A DNA stretch of 52,351 nucleotides, taken from positions 1 to 52,351 of the forward strand of contig CACHXC010000008.1 in the NCBI GenBank assembly GCA_902583715.1. Reading direction: 5' to 3'. The notes beneath the pieces are model-generated. The model was not told the DNA's origin, searched no databases, and saw only the letters and a list, made by a program, of their open reading frames with translations. The translations under genes were made by a program, and so were the position numbers. Source of the DNA: an uncultured SAR116 cluster alpha proteobacterium (GTDB taxonomy: Bacteria > Pseudomonadota > Alphaproteobacteria > Puniceispirillales > Puniceispirillaceae). Shown one piece after another: positions 1 to 52,351 of this stretch. Every line of letters starts with the position of its first letter. Within the stretch, counting starts at the first letter, position 1.

Positions 1-1
1 C

Positions 2-709
2 TATACCAGCCAGACCAGCCTTGATGATGCCACCGCCTTGGCAAAAAATCTGGGCATTCAACTAGACAACATATCGATTGTGCCCGGCATGAAGGCTCTG
101 ACTGAGATGTTGGCTGAACAATTTGCCGGAACTGAAACGGGTATTGCTGAAGAAAATATCCAGTCACGGTTGCGTGGTTTGGTGCTGATGGCGATTTCTA
201 ACAAACATGGGTCTATGGTGTTGGCGACTGGCAATAAATCTGAATATGCGGCCGGCTATTCTACCTTATATGGCGACATGTGCGGTGGCTTTGCCCCGTT
301 AAAAGACATTTGGAAGGTGGATGTGTTTCGATTGTGCAGATGGCGCAACCAAGCCCTGCCGCGTGGTGCCGCTGGTCCTGACGGTGAGATCATCCCCGAC
401 CGGATTATCACCAAACCACCAACTGCCGAATTAAGGCCTGATCAAAAAGACAGCGACTCCTTGCCGCCTTATGAACGTTTAGATGCGATTATGGCGGCCT
501 TATGTGAAGAAATGGCGGATATTGATATGATTGTGGCGCGGGGCTTTGACCGTGACGAGGTCAGCCGTGCCAGTCAGCTTTTATTCCGGGCCGAATATAA
601 ACGCTTTCAAGCGGCGCCTGGGCCAAAAATGACGCCGGTGGCGTTTGGCCGTGATCGCCGTTTACCCCTGACCTCGGCGTTCAATCCGAACAGAAATGCC
701 GGATCGTGA
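2..709 (+). CDS. nadE: Glutamine-dependent NAD(+) synthetase, C-terminal part (5' end outside window)
   Basis: The last step of NAD synthesis: ATP-dependent amidation of deamido-NAD using glutamine-derived ammonia. The frame is open from base 2 and ends at TGA 707-709, so only the C-terminal synthetase part is here. Motifs of the family are plain: ENIQSRLRG, then LATGNKSE followed by GYSTLYGDMCGGFAPLKD, which line the deamido-NAD and ATP site. The P-loop (SGGxDS) and the glutaminase domain must lie upstream of the window. An internal ATG at 38 is not the real start because the preceding residues (YTSQTSLDDA) already match the family. gltX follows after 41 bp on the same strand. Confidence 0.93.
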   Translation, partial: YTSQTSLDDATALAKNLGIQLDNISIVPGMKALTEMLAEQFAGTETGIAEENIQSRLRGLVLMAISNKHGSMVLATGNKSEYAAGYSTLYGDMCGGFAPLKDIWKVDVFRLCRWRNQALPRGAAGPDGEIIPDRIITKPPTAELRPDQKDSDSLPPYERLDAIMAALCEEMADIDMIVARGFDRDEVSRASQLLFRAEYKRFQAAPGPKMTPVAFGRDRRLPLTSAFNPNRNAGS

Positions 710-750
710 TTTGACATGCACACGCGGTTTATGACCATGATGGAGCGAAT

Positions 751-2091
751 ATGAGTTCAGTCAAAGTCCGTTTTGCGCCAAGTCCGACTGGCCGACTTCA
801 TGTTGGTAATTTACGGACGGCACTGGTGAATTATCTTTTTGCGCGCAAACATGGTGGCAGTTTCATGTTGCGCATTGATGATACAGATGAAGAAAGGTCA
901 TCTGCCGAATTTGAAACCGCCATCAGAGACGATCTGAACTGGATGGGGATGGGCTGGGATTGTGAAGACCGGCAATCATCACGTTTAAAGAGGTATGATG
1001 AAGCGTTAGCACAGCTGGTGCAGGCTGGCCGTGCTTATGCGTGTTATGAAACGCCGGATGAATTGTCGCTCAAGCGCAAGGCTCAATTGTCGGCTGGACG
1101 CCCGCCTGTTTATGACCGCGCTGGATTGAAATTAACCGATCAGGAAAAAGCAAAATTAGAAGCTGACGGGCGCCGGCCCCATTGGCGCTTTTTGCTGAAT
1201 GATGCCGAGGTCAGCTGGCATGATATGGTGCGCGGTGATGTTGCCTATCACATGTCCAGCTCGTCAGATCCGGTATTGATGCGTGAAGATGGAAGGGTGA
1301 TATATACGCTGGCATCGGTGGTTGATGATATTGACCATGGTATCACCCATATCATCCGCGGCGAGGACCATGTCACGAATTCAGCCGCGCAAATACAGCT
1401 TTTTGAAGCCTTGGGCAGCTCTACCCCGATGATGGGGCATGTGGCCTTGCTTGCGGGTGCTGGCGGTGAAAATTTATCGAAACGGCTGGGCAGCCTGTCG
1501 ATTGACGTGTTGCGGCAAGATGGGATAGAGCCGGTGGTCATTGCCAGTTTGCTGGCCCGTATCGGCACCGCCGATCCAGTTGTGCCGCAAAGTCAATTAG
1601 CGGCAGTAATCGATAGTTTTGACCTTGGTAAATTTGGCCGGGCAACAGCAAAATTTGATCCGTCTGAGCTTATCAAGCTTAACAGTCAAATTGTGCAGGA
1701 ACTTGATTTTGCCGATGTTGAAACGCGGCTTGCTGATAGCGGCGTGACAGGTGATGCACAATTTTGGCTAGCGGTGCGGGGCAATCTGGCAACGGTAGAT
1801 GAAGCGCGGGTCTGGTGGAAGATCTGTACACAGCCGCTTACACCAGTTATTGACGCACCGATGGTTACAAATGCGGCGGCGGCATTATTGCCAGCGGGTG
1901 ATCTGAACAGCGCCGTATGGTCGTCTTGGACTAAATCAATAGCCGCTGAAACCGGGGTGAAGGGAAAAGGCTTGTTTATGCCGCTTCGTCTGGCTTTGAC
2001 AGGCCGGGACGCTGGGCCAGAAATCGCACCGCTATTGGCCATTATGGGCCGCAAGCGGGTGATTAGAAGATTGCAAGGCGATACCGCATGA
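751..2091 (+). CDS. gltX: Glutamyl-tRNA synthetase (class I)
   Basis: Charges tRNA-Glu with glutamate in the cytoplasm; many alphaproteobacteria lack GlnRS and also mischarge tRNA-Gln. The Rossmann fold starts at once with the HIGH-type motif (HVGN, residues 17-20 in PSPTGRLHVGN), then RIDDTDEERS (41-50). The KMSKS-type loop is NLSKRLGS (241-248), with Asn in place of the first Lys. At 446 aa it has the usual length. GGAG at 742-745 supports ATG 751. It overlaps cysS by 4 bp (ATGA), which suggests translational coupling. Alphaproteobacteria often have two GltX paralogues; which one this is cannot be settled here. Confidence 0.95.
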   Translation: MSSVKVRFAPSPTGRLHVGNLRTALVNYLFARKHGGSFMLRIDDTDEERSSAEFETAIRDDLNWMGMGWDCEDRQSSRLKRYDEALAQLVQAGRAYACYETPDELSLKRKAQLSAGRPPVYDRAGLKLTDQEKAKLEADGRRPHWRFLLNDAEVSWHDMVRGDVAYHMSSSSDPVLMREDGRVIYTLASVVDDIDHGITHIIRGEDHVTNSAAQIQLFEALGSSTPMMGHVALLAGAGGENLSKRLGSLSIDVLRQDGIEPVVIASLLARIGTADPVVPQSQLAAVIDSFDLGKFGRATAKFDPSELIKLNSQIVQELDFADVETRLADSGVTGDAQFWLAVRGNLATVDEARVWWKICTQPLTPVIDAPMVTNAAAALLPAGDLNSAVWSSWTKSIAAETGVKGKGLFMPLRLALTGRDAGPEIAPLLAIMGRKRVIRRLQGDTA

Positions 2092-3458
2092 AGGTGATGC
2101 AACTTTACAATACTCTGACCCGGCAAAAACAATCATTTGCACCGATTGATCCATCGCATGTGCGTGTTTATGCCTGCGGCCCCACTGTTTATGGGCGCAT
2201 TCATGTTGGAAATGCGCGGCCAATTGTGGTGTTTGATGTGTTGGTGCGGGTATTGCGCCGGCTCTATGACCGCGTCACCTATGTGCGCAACATCACCGAC
2301 GTTGATGATAAAATTAACGAACGCGCCGCGACAAATGGACAGTCGATTACAGATTTATGTAATGAAACCATTGCAAGTTTTCATGCTGATACCGCAGCCC
2401 TAGGGGCTGAACCCCCGGATGTTGAACCGCGGGCCACGCATCATATTGACGAGATGATTGCGATGATCTCTTTGTTGATTGACAAGGGGCACGCCTATGT
2501 CGCTGATGGGCATGTCTTGTTTCAAGTGTCCACCATGGACAATTATGGGGCGCTGTCAAAACGCAGTATAGACGATATGATCGCTGGCGCCCGTGTTGAG
2601 GTTGCCCCCTATAAACGCGCAGCTGAAGATTTTGTCTTGTGGAAGCCGAGTGTGCCCGAACAACCCGGGTGGGACAGCCCATGGGGGCGTGGGCGCCCGG
2701 GCTGGCATATTGAATGTTCGGCGATGGCAAAAACCTATCTTGGTGAATTGTTTGATATTCATGCTGGTGGGTTGGATTTAATTTTTCCACATCATGAGAA
2801 TGAAATTGCACAAAGCTGTTGTGCGCATGGCACCAGCCATATGGCCAACTATTGGCTACATAATGGCTTTGTCACTATGAATGATGAAAAAATGTCAAAA
2901 TCACTTGGCAACATCATTACCGTTGAAGAAGCGACAAGCCGCTATCGTCCAGAAGTGGTGCGGGCCGCCCTGTTGTCGGCGCATTACCGCGCGCCTCTCG
3001 ATTTGTCTGACAGCACCATGCAAGACGCGCATAATAGTCTGGACCGTTTATACCGGGCGGCGGGCACAGCTGAAATCTCAGATGATCGCGTTGATGACGA
3101 GTTTCTGGCTTGTCTGTGTGATGATTTAAATACACCGGCGGCCTTGGCACGGCTTCATGAACTTGCACGGTTGGCCAACAAAAGAGATCAGGTCGCGGCC
3201 ATAGCATTAAAATCAAGTGCCGCTCTTCTTGGTTTGTTGCGGCAGGAGGGCGATGTATGGGCAAAAGGCGCAGGCAGTGTCAGCGGTGGTGATGACAAGC
3301 GCTTGGATGACACCGCCATTGATGCCGAAATTGCCGCGCGCAATGCAGCACGTACCGCGCGTGATTTTGCCAAGGCTGATGCCATTCGCGACGCGCTTGC
3401 AGACGCTGGCATCATTCTTGAAGATGGGCAGGATGGAACCAGTTGGCGGCGTAGCTAG
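2088..3458 (+). CDS. cysS: Cysteinyl-tRNA synthetase
   Basis: Charges tRNA-Cys. Class I synthetase of 456 aa, the normal size. Visible: a zinc-ligand Cys30 just before the HIGH-type motif HVGN (39-42), a second zinc cluster region with HIECSAMA and FPHHENEIAQSCCAHG, and a canonical KMSKSLGN loop from residue 268. The C-terminal helical anticodon-binding part ends with FAKADAIRDALADAGI, typical for CysRS. The start overlaps the gltX stop (ATGA at 2088-2091), so the two synthetase genes are probably co-translated. Confidence 0.97.
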   Translation: MKVMQLYNTLTRQKQSFAPIDPSHVRVYACGPTVYGRIHVGNARPIVVFDVLVRVLRRLYDRVTYVRNITDVDDKINERAATNGQSITDLCNETIASFHADTAALGAEPPDVEPRATHHIDEMIAMISLLIDKGHAYVADGHVLFQVSTMDNYGALSKRSIDDMIAGARVEVAPYKRAAEDFVLWKPSVPEQPGWDSPWGRGRPGWHIECSAMAKTYLGELFDIHAGGLDLIFPHHENEIAQSCCAHGTSHMANYWLHNGFVTMNDEKMSKSLGNIITVEEATSRYRPEVVRAALLSAHYRAPLDLSDSTMQDAHNSLDRLYRAAGTAEISDDRVDDEFLACLCDDLNTPAALARLHELARLANKRDQVAAIALKSSAALLGLLRQEGDVWAKGAGSVSGGDDKRLDDTAIDAEIAARNAARTARDFAKADAIRDALADAGIILEDGQDGTSWRRS

Positions 3459-3564
3459 TTTTTTCATTGCAGATTTGCTAGACCAACCAAATTGAAAATA
3501 ATAATCACGACTGACGGCCCAAGGAAAAACCTGCCCCGTGACATCTGTGATGTGGAGCAAAACG

Positions 3565-5181
3565 ATGAGTGGCGAAAAAATATGGTTGTTTGATACCACT
3601 TTGCGCGATGGTGGCCAGACCCGCGGCGTTGATTTTTCGCGCGCCGACAAAATGGCGATTGCCCACGCACTGGATGATATCGGTATTGATTATATTGAGG
3701 GTGGCTGGCCGGGGGCCAACCCCACTGACGATGCGTTTTTTGCCAAACCGCCACAACTGAAAACAGCGAAATTATTTGCTTTTGGGATGACCCGCAGGGG
3801 CGGGCGCAGTGCGGCGAATGACCCTGGTCTAAATGCAGTCATTGATGCTGAAGTCGGTGGGACATGCTTGGTGGGTAAAACCTGGGATTTTCACGTTGAA
3901 ACAGCGTTAAACACAACGCTGGATGAAAATCTACTGATGATCCGGGAGTCGCTAGCGGCAGCCAAAAAACGCGGCCGCGAACCTATGTTTGATTGTGAAC
4001 ATTTTTTTGATGGCTATAAAAACAACCCAGATTTTGCCCTTGATTGTGTGCAGGCCGCGCATGAAGGCGGGGCAAGCTGGGTGGTCTTGTGTGACACCAA
4101 TGGTGGCACCTTGCCGGACACCGTTTTTGATATTGTGCAGGCGGTGAAAACCGCCCTGCCAGATGTTAATCTGGGCATTCATTGTCATAATGACTCTGGG
4201 GTGGCGGTGGCTAATTCATTGGCGGCAATTGCGGCTGGGGCCCGTCAGGTACAAGGCACAATCAATGGGATTGGCGAACGGTGCGGCAATGCTGATCTGA
4301 TCAGCCTGATCCCAACATTGGTATTGAAATCTGATTATGTGACTTCGGTATCAGAAGACAATTTGCCTCGGCTCATGGGATTGTCGCGCCTGCTTGATGA
4401 AAGGCTGGGACGGACACCGAATGCGCACGCCCCTTATGTTGGGGCGGCGGCATTTGCGCATAAAGGCGGGTTGCACGCATCAGCGGCGCAAAAAGACCCG
4501 CGCACCTATGAACATGTGCCGCCAGAAAAAGTTGGCAATGAGCGGCAGTATCTTGTCTCAGATCAAGCAGGCCGGTCTAACATGCTGGCACGCTTTGCCA
4601 TGTTGGGGATCGAGATTGATGCCAAAGACCAACGCATTGATAAATTGATCAGCGTTGTAAAAGACAAAGAATTTCAAGGCTGGGCCTTTGATTCAGCCGA
4701 GGCAAGTTTTGAACTGCTGGCCCGCCGCATGTTTAATGATGTGCCGGACTATTTCCGTATTGGCCGGTTTCGGGTTATGGATGAGCGCCGGTTTAATGCC
4801 CGCGGTGATTTGGTTGTGGAGTCAGAAGCCACGGCAACTATTTTTGTTGGTGACCAGTCATTTCATGAGGTGGCAGTTGGTAACGGGCCGGTGAATGCTG
4901 TTGATACAGCCATGCGCAAAGCTCTGGTAGCCGCCTATCCAACATTGGCCAACGTCGAGCTTGTCGATTATAAGGTGCGAATTTTGGATGCAGTAGAGGG
5001 GCGGGCGGGTACCGGTGCGATGACCCGTGTCTTTATAGAATTTTGCGTCCCTGACGGCACTGTATGGCGCACTGTTGGCGTATCCACCAATATCATTGAT
5101 GCGTCGGTTGCCGCGCTTGGTGATGGGATGATCTGGAAATTATTACACGACAAGGTTGCAGACCCGAAAGCAAAGGCCTGA
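3565..5181 (+). CDS. cimA: (R)-citramalate synthase (CimA)
   Basis: Condenses pyruvate and acetyl-CoA to citramalate, the threonine-independent entry into isoleucine synthesis. The N-terminal HMGL-like TIM barrel opens with LFDTTLRDGGQTRGV and carries the metal-binding HCHNDSGVAVANSLAAI. HKGGLHASA follows in the middle, then a LeuA-type regulatory domain (roughly residues 380-530) that in the family senses isoleucine or leucine. I chose ATG 3565 (538 aa) because GGAG lies at 3554-3557 with 7-nt spacing; in-frame GTG 3538 and ATG 3550 are less likely. It could be misnamed 2-isopropylmalate synthase, but the length and DGGQTRGV sequence fit the CimA branch. Confidence 0.9.
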   Translation: MSGEKIWLFDTTLRDGGQTRGVDFSRADKMAIAHALDDIGIDYIEGGWPGANPTDDAFFAKPPQLKTAKLFAFGMTRRGGRSAANDPGLNAVIDAEVGGTCLVGKTWDFHVETALNTTLDENLLMIRESLAAAKKRGREPMFDCEHFFDGYKNNPDFALDCVQAAHEGGASWVVLCDTNGGTLPDTVFDIVQAVKTALPDVNLGIHCHNDSGVAVANSLAAIAAGARQVQGTINGIGERCGNADLISLIPTLVLKSDYVTSVSEDNLPRLMGLSRLLDERLGRTPNAHAPYVGAAAFAHKGGLHASAAQKDPRTYEHVPPEKVGNERQYLVSDQAGRSNMLARFAMLGIEIDAKDQRIDKLISVVKDKEFQGWAFDSAEASFELLARRMFNDVPDYFRIGRFRVMDERRFNARGDLVVESEATATIFVGDQSFHEVAVGNGPVNAVDTAMRKALVAAYPTLANVELVDYKVRILDAVEGRAGTGAMTRVFIEFCVPDGTVWRTVGVSTNIIDASVAALGDGMIWKLLHDKVADPKAKA

Positions 5182-5187
5182 CCGGTT

Positions 5188-5973
5188 ATGGGCCATGATA
5201 TTCAAACCGTCCCCCCTGTTGTGATTCTGGCGCGTCCGCAGATGGGCGAGAATATTGGTGCCGCGGCACGGGCAATGATGAATTGCGGTCTGTCGGATCT
5301 TCGGCTTGTCGCACCGCGTGATGGCTGGCCAAATGCTGCGGCGTTACCCATGGCGGCAGGCGGTAAATCGATCATCAAACATGCTCGTGTGTTTGATACG
5401 GTGGCTGCCGCCACCCATGATATCAGCTTTCTCGCAGCAACGTCAGCGCGGCGCCGTGATCTAGCCATTCGGTCAAGCGATCCACGACACGCCGCGGCGA
5501 TGATTGTGGCGCATACCAGCCAATCGCATGGCAAGGCGGCGTCTGATCGTAAACATGCCGCCATATTATTTGGACCAGAGGCCTCCGGCCTTGATAATGA
5601 TGAAGTTGTTCTAGCTGATATTCTGGTGACAGCGTCACTAAATCCAGATTACCCGTCCTTAAATTTGGCGCAGGGTGTGTTATTGCTGGCATGGGAATGG
5701 CGTATGGCCTCCCAGAGCGCCGCCGATCAAAACCAAGACAAGCTGGTGAACCCGGTCCGTCTAGAGGACCGCGCATCAGCTGCCGAGCGTGATTTTTTCT
5801 ACAATAGGCTGGAAACCGCGCTTGATGATGGTGGTTTTTTTATCGCGCCGGATATGATGGCAACCGTCAAACGCAATATTCGGGCATTGTTCAGCCGTGC
5901 TGGTCTGAGCAAACGGGAAATCAACACGCTTCACGGCGTTTTGCAAGCCTTGACAAGCCAGCGTAAATCCTAG
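5188..5973 (+). CDS. trmJ: tRNA (cytidine/uridine-2'-O)-methyltransferase, TrmJ-type SPOUT enzyme
   Basis: SPOUT-class RNA methyltransferase expected to 2'-O-methylate position 32 of tRNAs with SAM. Motif 1 (ARPQMGENIGAAARAMMNCG) lies near the N-terminus. The SAM-binding trefoil knot is built from LFGPEASGLDNDE and PDYPSLNLAQGVLL. The C-terminal tail with RNIRALFSRAGLSKREI is the helical extension typical of TrmJ and absent from TrmL. It starts 6 bp after the cimA stop, so it is likely in the same transcript. Length 261 aa is normal. Confidence 0.88.
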   Translation: MGHDIQTVPPVVILARPQMGENIGAAARAMMNCGLSDLRLVAPRDGWPNAAALPMAAGGKSIIKHARVFDTVAAATHDISFLAATSARRRDLAIRSSDPRHAAAMIVAHTSQSHGKAASDRKHAAILFGPEASGLDNDEVVLADILVTASLNPDYPSLNLAQGVLLLAWEWRMASQSAADQNQDKLVNPVRLEDRASAAERDFFYNRLETALDDGGFFIAPDMMATVKRNIRALFSRAGLSKREINTLHGVLQALTSQRKS

Positions 5974-5988
5974 GTTTGGTCGATCTTA

Positions 5989-6032
5989 TGCCAGCCGGGT
6001 GCCAGCCAAGTGCCAGCCAGATGACAGCCGCG
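5989..6032 (+). repeat. 11-bp imperfect tandem repeat, four copies
   Basis: Just after the trmJ stop lie four head-to-tail 11-mers: TGCCAGCCGGG (5989-5999), TGCCAGCCAAG (6000-6010), TGCCAGCCAGA (6011-6021) and TGACAGCCGCG (6022-6032). The core TGCCAGCC is exact in three copies. The array ends about 19 bp before the predicted rpsD promoter. It may be a replication-slippage microsatellite or a binding array; the sequence alone does not decide. Confidence 0.85.
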
Positions 6033-6050
6033 TCGCCGGCGCGAAGATGG

Positions 6051-6079
6051 TTGACAAATACCGGTAATCTGCCTAGTTT
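6051..6079 (+). promoter_or_regulatory. Predicted sigma-70 promoter of rpsD
   Basis: Perfect -35 hexamer TTGACA (6051-6056), 17-bp spacer, and TAGTTT (6074-6079) as a weak -10. It would give a leader of about 100 nt before the rpsD start at 6190. Confidence 0.55.
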
Positions 6080-6099
6080 GCGCACATTCTCGGGAACGT

Positions 6100-6164
6100 G
6101 GATTGCACCAGCGGGGTGTGATACCGGTGACTTTGTCGATAATATGGTGAGGTGACCCTACCGG
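6100..6164 (+). promoter_or_regulatory. Structured 5' leader of rpsD
   Basis: In the predicted rpsD leader, ATTGCACC (6102-6109) pairs with GGTGTGAT (6115-6122) over a 5-nt loop with two G-U pairs. The flanking GG (6100-6101) pairs with CC (6124-6125) across a bulged A. A second possible pairing is CCGGT (6124-6128) with ACCGG (6160-6164), which competes at its edge. S4 autoregulates through leader RNA folds in other bacteria; a similar role here is inference. Confidence 0.35.
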
Positions 6165-6189
6165 GGCAACAACGAAAAGGAGCCAGTTC

Positions 6190-6816
6190 ATGGCAAAATC
6201 TGATCATAAGCGGCATGCTGCGAAACATAAAATTGACCGCCGCCTTGGTGTGAATCTGTGGGGTCGTCCAAAATCACCTGTCAATGCCCGTGAATATGGC
6301 CCCGGCCAGCACGGTCAGCGCCGCAGAAAGCCTACTGACTTTGGTGTGCAGCTTATGGCCAAGCAAAAGCTGAAAGGCTATTATGGCAATATCGGTGAAA
6401 AACAATTTAAAAAATATTATAATGAGGCGGTGCGACGCAAAGGCGATACAGGTCAAAATCTGGTGGGAATTCTGGAATGTCGTCTTGATGCCATGCTTTA
6501 TCGCGCAAAACTCGTCCCAACAGTGTTTTCTGCGCGCCAGACCATTAACCATGGTCACGTGTTGCTGAACGGTAAGCGCTGTAATATTGCGTCGGTTTTG
6601 CTAAAGCCCGGTGATGAAATTACTTTAAGAGACAAAGCTAAAACCATTCCGGCGGTGCTTGATGCCATCGCATCTGTTGAACGTGACGTGCCTGAATATG
6701 TTGAAGTCGATCACAATAAATTCAGTGCCAAATTTGTTCGGGTACCATCTCTGGACGAAGTGCCTTATCCAGTTCAAATGGAACCAAACCTGGTTGTCGA
6801 ATATTACTCACGGTAA
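6190..6816 (+). CDS. rpsD: 30S ribosomal protein S4
   Basis: Primary 16S rRNA binder that nucleates assembly of the 30S body. The N-terminal part with [24 protein letters not shown] is diagnostic of bacterial S4. The S4 RNA-binding domain (about residues 97-160) includes [19 protein letters not shown] and [11 protein letters not shown]. The protein ends VEYYSR, as expected. The four-Cys zinc motif is absent, so this is the C-minus form. A strong Shine-Dalgarno (GGAG at 6179-6182) sits before ATG 6190. It stands alone with its own promoter, not in the alpha operon, as is usual in alphaproteobacteria. Confidence 0.98.
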
Positions 6817-6821
6817 GTGAT

Positions 6822-6838
6822 GCAGGCGGGTGGCCTGC
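6822..6838 (+). terminator. Short hairpin directly after rpsD
   Basis: GCAGGC (6822-6827) and GCCTGC (6833-6838) form a perfect 6-bp stem with a 5-nt loop, starting 5 bp after the stop. There is no T-run, so it is at best a weak or factor-assisted terminator or an mRNA 3' end stabiliser. Confidence 0.35.
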
Positions 6839-6905
6839 GATGATGTAAATAGTCATTTCCCCAAGCGTCACAACACAGCTGTCCGGCGTTTTTTAATGCC
6901 CGTGG

Positions 6906-7000
6906 CCCCTATCAGCCGCAGTTTGTTTGACTGGGAGCTGATGGGGAACTGACGGTGTAGCCAGTAATGGGGATGTTGAAATTGCGTCCCCTTTGTCAGT
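6906..7000. other. Two adjacent inverted-repeat arms; candidate structured RNA
   Basis: This is the main content of the 402-bp gap between rpsD and the next gene (6817-7218). Arm 1 is CCCC (6906-6909), bulged T, ATCAGC (6911-6916), CAGT (6919-6922), a 7-nt loop, ACTG (6930-6933), GCTGAT (6937-6942), GGGG (6943-6946): 14 pairs. Arm 2 is ACTGAC (6948-6953) with GTCAGT (6995-7000), enclosing GGGGA (6969-6973) with TCCCC (6987-6991). The arms are separated by one base. T-rich bases follow (7001-7008). No good promoter is visible just upstream. It may be a 3' UTR fold, a terminator pair or a small RNA. Confidence 0.45.
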
Positions 7001-7059
7001 ATTGTTTTAAAAAAATGCTGCATAAAAACCATTAACCCATAAAAATATCCGATAGTTTG

Positions 7060-7077
7060 CCGTCATGGGGCATACGG
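7060..7077. other. Bulged inverted repeat in the rpsD downstream gap
   Basis: CCGT (7060-7063) and ATG (7065-7067) pair with CAT (7071-7073) and ACGG (7074-7077), with one bulged C and a 3-nt loop. No T-run follows. The rest of the gap (7078-7218) shows nothing I can support. Confidence 0.25.
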
Positions 7078-7218
7078 TTGAAGAAGTCGGCTGGGGGGTT
7101 TATCTGGAAAAATAGGACATATGCTGGCCATTAGCCGCGCCAGTATCATTAGGTGCCAGAGACAGTGGGTGCGAGACTAAACAAATGCTAAATAAAAAAC
7201 CAAGCCGGGCAGATTAAG

Positions 7219-7605
7219 ATGATGGAAACCGACTCAGCACTTGATAAAAATGGATGGCCTGAGCGTTATTTCGCGGTGATTTTTACAGCACAGCGTAGCC
7301 TAAGCGGTGATGACATATATGATTTGACGGCCGACCGCATGGTCTGGCTGGCCCAGCGCCAACCCGGATTTTTAGGGGTCGAGTCGGTAGGAGGGGATGA
7401 CGGTATTGGTATCACTGTGTCTTATTGGGTAGACCGTCAAGCGATTGCCAACTGGCGTCAACATGCCGAGCATCTGGCGGCACAAGCCCTTGGCCGTCAG
7501 GAATTTTATGATTGGTACCGGATACGTGTGGCCGAAGTGGTGTCAGAGCGTAGCTTTATCGCCGATACAATTGTCAAAAACAGTGAGCTGGACCGAGACA
7601 TATAA
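7219..7605 (+). CDS. Antibiotic-biosynthesis-monooxygenase (ABM) fold family protein
   Basis: Small dimeric ferredoxin-like alpha+beta barrel protein of the ABM superfamily, 128 aa. Family marks: RYFAVIFTAQRS at the start of strand 1, LAQRQPGFLGVESV in the middle, then TVSYWVDRQAIANWRQHAEH and FYDWYRIRVAEV near the C-terminus. Homologues of this type are common as stand-alone proteins of unknown substrate; some relatives degrade haem or quinones. ATG 7219 and ATG 7222 are adjacent and no strong ribosome site separates them. It converges on grxD, the stops 10 bp apart. The specific reaction is not known. Confidence 0.75.
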   Translation: MMETDSALDKNGWPERYFAVIFTAQRSLSGDDIYDLTADRMVWLAQRQPGFLGVESVGGDDGIGITVSYWVDRQAIANWRQHAEHLAAQALGRQEFYDWYRIRVAEVVSERSFIADTIVKNSELDRDI

Positions 7606-7615
7606 AGCCAATGGC

Positions 7616-7954
7616 CTAATTTGGCCGCGCGTCAATGCCGTGTGTCTGGAACATTTCAGTCAACTCGCCTGACTCATACATCTCGCGGATGATATCACAG
7701 CCGCCGACAAATTCGCCCTTCACATAAAGCTGGGGGATGGTCGGCCAATCTGAATAGGCTTTGATGCCTTCGCGGATGCTGTCATCTTCAAGTACATTAA
7801 TGCCGCGAAATTTTACCCCAAGATGCGACAAGACGCCTACAACCGCGGCTGAAAAACCACATTGAGGGAAAATCGGCGTTCCCTTCATGAACAGCACAAC
7901 AGACTCACTGGCAATTTCGTTGTCGATACGGTTTTTTAAGGCGTCGTCCAACAT
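7616..7954 (-). CDS. grxD: Monothiol glutaredoxin, CGFS type
   Basis: Binds and passes on [2Fe-2S] clusters, with glutathione as co-ligand, rather than acting as a disulfide reductase. The single-Cys active site CGFS is at residues 32-35, after MKGTPIFPQ. YVKGEFVGGCDI further on is the glutathione-binding region. The length of 112 aa matches single-domain GrxD/Grx4. It lies 50 bp downstream of bolA on the same strand; BolA and CGFS glutaredoxins form a known heterodimer. Confidence 0.95.
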   Translation of the reverse strand: MLDDALKNRIDNEIASESVVLFMKGTPIFPQCGFSAAVVGVLSHLGVKFRGINVLEDDSIREGIKAYSDWPTIPQLYVKGEFVGGCDIIREMYESGELTEMFQTHGIDARPN

Positions 7955-8004
7955 GATTTAGTTCCTCGCTTCAGGTGGTTTGCAATAATGTAACTAAACG
8001 GCGG

Positions 8005-8238
8005 TTAGGCGGGTGTAGATGTCTGGAGTGCTAGCGCATGCAACTCGCCGCCCATACGCCCCCCCAGAGCGTTATAGACCATTTGGTGCTGTTGCACACG
8101 ATTTTTACCGGCAAAGGCAGATGATACTACCTGGCAAGCATAATGGTCACCATCACCGCGCAGATCCTCAATGGTGATCACGGCATCGGGAAAAGCGGCT
8201 TTGATCAGCGCTTCGATTTCACTTGCTTGCATCGCCAT
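8005..8238 (-). CDS. bolA: BolA family protein
   Basis: 77-aa BolA/IbaG-type protein, expected to pair with the CGFS glutaredoxin in iron-sulfur trafficking or iron sensing. Marks: the beta-alpha start with IEALIKAAFPDAVITIEDLRGDGDHY, then the helix-turn-helix-like loop KNRVQQHQMVYNALGG, ending GGELHALALQT. It lies between purL (34 bp upstream) and grxD on the minus strand, the usual alphaproteobacterial order. Confidence 0.92.
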   Translation of the reverse strand: MAMQASEIEALIKAAFPDAVITIEDLRGDGDHYACQVVSSAFAGKNRVQQHQMVYNALGGRMGGELHALALQTSTPA

Positions 8239-8272
8239 TGGCTTGTCCTTTGTCTTTTTTGTGTCGGCAGCG

Positions 8273-10483
8273 TTACCCTGCCATTAATGCAGGCAGGCAC
8301 CCTTCTGAAAGATTTTTCAACGCTTCAATAGATATGGTGTCATTATCACCAAATTGCAATTCCGTTTTTGCTGTCACTATGCCGATTTTGCTGATGGCTA
8401 CGCCAGCGTTTTGCGCCGCTTCGCACAGCGCCACGCCATCGCCCGTGGTCACAACGTAGCGGGCCTGTTCCTCGCCAAATGCCCAGCCATGAAGATGACC
8501 AGCGGCCGGAGGCGTGATATGGGCACCAAATGACGAATGTAGGGTCATTTCGGCAATGGTGACAGCAAGTCCGCCATCGCTTATATCATGGGCGGCGGTG
8601 ATTATGCCGGCGGCAATAAGCTCGATCAGCAGTTTACCGGCTTGTTCTTCGGCCACAAGGTCGATTGGCGGTGGTGCATGAACCGCGGTGATACCATGAT
8701 GTGCGGCGTATAAAGAGGCGCCGAGCCAGCCATCATTTTGACTGTCATCTTGGCCTAAAATGAAGATCTCTTGATCTGCGGCAATAAACTGGCTACCAAC
8801 TGCCATGGTCACATCATCAATCACCCCCACCATGCCGATAACTGGGCATGGGCGGATCGCGATACCATCGGTCTCATTGTACAAAGAGACATTGCCTGAA
8901 ATCACTGGGGTGTCAAGATGCTTTGCCGCTTTGCCCATGCCAACAACTGATTGGGCCAATTGCGCCATAATGTCGGGTTTTTCCGGGTTGCCGAAATTCA
9001 AATTATTGGTGATCGCCAGCGGGCGTGCACCAATCGCGCAAATATTGCGATAGGCTTCGGCAACCGCCTGTGCGCCACCGGTTTCGGGATCAGCCTCTAC
9101 ATAACGCGGGGTACAATCTGTGGTGATGGCCAGCCCGCGCTGGCTACCGTGGACGCGAACCACGGCTGCATCGCCGCCCGGCCCCGCAATGGTATCGGCC
9201 ATGACGTCACTGTCATATTGTTCATAAACCCAGCGCCGGCTCGCCAGATCGACATGGCCAAGCATCGATTTCAGCACATGGGTGACTGGTCGATCACTGC
9301 CCACGTCACCACTTGTAAGCCGTGGCCGTTGTGGTATCGGGTTTTGTGGACGGTCATATTCGGGTGCGTCATCAACCAATGGGGCCAGCGGAATATCACA
9401 TGCTGTGCCACCATCTTTCAACAGCACCAGACGGCCCGTTTCGGTGACCTGACCAATGGGCATGAAATCGAGGTCCCATTTATCAAAAATGGCCCGTGCG
9501 GCATCTGTGGCATCTGGCTTTAACACCATCAGCATACGTTCCTGAGATTCTGATAACATCAATTCATAAGCTGTCATGCCATTTTCACGGGCCGGCACCA
9601 GGTCAAGGTCAATCTCCATACCAAGGCCACCCTTAGAGGCCATTTCAACAGATGATGATGTTAGTCCGGCGGCGCCCATATCTTGGATGGACAAAACCGA
9701 GTCAGATGCCATCAGTTCTAAGCAGGCTTCCATCAGCAATTTACCAGTAAATGGGTCGCCAACCTGAACGGTGGGGCGCTTGCTTTCGGTTTCATCTGAA
9801 AATTCAGCCGAGGCCATGGTCGCCCCATGGATACCATCGCGTCCAGTTTTTGCCCCAACATAAATCACCGGGTTGCCGGGGCCAGTGGCGGCAGATCTAA
9901 AGATGCGGTCACTATTGGCAAGGCCAACCGCCATGGCATTAACTAAAATATTACCATTATAGGATTTATCGAAATTAACTTCGCCGCCGACAGTTGGGAT
10001 GCCAATACAATTGCCATATCCGCCAATACCAGCCACAACGCCGCTTAAAAGATGACGTGTTTTTTCATGACTTGCCTCACCAAAGCGTAAGGCATTGAGC
10101 AGGGCAACTGGCCGCGCCCCCATGGTAAAAACATCGCGCAAAATACCGCCAACACCAGTTGCTGCGCCTTGATAGGGTTCAATAAATGACGGATGATTAT
10201 GGCTTTCAATTTTAAAAATAGCCGCAAGCCCGTCGCCGATATCGACAGCGCCTGCATTTTCACCCGGCCCCTCGATCACCTGAGGGCCGTCAACAGGCAA
10301 TGTTTTTAGCCATTTCTTTGACGATTTATACGAACAATGTTCTGACCACATGGCAGAAAAAATACCCAATTCACATTGGTTTGGCGTGCGGTCAAGGCGC
10401 TTTAAAATCAGGTCCCATTCATCTCGCGACAGACCCATCGCGGCGGCATCGTCAAAGGTCATTAAGGGCTCTTTTTGCGTCAT
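8273..10483 (-). CDS. purL: Phosphoribosylformylglycinamidine synthase subunit II (small PurL)
   Basis: Converts FGAR, ATP and glutamine-derived ammonia to FGAM in de novo purine synthesis, as a complex with PurS and PurQ. At 736 aa it is the small PurL without a fused glutaminase. The N-terminal catalytic region has [15 protein letters not shown] (catalytic His49), then [12 protein letters not shown]-like [25 protein letters not shown] second AIRS-type half follows with [16 protein letters not shown] 10483 overlaps the purQ stop by 4 bp (ATGA), indicating coupling. Confidence 0.98.
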
Positions 10484-11193
10484 GACATCAATGCCTCTAG
10501 CGATTTGGAAAGTAGGGTGGCGCCATCAGAACTGCCATGCAGGGGCGATATCGCCCGTTCTGGATGCGGCATCATGCCCATAACGCGCCCATTATTTGAC
10601 AAAATACCGGCAATGTCGCGCGCCGCCCCATTCGGGTTGGCTGGCCCTTCGGCACTGCCAGCTACATAGCGAAAGGCAATCTGGCCGTTGTCTTGCAACC
10701 GGTACAGCGTATCCTCATCAGCAAAATAATTGCCCTCATTATGGGCAACGGGGATATCAAGAGACTGTCCGGCGGTCAGCCCCGCGGTAAAGGGTGATGG
10801 CATGGTTTCAGCAGTTTCCAGACGCACCATCCGGCAACTGAAACGCAGGCCGGAATTGCGGATCAGTACGCCGGGTAACATGCCCGTTTCGGTTAGCACC
10901 TGAAAGCCGTTACACACGCCCAACACCGCGCCGCCGCGTGCGGCGTGATCCATCACCGCACTCATAATCGGTGACCGGGCAGCCAGCGCGCCGCAGCGCA
11001 GATAATCGCCAAATGAAAAGCCGCCGGGGACGATCACCAGATCGACCGGTTCGAGGTTTGCCTCTTTATGCCAGACCAATGCCGGGCGGCGATTAGTCAA
11101 TCGTTCAACCGCTACCATCATGTCACGGTCACAATTTGAACCGGGAAATACTGTGATCGCAACGCGAAGAGATACCAGAGATGAGAGTGTCAT
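10480..11193 (-). CDS. purQ: FGAM synthase glutaminase subunit PurQ
   Basis: Class I glutamine amidotransferase that feeds ammonia to PurL. Nucleophile Cys94 in [10 protein letters not shown]; the His-Glu of the triad is in MPHPERAIS near the C-terminus. PGSNCDRD near the N-terminus is typical of PurQ. 237 aa, slightly above the usual ~225 owing to a short N-terminal stretch. It is 32 bp downstream of purS and overlaps purL. Confidence 0.97.
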
Positions 11194-11225
11194 AATTTGC
11201 TACATGCTGAAAATTGCGTGGTAAA

Positions 11226-11477
11226 TCAGGTTTCGTCAGCTATGTCGATACTGTAATCTTCAATCACAGTATTTGACAGCAACGTTTCGCACATGCGCGC
11301 AACACGCTGGCGTAAACGGGCCGGGTCGGTTTCGTCAACATCCAACAAAATCTGTTTGCCGACCCGTACATCATTAACCTCGCTAAATCCGAGGTCGCCC
11401 AGCGATCTTGCGATGGCGCGTCCTTGCGGGTCTAAAACGCCTTCTTTAAGAGAGATATTCACTATGGCTTGCATCAT
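11226..11477 (-). CDS. purS: FGAM synthase subunit PurS
   Basis: Small structural subunit that bridges PurL and PurQ and helps channel ammonia. 83 aa, normal for PurS, with VNISLKEGVLDPQGRAI at the start and LGFSEVNDVRVGKQILLDV following, both family hallmarks. Start is ambiguous between ATG 11477 and ATG 11474; AAGG upstream is better spaced for 11474. Confidence 0.95.
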   Translation of the reverse strand: MMQAIVNISLKEGVLDPQGRAIARSLGDLGFSEVNDVRVGKQILLDVDETDPARLRQRVARMCETLLSNTVIEDYSIDIADET

Positions 11478-11515
11478 TTTGCCTTTAGTTGGTTAGTGCC
11501 TGTTTGTCCATATGG

Positions 11516-12265
11516 TTATTGGTTCAGATCGGGAATGTTTACACCCATTCGCTGGGCGATTTCTTGATAGGCTTCAACAAGTCCCCCCAAGTCACGCCGA
11601 AATCTGTCTTTGTCCATTTTTTCATTAGTTTGTGCGTCCCACAACCGGCAATTATCCGGGCTGATTTCATCGGCCAGCATAATAACCGGATCGTCTGCGG
11701 CGTCTTGGTCACGGTAAAATCGACCAAATTCCAGCTTGAAATCAATCAGTCTAACGCCAATTCCCAGAAACAATTCGGTGAGAAAATCATTGATACGCAA
11801 AGTGTCTTCAACAATGATTTCCAGCTCTTTTGGTGTCGCCCAGCCAAACGTGAAAATATGTTCGGGCGCGACAATCGGGTCGCCAAGGCTGTCATCTTTG
11901 AGGAAAAATTCGACCAATTTGTTGTTTAATATCGCGCCTTCTTCCAGCCCAAGGCGCGGGCAAATTGACCCGGCAGCTACATTTCTAACAACGACTTCGA
12001 CCGGAATAATTTCAAGCTTGCGGATCAGCTGTTCACGGTCATTCAGGCGGGCGATAAAATGGTTAGGAATGCCCAAATCCCCGACCGCTGTCATAATATG
12101 CTCGCTGATGTAGTTATTCAGCACGCCTTTGCCTTTGATCACGTCTTTTTTCTGCGCGTTAAAGGCGGTGGCGTCATCTTTAAAATATTGCACCAAGGTG
12201 CCAGCTTCCGGCCCTTCAAAAATGACCTTGGCCTTGCCTTCATAGAGCCGTTGTCTCTTTGTCAT
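11516..12265 (-). CDS. purC: SAICAR synthetase
   Basis: Joins CAIR and aspartate with ATP to give SAICAR. The N-terminal [12 protein letters not shown] is the ATP-binding signature, then [23 protein letters not shown] and [10 protein letters not shown]. 249 aa, typical of the short bacterial form. It sits between purB (41 bp upstream) and purS on the minus strand, in a run of consecutive purine genes. Confidence 0.97.
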
Positions 12266-12306
12266 GATCGTCTCTGTCCTTGCGAAAAGGTAGCGGGCAT
12301 CTACGG

Positions 12307-13599
12307 CTATCCGAAAACGCGTTTAAAAATTGTGTCGACATGTTGAAAGTGCTGGTCAAGGTCAAATAAGGCGTCGAGTTCCTGATCGGTCAGGCGTGCG
12401 CTGACATCTTCATCAGATTTTAGTTTGTCAAGATAACTGCCACCTTCGGCCCAGATTTTCATGGCATTGCGCTGGACATATACATAGGCGTTTTCCCGGC
12501 TAACCCCTTTTTGCGTTAGTGCCAACAACACTTGCTGTGAATGCACTAGCCCGCCAAGCTTGTCGAGATTGCCCTGCATGGCATCTGGATAGACAAGCAA
12601 GTTTTCAACAACACCAGCTACACGGTGCAAGGCAAAATCAAGCGCGATGGTGGCATCCGGGGCAAATACACGTTCGACGGATGAATGCGAAATATCGCGT
12701 TCGTGCCACAAAGCAACATTTTCCAAGGCAGGCACCACTGCCGCCCGTACAATGCGGGCAATGCCGGTCAAATTTTCGGTCAGCACCGGGTTGCGTTTAT
12801 GCGGCATGGCCGATGACCCTTTTTGCCCAGCCGAAAAAAATTCTTCGGCTTCGCGCACCTCGGTGCGTTGCATATGGCGTATTTCAACCGACAGACGTTC
12901 AATTGAACTGGCAATGACCCCTAATGTCGCAAAAAACATAGCATGGCGGTCACGCGGGATCACCTGCGTTGAGACAGGTTCAATCTCAAGCCCCATTTTT
13001 TCGGCAACATGCGTTTCAACGAAAGGGTCAATATGGGCAAAGGTGCCCACCGCACCAGAGATAGCACAAGTGGCGATTTCGCGGCGTGCTGCAACCAACC
13101 GCTCGCGGCAACGCGTAAATTCAGCGTAAAAACTGGCAAGTTTCAGACCAAGCGTAGTTGGTTCAGCATGAATGCCATGGCTACGGCCAATGGTGGCGGT
13201 GCGTTTGTGTTCATGCGCGCGTTTATCAAGACCCGCAAGCAAGCGATCAAGCCCGACCAGCATCAAGTCAGTGGCCCGAACCAGTTGAACAGATAGGGTG
13301 GTATCTAACACATCGGACGATGTCATGCCTTGATGCACAAACCGGGCGTCCTCACCAATATGTTCGGCAAGATTTGTCAAAAAGGCGATGACGTCATGTT
13401 TGGTCTCGCGCTCAATCTCGTTAATGCGGTCAATTTCAAAGGCGCCGCGTTGCCAAATCGTGGCGGCCGCCTCGGCCGGAATGACGCCCAGTTTTGCCTG
13501 TGCATCACACGCGTGGGCTTCAATTTCAAACCAAATTTGGAATTTGCTTTCCTCCGACCAAATTGAGCTCATCTCGGGCCGGGAATAACGAGGGATCAT
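12307..13599 (-). CDS. purB: Adenylosuccinate lyase
   Basis: Acts twice in purine synthesis: SAICAR to AICAR plus fumarate, and adenylosuccinate to AMP plus fumarate. The fumarase/aspartase superfamily signature [17 protein letters not shown] holds the catalytic Ser loop, and [11 protein letters not shown] and [12 protein letters not shown] are also clear. 430 aa, the normal size of the alphaproteobacterial type. ATG 13599 opens the minus-strand purine block. Upstream, 13600-13706 separates it from a small plus-strand ORF. Confidence 0.97.
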
Positions 13600-13706
13600 G
13601 CGAACAATACCTTTTGCGTTGGAAGACGTCAGGTTGTAGCATTGAGGCAGGTAAAAAGCCAGACTTTAACTATAATTTGTGGGCAATTTGGACGGGAACA
13701 CACAAT

Positions 13707-13889
13707 ATGCTGTTTCGACGTATTTTGATGGCGGCGCTGATGACAGCCGCGCGCAACCCCGCTGTACAGAAAAAAGCGGGTGAGGCAGCAGGAAAAGCCT
13801 TGAATGCGGCACGCCCCGGCTTGTTAGCGGCAAGTCGTAGGGCTGGTGAAATGACCCGAAAACTCTCTGAAAATATGAAAAAAAAGTGA
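13707..13889 (+). CDS. Small basic Ala-rich protein, 60 aa, unknown function
   Basis: Reading from ATG 13707 gives a 60-aa protein that begins MLFRRILMAALMTAA and is rich in Ala, Lys and Arg, ending in a run of Lys. It has an amphipathic, helix-prone look with repeated AxxK/R spacing and no Cys. The frame is open further upstream to 13494, but that part is antisense to purB, so I use the ATG after the purB divergence. Its 3' end reaches the remains of the radC 3' end on the other strand. No function is claimed; it may be a conserved alphaproteobacterial small protein or noise. Confidence 0.45.
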   Translation: MLFRRILMAALMTAARNPAVQKKAGEAAGKALNAARPGLLAASRRAGEMTRKLSENMKKK

Positions 13890-13912
13890 ATTTTTGGTAA
13901 GCCGCCCCCGAT

Positions 13913-14633
13913 GTTGTAAATAGCCGAGGCTTTCAAAGCTGACGCAAATGGTGTCGGCGATAATGAAATGATCATGAAGGGTCGCCCATTACCGTTAGGG
14001 CCTTTTCTATGCCACGCGTTACCGCAATATCAACGAGCGATGGTTTCGCCTCGCAGCTTGGGTGATTGCGGACAAGAATCACCGACCGTGCGTGATGCTT
14101 CAGGGCGGCATTAACCACTTCACGCGCATAGACTGCGGTCTGATTGATTATGCCAATTGACATGGTCTCCTCGCCAATCAACCGGTTCTGATTATCCAGA
14201 CATAAAATAACAAAATGTTCGACAGGTTTATGCGCTAATCTGTTGATGCAGTAATCTTGAACATGCATCCAATTGCTCAACACCGGCTGGTTTTTTTGCG
14301 TGAATGACTAAGATGAAGCGCCGCCTCTTCGGTGACTTTAATCGCCACAATGGTGGCTGGGCCAACTTGTTCTACCTCTTGCAATTTTTCCACTGGTGCG
14401 CGCAACACACTAGCCAACTTCCGGAATCGGTGCATCAGCCGTTTGGCGATTGGGTTGGTGTCACCGCGCGGAATGCTCTGATAGAGAAGCATCTCCAGCA
14501 GTTCAAGTTCGGTCAAAGACTCGGCCGATTTGCCAAGCACCTTGTTGCGCATACGTGCCTGGTGCCCACATATATCTGGGTTTTTTGACCGCGACCCGCG
14601 CGGTTCATCGTCTGGTTGTGATGGGGTGTTCAT
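13913..14633 (-). pseudogene. radC: Decayed radC (JAB/MPN-domain protein), two frameshifts and lost active-site motif
   Basis: Frame 1 (14633-14277) has the RadC helix-hairpin-helix part: GHQARMRNKVL, LTELELLEMLLYQSIPRGDTNP, VEQVGPATIVAIK. It stops after a run of seven A (14291-14297 on the plus strand reads T7). The next frame (from about 14283 back to 13972) continues with PVLSNWMHVQDYC, NRLIGEE and VYAREVVNAALKH. Shifting frame once more near 13977 recovers HDHFIIADTICVSFESLGYL, the normal RadC end. The metal motif HxHPSGD reads RNHPSCE, so key ligands are lost. This makes sequencing error alone an unlikely explanation. Intact RadC is about 220-240 aa. Confidence 0.85.
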
Positions 14634-14708
14634 ACCCCTTAAGATAGAGAAAAACCGTAAAATTTGGTTAATCTCGAGCAGATTGGGGGCGCTGATTTTC
14701 CGATATAG

Positions 14709-15500
14709 TTATAAATTATACGGCGGCATGGTCAGGCCTGCTGGTGACAGGGTGAAAATTTCGGGGGCATCGTTGGTGACGCCAATCGAATGTTCGAATT
14801 GTGCAGACAGGCTTTTATCGCGGGTCACGGCGGTCCATCCGTCGGACAGGATTTTTGTTTCATTGCGCCCTGCATTGATCATTGGCTCGATGGTAAAAAT
14901 CATCCCGGGTTCAAGCCGCATACCTTCGCCCGGCAAGCCATAATGTAAAATGGTTGGGGCGCAATGAAATGTCTGGCCCAGACCATGGCCAGTAAAATCC
15001 TGCACCACAGAAAATCGCTGAGATTCGGCAAAAGACTGAATAGCATGGCCAATATCCCCAAGCGTGTTGCCAGGGCGAGCCACCTCTATGCCGCGCATCA
15101 GGCATTCATAGGTGATTTCAGTCAATCTTTGTGCTTTGACGGATGGTGTGCCCACATAAAACATGCGCGATGTGTCGCCATACCAGCTATCTAGAATGAC
15201 GGTGACATCTATATTGAGAATATCCCCATCACGCAGGCTCTTGTCACCGGGGATGCCATGACAAACAACATGGTTCAGCGAAATACATGTTGATTTAGGA
15301 AATCCCTTGTAATTCAGTGGAGCGGGTACGGCGCCATGTGCCAGAATATAATCATGACATAGCCTGTCGAGTTCTTCTGTTGTGACGCCAGCAACAACAT
15401 GCGGCGTGATCATATCCAGAACCGTTGCCGCCAGCCTGCCGGCTTTGCGCATGCCAGCAAATCCGTCTTCACCATGCCGAATAACTGTTTCTTGTCGCAT
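14709..15500 (-). CDS. map: Methionine aminopeptidase, type I
   Basis: Removes the initiator Met from nascent proteins; needs two divalent metals. The pita-bread fold ligands can all be placed: Asp in NIDVTVILDSWYGDTSR (two), His in FTGHGLGQTFH, Glu in FTIEPMIN and Glu in AQFEHSIGV. The substrate-site His is in NHVVCHGIP. 263 aa, normal for type I with no SH3-like zinc extension. ATG 15500 follows a 218-bp divergent gap to the CinA-like gene. Downstream it is followed by the dead radC, not by rpsM or infA. Confidence 0.97.
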   Translation of the reverse strand: MRQETVIRHGEDGFAGMRKAGRLAATVLDMITPHVVAGVTTEELDRLCHDYILAHGAVPAPLNYKGFPKSTCISLNHVVCHGIPGDKSLRDGDILNIDVTVILDSWYGDTSRMFYVGTPSVKAQRLTEITYECLMRGIEVARPGNTLGDIGHAIQSFAESQRFSVVQDFTGHGLGQTFHCAPTILHYGLPGEGMRLEPGMIFTIEPMINAGRNETKILSDGWTAVTRDKSLSAQFEHSIGVTNDAPEIFTLSPAGLTMPPYNL

Positions 15501-15652
15501 TTTTAATCCTGTCAGCTTCCGGTGGACGCAAAAATTTGGATAACACCCAAATCTGATTTACCGTGTCTGCGGCCTGTCTAGCATATTCTGCATGCTTATC
15601 GGTGTAAAAATTTTCTGATACTGCAGGACATGTCACAAGCAAACAGCACGAT

Positions 15653-15681
15653 TTGACAAAATCTTTCTTGGCGCTCATTCT
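15653..15681 (+). promoter_or_regulatory. Possible sigma-70 promoter of the CinA-like gene
   Basis: Perfect -35 TTGACA (15653-15658); 17 bp further is CATTCT (15676-15681), a poor -10. The position about 40 nt before the start fits. Based on the -35 only. Nothing else is supported in the 15501-15718 gap. Confidence 0.3.
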
Positions 15682-15718
15682 GCCGCGCTTACAGAACTTT
15701 TTTATTAAGGTTTAGGTG

Positions 15719-16498
15719 ATGTCCCAACCAAAAAACCCGACTGCCGCGATTATTGTGATTGGTGATGAAATTTTATCAGGCCGGACCAAAGATAAAAATA
15801 TTGGCTGGTTGGCAGAAAAATTACGTGCACAAGGCATTCAGCTTGTTGAAGCACGGGTGATTGCTGATAACCGGCAGGTGATCATCGATACCGTAAAGAC
15901 GCTGTCTGCGGCTTATGATCTGGTGTTTACCAGTGGCGGCATTGGACCAACGCATGATGATATTACAACCGAGGCGGTGGCGGCGGCGTTTGATGTGCCG
16001 GTTATACGGCACCCAGAGGCTGAACGCCGGCTGGTGGCGCATTACGAGAATACTGATCTGGAATTTAATGCGGCCCGCCAGAAAATGGCTGACATTCCAG
16101 CAACGGCAACGCTGATCGACAACCCGCTATCGGCGGCCCCTGGGTTTATTTTGGGTAATGTGCATGTTTTGCCGGGGGTGCCGGCAATTTTGCAGGCCAT
16201 GTTTGAGGGGGTGTGCAGTTCTTTGCCGGGCGGTGTGGTCATGACCCGGATCACAGTGCAATGCGGCACTGGCGAGGGCAATATTGCGACCATTTTGGCA
16301 ACGGTGCAATCGCGCTATGAGGGGGTCAGCATTGGGAGTTATCCGTGGTTTAAACCCGGTCAATTCGGCACAGCTGTTGTGGTGAGTGGCCTAGACCAAA
16401 CCGCAACAGCATCCGCGGCAAAAGAAGTCGAATCTGAAGTCCGGCTTTTTGGTGCTGATGCGCAGATCGTTGAGGCTGGCGGGACCCCGCTGAGCTAG
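15719..16498 (+). CDS. CinA N-terminal / molybdopterin-binding (MoCF) domain protein
   Basis: Single MoCF-biosynthesis-like domain as found at the N-terminus of CinA. Marks: VIGDEILSGRTKDKNIGWLA at the start, then FTSGGIGPTHDDITTEAVAAAF, the anion-binding loop. It is about 259 aa and lacks the C-terminal nicotinamide-nucleotide amidase domain of full CinA. Stand-alone proteins of this kind are common in alphaproteobacteria; some CinA N-domains have ADP-ribose pyrophosphatase activity, but the substrate here is unknown. GTG 15716 precedes ATG 15719; AAGG at 15707-15710 fits the ATG. Confidence 0.85.
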   Translation: MSQPKNPTAAIIVIGDEILSGRTKDKNIGWLAEKLRAQGIQLVEARVIADNRQVIIDTVKTLSAAYDLVFTSGGIGPTHDDITTEAVAAAFDVPVIRHPEAERRLVAHYENTDLEFNAARQKMADIPATATLIDNPLSAAPGFILGNVHVLPGVPAILQAMFEGVCSSLPGGVVMTRITVQCGTGEGNIATILATVQSRYEGVSIGSYPWFKPGQFGTAVVVSGLDQTATASAAKEVESEVRLFGADAQIVEAGGTPLS

Positions 16499-16520
16499 CA
16501 CGGGCTATGCATAGAGGTGG

Positions 16521-17423
16521 CTATCCCCATGGACCGGTTGGGTGATCACCATCAGATTTTGTTTTTTTGCGGCGCGATAATGGTACCGAGCTTTTTGGTG
16601 GCCGTGTTGATGTTGCTTTTATGGCGGGGGGCGAGCCTGCCGGGGCGGCCCGGCGATAGCGAGCGCGTGCTTCGGCTTTTACTTCGTGAAAATTTAACGG
16701 GCGATCTGCCCAGTTTTTTAGGTCAACATCCCGGTCAAAAAGCGCGACATGGCGGTATTTGAAAAATGGGATCAGCGCCATACCAGCTAAAAACCCACCA
16801 ATATGCGCTAAATAGGCAACGCCGCCGCCGGTGTCGCTTAGGGCTTGCGGCACCGCAACAAATTGCCCGCCAATCCATACACCAAGCACCAGCCATGCGG
16901 GCAGATTAATGAATCTAAAAAAAATCAAAATCAGAAAAAAACATCTGATTGCGGCTTTTGGATGCAATAGTAAATAGGCCCCTAAAACGCCGGCAATACC
17001 GCCTGATGCGCCGATCATGGGAATTGTCGAGCTGGGGTCGAGTGCGGCTTGTGCCATCGCCGCCGCGGTACCGCAAATCGCATAAAACAGGATAAATCTG
17101 CCACGCCCCATGGCCGCTTCGACATTATCGCCAAAAATCCAAAGATACAGCATATTGCTACCAATATGCATCCAACCGGCATGTAAAAACATAGAGGTGA
17201 AAATGGTGCTCCATTCTGGCACCAACACCATATTTTCTGGCAGGTCGGCCGGGGTGAAAAACACCGCTGGGATAAAACCAAGCTGATACACAAGATTATG
17301 CGCGGTGCGGTAATCTAGCGATTCCTGCCAGAAAAACCCAGATAAGCATAGGGCCATAATTATCCATGTCACAAACGGGCGTGCCACAGTCGGATTATTG
17401 TCAAATAATGGCAGAAAAAACAT
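16521..17423 (-). CDS. Rhomboid family intramembrane serine protease
   Basis: Integral inner-membrane protease cleaving transmembrane segments. Catalytic Ser140 in GASGG (138-142) and catalytic His207 in AHIGGFLAG match the Ser-His dyad. HIGSNMLYLWIFGDNVE (86-102) is the family's second-helix motif with the oxyanion Asn. Six hydrophobic segments are visible between residues 17 and 217. The C-terminal 80 residues are hydrophilic and rich in Lys, Arg and Pro, so probably cytoplasmic and disordered. Substrate unknown. It converges on the CinA-like gene with 22 bp between stops. Confidence 0.9.
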   Translation of the reverse strand: MFFLPLFDNNPTVARPFVTWIIMALCLSGFFWQESLDYRTAHNLVYQLGFIPAVFFTPADLPENMVLVPEWSTIFTSMFLHAGWMHIGSNMLYLWIFGDNVEAAMGRGRFILFYAICGTAAAMAQAALDPSSTIPMIGASGGIAGVLGAYLLLHPKAAIRCFFLILIFFRFINLPAWLVLGVWIGGQFVAVPQALSDTGGGVAYLAHIGGFLAGMALIPFFKYRHVALFDRDVDLKNWADRPLNFHEVKAEARARYRRAAPAGSPPAIKATSTRPPKSSVPLSRRKKTKSDGDHPTGPWG

Positions 17424-17518
17424 GCAAAACAGCCCGCTATTGGTATGATCAATACGCCTACAGCCTATCGCGCTTGCGCGGCTTTGTCATGCACTGGGTA
17501 AGGGGGGTGGTTGATGTT

Positions 17519-17537
17519 AACTCAATTGAATTGGGTT
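17519..17537 (-). terminator. Inverted repeat directly 3' of tRNA-Leu
   Basis: AACTCAATT (17519-17527) and AATTGGGTT (17529-17537) are complementary with one G-U pair, so the transcript could form a hairpin starting one base past the tRNA CCA. No clear T-run follows. It may help end or process the tRNA transcript. Confidence 0.35.
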
Positions 17538-17538
17538 A

Positions 17539-17623
17539 TGGTGCGGGCGGGGAGACTTGAACTCCCACGGCCTAGGGCCCACGGATTTTAAGTCCGTTAT
17601 GTCTACCATTCCATCACGCCCGC
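17539..17623 (-). tRNA. tRNA-Leu (anticodon UAA)
   Basis: On the minus strand the 85-nt sequence starts GCGGGCG and ends CGCCCGC-A-CCA, giving a perfect 7-bp acceptor stem with an encoded CCA. The anticodon arm ACGGA-CTTAAAA-TCCGT holds UAA. A long variable arm (class II) with GGGCCCTAGGCC and the T arm GGGAG-TTCAAGT-CTCCC follow. The D arm has the usual TGG...TGGTAGA pattern. The gene stands alone, with no neighbouring tRNA. Confidence 0.97.
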
Positions 17624-17677
17624 AAAAGCGCTGTCTGCTGAAGTTTGTAAAAACCGGCAGGGGGTAACAGCACCAAA

Positions 17678-17706
17678 CTGATAGCCCAACAGTGCACCAG
17701 ACGCAA
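17678..17706 (-). promoter_or_regulatory. Possible promoter of tRNA-Leu
   Basis: On the minus strand TTGCGT (17706-17701) and TATCAG (17683-17678) are 17 bp apart and lie about 55 bp before the tRNA 5' end. A moderate match only. Confidence 0.3.
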
Positions 17707-17760
17707 AAGAAACTCACCAAAAATAGCAAAAATTTTTCTGTCATTTAATTTTGACCAATT

Positions 17761-17776
17761 GGCGGTGCTGACCGCC
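17761..17776. other. Perfect 6-bp inverted repeat
   Basis: GGCGGT (17761-17766), loop GCTG, ACCGCC (17771-17776). No T-run on either side. It lies between the tRNA and the CWC-protein gene; the remainder of this 270-bp gap shows nothing else I can support. Confidence 0.4.
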
Positions 17777-17912
17777 GAGTGTTCTCGCATCAGAAAACCG
17801 AGTCTAGTCATCTGTAACTAGGCTGATCCCATTAATCGTCACGCAAAAGTTATTTGACTTTGGCCGGCCCATTGCACAGGCTCATAAAGTCAGCGTGATG
17901 TTGGGTGACCCC

Positions 17913-18143
17913 ATGGACAAACTTGTATGTGATGAATGTGGCACAACTTTCAATTGTGGGGCCCCGCCCGGGAAATCGCGTTGCTGGTGCATGGATTTGC
18001 CAAATCTACGTGGCAGTTTTGATCTTGCTGGCAGTTGTGTGTGCCCCGATTGCATGACGCTTGGCAAAGCCAAAGACATCACCAAAATGCGCAAAATCAA
18101 AAAGCAACAGCGTGAAGCATCAGCATTGCGGACGAAAGCCTAG
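17913..18143 (+). CDS. Cysteine-rich CWC family protein
   Basis: Small predicted zinc-binding protein. The ordered Cys pattern CDECGTTFNCGAPPG, then CWCMDLP, then CVCPDCM matches the Cys_rich_CWC family (Pfam name from memory). It has eight Cys in about 50 residues, followed by a basic tail rich in Lys and Arg. No biochemical role is known to me. I chose ATG 17913, giving 76 aa; ATG 17898 and GTG 17895 in the same frame are possible. The stop is 1 bp from the convergent HD-hydrolase stop. Confidence 0.75.
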   Translation: MDKLVCDECGTTFNCGAPPGKSRCWCMDLPNLRGSFDLAGSCVCPDCMTLGKAKDITKMRKIKKQQREASALRTKA

Positions 18144-18144
18144 G

Positions 18145-18783
18145 CTATTTTTGTTTTTTCTGACCGCCAAGGATGGCAAAGCGCCGTAGGAATGCGGCGG
18201 CGGCATCGGCGGGGGGCTGGACACGTAATTTGATATGTGATGGTGTGCCAGATGGCTTGATAAAAATTTTTGCCGCCTCATCATGTCTAAATCCGGCGAT
18301 TTGTGTGGCTTCAATCCAGGCTGCCATACGGTCCGCGCGTTTAATAGTGCGTTGCACCGCGTTTGGCAAGTGGGGTGGTAATCCAAAGCGGATACTGACA
18401 GCCGTATCAAGCCGGTGTTCAATGTCGCGATATATCCCACCTAGTGCATATTTAAACGGCGTAATCATATCGCCGATTACATATTCAGGCGCATCATGTA
18501 ATAACGCGGCAAGACACCATTTTTGATCGGTTTTTGGCGCATTCAAACGCACCAGACGTTCTACAAGAACGCAATGTTGGGCAACAGAAAACCCATATTT
18601 GCCTCGGGTCTGCCCATTCCAGCGTGTCACTCGTGCTAGTCCATGGGCGATATCCTCAATTTCGATATCAAGTGGTGACGGGTGCAAAATATCAAGACGC
18701 CGCCCACTTAACATGCGTTGCCAGGCACGTGGTTCTGGCGCGTCATCGGTCTTTTTTACCGTTTTACTGTGCTGTTTTGGCAT
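18145..18783 (-). CDS. HD-domain metal-dependent phosphohydrolase (YfbR-like)
   Basis: HD superfamily hydrolase, possibly a 5'-deoxynucleotidase or related nucleotide phosphatase. With start ATG 18783 (211 aa) the metal ligands are His70 in VAQHCVLVERL and His96-Asp97 in ALLHDAPEYVIGD; KRADRMAAWIEA later supplies a further Asp. The frame is open up to a GTG at 18861 (238 aa), but the extra N-terminal residues look unrelated to the family. The DI-beginning RLDILHPSPLDIEIEDIAHGL block is common in alphaproteobacterial members. Confidence 0.8.
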   Translation of the reverse strand: MPKQHSKTVKKTDDAPEPRAWQRMLSGRRLDILHPSPLDIEIEDIAHGLARVTRWNGQTRGKYGFSVAQHCVLVERLVRLNAPKTDQKWCLAALLHDAPEYVIGDMITPFKYALGGIYRDIEHRLDTAVSIRFGLPPHLPNAVQRTIKRADRMAAWIEATQIAGFRHDEAAKIFIKPSGTPSHIKLRVQPPADAAAAFLRRFAILGGQKKQK

Positions 18784-19043
18784 GTTTTGGTGGGCTGAAG
18801 CTGAAAAAGCGGCATCTGTAAGTTTGTGTAAAATCTGCCTGAATATTATGGCACGCGGCACCAGTTGAAAACCAAAAACACGTTTGGTTCCGGATCAGGC
18901 GGCATTATGCTGCACCGCAGATCGACTCGCACGCGGTGTATGGTATCGTGGCCGGCAAGCCATCTATTGGTGGTCATGACTTGGCCTTTACTCCTGGTTG
19001 TTGTATGCAATGGGTCAGACCAGCTGTTAACGAGACCCTGTTA

Positions 19044-19742
19044 ATGGATTTTTTTGAAACACAAGAACGCTATCGTCGCCGTGAGATGCGCGGCTGGATG
19101 ACACTGCTTATCCGCGCTTTAGTGATCGGTGGGTGTTTGTGGCTTGGCTGGTTATGGGGCCATGCTGAACAAACGAGCTTGCAAGCCGAAGCCGAATTAG
19201 TGATCTATGAGAATAATGTCAAAATCAGTGAGCTTAGCAACGAAAATCAGGCCTTGCAAAGGCAGTTGGCGGCATTACGGGCTGAAAAAACAGCCGGATT
19301 TGTATCGGGTGACAATCGTAACGATTTGCGCCGGGTGATTGCAAAACAGATCGCAAATGGTGTGAATGCAGAACAAATTGTACAATCTATTCAGTCTCTT
19401 GGTCGGCCAATTAATTGCCGTGTCGTTGCCACAAATGATGTAGCGGTGGCAACGCCGCTCTATGGTGGACCTGAGTCTAAACTGTCTTTGTTTAATGGCG
19501 GACTGAACCTGTTTATTGAGGGAATTGCTGGTCAGCAGGCACAGCGTGATACCCCTTGGTTTGATCCAAACGCCCCCATTAAAATCCGCCAAGTGTTTCT
19601 AAATGGGCAAAAGACCGTTTCGGGCACATTGCCCATGGAAACCATCATTCCTGCTGAAGACTGGGTGCTAAAATTGCGCTATGAAAAGGCTGATTTGCAA
19701 GGCTATGTAACGGCGACTGTGCTCAATTGCCCATTGCGTTGA
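19044..19742 (+). CDS. Membrane-anchored coiled-coil protein of unknown function
   Basis: From ATG 19044 the protein is about 232 aa. Residues 1-17 are basic and charged (FFETQERYRRREMRG). One hydrophobic segment (about 18-37, LLIRALVIGGCLWLGWLWG) is probably a type II anchor. A heptad-like helix follows (about 40-80, with ENNVKISELSNENQALQRQLAALRAEK). The rest is soluble and predicted periplasmic, with two Cys (in INCRVVAT and LNCPLR) that could form a disulfide. I do not recognise the family. The layout recalls envelope scaffolds or cell-division accessory proteins, but this is not evidence of function. In-frame codons upstream to 18936 are possible. Confidence 0.6.
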   Translation: MDFFETQERYRRREMRGWMTLLIRALVIGGCLWLGWLWGHAEQTSLQAEAELVIYENNVKISELSNENQALQRQLAALRAEKTAGFVSGDNRNDLRRVIAKQIANGVNAEQIVQSIQSLGRPINCRVVATNDVAVATPLYGGPESKLSLFNGGLNLFIEGIAGQQAQRDTPWFDPNAPIKIRQVFLNGQKTVSGTLPMETIIPAEDWVLKLRYEKADLQGYVTATVLNCPLR

Positions 19743-19776
19743 CAAAAACCGCGGTGTCACTTGATTGATTTGGGGG

Positions 19777-20391
19777 TCACCCGGCTGGCCGTTGCATCTC
19801 AAACAGTTTGGTGATTTGCGCATAATCCATATATCCAAGCCGTGCCAGCGGTTGATAGATCGTCACATCAACCTTGCCATTGACAATTACATCATCGGCA
19901 ATGTGAATACCTGTCACAGTGCCAAGTACAATGGTCGACGCGGCTCCATCTGTTGACGCTGGCAGATCAATGGCCCGCCATAAATGACATTCAAGTGCGG
20001 CGGGTGCGGCTTTGACTCGCGGCACTGAAACGGTTTCACCATTAGCCATGTCAAGACCAGCTTTGGTAAATTCATTGGTGCCATAGGGGAAACTGCCTGA
20101 ACTGATATTCATTGCATCGCCAAGGGTGGCGCTTACGATATTCACCACAAATTCTTTGGTTTCCAGAACGTTTCGTAACGAGTCCTTTGCTGTTTCGCCG
20201 CCTGGTGCGCTACTGAACATAACCATCGGTGGTTGTTCGGCAATGGCATTAAAATAGCTATAGGGTGCCAGATTCACCGATCCATCATTGCCGCGGCTTG
20301 AAATCCAACCAATTGGCCGGGGCGACACAATGGCTTTTAACGGGTTGTGTGAGAGGCCGGCCTGAAGATGTGTTCCGGGGGTGAAAAACAT
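19777..20391 (-). CDS. Flavin reductase family protein (FMN-binding split barrel)
   Basis: 204-aa DIM6/NTAB-type split-barrel protein that binds FMN and probably reduces flavin with NAD(P)H or acts with an oxygenase. Marks: IVSPRPIGWISSRGNDGSVNLAPYS at residues 22-46, the flavin phosphate loop, then PPMVMFSS and KEFVVNIV. AGGAG in the bases before ATG 20391 supports the start. It is divergent from the GST gene with 122 bp between. The partner enzyme is not in the window. Confidence 0.88.
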   Translation of the reverse strand: MFFTPGTHLQAGLSHNPLKAIVSPRPIGWISSRGNDGSVNLAPYSYFNAIAEQPPMVMFSSAPGGETAKDSLRNVLETKEFVVNIVSATLGDAMNISSGSFPYGTNEFTKAGLDMANGETVSVPRVKAAPAALECHLWRAIDLPASTDGAASTIVLGTVTGIHIADDVIVNGKVDVTIYQPLARLGYMDYAQITKLFEMQRPAG

Positions 20392-20513
20392 GGTATCTCC
20401 TGTTTAACATTGCGCGTGTATATAGGCTGCAATCGAAACAAACGGCAAGCCCTTATTATGGTCAGTGCGGTACAATAAATGGCAAATGATGGTTTGAAAA
20501 AAAGGGTTTTGGA

Positions 20514-21206
20514 ATGATTGATCTTTACAGCTGGGCCACGCCAAATGGTCAGAAAATTTCTATTGCGCTCGAAGAATTAGGCCTCGCTTACAATCTACAT
20601 TTAATCAATATAGGGGCTGATGAACAATTTGCCCCGCATTTTTTGGCCTTCAGCCCGAACAATAGGATCCCAGCAATTATTGATCATGATGGGCCAGATA
20701 GCCAGCCAATAAGCCTGTTTGAATCGGGTGCCATTTTATTTTATTTGGCTGAAAAAACTGGCCAGTTGATGCCGCATGATCTACATGGCCGAGCAGATGT
20801 GATGCAATGGCTGATGTGGCAGATGGGCGGGTTTGGTCCAATGTTGGGCCAAGCGCACCATTTTACCCTGCATGCCAAGGACCAAGTCTATGGCAAGCAA
20901 CGTTATTACAAGGAAGCTAACAGGCTGTATGGCGTTTTGGAGCGCCGGCTTGCTGCACATGAATTTGTTGCCGGCAAGGATCTGTCAATTGCCGATATGG
21001 CGATATTTCCTTGGACGCGTACGGTCTGGCGTCAAGGTGTCGATCTTAATGATTACCCGCATGTGGTGCGGTGGCGCCGTATGCTGATTGACCGGCCGGC
21101 ATTTCTTGCCGGGGTTCAGGTTGGCGCGGCGGCCCGTGCCGAAACAAAAGATATGAAAGCGCAAGATTGGGTGGATCAGTTCAGTGGCGTCACAGCGACC
21201 AGCTAG
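20514..21206 (+). CDS. Glutathione S-transferase, Nu-class/Ure2-like
   Basis: 230 aa. The thioredoxin-like N-domain starts DLYSWATPNGQKISIALEE; the TPNGQK motif is typical of YfcG/YghU (Nu class) proteins, which have disulfide-bond reductase activity. NNRIPAIIDHDG and FESGAILFYLAEKTG are the gamma-glutamyl-binding part. The helical C-domain has MQWLMWQMGGFGPMLGQ. Its stop overlaps that of the convergent small membrane gene by 3 bp (CTAG). The physiological substrate is unknown. Confidence 0.9.
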   Translation: MIDLYSWATPNGQKISIALEELGLAYNLHLINIGADEQFAPHFLAFSPNNRIPAIIDHDGPDSQPISLFESGAILFYLAEKTGQLMPHDLHGRADVMQWLMWQMGGFGPMLGQAHHFTLHAKDQVYGKQRYYKEANRLYGVLERRLAAHEFVAGKDLSIADMAIFPWTRTVWRQGVDLNDYPHVVRWRRMLIDRPAFLAGVQVGAAARAETKDMKAQDWVDQFSGVTATS

Positions 21207-21382
21207 CTTGGTTCTTTTTGGCCGTCAAAGCGCAATGTACATGCCCCGGTAACAACTTGCGTGAATAATGATTCTTTACACATAACATGTTGCGGGGTTG
21301 GCATACCTGATTCTTGCCGCCAAATGGTGCCAATCGACAAAATGGCCATCAGGCCAAGAAGAATCCACATTGTTCGGCTCAT
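21203..21382 (-). CDS. Small single-pass membrane protein, 59 aa, unknown function
   Basis: ATG 21382 gives a 59-aa protein with an N-terminal hydrophobic segment (MWILLGLMAILSIGTIW, residues 5-21) and a short tail with two Cys (MCKESLFTQ and GACTLRFDG). The frame is open to 21406 with another ATG. It lies 28 bp after the YcgN-type gene on the same strand, so co-transcription is likely. No family recognised. The tail could be periplasmic with one disulfide. Confidence 0.5.
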   Translation of the reverse strand: MSRTMWILLGLMAILSIGTIWRQESGMPTPQHVMCKESLFTQVVTGACTLRFDGQKEPS

Positions 21383-21409
21383 CAGCGGCCTCCCCCATTG
21401 CATCATGTG

Positions 21410-21847
21410 CTACCATTTGGTGATATGGTCAGGCAGATCATCTTCGTCAATGGCTGTTTCTGGAAAAATACGCCCGGCCACCGACTGACCGGCCGCAACT
21501 GGGCTCATTGGGTTGCCACTGATCAGCGGATGCCAATCAGGCAATGATTTGCCTTCATACAACAAGCGGTAGGCACAGCTCACTGGCATCCAGCGCAATT
21601 GTGGTAAATTATCCATCGACAGGACAATGCAATCTGGTACGTGGTCTTTGCGGTTCTGGTAATCGCAACAGCGGGCTGTTGCGCAATCAAGCAACTTACA
21701 CCCAACATCGGTGTAGTATATGTCATTGGTGTCGACATCTTCAATTTTAAGAACACAGCATTTCCCGCACCCATCACATAATGATTCCCATTGTGTTGGT
21801 GTCATTTCGTCGAGGGGGGTGTGTTGCCAAAAAAATTCGTCTTGCAC
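21410..21847 (-). CDS. YcgN/UPF0260 family cysteine-cluster protein
   Basis: 145 aa, in the YkgJ-like putative zinc or iron-sulfur-binding superfamily. The N-terminal cluster CDGCGKCC (about 24-31) is followed by DVGCKLLDCATARCCDY and by VPDC and SCAYR, giving a Cys-rich core. Then LPDWHPLISG is conserved in the UPF0260 subfamily. Molecular role not established. It sits just after the decayed cfa, 77 bp downstream of that gene's last codon, and before the small membrane gene. Confidence 0.85.
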   Translation of the reverse strand: MQDEFFWQHTPLDEMTPTQWESLCDGCGKCCVLKIEDVDTNDIYYTDVGCKLLDCATARCCDYQNRKDHVPDCIVLSMDNLPQLRWMPVSCAYRLLYEGKSLPDWHPLISGNPMSPVAAGQSVAGRIFPETAIDEDDLPDHITKW

Positions 21848-21924
21848 AATATATCCCGGTAACTGCCTTCTGTCTTCGCGATGTAACGGCGCTCCAGCGG
21901 CGTGGCGGTATAATCATGGCCGAG

Positions 21925-23072
21925 CTAAAGCTGCAACACTATACTAGCTTGTGACCGAAAAAAACACTCACAACCAGCAAGATAGAATTCCCACATGCGG
22001 ATAAAACGCTCATCAGAATAACGGCGTACCATGGCAATATTTGCAAAAAATGCGCGGCGCCAATGTTTGAGCCTTTCTTCGTAATGACCGCTCATAACTT
22101 CTATATCCAGAATTTTCAAACCTTGCTGGCTGGCAGCGGCTGTTACTTGTTCGAGCGGCGGCAGATACCCGCCAGGGAAGATATATTTTTTGATCCATCT
22201 GTTACAGCGGCGGGGTGTGCCGCTGACACCAATCGAATGCACAAGGGCTAGACCATCGGCGGACAGCAATCTGGCGATGCTGGCAAAATAGCTGGGTAAA
22301 TGTGCCGTGCCGGCATGTTCAAGCATGCCAACTGATACAATTTTATCAAATTAGCCGGTTTGGTGGCGATAATCACGAAGTTCATAATGGATATGTTTGG
22401 CTTGTGGCGCGGGCTCGACACCAGTTTTGGCATAGGCATGTTGATTTTCTGACAGGGTGATACCGGTGACGGACGCGCCCGATTCCACCAATGCAAAGGC
22501 AAAAGCCAAACCGCCCCAGCCACAGCCACAGCCAATATCGAGTATTTTGTCATGTGGTTGCAGTCGCAACTTTGCGGCAGTACGCGCCAGCTTGGTGATT
22601 TGCACATCGGCTAATGGTTAATCCATTGAATGAAAATAAGCACAGGAATATTGCCGCTGTGGGTCTAAAAATGTGTCAAAAAGACTGTCTTTCAAATCGT
22701 AACGGTGTGCCGCATTCCGCTGTGACCGATCGGGGAAATTTAGCGCGCTGAACCGGGATAGCAGGGTGTCGAAAGCCAACGTCAGACGGGCGAGCCAATG
22801 GCGGTTCCATTGGTCATTATTGGCAATAAGCAACGCCTGCAGATCATCAATGCTGTACGACTCGACCTGCAGGTCGCCATCCACATAGCTCTCACAAAGG
22901 CTAGATCCGGGCAGAGTATCAACCGCCATAAAACGCCGCGGTGGGCAAGACGAATGACAACATCTGGCCCGGAATCGCTGGCTTTTATATGTTGCATCGG
23001 ACCGTCTGCAATGGCGATTGACAATCGCCCAACGGCCATGAACTGGCGCAGAATGAAACAAGCAAACCCCAT
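21925..23072 (-). pseudogene. cfa: Decayed cyclopropane-fatty-acyl-phospholipid synthase
   Basis: The enzyme would methylenate unsaturated lipid acyl chains with SAM. Its remains are colinear. The N-part from ATG 23072 (RLSIAIADGP, RGVLWRLI) loses frame near 22895-22898, where one missing base separates CPDLAF from ESYVDGDLQV. The second part runs to an in-frame TAA at 22618-22620. The third has the SAM motif ILDIGCGCGWGGLA and GITLSENQ, and ends at an in-frame TAA at 22351-22353. The fourth continues FDKIVSVGMLEHAG and MWEFYLAGCE to TAG at 21925. After the frameshift all segments share one frame. Both TAA codons fit single C-to-T changes from CAA. Confidence 0.9.
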
Positions 23073-23165
23073 GCACTTGAAATTTTAGCTCTCACCAATT
23101 GTGATGGGATTAGCCTAAAGGTTAAATCCAAAGAAAACGTTAAAACCAGATAAAAACCAAGCTGT

Positions 23166-23193
23166 TTGACCGATGCGCATACAGCATTATGAA
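23166..23193 (+). promoter_or_regulatory. Predicted promoter of mnmC
   Basis: TTGACC (23166-23171), 16-bp spacer, TATGAA (23188-23193). The start codon is about 35 bp downstream. Confidence 0.4.
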
Positions 23194-23228
23194 GTTGCCG
23201 CAGATACAGATTCTAGGCACATTAGCTT

Positions 23229-25058
23229 ATGTCTAAAGATCAGATATCACCGCATGAGGGGGCCAGTTACCGGCTTGACGCGCCTGTTGTGTCGTGGCGT
23301 GATGGCGTTTTGCGCGCTGATGATTTTGATGATCCGTATTTTGATGTACATGATGGTCTGGCTGAGAGCAAATATGTGTTTATCAATGGCACGCGTCTTC
23401 GTGAAAAATTGTGCGGTTCGAACCATCTTACAATTGCCGAGACTGGCTTTGGTACCGGGCTGAATTTTTTAGCTGTTTTAGATTTGCTGGCAGAATTTCC
23501 AAACCATCAAATTGACTACATATCCTATGAATCAAGGCCGCTATCAGCCGATGTTTTGGCAAAGGCGCATGCCGCATTTCCATCGCTCTGCGCCCATAGT
23601 GCGGCGTTGCTTGGCAATTTGCCGCCGCGCTGGCCGGGGGTGCATTTGCGCCATTTTAAAGATGGGCAGGTGCGGTTGCAGTTATATTATGGCGCGGCTG
23701 AAGATAGTCTGGCGGTGAGTGATTTTCATGCTGATATCTGGTTTCTCGATGGGTTTGCCCCGGAAAAAAATCCACAGATGTGGTCCGAAACGGTTTTGAG
23801 CCATGTTGGCCGGCTGACCCGGGCTGGCGGGCATCTTGCCAGCTTTACCGCGGCTAGTGCTGTACGCAACGGGCTAAATGCGTCTGGGTTCAGTATCCAG
23901 AAACAACCGGGCTTTGGTCGCAAACGTGATATGATTACCGGGGTAAAAACGGGCAATGCGGCGGCGCTGACTAGACCGGTTGCGGTTGGTATTATTGGTG
24001 GCGGTATTGCCGGAGCGTCTGTCGCCGCTGGTTTGCGGCATCGCGGCATTGAGGCCACCATTTTAGATGCGGGGCCGGCGCTGGCAACAGCGGCTTCGGG
24101 TAATCGGTTGGCCCTACAGACACCGCGATTGACGGTTGATCACAATGATGCAAGTCAGCTATCGGCCTCGTGCTTGGCATTTGCGGCCTATTGCAGCGAT
24201 CAAGCTGGTGCCACGCTTGCTGACAAAGTGATCTCACTTGATTGGCCTGACCGAGAGGCTGTTCGGCAAGATAAATTCCGTAGCCAATTTTGGCCGTATG
24301 ATTTATTGCGCCCGGTTGATGTTGATACGGCCACGTATGTGGCTGGCATGCCAATGCCAGTGGGCGGGGTTGTGCATGATTTTGGGCGGGTGATTGAGCC
24401 AGCACGCCTGTGCCAGTATTTGGCCGGGCCTACACCGGTTATCATTGATGCCGACATTATAAATATCACCCGGCATGAACATGGGCTGGTGCTGTTGGCA
24501 AGAGATGGCCGCCAGTTTGATTTTGAACAAATCGTTGTGGCGACTGGTGCCGAACTGCCCGCAAGCTTGCACCAATTGGCAATTACCGGGGTGCGGTTGG
24601 ATATCACTGCCGGTCAGGTCAGCCATATCCCAGAACAAGCTACATTAGCACCGCTGGCAGCTGGGCTTAGCTTTGGCGGCTATCTTACCTCATGTCATAA
24701 TGGGTTTCATGACCTTGGCGCGACATTTGATCGAAGCGGAAAGGGCATTAACGATGCTGATGCCTTTTGTCAAAACCGCGATCTGCTGCCGCCAGGGCTA
24801 AAAGATCTTTTGACGCATTTAGAAGGCTGTTTGGGGCGTACCAGCCAGCGTGCCAGCACCCCTGATCGCAACCCCATTGTCGGACAACTGGCCGAGGATG
24901 TTTTTGTGTTAGGCGCCGTTGGTGCGCGCGGTTTCACCGTGGCCCCGCTATTGGGCGAATGTCTAGCAGCGCAGGTTGCCTTGATGCCAAATTGTCTGAG
25001 CCGCTCTATTCAGGCCGCACTTGACCCGTTTCGCTTTCGCCTGCGACGTGGGTTATAA
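23229..25058 (+). CDS. mnmC: Bifunctional tRNA 5-(methyl)aminomethyl-2-thiouridine biosynthesis protein MnmC
   Basis: Finishes the mnm5s2U34 wobble modification. The N-terminal DUF752 methyltransferase half (to about residue 240) has ETGFGTGLNFLAVLDLL for SAM and WFLDGFAPEKNPQMW. The C-terminal FAD oxidoreductase half begins with VGIIGGGIAGASVAAGL (GxGxxG from about residue 254) and ends with VLGAVGARGFTVAPLLGE. 609 aa, somewhat short of the E. coli protein. Its stop overlaps the convergent SDR stop by 6 bp (TTATAA). Confidence 0.95.
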   Translation: MSKDQISPHEGASYRLDAPVVSWRDGVLRADDFDDPYFDVHDGLAESKYVFINGTRLREKLCGSNHLTIAETGFGTGLNFLAVLDLLAEFPNHQIDYISYESRPLSADVLAKAHAAFPSLCAHSAALLGNLPPRWPGVHLRHFKDGQVRLQLYYGAAEDSLAVSDFHADIWFLDGFAPEKNPQMWSETVLSHVGRLTRAGGHLASFTAASAVRNGLNASGFSIQKQPGFGRKRDMITGVKTGNAAALTRPVAVGIIGGGIAGASVAAGLRHRGIEATILDAGPALATAASGNRLALQTPRLTVDHNDASQLSASCLAFAAYCSDQAGATLADKVISLDWPDREAVRQDKFRSQFWPYDLLRPVDVDTATYVAGMPMPVGGVVHDFGRVIEPARLCQYLAGPTPVIIDADIINITRHEHGLVLLARDGRQFDFEQIVVATGAELPASLHQLAITGVRLDITAGQVSHIPEQATLAPLAAGLSFGGYLTSCHNGFHDLGATFDRSGKGINDADAFCQNRDLLPPGLKDLLTHLEGCLGRTSQRASTPDRNPIVGQLAEDVFVLGAVGARGFTVAPLLGECLAAQVALMPNCLSRSIQAALDPFRFRLRRGL

Positions 25059-25784
25059 ACCCAGCATCTCGCGTGCCTGAAACAACCGACCATGATCCTG
25101 AAAGTCGCTGGATAACAGCTGTAAAAATGCCGGGGCAATGGCATCTGGGCTGGGTAATGTGTTTGGATCTTCGCCTGGGAAGGCGGTGGCACGCATGCTG
25201 GTTGCGGTGCCGCCGGGATTGATCATATTGACCCGCAGATTGGTTTGTTCTGTCTCGCCAGCCCAAACCCGCCCCATGGCTTCAAGACCGGCTTTAGACA
25301 CGGCATAGGGTCCCCAAAATGGATAACTACCGTGGGCGGCACCAGACGATACCAAAATGGCACGACCAGCAGGCGCCGCGGTTAATAATGGTTCCATCAC
25401 CTTTATCAGATGCCATTGCGCTGTCAGATTGATCGAGATCGTCTCATCCCAGACATTTTGTTCAAGATGCGATAACGGTGTCAGCATGCCGAGTATGGCC
25501 GCATTCGCCACCAATCCATCCAGCCGTCCCCAGCGTTCATGGATTGCCTCGGCGAGGCGGGGCAGGGCGGTAACATCACTCATATCGTGTTCGACAATGG
25601 TGGCATGGGCACCGCTTGCCTTGATTGCATCATCGAGTTCTTCAAGCGCGCCAATCGTGCGGCCGGTGATAATTACATCTGCACCAGCCTGCGCTACGGC
25701 AAGAGAAACCGCATGGCCGATACCACGGCTGGCCCCAGTCACCAAAATAACCTTGCCCGACAAATCTGCAGAACTGCCCATCAT
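25053..25784 (-). CDS. Short-chain dehydrogenase/reductase
   Basis: Classical NAD(P)-dependent Rossmann oxidoreductase, 243 aa. Cofactor loop TGASRGIG near residue 16, NAAILG, catalytic SSGAAHG and YAVSK, and NPGGTAT after the active site. Substrate not predictable from sequence. It lies 15-18 bp after purF on the same strand and so is likely co-transcribed. ATG 25784 and ATG 25781 are both possible. Related SDR genes after purF are common in alphaproteobacteria. Confidence 0.9.
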   Translation of the reverse strand: MMGSSADLSGKVILVTGASRGIGHAVSLAVAQAGADVIITGRTIGALEELDDAIKASGAHATIVEHDMSDVTALPRLAEAIHERWGRLDGLVANAAILGMLTPLSHLEQNVWDETISINLTAQWHLIKVMEPLLTAAPAGRAILVSSGAAHGSYPFWGPYAVSKAGLEAMGRVWAGETEQTNLRVNMINPGGTATSMRATAFPGEDPNTLPSPDAIAPAFLQLLSSDFQDHGRLFQAREMLGL

Positions 25785-25799
25785 GTTACCCCGTAATGG

Positions 25800-27254
25800 T
25801 TAGCGGCTATTGCCATGTGACACGCGCTTGCTGGACAGGCCAGAGGCAAGCTTTATCGGATAATCGCCGGTAAAACAGGCGTCACAAAATTGTGGATTAT
25901 CGCCGTTTCGTGCGGTTTCACCCATGGCTCGGTAAAGCCCATCAATCGAGATAAAACCAAGTGAGTCAGCACCAATGTCGGCGGTGATTTCCGCTATGGT
26001 TTTTAGCGCGGCAATCAGCTGGTCTTTATCCGGTGTATCCACGCCATAAAAACAAGGATTGGTTGTGGGTGGGCTGGCAATCCGCATATGCACCTCGACA
26101 GCACCAGCGGCGCGGACCATCGAAACGATTTTGCGTGATGTGGTGCCGCGCACGATTGAATCATCGACTAGAACAACACGCTTGCCGGATATTGTTGCTG
26201 GATTTGCATTATGCTTCATTTTGACGCTGTCATTGCGTCCTTTTTGGGTCGGCTGAATAAAGGTGCGACCGATATAATGGTTGCGAATGATACCAAGATC
26301 GAACGGGATTTTTGATGCGTCGGCGAACCCAAGGGCCGCCGGCACCCCAGAATCCGGAACCGCCACCACAAGATCGGCATCGGCAGGTGCTTCTTTGGCA
26401 AGTTCTGCGCCAATGGCTTTGCGTGCGTGATAGACCCCGCGGCCCTCTAAGATGCTATCGGGACGGGCAAAATAGATATATTCAAAAATACAAAAACGGT
26501 GGTCTTGCGGTTGAAAGGGCTGGCGTGAATTAATTCCATTTTTATCAATAGCCACCATTTCGCCGGGGGCGAGGTCACGCACAAAACTGGCCCCCACAAC
26601 ATCCAAAGCACAGGTTTCTGAAGCTAATACATAGGCATCACCCTGTTTGCCAAGCACCAGCGGGCGGACACCATACGGATCACGCACACCGATCAACATA
26701 TCTTTGGCAATACAAACAAGCGAAAAAGCGCCTTCAATCTGTTTGAGGGCATCGATCAATCTGTCAATCACCGTGTCTTGATGGGACCGCGCCACCAGAT
26801 GCACAATAATTTCAGTGTCGGATGAGGATTGAAACAGACTGCCAGTTTCTACAAGCGATGCACGCAATCGCGCCGCATTGGTCAGATTGCCATTATGCGC
26901 CAGCGCAAACCCGCCAAAAGCAAGTTCTGAAGAAAATGGCTGGGTTTCCATTAAGGCATTGGTTTTGCCACTTGTTGAATAGCGATTATGCCCAATCGCC
27001 ACATGCCCATGTAAACCCTGCATTTCAGCTGATCCGGCATCAAAATTTTCACCGACATGACCAAGGCCGCGATGCGCATGAAAATGCCGCCCATCAAAGG
27101 TGACGATGCCAGCCGCTTCTTGGCCACGATGTTGCAAAGCATGCAGGCCAAGGGCTGTGTTGATATTGGCCTCATTGGTTCCATAAATGCCAAAAATGGC
27201 ACATTCTTCATGCAGATGGTCATCATCAAAGGGGTTGGTTGTGGTGCGGGTCAT
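25800..27254 (-). CDS. purF: Amidophosphoribosyltransferase
   Basis: First committed step of purine synthesis: PRPP plus glutamine to phosphoribosylamine. N-terminal Ntn glutaminase: Cys18 in EECAIFGIYG would become the N-terminal nucleophile after removal of a 17-residue propeptide. HALQHRGQEAAGI and GHNRYSTSGKT are glutaminase motifs. The C-terminal phosphoribosyltransferase domain has VVLVDDSIVRGTTSRKIV for PRPP. 484 aa. The CPxCxxC iron-sulfur ligands of the Bacillus type cannot be confirmed, although CDAC is seen near the C-terminus. It is flanked by cvpA as in many bacteria. Confidence 0.97.
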   Translation of the reverse strand: MTRTTTNPFDDDHLHEECAIFGIYGTNEANINTALGLHALQHRGQEAAGIVTFDGRHFHAHRGLGHVGENFDAGSAEMQGLHGHVAIGHNRYSTSGKTNALMETQPFSSELAFGGFALAHNGNLTNAARLRASLVETGSLFQSSSDTEIIVHLVARSHQDTVIDRLIDALKQIEGAFSLVCIAKDMLIGVRDPYGVRPLVLGKQGDAYVLASETCALDVVGASFVRDLAPGEMVAIDKNGINSRQPFQPQDHRFCIFEYIYFARPDSILEGRGVYHARKAIGAELAKEAPADADLVVAVPDSGVPAALGFADASKIPFDLGIIRNHYIGRTFIQPTQKGRNDSVKMKHNANPATISGKRVVLVDDSIVRGTTSRKIVSMVRAAGAVEVHMRIASPPTTNPCFYGVDTPDKDQLIAALKTIAEITADIGADSLGFISIDGLYRAMGETARNGDNPQFCDACFTGDYPIKLASGLSSKRVSHGNSR

Positions 27255-27256
27255 GG

Positions 27257-27892
27257 TCAGTTGGACTTTTCATCATTGAGTAATTCAAGCGGTTTTTTCA
27301 CGATCGCGGCCCCATCATCTATCATCTTTTCAATCGTCTCGGCGGCTGTCGCGTCATCGCCTGTGTGATCAATCAGATTGGACGATAATTTGTCGTTGTA
27401 ATAATCTGGCATAAATTTGGCAAAATACTGGGCGCTTTGGCTGAAAAGGGGTGTGCTTTGGGCATTTTGTATCGTTGCTGGCAAATTGTTTTCGCCTTCG
27501 ATAGCAAGCACCGTCCCGATAAAGGCAAGAAGCACCAATAGATAGCCGCGGGCCAAACCAAAAATAACACCAAGCCACCGGTCAAGACTGCCGAACCCGG
27601 CGCGGGTTAGCCCGGGAGACAAAAAGCTGGCCATTAAAAACCAAATGATCACTGTCGCCGCAAAGGGAAGCCCCCACGCCAAAGCCGCGCTCAACCCATC
27701 GGCATTTATCGTATCTGCGATCGGGTCTTCCAGCAGGGGTTTGGCATAATTGGCGACCACAACCGCTACAACCCAGCCAAGAAGCCCCAAAAATTCGCGG
27801 GTCATGCCACGCAATGTCGAAAATATAGCTGATACGATCAGCACAAAAACAACAGCGTAGTCGGCAACAGTAAGGGCGGTAAACTCGATCAT
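27257..27892 (-). CDS. cvpA: CvpA family membrane protein
   Basis: Inner-membrane protein of 211 aa with four predicted helices in the first 125 residues (starting YAVVFVLIVSAIFSTLRG, then FLGLLGWVVAVVVANYA). The motif RGMTREFLGLLGW is the family hallmark. Colicin V production protein homologues sit next to purF in many proteobacteria and affect envelope integrity and colicin export; the mechanism is unknown. The C-terminal 60 residues are acidic and soluble. Two bases separate its stop from purF ATG. Confidence 0.92.
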   Translation of the reverse strand: MIEFTALTVADYAVVFVLIVSAIFSTLRGMTREFLGLLGWVVAVVVANYAKPLLEDPIADTINADGLSAALAWGLPFAATVIIWFLMASFLSPGLTRAGFGSLDRWLGVIFGLARGYLLVLLAFIGTVLAIEGENNLPATIQNAQSTPLFSQSAQYFAKFMPDYYNDKLSSNLIDHTGDDATAAETIEKMIDDGAAIVKKPLELLNDEKSN

Positions 27893-27941
27893 GAAACGGT
27901 TATAACAGAAATATCGATGATAGCGATAGACACTATCACGG

Positions 27942-29312
27942 TCAGTTCATGCCCCCCATAATGTTGATTAAATCAGCCAATGTCGGGGGTTGTGACAAGC
28001 TGATTTCGGCATTTTTGGCGCTGGCTTTGCGTGGCCGAGGCATCACCGCATTGTCAAAGCCAAGTTTGGCGGCCTCTTTCAAGCGGGCATCTGATTGCGC
28101 CACCTGCCGCAATTCGGCAGATAGGGCAACTTCACCAAAAAACACGGTTCGTTTCGGGGCTGCCCGGCCCGTAACTGACGAGATGAGGGCCGCCGCAACG
28201 GCAAGATCAGCCGCGGTTTCATGAATTTTTAACCCGCCAGCCACATTCAGGAAAATATCGCGCCCCGATAATGGCACGCCGCACCGAGCCTCTAAAACAG
28301 CTGTTAACATGGCAAGCCGACTACTATCCCAGCCAACAACATTGCGCCGCGGTGTGGCGAGCGATGAGGGGGCGACAAGCGCTTCGATTTCGACCAGTAC
28401 TGGGCGGCTTCCCTCAATACCTGCAAACACCACCGCGCCAGTGACGTCATCACGCCGGTCTGCCAGAAACAGTTCTGACGGGTTCGGCACTTCGGCAAGT
28501 CCGGCCTCAACCATTTCAAACACGCCTATTTCATCAGTCGCGCCAAACCGGTTTTTTACACCGCGCAAAATTCTGAAGTGATGCGACCGGTCGCCTTCAA
28601 AATATAACACAGTATCGACCATATGTTCGAGCACGCGCGGCCCGGCAATTGCCCCGTCTTTGGTCACATGGCCGACAATCAAAAGGGCGACACTGTTATT
28701 TTTTGCCGCGCGGATTAATTCTTGGGCGCTGGCCCGTACCTGCGACACGGTGCCGGGGGCTGAGTCAAGGCTTGGTAAAAACATTGTCTGGATCGAATCA
28801 ATGACCACAATGTTTGGGCGGTCCGGTCCGGTCATGGAGGCGGCAATGTCGCTGGTGTTGGTCGCGGTGCCAAGCTCAACTGCGGCATTGGCAAGGCCCA
28901 GACGGCTGGCCCGCATGCGCACCTGATCGGCCGACTCTTCACCGGAAATATAAGCCGCACGAAAGCCGCGCTTTGCTAAATTACAGGTCAGTTGCAACAG
29001 TAATGTTGATTTGCCTATGCCCGGATCGCCGCCAATTAAGGTGGCTGACCCCGGCACCAAACCGCCACCTGCCACGCGGTCAAATTCTGAAATATCAGAT
29101 TGCATCCGCGGCAATGGGGCGGCGGCTTGAGCGCTTTGTAATGGTTCTAAAGTGATCTGCCGGCCCGTGGCCCTTTTTCCGGGCCCGGACGGGGTATCTT
29201 TGCGTTCCTCAACAAGCGTGTTCCACGCCCCGCAATCATCACATTTGCCGGCCCATTTAGGAAAGGCGGACCCGCATTGTTGGCAGACATAACTGACCGC
29301 GGCGCGCGCCAT
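27942..29312 (-). CDS. radA: DNA repair protein RadA (Sms)
   Basis: RecA-related ATPase that drives branch migration during recombinational repair. With ATG 29312 (456 aa): N-terminal zinc finger Cys10, Cys13, Cys24, Cys27 in CQQCGSAFPKWAGKCDDCG; Walker A GDPGIGKST near residue 95; the RadA-specific KNRFG motif in RGVKNRFGATDE; and a C-terminal Lon-like domain with DLAVAAALISS. GTG 29315 is one codon upstream. It overlaps the mlaF stop by one base (TGATG). Confidence 0.96.
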   Translation of the reverse strand: MARAAVSYVCQQCGSAFPKWAGKCDDCGAWNTLVEERKDTPSGPGKRATGRQITLEPLQSAQAAAPLPRMQSDISEFDRVAGGGLVPGSATLIGGDPGIGKSTLLLQLTCNLAKRGFRAAYISGEESADQVRMRASRLGLANAAVELGTATNTSDIAASMTGPDRPNIVVIDSIQTMFLPSLDSAPGTVSQVRASAQELIRAAKNNSVALLIVGHVTKDGAIAGPRVLEHMVDTVLYFEGDRSHHFRILRGVKNRFGATDEIGVFEMVEAGLAEVPNPSELFLADRRDDVTGAVVFAGIEGSRPVLVEIEALVAPSSLATPRRNVVGWDSSRLAMLTAVLEARCGVPLSGRDIFLNVAGGLKIHETAADLAVAAALISSVTGRAAPKRTVFFGEVALSAELRQVAQSDARLKEAAKLGFDNAVMPRPRKASAKNAEISLSQPPTLADLINIMGGMN

Positions 29313-30103
29313 CACTTGCGGCCTTTTTGCGCATTGGCTGGAATTTGTGTCAGTGGCCCTTCAGCAAGGCCGTGGACAAATTGATGGACTTCGGGAACGC
29401 CGCTCTTGTCCATGTCTTTTACATTACCGCACCATAAAATAACGCCATTATGAACCATCGCCACCTTATCAGCGATTCGCCGCACAGAGGCCATATCATG
29501 GCTAATGGTGACGGTGGTCGCTCCTAAACGTTGGACCGCATTAATGATCAACCGGTCAATGACGCCGCCAGTGATTGGATCAAGGCCAGAGGTTGGTTCG
29601 TCAAACAATAAAATTTCAGGCTTGTCGGCAATCGCCCGTGCGAGGGCCACACGCTTTTGCATGCCGCCCGATAATTCGGCGGGATATTGATCAATCACAT
29701 GCGGGGCAAGTCCAAGATCGGTGACGGTGGCAACAGCAATGTCGCGGGCGGCGGCTTTGCTGAGTTTGCGCTGTTGGCGAAGCCTGAATGTGACATTTTC
29801 CCATATGGGGAGCGAGTCAAACAACGCGCCAAATTGAAATGTCATGCCAAACCTACGGCGCAAACCTTCCATCGCGGCGCGGCCACCACCCAAAATTTCA
29901 ACACCATCAATTTTTATACTGCCTCCATCTGGCGTGATCAGGCCGTTTAAACACTTTAATGTGACTGATTTGCCGCATCCAGAGGTGCCAATAATGACCA
30001 ACGATTCGCCGGCCGCCACCTGCAAATCAATGCCCTTTAAAACCGTGTTATCGCCAAAAGTCTTGGTCACGCCTTGAAGCTCGATTTTTGGCATTGCGGT
30101 CAT
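29312..30103 (-). CDS. mlaF: ABC transporter ATP-binding protein, MlaF-type
   Basis: ATPase of the phospholipid-transport (Mla) system that keeps outer-membrane lipid asymmetry. Walker A GTSGCGKSVTLK, signature LSGGMQKRVALARA, Walker B ILLFDEPTSGLDP and the H-loop ISHD are intact. The LSGGMQKRVALARA signature is typical of MlaF. ATG 30103 starts 1 bp after the mlaE stop (30105-30107). The frame is open further to 30133 but overlaps mlaE. No mlaD is adjacent. Confidence 0.88.
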   Translation of the reverse strand: MTAMPKIELQGVTKTFGDNTVLKGIDLQVAAGESLVIIGTSGCGKSVTLKCLNGLITPDGGSIKIDGVEILGGGRAAMEGLRRRFGMTFQFGALFDSLPIWENVTFRLRQQRKLSKAAARDIAVATVTDLGLAPHVIDQYPAELSGGMQKRVALARAIADKPEILLFDEPTSGLDPITGGVIDRLIINAVQRLGATTVTISHDMASVRRIADKVAMVHNGVILWCGNVKDMDKSGVPEVHQFVHGLAEGPLTQIPANAQKGRK

Positions 30104-30104
30104 G

Positions 30105-30881
30105 TTACACCCCAAAAAACAAAGCGGTAACAAGATAGTTGGAAATCAGGATCAAGATGGATGCAGATACAACCGCGTTGGTGGTTGCGCGCCCAACACC
30201 CTCGGCACCGCGTCCTGAATGATAGCCGTGATAACATCCCATTAAGGCAATCAGGAATCCAAAAACCGCGGCTTTTATTAGGCCAAGCGTGACATCTGAA
30301 ACTTCAAGATATTGCAGTGTGCGCGACAAATAAATCGCCGGATTAAAGCCCAGCCGAAACACACCGACAATATAACCACCAAACACCCCGATCACGTCGC
30401 CAATAAGCACCAAGAACGGCAGGCAAAGCGTACCTGCCAAAAGCCGCGGGGCTACTAGATATTGCATCGGGCGGGTTGATAGCGTGTCAAGCGCATCAAT
30501 TTGATCGGTCACCCGCATGGTGCCAATCTCGGCCGCCATCGAGGCACCAATGCGTCCAGCCACCATTAATCCGGCCAGTACCGGCCCTAACTCACGGGTC
30601 ACTGATAGCACCACGACAGTCGCCACAGTGTCTTCGGCGGAAAACCGGGCAAAACCAGTGTAGGATTGCAACGCCAAAACCATCCCAGAAAATAACGTGG
30701 TCAACCCCACAACAGGCAGAGAATAATATCCGATATCAATGATTTGCCGGAGTAATTGTTGCCAATAATAGGGCGGTGTGAAGATCCATCTGACAGCGAT
30801 CACCGAAAACAAGGTCAGGCGGCCCAGAGCCGATAAAAATGCCAGTGCGGTCCGGCCGATATTTTGGATGAAGCTGAGCAT
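30105..30881 (-). CDS. mlaE: ABC transporter permease, MlaE-type
   Basis: Inner-membrane permease partner of MlaF, 258 aa. Six hydrophobic segments, with FSGMVLALQSYTGFARF, GRIGASMAAEIGTMRVTDQIDALDTL and the MlaE hallmark PRLLAGTLCLPFLVLIGD. ATG 30881 is 779 nt before the stop. The MlaD-like MCE protein, usually next in the operon, is absent; radA follows instead. A gap of 88 bp separates it from alr on the same strand. Confidence 0.9.
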   Translation of the reverse strand: MLSFIQNIGRTALAFLSALGRLTLFSVIAVRWIFTPPYYWQQLLRQIIDIGYYSLPVVGLTTLFSGMVLALQSYTGFARFSAEDTVATVVVLSVTRELGPVLAGLMVAGRIGASMAAEIGTMRVTDQIDALDTLSTRPMQYLVAPRLLAGTLCLPFLVLIGDVIGVFGGYIVGVFRLGFNPAIYLSRTLQYLEVSDVTLGLIKAAVFGFLIALMGCYHGYHSGRGAEGVGRATTNAVVSASILILISNYLVTALFFGV

Positions 30882-30969
30882 TGCTGGCAGGTGTTACAAT
30901 CTTTATCGCTGAAATCTATCTGTTGGTTATGCCGATATTTCCATTTTTTGGCTACCGTTAATAGTAATT

Positions 30970-32091
30970 TTATGAATTTTGATAGTGGCGTGATGGACGC
31001 GTCCCAAGCCGTGTCAAAATCTCATAGGCAATAGTTTCGGCGTCTCCGGCCATGCGCGATAAATTATAGTCATCATGCAATAATTCAACAAAGCCATGTT
31101 GCAAATGCGCTGGATCAATATCGGTCACATCAACTGTGACGCTATCCATAGACACGCGGCCAATTACTGGGGCGGTCTGTGGGCCAATTAACACGCTGGC
31201 CTTGCCGCCAAGTTTGCGATTATAGCCGTCAGCATAACCAACGCCAATCGTGGCAATGCGCGAGGGACGGTCCAGCAGATGGGTGCCGCCATAACCGACG
31301 TGATCACCGGCTTTGGCCTGCCGCAGTTGAATAATGCGTGCCTGCCAGGTGACAACGCGCATCAATTTATCCGTTGCCTGATCTGCAGGGTCTGCGCCAT
31401 ATAAGGCAATGCCTGGGCGTGTCATTTGAAAATGATAATCTGGCGATAACATACTGCCGGCGCTGTTGGCGAGACTTGCCGGCATGCCGGGAAACCACCG
31501 GCGCCATTCATTAAAGGTGGCAAGCTGTAGGGCATTTGTTGGGTCATCCGCCACTTCGGCTGACACCAGATGGCTCATCAGATAGCGGCAGTCTAAGCCG
31601 TCTAGGGCGGATTTATTTTCAATTAACCAGTCAATTTGGTCAGCGTCAAAGCCAAGTCGGGTCATGCCAGTATCGATATGCAACAGAGCCGGCAGGCTTT
31701 CGGATCGCTGTTGGCTGCACATGTGCCAGCGTGACAATTGTTCTAGATCATTGAGCACCGGCGTGATGCGAAAGGCTACATGATCATCAAGCCCATCACG
31801 CTGACAGCCATGTAGGGTCATGATGCGTAGCTGTTTGTGACCCCGCTCATCAAGATGTTGGCGCAGGGTAATAGCCTCGCCAAGATTTGCCACAAAAAAT
31901 TCAGTACACCCAGCATTTGCCAGCGCCTCTGCCACATTTTTGGCGCCCAACCCATAGCCATTTGCCTTGACCATTGCCGCTGTGGTGGTGGTGGCTGATG
32001 ACAAGCTGTCGATATAGCGCCAATTGGCAATAATGGCCCCAAGATCAATAGTTAAACAGCTATCTATATGCCCCATGACCGACAATGGCAT
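30970..32091 (-). CDS. alr: Alanine racemase
   Basis: Makes D-alanine for peptidoglycan. PLP-dependent fold-type III enzyme. The PLP Lys is in MVKANGYGLG (about residue 42), HIDTGMTRLGFD follows, then VGYGGTHLL with the catalytic Tyr region and GRVSMDSVTVDVTD. I chose ATG 32091 (373 aa); a TTG at 32100 would overlap dnaB by 3 bp. The order rplI-dnaB-alr is widely conserved. Confidence 0.95.
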   Translation of the reverse strand: MPLSVMGHIDSCLTIDLGAIIANWRYIDSLSSATTTTAAMVKANGYGLGAKNVAEALANAGCTEFFVANLGEAITLRQHLDERGHKQLRIMTLHGCQRDGLDDHVAFRITPVLNDLEQLSRWHMCSQQRSESLPALLHIDTGMTRLGFDADQIDWLIENKSALDGLDCRYLMSHLVSAEVADDPTNALQLATFNEWRRWFPGMPASLANSAGSMLSPDYHFQMTRPGIALYGADPADQATDKLMRVVTWQARIIQLRQAKAGDHVGYGGTHLLDRPSRIATIGVGYADGYNRKLGGKASVLIGPQTAPVIGRVSMDSVTVDVTDIDPAHLQHGFVELLHDDYNLSRMAGDAETIAYEILTRLGTRPSRHYQNS

Positions 32092-32096
32092 GGCTA

Positions 32097-33596
32097 TCAA
32101 AATCCTTCGGGAAGTTTTGCGAGGTCAGTCAAATCAGTGAAGTGTGTAAATTGCTTCTCAAAATGCACTTGGACCGAGCCCGTCGGTCCATGACGTTGTT
32201 TTGCGATAATGATCTCAGCTTTATTTTCGGCGGATTGCAAGCGGGAAAACCATTCATCATGTCTAATGTTATAACTTTCTTCTGACTCATTAACTTTGCG
32301 TTCTGGCTCCCGTTTGTTGAGGTAGTATTCTTCCCGGTAAACAAACATAACTACATCAGCATCTTGTTCAATTGATCCGGACTCCCTCAGATCAGCCAGA
32401 TTTGGCCGTTTGTCTTCACGTAATTCTACTGCACGTGACAATTGTGATAACGCAAGAACTGGCACATCTAACTCTTTGGCAATGGACTTCAAACCACGGC
32501 TGATATTTGAGATTTCTTGAGTTCTGTTTTCTGGTTTTTTTCCAAGCTCTGGCCCCAAAAGCTGTACGTAATCAACGACTATAAGCCCCAATCCACTGGT
32601 CCGTTTGAGCCGCCTTGCGCGGCTAGAAACCTGAGATATTGATATGGAGGGAGTGTCATCAATAAAAAATGGTGCGGAGGAAATCGCGTTGCTCGCATCA
32701 ACAAGATTGTCGAAGTCTCTGCTGTTCAATTTTCCGCGCCGTATTTGTTCGGAGTCAAGCCTAGCTCGCTCACTTAAAATACGGGTTCCGAGCTGCTCAG
32801 CAGACATCTCTAACGAAAAAAATGCTACTGGGACTGACTTTTCACCACTCCGGGTCGTTGTTGCTGCATGAAAAGCCATGTTGGTAGCGAGCGCAGTTTT
32901 TCCCATTCCAGGCCTTCCTGCCAAAATTATTAAGTCTGATTTATGCAAGCCGCCAAGGAGATTATTTAAATCTGTTAAACCAGTGCTCTCACCAGACAAA
33001 TTGCCATCATTTTTTCTAGCTGCATCTGCTTGGCTGATACTTGCAACAATGATGTTTTCAAAGTTTCTGAGTCCTGCTGTTGATATTGAAGTTTCTGCAA
33101 GCCTAAATAGTTTAGCCTCGGCCGTTTCTATCTGTTTCAAAGCGGGTGTATCAACCGACGGATTGTTCGCATCGTGTATTGTTTCATCGCCAACCAATAT
33201 CAGCTGGCGGCGAATATGCGCATCGTAGATTGTTTCTGCGTAGTTAGCTGCCTGCGTTATACTAATTACCCCATCAGCTAACTCGGAGAGATACACATCA
33301 ACATTATCAATAGTGTTATCCTGATCGTTGGAAAAATAACTTCTGAGTGTCAGAGGATTAGCTAGCTGACCACGATTGATTAGCCGACATATTGTATCGT
33401 ATATGCGGCCATGAAGTGGATCATAAAAGTGTGCCGCAACAAGCCGATCATCGATCCGTTCAATGACACTGTTATCAAGCAGTATCGCGCCCAACAAATT
33501 TTGTTCTGCTGGCAAATTATGCGGCATGCTGTGCGGGTTGTTAGAGGAGACACCTGCTAACGGAAAATTTTTAATATTTGTTTGTTCATCAGCCAT
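32097..33596 (-). CDS. dnaB: Replicative DNA helicase DnaB
   Basis: Hexameric 5'-3' helicase at the replication fork. ATG 33596 gives 499 aa (TTG 33602 also possible). The N-domain with PHNLPAEQNLLGAILLDN and linker are followed by the RecA-like domain: Walker A GRPGMGKTALATN, FFSLEMSAEQL, Walker B LIVVDYVQLLGPE, PVLALSQLSRAVE, and DLRESGSIEQDADVVMFVYR. The REEYY-to-KQRHGPTG C-terminus contains a longer loop typical of alphaproteobacteria. Base composition is low: hand counts of four lines at 32461, 32701, 33061 and 33301 give about 42, 47, 40 and 33 percent GC, against 65 percent in alr (line 31261) and 52 percent in rplI (line 33901). No good ribosome-binding site is seen. Confidence 0.97.
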   Translation of the reverse strand: MADEQTNIKNFPLAGVSSNNPHSMPHNLPAEQNLLGAILLDNSVIERIDDRLVAAHFYDPLHGRIYDTICRLINRGQLANPLTLRSYFSNDQDNTIDNVDVYLSELADGVISITQAANYAETIYDAHIRRQLILVGDETIHDANNPSVDTPALKQIETAEAKLFRLAETSISTAGLRNFENIIVASISQADAARKNDGNLSGESTGLTDLNNLLGGLHKSDLIILAGRPGMGKTALATNMAFHAATTTRSGEKSVPVAFFSLEMSAEQLGTRILSERARLDSEQIRRGKLNSRDFDNLVDASNAISSAPFFIDDTPSISISQVSSRARRLKRTSGLGLIVVDYVQLLGPELGKKPENRTQEISNISRGLKSIAKELDVPVLALSQLSRAVELREDKRPNLADLRESGSIEQDADVVMFVYREEYYLNKREPERKVNESEESYNIRHDEWFSRLQSAENKAEIIIAKQRHGPTGSVQVHFEKQFTHFTDLTDLAKLPEGF

Positions 33597-33599
33597 GAT

Positions 33600-33616
33600 C
33601 AATTTGTAACAAATTG
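33600..33616. promoter_or_regulatory. Perfect 17-bp palindrome abutting the dnaB start
   Basis: CAATTTGT (33600-33607), central A, ACAAATTG (33609-33616): an exact 8+1+8 inverted repeat ending 3 bp from the dnaB ATG, in the place where a ribosome site would be. It could be an operator or an mRNA hairpin. Function unproven. Confidence 0.6.
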
Positions 33617-33678
33617 TGCATTATTTACCATCCGCTTATTGCTCGGTAGTGCATGTTACTTGTGGGGATAATGGGGAT

Positions 33679-33708
33679 AAAAAAGCCGAGGATTATCCCC
33701 GGCTTTTT
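33679..33708 (-). terminator. Rho-independent terminator after rplI (possibly bidirectional)
   Basis: The arms GCCG and CGGC with inner GGA/TCC pairing span 33685-33703. On the minus strand, after rplI, the stem is followed by six T (plus-strand A run at 33679-33684). Five T on the other side (33704-33708) extend the stem or serve the other strand. It would end rpsF-rpsR-rplI transcription before dnaB. Confidence 0.85.
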
Positions 33709-33730
33709 CAGATACAGGCAAAAGTCTGAT

Positions 33731-34351
33731 TTATGACTGGTCGTCGTCGGTGTCGCTGGCGGTGCCGGCATCGTCTGCTGAATTGTCGCCCTCGGCAGTG
33801 GCCGCGGCATCTTCGCTTGTTTCTGCTGGGCTGGCGGTCTGCTGATCATTGTCATCAGCTTCACCCGTTACAGCCACCCCAGTTTTCAGCTGGGTGTCGG
33901 CTTCGGCCAGTGACCGCGCAATGTTGACAATGACTGATACGGACACTTCTGGATGCAAACGGATGCGTGTATCGGTTAGGCCAAGTGTTTTGATCGCACG
34001 GTCCATGATGACCTGACTGCGGCTAATGGTAAAGCCAGCTTCGGTGACAGCCTCGGCAATATCACGTGATGTCACGGACCCAAATAATTGGCCCATTTCA
34101 GATGCTGCCCGGACCATATTGACCGCCAGACCTTCCATTTTTTTGGCTTGGGTTTCGGCTTCTGCCCGTTTGGTCAGATTATCAGCTTCGCGTTGTGCAC
34201 GTTCTGATTCGAACCGTTCTATATTGGCTTTGTTGGCCCGTAGAGCTTTGCCTTGCGGCAACAGATAATTACGCGCATATCCTGGCTTTACGTTCACCAG
34301 ATCGCCCATCTGTCCCAGCTTTTCGATGCGCTCAAGAAGAATAATTTGCAT
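33731..34351 (-). CDS. rplI: 50S ribosomal protein L9
   Basis: Binds 23S rRNA near the L1 stalk. Start MQIILLERIEKLGQMGDLVNVKPGYARNYLLPQG is the canonical N-domain; a long connecting helix and the C-domain follow up to about residue 150. At 206 aa it exceeds the usual 150: residues from about 165 form an acidic, Ala/Asp/Thr-rich tail. Last gene of the rpsF-rpsR-rplI operon. Confidence 0.98.
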   Translation of the reverse strand: MQIILLERIEKLGQMGDLVNVKPGYARNYLLPQGKALRANKANIERFESERAQREADNLTKRAEAETQAKKMEGLAVNMVRAASEMGQLFGSVTSRDIAEAVTEAGFTISRSQVIMDRAIKTLGLTDTRIRLHPEVSVSVIVNIARSLAEADTQLKTGVAVTGEADDNDQQTASPAETSEDAAATAEGDNSADDAGTASDTDDDQS

Positions 34352-34380
34352 GTTATTGGTCTCCCGTTATCCGGCTATGC

Positions 34381-34635
34381 CTATTCAGAAACATAAGGCA
34401 TTAATGCCAGAAAGCGTGCGCGCTTGATGGCGGTTGCAAGTTCACGCTGTTTCTTTGCTGATACGGCCGAAATGCGCGATGGAACAATTTTGCCCCGTTC
34501 CGAGGTAAAGCGAAGCAACAACTTGGTGTCTTTGTAATCAATTTTTGGCGCGTTTGGACCAGAAAATGGACAAGCTTTACGACGACGATTAAACGGCTTG
34601 CGAACGGCTTCGCGTTTGATTTCTAACTGTGTCAT
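34381..34635 (-). CDS. rpsR: 30S ribosomal protein S18
   Basis: Small-subunit protein pairing with S6 on the platform. 84 aa with [22 protein letters not shown] and [32 protein letters not shown], the diagnostic S18 core. It lies 3 bp after rpsF and 29 bp before rplI. Confidence 0.98.
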
Positions 34636-34638
34636 GGA

Positions 34639-35049
34639 TTAGTCCTCGCTACTGTCTGAGGTGTCATCTTTTTCCGCAAGTGCGTCGGCATCAGCTTGAT
34701 CGCGCTGGCCGCGAGATGACCGTTCTGTTTTAGCCTGCATCATGATTGATGGACCCTCTTCAACCTCTTCGATACTCAGGTTTAAAAACCGTAAAACATC
34801 TTCGCTCAGCCCCATGATGCGTTCATATTCACGCAACGCTTCAGGTCCGGTCTCAAGATTGAACATCACGTAATGGCCTTTCCGATTCTTTTTGATCCGA
34901 TAGGCAAGGCTCCGAAGTCCCCAGTATTCGCGTTTCTTAATCGAACCGCCAGCAGATGTGATGATTTCAGCAAATTCATCTGCCATGGCTTCAACTTGGG
35001 CAGATGTGATGTCTTGGCGTGCAATAAACACGCTCTCATACAAGCGCAT
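34639..35049 (-). CDS. rpsF: 30S ribosomal protein S6
   Basis: Platform protein that dimerises with S18. Starts MRLYESVFIARQDIT, with AYRIKKNRKGHYVMFN in the middle. 136 aa; residues after about 105 are an acidic Asp/Glu/Ser tail, of the kind that is polyglutamylated in E. coli S6 by RimK (whether this occurs here is unknown). AAGGAG lies about 10 nt before ATG 35049. First gene of the S6-S18-L9 operon. Confidence 0.98.
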   Translation of the reverse strand: MRLYESVFIARQDITSAQVEAMADEFAEIITSAGGSIKKREYWGLRSLAYRIKKNRKGHYVMFNLETGPEALREYERIMGLSEDVLRFLNLSIEEVEEGPSIMMQAKTERSSRGQRDQADADALAEKDDTSDSSED

Positions 35050-35077
35050 GATAACTCCTTATGGCTCATTGTTGATT

Positions 35078-35132
35078 TTGATGATCTGGCTTTTTTGCCT
35101 AACCAGCATGATCAACTAACCGGATATTCCGG
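35078..35132 (-). promoter_or_regulatory. Structured leader of rpsF
   Basis: In the minus-strand leader, the arms at 35103-35115 and 35078-35089 pair as TTGAT/ATCAA, AT/AT and CTGG/CCAG, with one C-C mismatch and one bulged G. Just upstream is a second perfect hairpin, CCGGA-TAT-TCCGG (35120-35132). S6:S18 autoregulation through a leader RNA hairpin is known in other bacteria; a matching role here is inferred from position only. Confidence 0.4.
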
Positions 35133-35191
35133 CAAGGATTTAGGTCTCAGATTTATCGTCAACCAGCCTTTTGACTAATTGAATGCGACGC

Positions 35192-35219
35192 ACAATACAC
35201 ATCCATTGTGATTTTGCAA
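35192..35219 (-). promoter_or_regulatory. Possible promoter of the rpsF operon
   Basis: On the minus strand TTGCAA (35219-35214), 16-bp spacer, TATTGT (35197-35192). It would give a leader of about 135 nt containing both hairpins. Moderate match. The plus-strand fabD promoter is in the same 353-bp divergent gap. Confidence 0.3.
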
Positions 35220-35360
35220 GTCTTTCAGTCGGCTTGTGCCATTGTTGCCGCCGGGTAGACGCGTTGACCTCGGGTGCAAAAACTTGTCTTATGGGTGAAA
35301 ATTGGGAGTCGGTCAATGCACGCATTGCTTTTTTTGGCCGAGCCATTCGTCACTGTTTCT

Positions 35361-35389
35361 TTTTGCTGGCATGGGTCTGGCGCTATAAT
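35361..35389 (+). promoter_or_regulatory. Promoter of fabD with consensus -10
   Basis: Perfect TATAAT at 35384-35389; a weak -35 is TTTTGC (35361-35366, 17-bp spacer). The -10 ends only 13 bp before the fabD ATG, so the transcript would have a leader of about 7 nt or less. Confidence 0.55.
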
Positions 35390-35402
35390 TGGGTTAAAGC
35401 AT

Positions 35403-36353
35403 ATGACATCCTATGAGATCGCGTTTTTATTTCCCGGACAGGGGTCGCAGGCTGTTGGCATGGGGGTCGCCTTGGCGGCATCACACCAGCGGGCCAAACA
35501 AGTGTTTGATGAAGTGAATGACGCCTTAGGCGAAAATCTATTTAAGATCATGGCCAATGGCCCGGATGATCTCATTAGGATGACACGTAACGCGCAACCA
35601 GCATTGTTTGCGACATCGATGGCGGCGGTACGGGTGCTGGAATCAGAACTTGGCAAGCCCTTGGCAGATCAAAATGCAGTTTGTGCCGGACATTCGCTGG
35701 GCGAGTATGCGGCATTGGCGGCGGCTGGCAGTCTGCAGATTGGCGATGCGGCAAGCTTGCTCCGCCAGCGCGGTGATGCCATGCAGGAAGCGGTGCCGGT
35801 GGGTGCTGGGGCGATGGCTGCTATTCTTGGTGGCGATGAAGATCAGATCAGCGCTATCATTGCGGCATCACAAGATGCGGGTCTGGTGGAAATCGCCAAT
35901 GACAATGCGCCCGGACAGATTGTAATTAGCGGTGCCGCAGATGCCGTTGATAAGGCGATTGATGAAGCCAAAGCCGCCGGCTTGCGCCGCGCCATTAAAT
36001 TGCCAGTATCAGCGCCGTTCCATTGCGGTTTGATGGCACCAGCCGCTGCTGTCATGCGCGCGGCATTGGCGACTAGCCAAATCAGTGATGCGGTGATGCC
36101 GGTATTTTGCAATGTTACCGCCGCCGCTGAAACGGTCGCCGATAAATTGCGCGACAATTTGGTCACGCAAGTAACAGCGCGTGTGCGCTGGCGTGAATCT
36201 CTGATCGCCATGCAGGCGGCTGGGTGCCGGCGCTATGTTGAGCTTGGCACCGGGAAAGTTCTATCAGGTTTGGTTAAGCGCAGCCTAGAGGATGTCACTG
36301 TGGGAAATCTTGATGGGCCAGACGACCTGGACAGTGTGCTGGCCGCGCTATAA
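35403..36353 (+). CDS. fabD: Malonyl-CoA:ACP transacylase
   Basis: Loads malonyl groups onto ACP for fatty acid synthesis. Start MTSYEIAFLFPGQGSQAVGMG is the normal N-terminus, so the longer open frame back to 35274 is not used. Nucleophile Ser98 in GHSLGEYAALAAAG; the second catalytic His is in VSAPFHCGLMAPA. 316 aa, normal. fabG follows after 44 bp. Confidence 0.97.
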   Translation: MTSYEIAFLFPGQGSQAVGMGVALAASHQRAKQVFDEVNDALGENLFKIMANGPDDLIRMTRNAQPALFATSMAAVRVLESELGKPLADQNAVCAGHSLGEYAALAAAGSLQIGDAASLLRQRGDAMQEAVPVGAGAMAAILGGDEDQISAIIAASQDAGLVEIANDNAPGQIVISGAADAVDKAIDEAKAAGLRRAIKLPVSAPFHCGLMAPAAAVMRAALATSQISDAVMPVFCNVTAAAETVADKLRDNLVTQVTARVRWRESLIAMQAAGCRRYVELGTGKVLSGLVKRSLEDVTVGNLDGPDDLDSVLAAL

Positions 36354-36397
36354 CATAGACAATGGCGCGAGGCCGAAGTTAAAAAAGAGGAATTTTG

Positions 36398-37135
36398 ATG
36401 TTTGATCTAACCGGTAAAAACGCGCTTGTCACTGGGGCCAGTGGCGGTATTGGTGAGGCTGTGGCGCGCGCGTTGCACGCCCAAGGGGCCACTGTGGTGC
36501 TACATGGCACGCGGGCAGAAAAACTTGAAGCGCTCAAGCAACAGCTTGGCGCGCGGGCGTTTGCACTGGCGGTTGATTTGTCTGACCGCGATGCAGTGGC
36601 TGGTTTGATCAAGGCGACCACCGATCTAGCCGGGCCGATTTCCATTCTTGTCAATAACGCGGGCATCACCCGTGATGGATTGTTGATGCGGATGAAAGAT
36701 GAAGATTGGGACGCTGTGTTAGAGGTCAATATGACAGCGTTAATGGGCCTTTGCCGGGCGGCAATGCGCGGCATGATGAAAGCCAAAACCGGTCGTATCA
36801 TCTCTATTTCATCAGTTGTTGGCGTGACCGGCAATCCTGGGCAAACAAATTATGCGGCCTCCAAAGCTGGGATGATTGGCTTTAGCAAATCGCTGGCGGC
36901 TGAAGTCGCCAGCCGCGGTTTGACAGTAAATGTCGTTGCCCCCGGTTTTATCGAAACGCCGATGACGGATGTGCTAGATGAGTCGCAGAAAACAGGGCTG
37001 CTGTCGCGGGTGCCAGCCGGGCGTTTAGGGCAGGCCGATGAAATTGCTGCCGCTGTGGTGTTTCTGGCAAGTGATGAAGCATCCTATATTACCGGTGCAA
37101 CACTTCATGTGAATGGCGGTATGGCAATGCTTTGA
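36398..37135 (+). CDS. fabG: 3-oxoacyl-ACP reductase
   Basis: NADPH-dependent SDR reducing beta-ketoacyl-ACP. TGASGGIG cofactor loop, NNAGITRDGL, active-site SSVVG and YAASKAGMIGF, then VAPGFIETPMTD, all as in FabG. AGAGGAA at 36386-36392 gives good spacing to ATG 36398 (245 aa). It lies between fabD and acpP in a standard fab cluster, which separates it from generic SDRs. Confidence 0.95.
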   Translation: MFDLTGKNALVTGASGGIGEAVARALHAQGATVVLHGTRAEKLEALKQQLGARAFALAVDLSDRDAVAGLIKATTDLAGPISILVNNAGITRDGLLMRMKDEDWDAVLEVNMTALMGLCRAAMRGMMKAKTGRIISISSVVGVTGNPGQTNYAASKAGMIGFSKSLAAEVASRGLTVNVVAPGFIETPMTDVLDESQKTGLLSRVPAGRLGQADEIAAAVVFLASDEASYITGATLHVNGGMAML

Positions 37136-37159
37136 TTCCGGCACGCAAACCGGTATAAT
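37132..37159 (+). promoter_or_regulatory. Predicted promoter of acpP
   Basis: Perfect TATAAT (37154-37159) after a 16-bp spacer from TTTGAT (37132-37137), overlapping the fabG stop. Gives a leader of about 97 nt. A separate acpP promoter is common because ACP is very abundant. Confidence 0.5.
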
Positions 37160-37263
37160 GAACAAACAGGGTAGCATATCAGTAAAAACTATGTTATCTG
37201 CCGCCAACTTTGATTTATCCGGCCAGTTTCGGCCAACATCCAAGCTTCTAAGAGGGGGCAGTT

Positions 37264-37500
37264 ATGAGCGATATTGCAGATCGTGTTAAAAATATTGTTG
37301 TTGAACATTTGGGCGTTGATGCCGATAAAGTGGTCGAGGGCGCAAGTTTCATCGATGATCTTGGCGCTGATAGCTTAGATACAGTCGAACTGGTTATGGC
37401 GTTTGAAGAAGAGTTTGGCGTTGAAATCCCAGACGATGCTGCAGAACGTATCCTGACAGTGAAAGACGCGGTGTCATTCCTCGAAGAAAACGCTGGTTAA
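37264..37500 (+). CDS. acpP: Acyl carrier protein
   Basis: Carries growing acyl chains on a 4'-phosphopantetheine attached to Ser37 in [20 protein letters not shown]. 78 aa, acidic and helical, as usual. AGAGG just upstream (about 37251-37255) serves ATG 37264. It lies between fabG and fabF, with probable own promoter. Confidence 0.99.
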
Positions 37501-37588
37501 TTATCGCAGTTGACCACCGCTGTGCATTGCCGTTGCGATGGTGATGCGCAGCCGCTAACTGGCCAATAATATCTCCTGGAGGGTTGCT

Positions 37589-38851
37589 TTGCGTCGAGTC
37601 GTAGTTACCGGATTAGGGATGGTTACCCCACTTGGATCGGGGGTGGACCATAATTGGTCAAAAATAACCGCTGGCAAAAGCGGTATATCCAAAATTGAAA
37701 ATTTTGATGTGTCTGACATTAGCTGTCGTATTGCTGGTCAGGTGCCGGGTGCCGACCAACCCGGCGGTCTTAACCTTGATGATTGGATTGACCCGCGTGA
37801 GCAACGCAAGCAAGACAGATTCATTCAGCTTGGTCTTGCTGCGGCATGTCAGGCGGTTGAAGATTCCGGCTGGAAGCCAGACGACCGCGAGGCACAAAAT
37901 CGCACGGGTGTGATGATTGGGTCTGGTATTGGCGGTCTTGAGTCGATTGTTGTTACCAACCAATTGATGAATGAAAAAGGGCCGCGTCGCATCAGCCCGT
38001 TTTTTATCCCGTCAGCCTTGATCAATCTTATTTCGGGTCATGTGTCGATTCGTTATGGGTTTCGCGGGCCAAACCACGCGGTTGTCACGGCCTGTTCAAC
38101 CGGCGCGCATGCCATTGGTGATGCGGCGCGGATGGTGGCGCTTGACGATGCTGATGTGATGATTGCTGGCGGTGCTGAAGCCGCTGTCTGCCGGATTGGT
38201 ATGGCTGGGTTTGCCGCCGCGCGTGCGCTGTCGACAGGCTATAATGACACACCTGAGGTGGCATCACGGCCATGGGACAAGAGGCGTGACGGGTTTGTGA
38301 TGGGCGAAGGCGCTGGTATTGTTGTTCTGGAAGAATTGGAACATGCCAAAGCACGCGGTGCAAAAATTTATGGTGAAGTCAAAGGCTATGGGATGTCTGG
38401 TGATGCGCATCATATCACTGCCCCAGCTGATGATGGCGATGGTGGATTCCGTGCCATGCAAGCCGCGATGAAGCGTGCTGGTTTAACCCCGACTGATATT
38501 GATTATGTCAATGCACACGGCACATCAACGCCGCTTGGTGATGTGATTGAGGCCAAGGCTGTGGCACGTCTGCTTGGTGATGCCATTGGCTCGGTGTCGA
38601 TTTCTTCCACCAAAAGCGCGACCGGGCATTTACTGGGGGCGGCTGGGGCCATTGAGGCCATCTATTCAATTAAAGCCGTTGAAACTGGTATGTTGCCGCC
38701 GACCCTAAATCTAATGGAACCTGAAGATGACGTGGCTGGATTTGACCTGGTGCCGCTGAAAAGCCGCCCGCGTCAAGTGCGCAACGCCATGTCTAATTCG
38801 TTTGGCTTCGGTGGCACCAACGCATCCTTGATTGTTGGTCAGGTGACCTGA
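37589..38851 (+). CDS. fabF: 3-oxoacyl-ACP synthase II
   Basis: Elongating beta-ketoacyl-ACP synthase. Cys-His-His triad: Cys169 in VTACSTGAHAIGDA, His in VNAHGTSTPLGD, His in KSATGHLLGAAGA. 420 aa. The start is TTG 37589, supported by GGAGG at 37578-37582 with 6-nt spacing and by the N-terminus RRVVVTGLGMVTPLG; no ATG fits. The stop overlaps the mltG ATG by one base (TGATG). Confidence 0.97.
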   Translation: MRRVVVTGLGMVTPLGSGVDHNWSKITAGKSGISKIENFDVSDISCRIAGQVPGADQPGGLNLDDWIDPREQRKQDRFIQLGLAAACQAVEDSGWKPDDREAQNRTGVMIGSGIGGLESIVVTNQLMNEKGPRRISPFFIPSALINLISGHVSIRYGFRGPNHAVVTACSTGAHAIGDAARMVALDDADVMIAGGAEAAVCRIGMAGFAAARALSTGYNDTPEVASRPWDKRRDGFVMGEGAGIVVLEELEHAKARGAKIYGEVKGYGMSGDAHHITAPADDGDGGFRAMQAAMKRAGLTPTDIDYVNAHGTSTPLGDVIEAKAVARLLGDAIGSVSISSTKSATGHLLGAAGAIEAIYSIKAVETGMLPPTLNLMEPEDDVAGFDLVPLKSRPRQVRNAMSNSFGFGGTNASLIVGQVT

Positions 38852-39852
38852 TGTTCGGATCTGCCGCCCGGTTGATCGCCCGGCCGGCAATTCTTTGTGG
38901 GGTGCTGGCATTTTCCATAGCGACCGCAAGCTGGTTGTGGCTGTCCACGATGCTTGACCGTCCCGGACCACATGCAAGCGACAGCGTGATTATTGTCAGT
39001 CCCGGCAGTGGACACGCGCTGTTGCGATGGGACCTGCAACGGGCTGGCGTTTTACATCAAATCTACCATTACGATGCGGCGCGGATGCTGGCCGGCGATA
39101 AATTTATGCCAAAGGCCGGAGAATTTTTGCTGCCAGCAGGGGCTAGTCTGCGCCAGGTTATGGATATTTTGCACAAGGGCAAAAGCCTGCAACGCCGGCT
39201 CACCATTGTTGAGGGACAAACTAGTGACGAAATTGTTACTGTTTTAGAGGCCATGCCCGCATTAACCGGTGCGATTAAGTCACCGGTCGATGAGGGCAGT
39301 CTCTATCCTGATACTTATTTCTATACCTACGCAACCGCGCGCCAAGATGTGATCATGCGTATGCAAGATGAAATGCAAATCACTCTAGCCGAAGCATGGG
39401 CCAACCGACAGTCTGATCTTCCCTACAAGACACCCTATGAAGCGTTAATCCTGGCCTCTATCATCGAAAAAGAAGCTGCCAGCCAAACGGACCGGCAATT
39501 GGTGGCGGCGGTACTGGTCAATCGGATGAAACGCGGTATGCGTCTACAATCAGATCCAACCGTGCGCTATGGTATTGACGTTGAGACGGACCGGCCGATC
39601 AGCAAAGCTGATTTACGGCGCAAAACGCCATGGAATACATATGTCATTACCGGTTTGCCAAAAACGCCAATTTGCAACCCCAGTTATCAATCAATAGACG
39701 CGGCATTGCACCCTGCGGTCAGTGATTTTTTATATTTTGTGTCAGATGGATTTGGCGGGTTGCTATTTGCAAAAACGCTGGACGTTCACAATAAAAATGT
39801 CAGATTATTTCGGGCGGTTGAAGCGCAAAACCCAAAAGGACCAAAACCATGA
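38851..39852 (+). CDS. mltG: Endolytic murein transglycosylase MltG
   Basis: Membrane-anchored enzyme that cuts nascent glycan strands and sets their length. One hydrophobic segment (about residues 14-34, ILCGVLAFSIATASWLWLS), a LysM-like region, then the YceG domain with catalytic Glu206 in ASIIEKEAAS and SDPTVRYG, TYVITGLPKTPICNP. 333 aa. Overlaps gmk by 4 bp (ATGA). Confidence 0.95.
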   Translation: MFGSAARLIARPAILCGVLAFSIATASWLWLSTMLDRPGPHASDSVIIVSPGSGHALLRWDLQRAGVLHQIYHYDAARMLAGDKFMPKAGEFLLPAGASLRQVMDILHKGKSLQRRLTIVEGQTSDEIVTVLEAMPALTGAIKSPVDEGSLYPDTYFYTYATARQDVIMRMQDEMQITLAEAWANRQSDLPYKTPYEALILASIIEKEAASQTDRQLVAAVLVNRMKRGMRLQSDPTVRYGIDVETDRPISKADLRRKTPWNTYVITGLPKTPICNPSYQSIDAALHPAVSDFLYFVSDGFGGLLFAKTLDVHNKNVRLFRAVEAQNPKGPKP

Positions 39853-40517
39853 AACAGGACCGTAATGCCACATTATTAGACAATGGGGAATTGGGCGGGC
39901 GGCGCGGTTTAATGCTGGTGCTGTCATCGCCGTCCGGGGCGGGCAAAACCACTATTGCCAGACGGCTTTTAGCTGAAGATGCAGGGCTTGAACTGTCGGT
40001 GTCTGCGACCACAAGGCAGCGCCGCCCGGGAGAGGTTGAGGGCAAAGATTACCATTTTGTCACGCCGTCAGATTTTCAAATCATGATCAATGAGCTGGCG
40101 CTTTTAGAATATGCCAAAGTGTTTGATAATTATTATGGCACCCCATCGGCCCCAGTTATGGCGGCGCTTGCCGAGGGGCGTGATATGCTGTTTGACATTG
40201 ATTGGCAGGGCACCCAGCAACTCGCCGACGCCAGCCGAGAGGATTTGGTTTCAGTTTTTATTTTGCCGCCCTCTACCCGCGATCTGGAACAACGGCTGTT
40301 AAAGCGGGCTCAAGACAGTGCTGATGTAGTGGCCGCGCGCATGTCAAAAGCCGCTGACGAAATCAGCCATTATCGAGAATATGACTATATTCTGGTGAAC
40401 CGTGACATTGAATTGGCGGTGGCGCAGGTGAAGGCTATTTTGCAGGCAGAAAGGCTACGTCGTGACCGTCAGGTGGGACTAACTGGGTTTGTTAAAACAT
40501 TGCGCGCTGGCTATTAA
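39849..40517 (+). CDS. gmk: Guanylate kinase
   Basis: Phosphorylates GMP to GDP. P-loop SSPSGAGKTTIARR (about 26-39), SATTRQRRPGEVEGKDYHFV (GMP-binding), FDIDWQGTQQL and the lid region. 222 aa; the first 18 residues precede the usual core start. Its end overlaps the convergent rsmA end by 4 bp. Confidence 0.97.
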   Translation: MKQDRNATLLDNGELGGRRGLMLVLSSPSGAGKTTIARRLLAEDAGLELSVSATTRQRRPGEVEGKDYHFVTPSDFQIMINELALLEYAKVFDNYYGTPSAPVMAALAEGRDMLFDIDWQGTQQLADASREDLVSVFILPPSTRDLEQRLLKRAQDSADVVAARMSKAADEISHYREYDYILVNRDIELAVAQVKAILQAERLRRDRQVGLTGFVKTLRAGY

Positions 40518-41371
40518 AACGCCGTTTTAGCAGTCGACTCATACAGATGTGCTAATTTACAAAACCCCTCAATATCAATGTCTTGCGGTCTTAATTCAGG
40601 GGCAATGCCCGCCTCCCTCAACAATTGGTCGCCGTTGATTTTCTTTAACGAACTGCGCAACATTTTTCGGCGTTGGCCAAATGCTGTGCGTGTAATAAAT
40701 TCTAGGGCTTTTTGTGAACAGGGGTAACGTGGCTGTGCCTGCGGGACAATTTGGACAACTGATGAGATGATTTTTGGGGGCGGGACAAAGGCTGACGCGG
40801 GAACATCGAACAGGATCTCAGCATCAGCTCGCCATTTGGTCAGAACGCTCAGCCGTCCATAGGCATCCGTGCCCGGTTGGGCGGTGATACGCTCAGCGAC
40901 TTCGCGCTGAAACATCAGCGTCATTGAGTCAAAGCAATTAGCTTGTGACAGCCATTGGATCAGCAATGGCGTAGCAATGTTATAGGGAAGATTGGCAATA
41001 ATACGCCGAGGGGAAGTGCCGATATCCCAAATTGGACTGGTCAGCGCATCGTCCTCGATCAATGTCAACCGTTCGCCTGCCGCCATGGATAATGATGATA
41101 ACACCGCATTGGCGCGCCGATCTTTTTCAATGGCAATGACATGTGCCGCACCTTCCAAAAGCAAGGCACGTGTCAGCCCGCCCGGACCTGGCCCTATTTC
41201 GATGGTCGTGCCTGTCAGCGGGCCGGCACTACGTACAATTTTTCGGGTCAGGTTCAAATCAAACAGGAAATTTTGTCCAAGTGATTTGCGTGCCCGCATA
41301 TCCATGCTTTCGACAAGCTGACGCAAGGGGGGCAGGGCGTCAATGCGGGCCGCTATATCGCCATCTTTCAT
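40514..41371 (-). CDS. rsmA: 16S rRNA dimethyladenosine transferase RsmA (KsgA)
   Basis: Dimethylates A1518 and A1519 of 16S rRNA during 30S maturation. KSLGQNFLFDLNLTRKIV, SAM motif IEIGPGPGGLTRALL, active-site NLPYNIATPLLI and VQREVAERITA-like FQREVAERITAQPG are all present. 285 aa. Starts one base inside the pdxA stop. The pdxA-rsmA pair is conserved in proteobacteria. Confidence 0.97.
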   Translation of the reverse strand: MKDGDIAARIDALPPLRQLVESMDMRARKSLGQNFLFDLNLTRKIVRSAGPLTGTTIEIGPGPGGLTRALLLEGAAHVIAIEKDRRANAVLSSLSMAAGERLTLIEDDALTSPIWDIGTSPRRIIANLPYNIATPLLIQWLSQANCFDSMTLMFQREVAERITAQPGTDAYGRLSVLTKWRADAEILFDVPASAFVPPPKIISSVVQIVPQAQPRYPCSQKALEFITRTAFGQRRKMLRSSLKKINGDQLLREAGIAPELRPQDIDIEGFCKLAHLYESTAKTAF

Positions 41372-42369
41372 TATGAAGCCGCCAGTGATGTGCTAGCCAT
41401 TTTGCGGGCCATAGTGATCGCGGCAATCAAGCTGTCTGGGCGTGCCGCTCCAGACCCGGCAATATCCAAACCGGTGCCATGATCAGGTGATGTGCGGATA
41501 AAATCTAGCCCCAAGGTGATATTTACACCCCCAAAAAAATCCAATGTTTTTAGTGGTATAAGCACCTGGTCATGATACATGCCCAAAACCGCATCATAGG
41601 ATTTGCGCGCCTCTTCATGAAATAATGTATCAGATGGATGGGGCCCGCTGACATTGAGCCCGCTTTGTTGTAATGCAGTGATTGCTGGTTGGATTATGTC
41701 TTGGTCTTCGCGGCCAATATTGCCGTTTTCGCCAGCGTGCGGGTTCAACCCGGTGATGGCAATACGCGGATTAGGCAGACCAAAATACTTTTTTAAGCTG
41801 GCATCTAGTAACCATGCTGCGGTGACGATTGATTGTTTTGAAATGCTGTCAGCCACAGTGTTCACCGGTATATGGATTGTGAGTGGTACAACCCGTAACA
41901 CCTCGCTGGCAAGCATCATCATTGGGCCGCCATGATCAACAGATGCCAGACTTGCAAGAAACTCGGTATGGCCGGGGTATGTAAAGCCAGCTTCATAGAG
42001 TGATGATTTCTGGATGGGGTTTGTCACCATGCCGGCGGCGACCCCACTACGGCAAAACCCCACGGCAGTGGCGATTGAATCGATTACCATTTTCCCATTT
42101 CGATGGTCTGGTGATCCAAAAACGGGCGGCACCGACCAATCAATTGGAATCACATTCAACGCTTGATCACCGCTGATAAATTGATCTGGGTGTGTGATCG
42201 TATGTATGGCGAGCGGCGTACCAAGTGTGGCGGCAATGTCTGCCAGGCGAGTGGGCGACTCAATCACGCAGATTTCGCGCTGGCCGGCATGCCATGATTT
42301 AATCGTGATTTCAGCCCCAATGCCAGCTGGTTCGCCCGGGGTCACGATCAAGGGAAGGCTGGGTGACAT
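41371..42369 (-). CDS. pdxA: 4-hydroxythreonine-4-phosphate dehydrogenase
   Basis: Oxidises 4-hydroxythreonine phosphate in pyridoxal-phosphate synthesis. TPGEPAGIGAEIT at the N-terminus, PGHTEFLASLA and HAGENGNIGREDQDII (metal His), YHDQVLIPLKTLDF and a GTGLDIAGSGAARPDSL end. 332 aa, normal. Four bases separate it from surA. Confidence 0.97.
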   Translation of the reverse strand: MSPSLPLIVTPGEPAGIGAEITIKSWHAGQREICVIESPTRLADIAATLGTPLAIHTITHPDQFISGDQALNVIPIDWSVPPVFGSPDHRNGKMVIDSIATAVGFCRSGVAAGMVTNPIQKSSLYEAGFTYPGHTEFLASLASVDHGGPMMMLASEVLRVVPLTIHIPVNTVADSISKQSIVTAAWLLDASLKKYFGLPNPRIAITGLNPHAGENGNIGREDQDIIQPAITALQQSGLNVSGPHPSDTLFHEEARKSYDAVLGMYHDQVLIPLKTLDFFGGVNITLGLDFIRTSPDHGTGLDIAGSGAARPDSLIAAITMARKMASTSLAAS

Positions 42370-42373
42370 GATA

Positions 42374-43636
42374 CTAGCGACGTTCTATCGACGCGGCGCG
42401 GCGCAACCGCAATAAATACCGTTCGCCAAGTGAACCGAATAATTTATCGACAATGGCACGTTCCACATCTGCGCGTGACGGTAAATCAATTTTTGCCTTT
42501 TCGCGTTTGCACAGCATAAACACTGCAATCCCCTCGCTAAAAGACAGTGGTGCACTGGCCACACCGGGCTGTAATTCATTCACAAGCGTTAGCATTTGTG
42601 GGGCCAGACTGCCAACAATGATATTGTCAAGACGGCCTTGCATCCTCGACCCATAGCTATCATGCAGTTTCAGCAGATCTGGACAGTTTGAGATGCCGGC
42701 TGTGTCGCGTTCGAGGCGCGCCGCCGCTTCAAGTCGATCGGCATTTGCTGCCGCGGCTGCCAGCGGGAGAAAGGCACGGGTTAGCCATATACGATCTTGA
42801 TTGGGATCGGCTTTACCATTCTTACGTTCCCCATTTTTTTGAAACAGCAAAATAGCACCATCTTGCTGTATTGGGGGGGTCACCGCACCAACATCAATCT
42901 TGGCCAGTTCGTCACTGATATTTTGTGGCAATTGACTTGTTGATAGCCAGCCAAGACGTCCCCCATTTTGGGCACTGCCGGCGACCGAATATTGTTGTGC
43001 AATAGCGTTAAAATTAGCCCCTTCGGAAACGGCTGAAAAAATTTCATTGGCAAGCTTCAGGGTGTCTTGTAGGGGGCGGCTTGGTTCAGGTACCAGAACT
43101 AGCTCGCTGACCCGGATTTGCGGTTTTGTGGCATCTTCCAGCATGCGCGCAAGTTCAGCATCAATTTTGACGTCAACATCGCTTAATTTGTTCCTGAATT
43201 TTGCCTGAATGAAACTAGCCCACGCCACATCAGTCACAAATTTTTGCTGGATAGATGCAGTGTCTAGTTTCAATGCACGCAAAACTTCAAAACCGTTTTT
43301 GTCATTTTGCTGAAATGAGCTGTCAATAAGATTGCGCGCAATGGCAAGGCTACGCGATGCAATATTGGGATCAATTTCCTGTGCGGCGGCAAGTTTTAGC
43401 TTTTCATCAATCAACATCTGCAACGCATCTGTTTCGATACGTTGTCGGTTGCTCTCATTCCGTTTTATATTGGTGACAGCGGTGAGAAAATTCACCCGCT
43501 GTGCTAAGTCATAATTGGTGATGGGTTGACCATTTACCTTTGCCACAATTTCAATAGCCGCAAATGACGGCTGTATCAAAGCGCTGATCAAAATAAGACC
43601 AAAAATGAGCGTCTGTATGAATTGTCGATAAATCAC
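42374..43636 (-). CDS. surA: Periplasmic chaperone / peptidyl-prolyl isomerase SurA
   Basis: Chaperone for outer-membrane proteins. Signal peptide: MIYRQFIQTLIFGLILISA with cleavage likely after PSFA (about residue 26). SurA N-domain with VAKVNGQPITNYDLAQRV follows. One parvulin PpiC domain (about 170-270) has AQQYSVAGSAQNGGRLGWLS. 420 aa, single clear PpiC domain, as often in alphaproteobacteria. It lies between lptG and pdxA. Confidence 0.92.
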   Translation of the reverse strand: MIYRQFIQTLIFGLILISALIQPSFAAIEIVAKVNGQPITNYDLAQRVNFLTAVTNIKRNESNRQRIETDALQMLIDEKLKLAAAQEIDPNIASRSLAIARNLIDSSFQQNDKNGFEVLRALKLDTASIQQKFVTDVAWASFIQAKFRNKLSDVDVKIDAELARMLEDATKPQIRVSELVLVPEPSRPLQDTLKLANEIFSAVSEGANFNAIAQQYSVAGSAQNGGRLGWLSTSQLPQNISDELAKIDVGAVTPPIQQDGAILLFQKNGERKNGKADPNQDRIWLTRAFLPLAAAAANADRLEAAARLERDTAGISNCPDLLKLHDSYGSRMQGRLDNIIVGSLAPQMLTLVNELQPGVASAPLSFSEGIAVFMLCKREKAKIDLPSRADVERAIVDKLFGSLGERYLLRLRRAASIERR

Positions 43637-43697
43637 CGGGCAAAAATCCTTTTTGGAACCACCATATCAGCATGGTGGGATCTGGGTAATTAATGAT

Positions 43698-44804
43698 TTA
43701 CGCTTCGTCACCACGGGCAAGAATGATGGCCCCTATTAAAAACACGGCAAATGCGGGTGTCCATGCAGCAACAATTGTAGGCACACGCAAAGATGCACCC
43801 ATGACTTGCATGAAGTAAGTGAACATGAAAATGACCGTCGCCAACAACACACCGCGTATAAATAAACGAGACCGACTGCCACGTAAACTATTGGTCAATG
43901 TCGCGCGTGCCGCCAACATGGTGATGCCAATCATCATCAGCGGCAATGCTAACAGCTGATAAAGATGCATGCGGTGGGCTGTCGCCGGTATGCCGGCATG
44001 TTCAAGTGACAGGATAAAATCTGGTAATTGGAAAATCGACAAAGCACGCGGTGAGAGGCTTGATTGCTGCAAATCAAGTGAGCCAAGACCCGTTGGCAAA
44101 ATGATAGTGCCAAGCATTTTTTCTTCACCGTTATTTTGCCAGCTGATCGCGTTTTCGACCATCCAGCCGGTTTTTGTTAATTGGCTTGATTCAGCTTTGA
44201 TAACGCGGCGCAGATTTGACGTTTCATTAAATTCATAAATGATCGGATTCAGGATGCGCGATGAGTCCGCATCCAATGTGTCGCCTATAAAAATTAACCT
44301 GCTGTCTGGCAGATTGTCTCTAATCCAAATACCGCTGTCTGATACAGCCAGATCATTTTTATCGGTGCCAAAAATTTCAGCCATTCTGGCCTCATACGCA
44401 AGCGACGTAACAGCGCCAATCGGATTAATAATGGTAATAAAGGCCATGCCAACCATAAAGCTGGCAAACAATGCCGGGCCCAGCGCCGCCCATATTGATT
44501 GCCCAAAGCCACGAACAGCGACAAATTCATTGCTACGATTCCATGAGGAAAAACACAATATAGCCCCAGTTAAAACGGCAAATGGTAAAATCATATGCAT
44601 AACATTTGGTATATTTAACGCGGCCATACTAACATAATTTATATCAGGGATGGTGCGGGTCAAAACGCTCACCCGGCGCACAAGCTCTATAGTCTGGATC
44701 AGGCTGATAATCGAGACCAGACCAAATAGGCAAAAACATACCCAGCCGGCAAACCGCAGGGCAAAATAGCGAAATAATGTGCCAAATGGGGCAAACTGGC
44801 TCAT
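43698..44804 (-). CDS. lptG: LPS export ABC transporter permease LptG
   Basis: Inner-membrane half of the LptB2FG exporter that extracts LPS to the LptC-A-D bridge. ATG 44804 overlaps the lptF stop (ATGA), giving 368 aa; the longer frame to 44897 lies inside lptF. YjgP/YjgQ topology: TM segments at about 15-35, 65-85, 100-120 then a periplasmic jellyroll domain, and three C-terminal TM segments including LLALPLMMIGITMLAARA. Confidence 0.93.
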   Translation of the reverse strand: MSQFAPFGTLFRYFALRFAGWVCFCLFGLVSIISLIQTIELVRRVSVLTRTIPDINYVSMAALNIPNVMHMILPFAVLTGAILCFSSWNRSNEFVAVRGFGQSIWAALGPALFASFMVGMAFITIINPIGAVTSLAYEARMAEIFGTDKNDLAVSDSGIWIRDNLPDSRLIFIGDTLDADSSRILNPIIYEFNETSNLRRVIKAESSQLTKTGWMVENAISWQNNGEEKMLGTIILPTGLGSLDLQQSSLSPRALSIFQLPDFILSLEHAGIPATAHRMHLYQLLALPLMMIGITMLAARATLTNSLRGSRSRLFIRGVLLATVIFMFTYFMQVMGASLRVPTIVAAWTPAFAVFLIGAIILARGDEA

Positions 44805-45901
44805 GTCTGCATACCTAACGCCGGCGTTTTTGGACTGATCAGATGCCAGCTGGCAAAGCCAATCGGTGTGATGATGCTGAGATAAATTAATGGCCATAAC
44901 GCTGCCTGATTACTGGTCCATCCACGGCTGATGACCACACAAATTATAACCAGCACACAGGCACTTACATTAACTATAATGCGTTTTGACCATAAATCCC
45001 GGCGGATTTGCCCTTTCAAGATCAGCGCGGCTGATAACATCGTCAAGGCAATGCCCAGCCAGGGTGAGGCCATCCGGTAATGGGCTTCAGCATGGCGTTG
45101 GAGAAAATATTTAGACGTGGTGGCCAGTTCTGGTGACAGCAGATTGCGGATGCTGTCCTCGTTCATATCGACTGTCTGACGCTTGGTTGGCTGGTCATTT
45201 TTTTGGGTGATTGACAACGAATAGCTTTCAAACAGAAGCACCGCACCCGTCTGTCCTTCATTATCACCCTCGGAGCGTTCACCATTTTGCAAAATCAGCG
45301 TCGGCACACCATCACGATCAACAAATTTACCAGACTCGGCTGTCATCGTGATCATCCGGTCGGTGGTGCGCGTGTCATGGATAAAAATATCTTGCAACAC
45401 ATCATTGTCACCGCGCTTGCCAATAAACATAGTTAGCCCATCGACAATTTCGATAAACACACCTTCGCGCAACAAAACGGTGGGGATGCTGTGCCGGAGT
45501 TTAAATTGCAGGTCTTTGTAGGTTTGAAAGGAGCTTGGCAAAATATAAACCGAATTGATGGTCAAAAATGCAGATAACACCAAACCCAATGCAATCGGGG
45601 CTTTGGCAAGTTGAAACGGGCTGAGACCGACAGCTTGCATGACAGTGAGTTCACGGTCTGCAAGAATACGGCTAAACACCCAATTCACCGCAATAAATCC
45701 CGATATTGGCACGGTAATCATCAACCAAAGCGGCATGGACGCAACCGACATGGTAAAAAATTCCCCGACTGAGGCACCTTTATCCACCACAAACTCAAGC
45801 AGTCGAATACTCTGAAACAACCAAATGATGCTTATCAGTACCGTGATCAAGGCCATGCAGGTCCGAAATAGCTGGTTGAAAATATACAGATTTAACTGCA
45901 T
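44801..45901 (-). CDS. lptF: LPS export ABC transporter permease LptF
   Basis: Partner permease of LptG. ATG 45901 (366 aa) is supported by AGAGGAC upstream; the frame continues to 45940. Starts MQLNLYIFNQLFRTCMALI, then LLEFVVDKGASVGEFFTM, DRELTVMQAVGLSPFQLAKAP (coupling helix region) and FGFASWHLI-like FASWHLI at the end. Periplasmic jellyroll in between. Divergent from pepA. Confidence 0.93.
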   Translation of the reverse strand: MQLNLYIFNQLFRTCMALITVLISIIWLFQSIRLLEFVVDKGASVGEFFTMSVASMPLWLMITVPISGFIAVNWVFSRILADRELTVMQAVGLSPFQLAKAPIALGLVLSAFLTINSVYILPSSFQTYKDLQFKLRHSIPTVLLREGVFIEIVDGLTMFIGKRGDNDVLQDIFIHDTRTTDRMITMTAESGKFVDRDGVPTLILQNGERSEGDNEGQTGAVLLFESYSLSITQKNDQPTKRQTVDMNEDSIRNLLSPELATTSKYFLQRHAEAHYRMASPWLGIALTMLSAALILKGQIRRDLWSKRIIVNVSACVLVIICVVISRGWTSNQAALWPLIYLSIITPIGFASWHLISPKTPALGMQT

Positions 45902-46058
45902 TAATGTCCTCTTTGATTTGCTAACCCGTCCATACCACATTCTTGCTGGTCATGGCAAAACCATATGTAATGCTAAGGTGGATTGACAGCCGGGCAACCA
46001 GCCTTATTTACTGAACGCCAAACCAAATGAAGTTACAGATGCAGATATAGAGAGTAAT

Positions 46059-47552
46059 ATGCCGACAAAATTACAGCTTACCTTTGCCGCAGATGCCCCG
46101 AAAGGCGACGTCATAACCATTTGTCTTATTGGTAAAGGGGGGCAGATTGTCCCCAACTTTGATCAGGATGTCGCCGCCTACCTGATTGACGCAATGGCGG
46201 CGCTGAAATTTACTGGTGCCGTGGGTAAGACCATGTATACCTACTACCGCCAAACAAGTTATCTGCTAGTCGGGGTTGGGGCCGATTTAGGCGCTGGAAG
46301 AGCCGCTGAAAATTTGGGTGGTTGGCTATTTTCAGCTCTTGCAGATACTAACGCAAAACGCGGCTGGCTGCTGGACCATCAGCTTGATGAGACGGTACTT
46401 GCTGATATTTGTTTTGGCGCAGAGCTGGCATCTTATCATTTCGATAAATATTTTACCGATAATAAATCTGATGATTTACAGGTGCAGTTGGTTATCGGCG
46501 GGGATGGTGTGCAGGCGGACAGTCCGCTGATCGCCGATCGCAAAGCCCTTTCAAATGGGGTATTTGTGGCGCGCGATCTGGTGTTTGAACCAGCAAACAA
46601 ATTATTTCCCGAGTCATTTGCATCACGATGCAGTCAGCTCGAAGCGCTTGGTCTTGAGGTTGAAATTCTGGATGAGGCCGCCATGGAAAAGCTGGGCATG
46701 GGTGCATTGCTTGGGGTTGGTCAGGGAAGCCGCCGAGAGTCACGTCTTGTGGTCATGAACTGGCGCGGTGGTGACGATGAGGCACCGCTGGCACTTGTTG
46801 GCAAGGGTGTTACTTTTGATACTGGTGGTATCTCGCTGAAACCGGCCAAAGGCATGGAAGATATGAAATGGGATATGGGCGGTGCGGCGGCTGTAACGGG
46901 TGCTATGGCCGCCATTGCCGGACGCAAAATAAAGAAAAATGTTGTGGGTGTGATTGGCTTGGTTGAGAATATGCCCGATGGCAATGCCCAACGCCCAGGT
47001 GATGTCGTGACGGCAATGTCGGGTAAAACCATCGAGGTGATCAACACCGATGCCGAGGGTCGGTTGGTGTTGGCGGATGCCCTGCATTACACAGAAACCC
47101 GGTTCAAGCCGCGGATGATGGTGAATTTAGCAACGCTTACCGGGGCGATTATTGTGTCATTGGGTAAGGAATTTGGGGGGATGTTCACCAACAGCAATGG
47201 GTTGGCTGAGCAATTGCGCGCCGCTGGTGAACGCGCCGCGGAACCAGTCTGGCATATGCCAATGGGAGCGGCGTACCATAAGATGCTAAAATCACATATC
47301 GCTGATATGAAAAATATTGGCGGACCCTATGGTGGTGCGATAACAGCCGCGTGTTTCTTGGCTAAATTTGTGAATGACACACCATGGGCGCACCTCGATA
47401 TTGCTGGCAAAGCATGGTCGGATAAAGCCACGGCAACTGTACCAAAGGGCGGTACCGGATATGGAGTCAGACTGTTGAACCAATTGATCGACAATTGGCA
47501 GGATGTGACCCGCGATAGTGATGATGCCGGGGCTGATGCGAATGCGGACTAG
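46059..47552 (+). CDS. pepA: Leucyl aminopeptidase
   Basis: Hexameric metallopeptidase (M17) that removes N-terminal Leu and other residues; PepA can also bind DNA in E. coli. Metal ligands: Lys and Asp in [15 protein letters not shown], Asp and Glu in [29 protein letters not shown] also conserved. 497 aa. AGAG-rich site before ATG 46059. holC follows, as in E. coli. Confidence 0.97.
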
Positions 47553-47564
47553 GCGGCGGGTGTG

Positions 47565-48017
47565 ATGCTGCATATAGGGTTTTACCAACTTGGCGAAGCC
47601 AGTGTGCATGATGCTGTGCTGATGCTTGTGCAAAAAGCGCGTGGCACGGGCAAAAAAATGCTTATTTATTGCCCAAGCCCCGCAGCCACAGCGTTTGATG
47701 ATGCCTTGTGGAGCCATGATTCAAACAGCTGGTTACCACATGGGCTGGATGCAGCGCCGGGGGCGGAACTGGCATCGGTTTGGGTATGCAGTGACATGAC
47801 CAGCAACCCAATTGATGCTGGCTATGTGATGCTATTGCACGGGGCGGAGCCCGAAAGCTGGACTGGGTTTGAACGGGCATTTGTGGTCTTTGATGGGAAA
47901 TCAGATGCGCAGTTACAACAGGCCCGGTCCCAATGGCAAAAATGGAAATCTCATGCTGAAACGGAGCTCGCTTATTTTGCACAAACGGCTGGCGGCAAGT
48001 GGGAAAGAAAGGCCTGA
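47565..48017 (+). CDS. holC: DNA polymerase III subunit chi
   Basis: Clamp-loader accessory subunit that contacts SSB. About 150 aa, with IGFYQLGEASVHDAVLMLVQKA at the start, KKMLIYCPS, DDALWSHDSNSWLPHG, and FERAFVVFDG and ARSQWQKWKSH near the C-terminus, matching alphaproteobacterial HolC. Follows pepA by 12 bp, the widespread pepA-holC order. ATG 47565 is used; GTG 47562 precedes it. Confidence 0.92.
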   Translation: MLHIGFYQLGEASVHDAVLMLVQKARGTGKKMLIYCPSPAATAFDDALWSHDSNSWLPHGLDAAPGAELASVWVCSDMTSNPIDAGYVMLLHGAEPESWTGFERAFVVFDGKSDAQLQQARSQWQKWKSHAETELAYFAQTAGGKWERKA

Positions 48018-48206
48018 CCACCCAGCGGTATCGTCACCAGCACCGCCACCAGCACCGTCTGCATCCAGCGATATAATTTTGTTACCACGTTCAAGATTAG
48101 GGGTTGTCTATGCTGGCTTGCTTGCCGTATTAAGACATCACCTATTTTGGCTTTTACTCTGGGGTTGGCACAAGGTCTGCCGGGCCCCTATACCAAAGGA
48201 TGCATA

Positions 48207-48629
48207 ATGGCTATCGAAAGAACCTTCTCAATTATCAAACCTGATGCAACACGCCGTAATCTTACCGGTCAAATCAATGCGCGGCTCGAAGCGGCTGGTC
48301 TTCGTATTGTTGGACAAAAGCGCAAACAGCTGACCGAAGCTGAAGCCAAGGCATTTTACGCAGTGCATGCAGAACGCCCATTTTATAATGATCTGGTTGC
48401 CTTTATGACATCTGGCCCGGTGGTTTTGCAGGTGCTTGAGGGTGAAAATGCTGTTGCCGCCAACCGTGAGGTGATGGGCGCTACCAACCCGGCTGATGCG
48501 GCTGATGGCACAATTCGCAAAGATTTTGCTGAATCAATCGAGGCGAATTCGGTACATGGGTCAGATAGCTCAGAAAATGCAGTCATCGAAATCGGCTATT
48601 TCTTTGCCGGGTGTGAAATCACATCATAA
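48207..48629 (+). CDS. ndk: Nucleoside diphosphate kinase
   Basis: Transfers the gamma-phosphate among nucleoside di- and triphosphates through a phospho-His. Active-site His117 in [15 protein letters not shown] near the N-terminus, and [19 protein letters not shown]. 140 aa, normal. AAAGGA at 48195-48200 precedes ATG 48207. The 189 bp from holC include a 12-bp tandem duplication (48035-48058). Confidence 0.98.
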
Positions 48630-48680
48630 CGCATGACCCGCGTGTCATTGCCTTTAACAAATGAACATCATAACAAAATA

Positions 48681-48697
48681 GGCGGGATTTTCCCGCC
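48681..48697. terminator. Hairpin between convergent ndk and coxIV-like gene
   Basis: GGCGGGA (48681-48687), TTT, TCCCGCC (48691-48697): perfect 7-bp stem. On the minus strand TATTTTGTTAT follows, T-rich, so it best serves the coxIV-like gene; it may also end ndk. Confidence 0.6.
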
Positions 48698-48721
48698 GTT
48701 TGCTGTCTATTGCCGCCGGTT

Positions 48722-48853
48722 TTATACCAGCGTGGCAGCCATGATCGCCAAGGTGATAATGATAGCGACGAGGCAGATTTTTGCCGCAAACATCACATTT
48801 TCGTAAATTTTCAGATGCTGTTTGGCCTGTTTATCAAATGAACTGGTATCCAT
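48722..48853 (-). CDS. aa3-type cytochrome c oxidase subunit IV-like protein, 43 aa
   Basis: The minus strand from ATG 48853 to TAA 48722 encodes MDTSSFDKQAKQHLKIYENV followed by a single hydrophobic helix (about residues 27-43). This matches the small bacterial aa3 oxidase subunit IV family (PF07835 by memory): a short charged head with an HxxIY-like element and one transmembrane segment. GGAG lies 11 nt upstream. It is too short for most ORF callers. The rest of the oxidase is elsewhere, as is common in alphaproteobacteria. Based on pattern only. Confidence 0.65.
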   Translation of the reverse strand: MDTSSFDKQAKQHLKIYENVMFAAKICLVAIIITLAIMAATLV

Positions 48854-48979
48854 TTCGCGATGCTCCCCTGTAAATTCTTCTGATGCACCCGTGGCTGTTT
48901 TGGCCTGTGTTTACATCTCATGTCAGATATATGGCCGAAATAGCGGTGTAAATCAACTGACAAATCGCCGCGATCATTG

Positions 48980-49651
48980 TCAGTGCTGTGGCCATTTTAG
49001 TGTTTTGATGAGGCGGCGATCAGCAGACAATGACGGTATCACAAGATCTGGACTGTGCCAGTTTACTTGGTACGCAGCGAGGGTCAGATGTCCCTCGCAC
49101 AAGCATTTTAGTACAAAAGGATAGAGATGATGTTCGAGCTGTAACACGCGTGCGGCCAGGCGATCTGCATCATCATCAGGCAAAATTGACAGCTCGGCTT
49201 GCAGAATGATGGGGCCTTCATCCAGCTCTGCAGTAACGAGATGGACGGTTGCGCCATGCTGTCTGGCCTGTGCGTCAATCGCACGTTGATGAGTGTCAAG
49301 TCCTTTAAATTCAGGTAAAAGTGACGGGTGAATATTGATCAATTTACCAGCAAACGCTTTGGTAAATTCAGCGCCAAGAATGGCCATATATCCCGCCAAA
49401 AAGACATAATCAGCGGATGATGATGTTATAGCATCTTGGATGGCCGCATCATGCGCCTGCCGCGTGGAAAAATTTCGCCTTTCGATGACTTTTGTTTCAA
49501 TGCCTAATTTTACCGCATGAGCAAGTCCAGCACAATGCTGGTTACTGATAACAATAGCGATACGTGCATCAAGTTGGTCTGTCTCGATGGCCTTGGCAAG
49601 TTTCACCATATTGCTGCCGCGGCCAGAAATAAGGATGGCAAGTTGAAGCAT
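48980..49651 (-). CDS. purN: Phosphoribosylglycinamide formyltransferase
   Basis: Formyltetrahydrofolate-dependent conversion of GAR to FGAR. ILISGRGSNMVKL near the start, INIHPSLLPEFKGLDTH (catalytic His), GATVHLVTAELDEGPIIL. 223 aa, slightly longer than the usual ~200-210, with a short C-terminal extension. Its ATG overlaps the purM stop by one base (TAATG). Confidence 0.97.
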   Translation of the reverse strand: MLQLAILISGRGSNMVKLAKAIETDQLDARIAIVISNQHCAGLAHAVKLGIETKVIERRNFSTRQAHDAAIQDAITSSSADYVFLAGYMAILGAEFTKAFAGKLINIHPSLLPEFKGLDTHQRAIDAQARQHGATVHLVTAELDEGPIILQAELSILPDDDADRLAARVLQLEHHLYPFVLKCLCEGHLTLAAYQVNWHSPDLVIPSLSADRRLIKTLKWPQH

Positions 49652-50739
49652 TACTGCCCCAGCCAGCTATCACTGTGATCAAGCAAAACAGCACTGCTCG
49701 CATTGCGGTGGATCAATTTTCCGGCAACCCACGCATCTGGCTCAGGACCGTTTTGCAAGGCTGTTAACACCGCGTCAGACCTGCCGCTATCAACGAAAAT
49801 CAGCAGGCCCATGCCGCAATTAAATGTGCGTGCCAATTCCTGTAACTCCATGGCACCTTGATCACGCAACCAAGCAAAAATAGGCGGCAATGGCCGTGCC
49901 GCACAATCGATCTTTAATGCAACATCACCATGATAGACGCGGGGCGGGTTTTCTATTAATCCGCCACCTGTGACATGGACAATGCCATTGACCCCACCAA
50001 TTTGTAGCGCGATGGCGGTGGCCTTCTGGTAAATCCGTGTGGGCGCCATGACAGCATCGCCCAATGTGGCGTCGGTGCTATCAAAAGGGGGAGCCGTATC
50101 CAGAGCCGCCCCTGACAATTCAATGATTTTTCGCACCAGAGAATAGCCATTTGAATGCACACCTGATGATGGCAAGGCGATGGCGACATCCTCGACTTTA
50201 GGCTGTCCGGGCGAGAGCAAACTGTTACGTTCGGCGGCACCAACACAAAATCCGGCCAGATCATAACTGCCAGCCGGATACATGCCCGGCATTTCCGCCG
50301 TTTCGCCGCCAATCAGCGCGCAATCTGCCAAAAGACAGCCATCAGCAATGCCAGCAATCACTTCGGTTGCCATGCCGCGATCTAATTTTCCGGTCGCAAA
50401 ATAATCAAGAAAAAACAATGGCATCGCACCTTGTGCCAGAATATCGTTCGCGCACATAGCCACCAAATCAATGCCAATGCCGCGATGTAGACCGGTCTGT
50501 TTGGCAAGTTCAAGCTTGGTGCCGACACCATCGGTTGCGGCGACCAGAACCGGGTCGGTGAAACCGGCCGCTTTCAGGTCAAACAGCCCGCCGAATCCGC
50601 CAAGATCAGACTCCGCACCAGCACGCCGTGTACGTTTGGCATGCGGGGCAATATCACCAATCAACGCGTCACCAGCATCAATATCGACACCAGCATCGCT
50701 ATATTTTAGGGTTTTTGGTTGTTTTTGTCGGATAGACAT
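49651..50739 (-). CDS. purM: Phosphoribosylformylglycinamidine cyclo-ligase (AIR synthetase)
   Basis: Converts FGAM to AIR with ATP. YSDAGVDIDAGDALI, ATDGVGTKLELAKQTG, AMCANDILAQGAMPLFFLDYFA, IGGETAEMPGMY and VTGGGLIENPPRV are standard. 362 aa, normal. First of the purM-purN pair, divergent from the DUF2066 gene with 81 bp between. Confidence 0.98.
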   Translation of the reverse strand: MSIRQKQPKTLKYSDAGVDIDAGDALIGDIAPHAKRTRRAGAESDLGGFGGLFDLKAAGFTDPVLVAATDGVGTKLELAKQTGLHRGIGIDLVAMCANDILAQGAMPLFFLDYFATGKLDRGMATEVIAGIADGCLLADCALIGGETAEMPGMYPAGSYDLAGFCVGAAERNSLLSPGQPKVEDVAIALPSSGVHSNGYSLVRKIIELSGAALDTAPPFDSTDATLGDAVMAPTRIYQKATAIALQIGGVNGIVHVTGGGLIENPPRVYHGDVALKIDCAARPLPPIFAWLRDQGAMELQELARTFNCGMGLLIFVDSGRSDAVLTALQNGPEPDAWVAGKLIHRNASSAVLLDHSDSWLGQ

Positions 50740-50800
50740 GCTGGCCTCAATCGATAGGGGTGATATAACAATATGGCGATCAGTTTGATTTCATCTTTAA

Positions 50801-50806
50801 TATAAT
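50801..50806 (+). promoter_or_regulatory. Consensus -10 element before the DUF2066 gene
   Basis: TATAAT at 50801-50806; no good -35 at 16-18 bp. Only 14 bp separate it from ATG 50821, so the leader would be very short, or the true start is later (ATG 50869). Confidence 0.4.
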
Positions 50807-50820
50807 AGGCATTTGACAAT

Positions 50821-51984
50821 ATGCATCTAGCAATAATCTCTCACAAAGTTGCAAAATTCATCACACACATGACTTGCCGGGCGACCTGTCTTGTCACGAT
50901 GGTGATGATATGCCTGACAGCCACACCCCCGGCAATCGCAAAAATGGCCAATCGTTGTGACGAACCGGTATTTGGCGCCGCCAGCATTGTCATTGACAAA
51001 ATGGCCGCTACCGCCGCTGAAGCCCGGGAAACAGGCGTTGATGCCGCCGCACAAGAAGCTTTTCAGCAAGTGTTGAAACGCGTTTTGCTATCAAATGAAG
51101 ATCAAGCCAATTTTGCTGCGGCGCATTCTTATGACGCCTTTACTGATTTTGTGCACATTATCGAGGAAAAGAATCTCGAAAAACGCTATATAGCGCGGCT
51201 GGATTTTTGTTTTGATGCTGAACGGATGCGTACCGCCATGCAAAAGGTTGGTTTGCAATGGGTGGAACTACAAAGCCCGACAATATTACTACTGCCCGTC
51301 TGGAAAGACCCGGATGGTACCAGCGCGTGGTTAAAAAATAATAGCTGGATTGTTGGCTGGCATGATGCGGTAGATAAATATGACGGCCTTGTCAGCTTGC
51401 GGCGTTTACCGCATAGCCTGACGCATGAGCGACGTTTTCGTGGCACTGATCTTCTGGCAGCTAACCCCGTCAAACTGGCCGCCGCCACCCGTATCGCAAA
51501 AGCCGAACAGGTTTTGGTTGTCGCCGCCACGCTTGATTATGAGGGAAGCAAGCGCGTTGTCGATGTTGAGGCGCGCTTGTTCGACAAAACTGGACAGCCA
51601 ATCACCACCATTTCGAGGCTGTTAGACATAAAGCTTGGTAAATCTGATAACGCGCAACTTGATCAAACGCGGCAATCCATTCTTGATCGGATTGAAGGGT
51701 CATGGCGCAATGCCAATCTTATCGACAGTAACGCGACAGGTTATTTGCTGGTCGATGTGCCGGTAACATCTGTAAAACAATGGTCTGACCGGCTAGCGGC
51801 GTTGCAACAGGTGGCGGTGATCAAAAATGTGACCATCCGGACGTTGAACTCCGATGGTGGTAGCGTTTCGCTGGCCTTGGTAGGGTCAAGGGAAGCCTTG
51901 AAAAATGCGCTGGCGGCACATGATTTGGCGCTTGTTGATACAGGTGACGTCTTATCCATCATTGCAAAATCAGACAAGCAATGA
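50821..51984 (+). CDS. DUF2066 domain protein, likely exported
   Basis: 387 aa. Residues about 17-41 (MTCRATCLVTMVMICLTATP to PAIA) look like a signal peptide if translation starts at ATG 50869, otherwise a late one. The family hallmark is the AREQAL-like AAAQEAFQQVLKRVLLS region and LDFCFDAERMRTAMQKVGLQWVELQSPTILLLPVW. The second half is a repeated alpha/beta unit. Function unknown. In many alphaproteobacteria and gammaproteobacteria it precedes an Hda-type gene, as here. Confidence 0.75.
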   Translation: MHLAIISHKVAKFITHMTCRATCLVTMVMICLTATPPAIAKMANRCDEPVFGAASIVIDKMAATAAEARETGVDAAAQEAFQQVLKRVLLSNEDQANFAAAHSYDAFTDFVHIIEEKNLEKRYIARLDFCFDAERMRTAMQKVGLQWVELQSPTILLLPVWKDPDGTSAWLKNNSWIVGWHDAVDKYDGLVSLRRLPHSLTHERRFRGTDLLAANPVKLAAATRIAKAEQVLVVAATLDYEGSKRVVDVEARLFDKTGQPITTISRLLDIKLGKSDNAQLDQTRQSILDRIEGSWRNANLIDSNATGYLLVDVPVTSVKQWSDRLAALQQVAVIKNVTIRTLNSDGGSVSLALVGSREALKNALAAHDLALVDTGDVLSIIAKSDKQ

Positions 51985-52351
51985 ATGACCGATGCTGGTG
52001 ATGTGATGACACGCAAGATGCAACAGATGCCGCTGAAAATGCCGTTTCCAAAATTACAGGGGCGGGATGATTTTATCATTGGTGATTGCAATAGGCTGGC
52101 GGCGGCATGGATAAATCGTTGGCCTGACTGGCCAAAACCCGGGCATAGTCTGAATCTGGTTGGCCCGGCGCGGGCTGGCAAATCGCATCTGGCGGCAATT
52201 TGGCAGGATATGTGTGGGGCGCGTCTTTGTGATCATCCGGCGGCACTGGCTGCGATAATGACTGATGCGGATGTGCCGCTTGTTATTCTGGACAAAATTG
52301 ATGGCGCCTTTGATTGGCCGGAAGACACATTATTTCACTTGTTCACCAGAT
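51985..52351 (+). CDS. DnaA-like (Hda-type) protein, 5' part
   Basis: Partial, running off the window. From ATG 51985 (or ATG 52006): PKLQGRDDFIIGDCNRLAAAWI and WPKPGHSLNLVGPARAGKSHL, a Walker A-like loop of the DnaA AAA+ family with GPARAGKS instead of GxxGxGKT, then LVILDKIDGAFDWPE in the Walker B position. Fits HdaA/DnaA-related regulators that promote DnaA-ATP hydrolysis at the clamp. Starts directly after the DUF2066 stop. Confidence 0.8.
   Translation, partial: MTDAGDVMTRKMQQMPLKMPFPKLQGRDDFIIGDCNRLAAAWINRWPDWPKPGHSLNLVGPARAGKSHLAAIWQDMCGARLCDHPAALAAIMTDADVPLVILDKIDGAFDWPEDTLFHLFTR

Follow-up and report, generated by a model that had tools for sequence, protein, structure and literature searches.

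Two neighbouring predicted RNA stems downstream of rpsD in an uncultured SAR116 alphaproteobacterium

In the 52,351-nucleotide stretch of SAR116 DNA analysed here (the window), the gene of ribosomal protein S4 is followed by two long inverted repeats, and the locus raises the question of whether these form a conserved RNA element, belong to the 3' end of the rpsD transcript, or are intergenic sequence that pairs by chance.

The two stems and their setting

The rpsD stop codon and the next gene are separated by a gap of 402 bp that contains both hairpin arms (Table 1). The ABM-domain gene is followed by glutaredoxin and bolA on the opposite strand, as assigned by Pfam, and the rpsD locus is ordinary, because inspection by eye shows the same order rpsD, ABM gene, glutaredoxin and bolA in G010, the nearest relative. 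The nearest rpsD genes in named records were those of MAG casp15-mb.96 (its contig is that of G010) and of a Candidatus Puniceispirillum MAG, and many of the 80 rpsD loci listed carry the SAR116 cluster name, which places the window in the SAR116 clade. Short ORFs are present in the gap, and the longest one wholly inside it encodes 54 aa on the minus strand. By-eye reading of other loci showed a gap without ABM gene in L032, where the glutaredoxin gene comes next on the opposite strand, and an acetyltransferase-like frame downstream of rpsD in L033, L038 and L041.

Table 1. Features of the rpsD-ABM interval, with positions in the window
Feature	Coordinates	Strand	Basis or remark
rpsD (ribosomal protein S4)	6190..6816	+	Pfam PF00163 and PF01479; 97% protein identity to G010
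Weak rpsD terminator-like hairpin	6863..6894 (stem 6863-6891)	+	Relatives have a strong terminator here
Arm A (long stem, apical hairpin)	6906..6946	+	Sequence and predicted fold
Tip of arm A	6916..6937	+	7/7 pairs can form in G010
Arm B (outer helix of 6 bp enclosing an inner hairpin of 7-8 bp)	6948..7000	+	Followed by ATTGTTTT
AT-rich block	7005..7063		48/58 positions identical to G010; perhaps ABM promoter region
ABM-domain (antibiotic biosynthesis monooxygenase family) gene	7219..7605	+	PF03992, 30.8 bits (cut-off 23.1)

The initial annotation had placed two stems one base apart in this gap, and our analysis confirmed them there, with the single base 6947 between the arms. In arm A, CCCC at 6906-6909 pairs with GGGG at 6943-6946 and ATCAGC at 6911-6916 with GCTGAT at 6937-6942, and the apical hairpin occupies 6919-6933. 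The 14 pairs reported for this stem are a fair count, and its minimum-energy fold (6907-6946) contains 16. Arm B had been described as a 6-bp outer and a 5-bp inner helix, both of which are present: ACTGAC (6948-6953) pairs with GTCAGT (6995-7000), and GGGGA (6969-6973) with TCCCC (6987-6991), the latter helix being lengthened to 8 pairs in the predicted fold, which also gains a 3-pair hairpin at 6954-6962. In arm A the pair probabilities were 0.97-1.00; in arm B they were 0.98-1.00 for the inner helix and 0.75-0.81 for the outer one. The T-rich sequence after arm B has T at 6/8 positions, and arm A is followed by AACTGACG.

The predicted fold was strong for its composition. No shuffled sequence folded as well as the region 6890-7020 (z = -5.82, 0/200) or as 6897-7003 on the plus strand (z = -5.21, 0/300), a statistic that was calculated after the hairpin pair had been picked by eye. 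The plus strand reached -50.5 kcal/mol against -34.1 kcal/mol for the minus strand (z = -2.81, 4/300 shuffles as good), and the weaker minus-strand fold is as expected if G-U pairs matter. Since the plus-strand fold is much better, any action of the stems would be as rpsD-sense RNA. The whole window was also scanned in 4180 overlapping tiles of 107 nt (step 25, both strands), and with only 15 shuffles per tile, which makes the z values noisy, the plus-strand tile from 6901 had the lowest z of all (-6.7) and the tenth-lowest energy. Its lead was small, because the runner-up tiles reached -5.90, -5.85, -5.83 and -5.78. The other strongly folded stretches that were examined lay inside long ORFs in 11 of 13 cases. 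A 15-pair hairpin was also seen at 37519-37553 in the fold of 37460-37600, and no long ORF lies between 37135 and 37589. The stems thus exist both in the sequence and in the predicted RNA. Their fold is beyond shuffle chance, yet it is the extreme of a tail rather than a lone outlier.

Searches for homologues and comparison with the nearest relative

The DNA search of 60 other family genomes revealed no credible homologue; matches at E <= 0.05 occurred in 3 of them, each of 22-25 bases. The covariance search that the initial annotation had proposed was carried out with a model (R1) built from the window sequence alone (self score 134 bits), which reaches near relatives only, so that it excludes close homologues and not a very diverged one. 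No credible homologue was obtained with it in the 60 genomes or in 80 rpsD loci, which overlap partly with these genomes and include one (L113) that breaks off inside rpsD. The best score among the loci was 10.3 bits (E 7.3), and in the genomes, under stricter filters, a single match at E <= 0.1 was found (G045, 24.1 bits), at a place where, judged by eye, a different gene seems to end and be followed by its own terminator. In the own genome, the best model match beside the element itself (15.8 bits, E 0.78) and the best DNA match (28 bases on contig C13, 86%) both looked coding-like by eye and were discarded. In G021, a 22-base match to the 5' side of arm A (95%; single-genome E 0.002, with 61 genomes searched) was taken as chance and appears by eye to be part of another gene. 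The supposition of a conserved two-armed element therefore did not survive for the element as a whole, as far as a model of one sequence can tell.

Rfam at gathering scores found only a tRNA elsewhere in the window, and the relaxed search (E up to 5) gave one snoRNA model at 6832-6907 (14.4 bits, gathering score 44, E 3.7), which is chance level. The 402-bp gap had no match in the phage and plasmid collections, nor had an exact 20-base pattern in viral contigs, and none of the literature titles listed was on the paired hairpins behind rpsD. A second pair of adjacent palindromes at 48890-48984 has its outer letters ACTGAC/GTCAGT in common with arm B. It lies between a minus-strand ORF ending at 48980 and a small minus-strand frame at 48722-48853, which resembles an aa3-type cytochrome oxidase subunit IV. 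Within the window this is one match against a shuffle mean of 0.04 (4/100 shuffles have one). Kinship of the two pairs was dropped because the whole genome has only 2 occurrences of the ACTGAC...GTCAGT pattern, whereas its reversed control occurs 4 times.

The rpsD DNA of G010 is 88% identical to that of the window, and the stretch from the terminator to the AT-rich block measures 107 nt in both, so it looks diverged in place and not inserted. Identity to G010 is 21/40 positions in arm A and 17/53 in arm B, and the gap outside the AT-rich block matches by 18-67%. Of the 36 pairs of the window, 18 can form in G010, 8 of them changed on both sides; in slid controls, with partners moved by 1-3 bases, 11-19 pairs could form, with 3-7 changed on both sides. 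The count of 18 is within the control range and hence gives no evidence of covariation, and the alignment is unreliable here, since alignment of the short stretches by themselves introduces gaps between the arms and within them. The equivalent sequences fold near shuffle level in G010 (z = -0.59, 77/300 shuffles as good) and in G008 (z = -1.24, hardly better than shuffles), so selection for structure is not visible across species.

The tip of arm A (6916-6937 to 6923-6929) is a partial exception, because all its pairs can form in G010 despite 5 substitutions, which replaced both partners of one pair and a single partner in three others (CAGTT-TGTTT-GACTG in the window, TGGTC-TATTT-GACCG in G010), and the best fold of G010 itself includes this hairpin. 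All five substitutions are transitions, and random transitions preserve all 7 pairs in 306/2002 placements, as compared to 0.5% for random substitutions of any type, for a helix that was chosen after the fact. These data lend weak support to the tip being one older hairpin. As judged from the sequences compared, the paired stems are a feature of this lineage and not a conserved element.

The rpsD terminator site

Where the relatives carry a strong terminator, the hairpin of the window is weak, with -6.1 kcal/mol as folded and -4.9 kcal/mol in the loci scan, and three T of its six-T run (6889-6894) lie inside the stem. At the homologous site, strong terminators of -21.4 and -22.8 kcal/mol are found in G010 (locus L042) and L043, respectively. 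The scan covered the first 187 nt downstream of rpsD and took hairpins that precede a T run, with a threshold of -10 kcal/mol. Among the first 22 loci listed (L042-L063, 86-97% S4 identity), 21 were at or below this threshold, with L047 the sole exception; in L049, L055 and L056 the best hairpin lies elsewhere in the gap than in other loci. L075, which was listed later (87% S4 identity), reached -23.7. Over all 79 loci scanned (L113 was left out), 42 reached -10 kcal/mol, 8 had weaker candidates only and 29 had none. A weak first terminator is thus unusual among close relatives and not in the wider clade.

The loci scan of the window stopped at 7003, which left arm B unscored. A separate pattern scan for terminators, with a loop limit that excludes arm B, reported a single site at 6902-6919, which clashes with the best fold of arm A, and this one site compares with 1.6 in shuffles, that is, fewer than expected.

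Possible roles of the stems

The AT-rich block may serve as promoter region for the ABM gene. As the element is upstream of this block, the likelier ABM promoter region, the stems can probably be assigned to the rpsD side of the gap, as 3' sequence of that gene. Bacterial mRNAs carry stable 3'-UTR stem-loops and tandem or backup intrinsic terminators, and the two arms have in common with them the stable coding-strand stems directly behind a gene and its first terminator site, and with such terminators also the T-rich stretch after the last stem. Unlike these terminators, arm B has a T tract that is imperfect, encloses a long internal segment and is unconserved in relatives, and it can be regarded as a candidate only. 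RNA polymerase passing the weak hairpin at 6863-6894 would transcribe both stable stems, arm B with its T-rich sequence could provide backup termination, though poorly, and the two stems could protect the RNA by slowing 3'-to-5' exonucleases. We give about an even chance to the model in which the stems are a fast-evolving structure in the rpsD 3' UTR and perhaps offer a backup transcript end where the first terminator has weakened. Among the three options of the initial annotation, a 3'-UTR structure or tandem terminator is accordingly the likeliest, given that the element comes after the site of the rpsD terminator and has its best fold on the strand of rpsD, and a small RNA found no support.

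The main rival is that the two stems are functionless intergenic sequence at an extreme of chance, which we consider possible and rather doubtful. The lack of a credible homologue in the 60 genomes, the pair count in the nearest relative, no higher than in slid controls, and the other tiles of the window that approach the same z are all in its favour; against it stand the z values below -5, which no shuffle in 300 equalled, and the tip of arm A, whose pairing persisted in G010 through substitutions that were all transitions, in a helix picked afterwards. That the gap between rpsD and the ABM gene encodes an independent small RNA is improbable. The compact two-stem form of about 95 nt, its high predicted stability and the T-rich sequence behind it would suit such an RNA, but it has no gathering-score match in Rfam, the relaxed match being a chance-level snoRNA, the family genomes searched contained no credible homologue, and apart from one hairpin tip there was no covariation. 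Moreover, the sole nearby promoter-like site is inside arm B and beyond (6976-7005), and promoter-like sites are no commoner than in shuffles (3 vs 2.4). A small RNA or riboswitch was rejected as a class assignment on the same Rfam result and the lack of a credible homologue in the genomes and loci searched. Still less probable is a 5' leader (attenuator) of the ABM gene: the element and this gene are on the same strand, but the element ends 218 nt before the start codon at 7219, ahead of the possible promoter block shared with G010, and the structure model found nothing before the ABM gene in the loci of relatives.

Two further readings carry little weight. It is very unlikely that the stems are a young regulatory RNA, in which the arm A tip shared with G010 would have grown two-armed here as the rpsD terminator weakened, read-through then giving a 3'-UTR-derived small RNA. 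REP and other palindromic repeats consist of adjacent imperfect palindromes in intergenic gaps, and the element resembles them in having two such palindromes near a terminator site. Unlike REP elements, it was found in one copy and shows no insertion against the nearest genome, where the homologous stretch is equally long. The own genome (1.49 Mb, 59.8% complete) contains only short DNA matches and one weak model match, and the outer letters of arm B are rarer in it than their reversed control, so a mobile REP or MITE-like repeat is the least credible of all these readings, with hardly any probability.

Even when a two-stem fold downstream of a housekeeping gene is striking, it does not have to be a conserved element. 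Comparison of this genome with G010 shows that the block ahead of the ABM gene was kept and that the stretch behind the rpsD terminator changed freely. Most likely the stems are a local variant of an mRNA 3' end and not a new kind of element, and no new category is needed for them. Their likeliest role, if any, is to supply a backup 3' end after a terminator that has weakened, for which the case is evenly balanced, and the likeliest alternative, a less probable one, is that they have no role. If they do act as a backup end, the locus would be a small example of terminator turnover.
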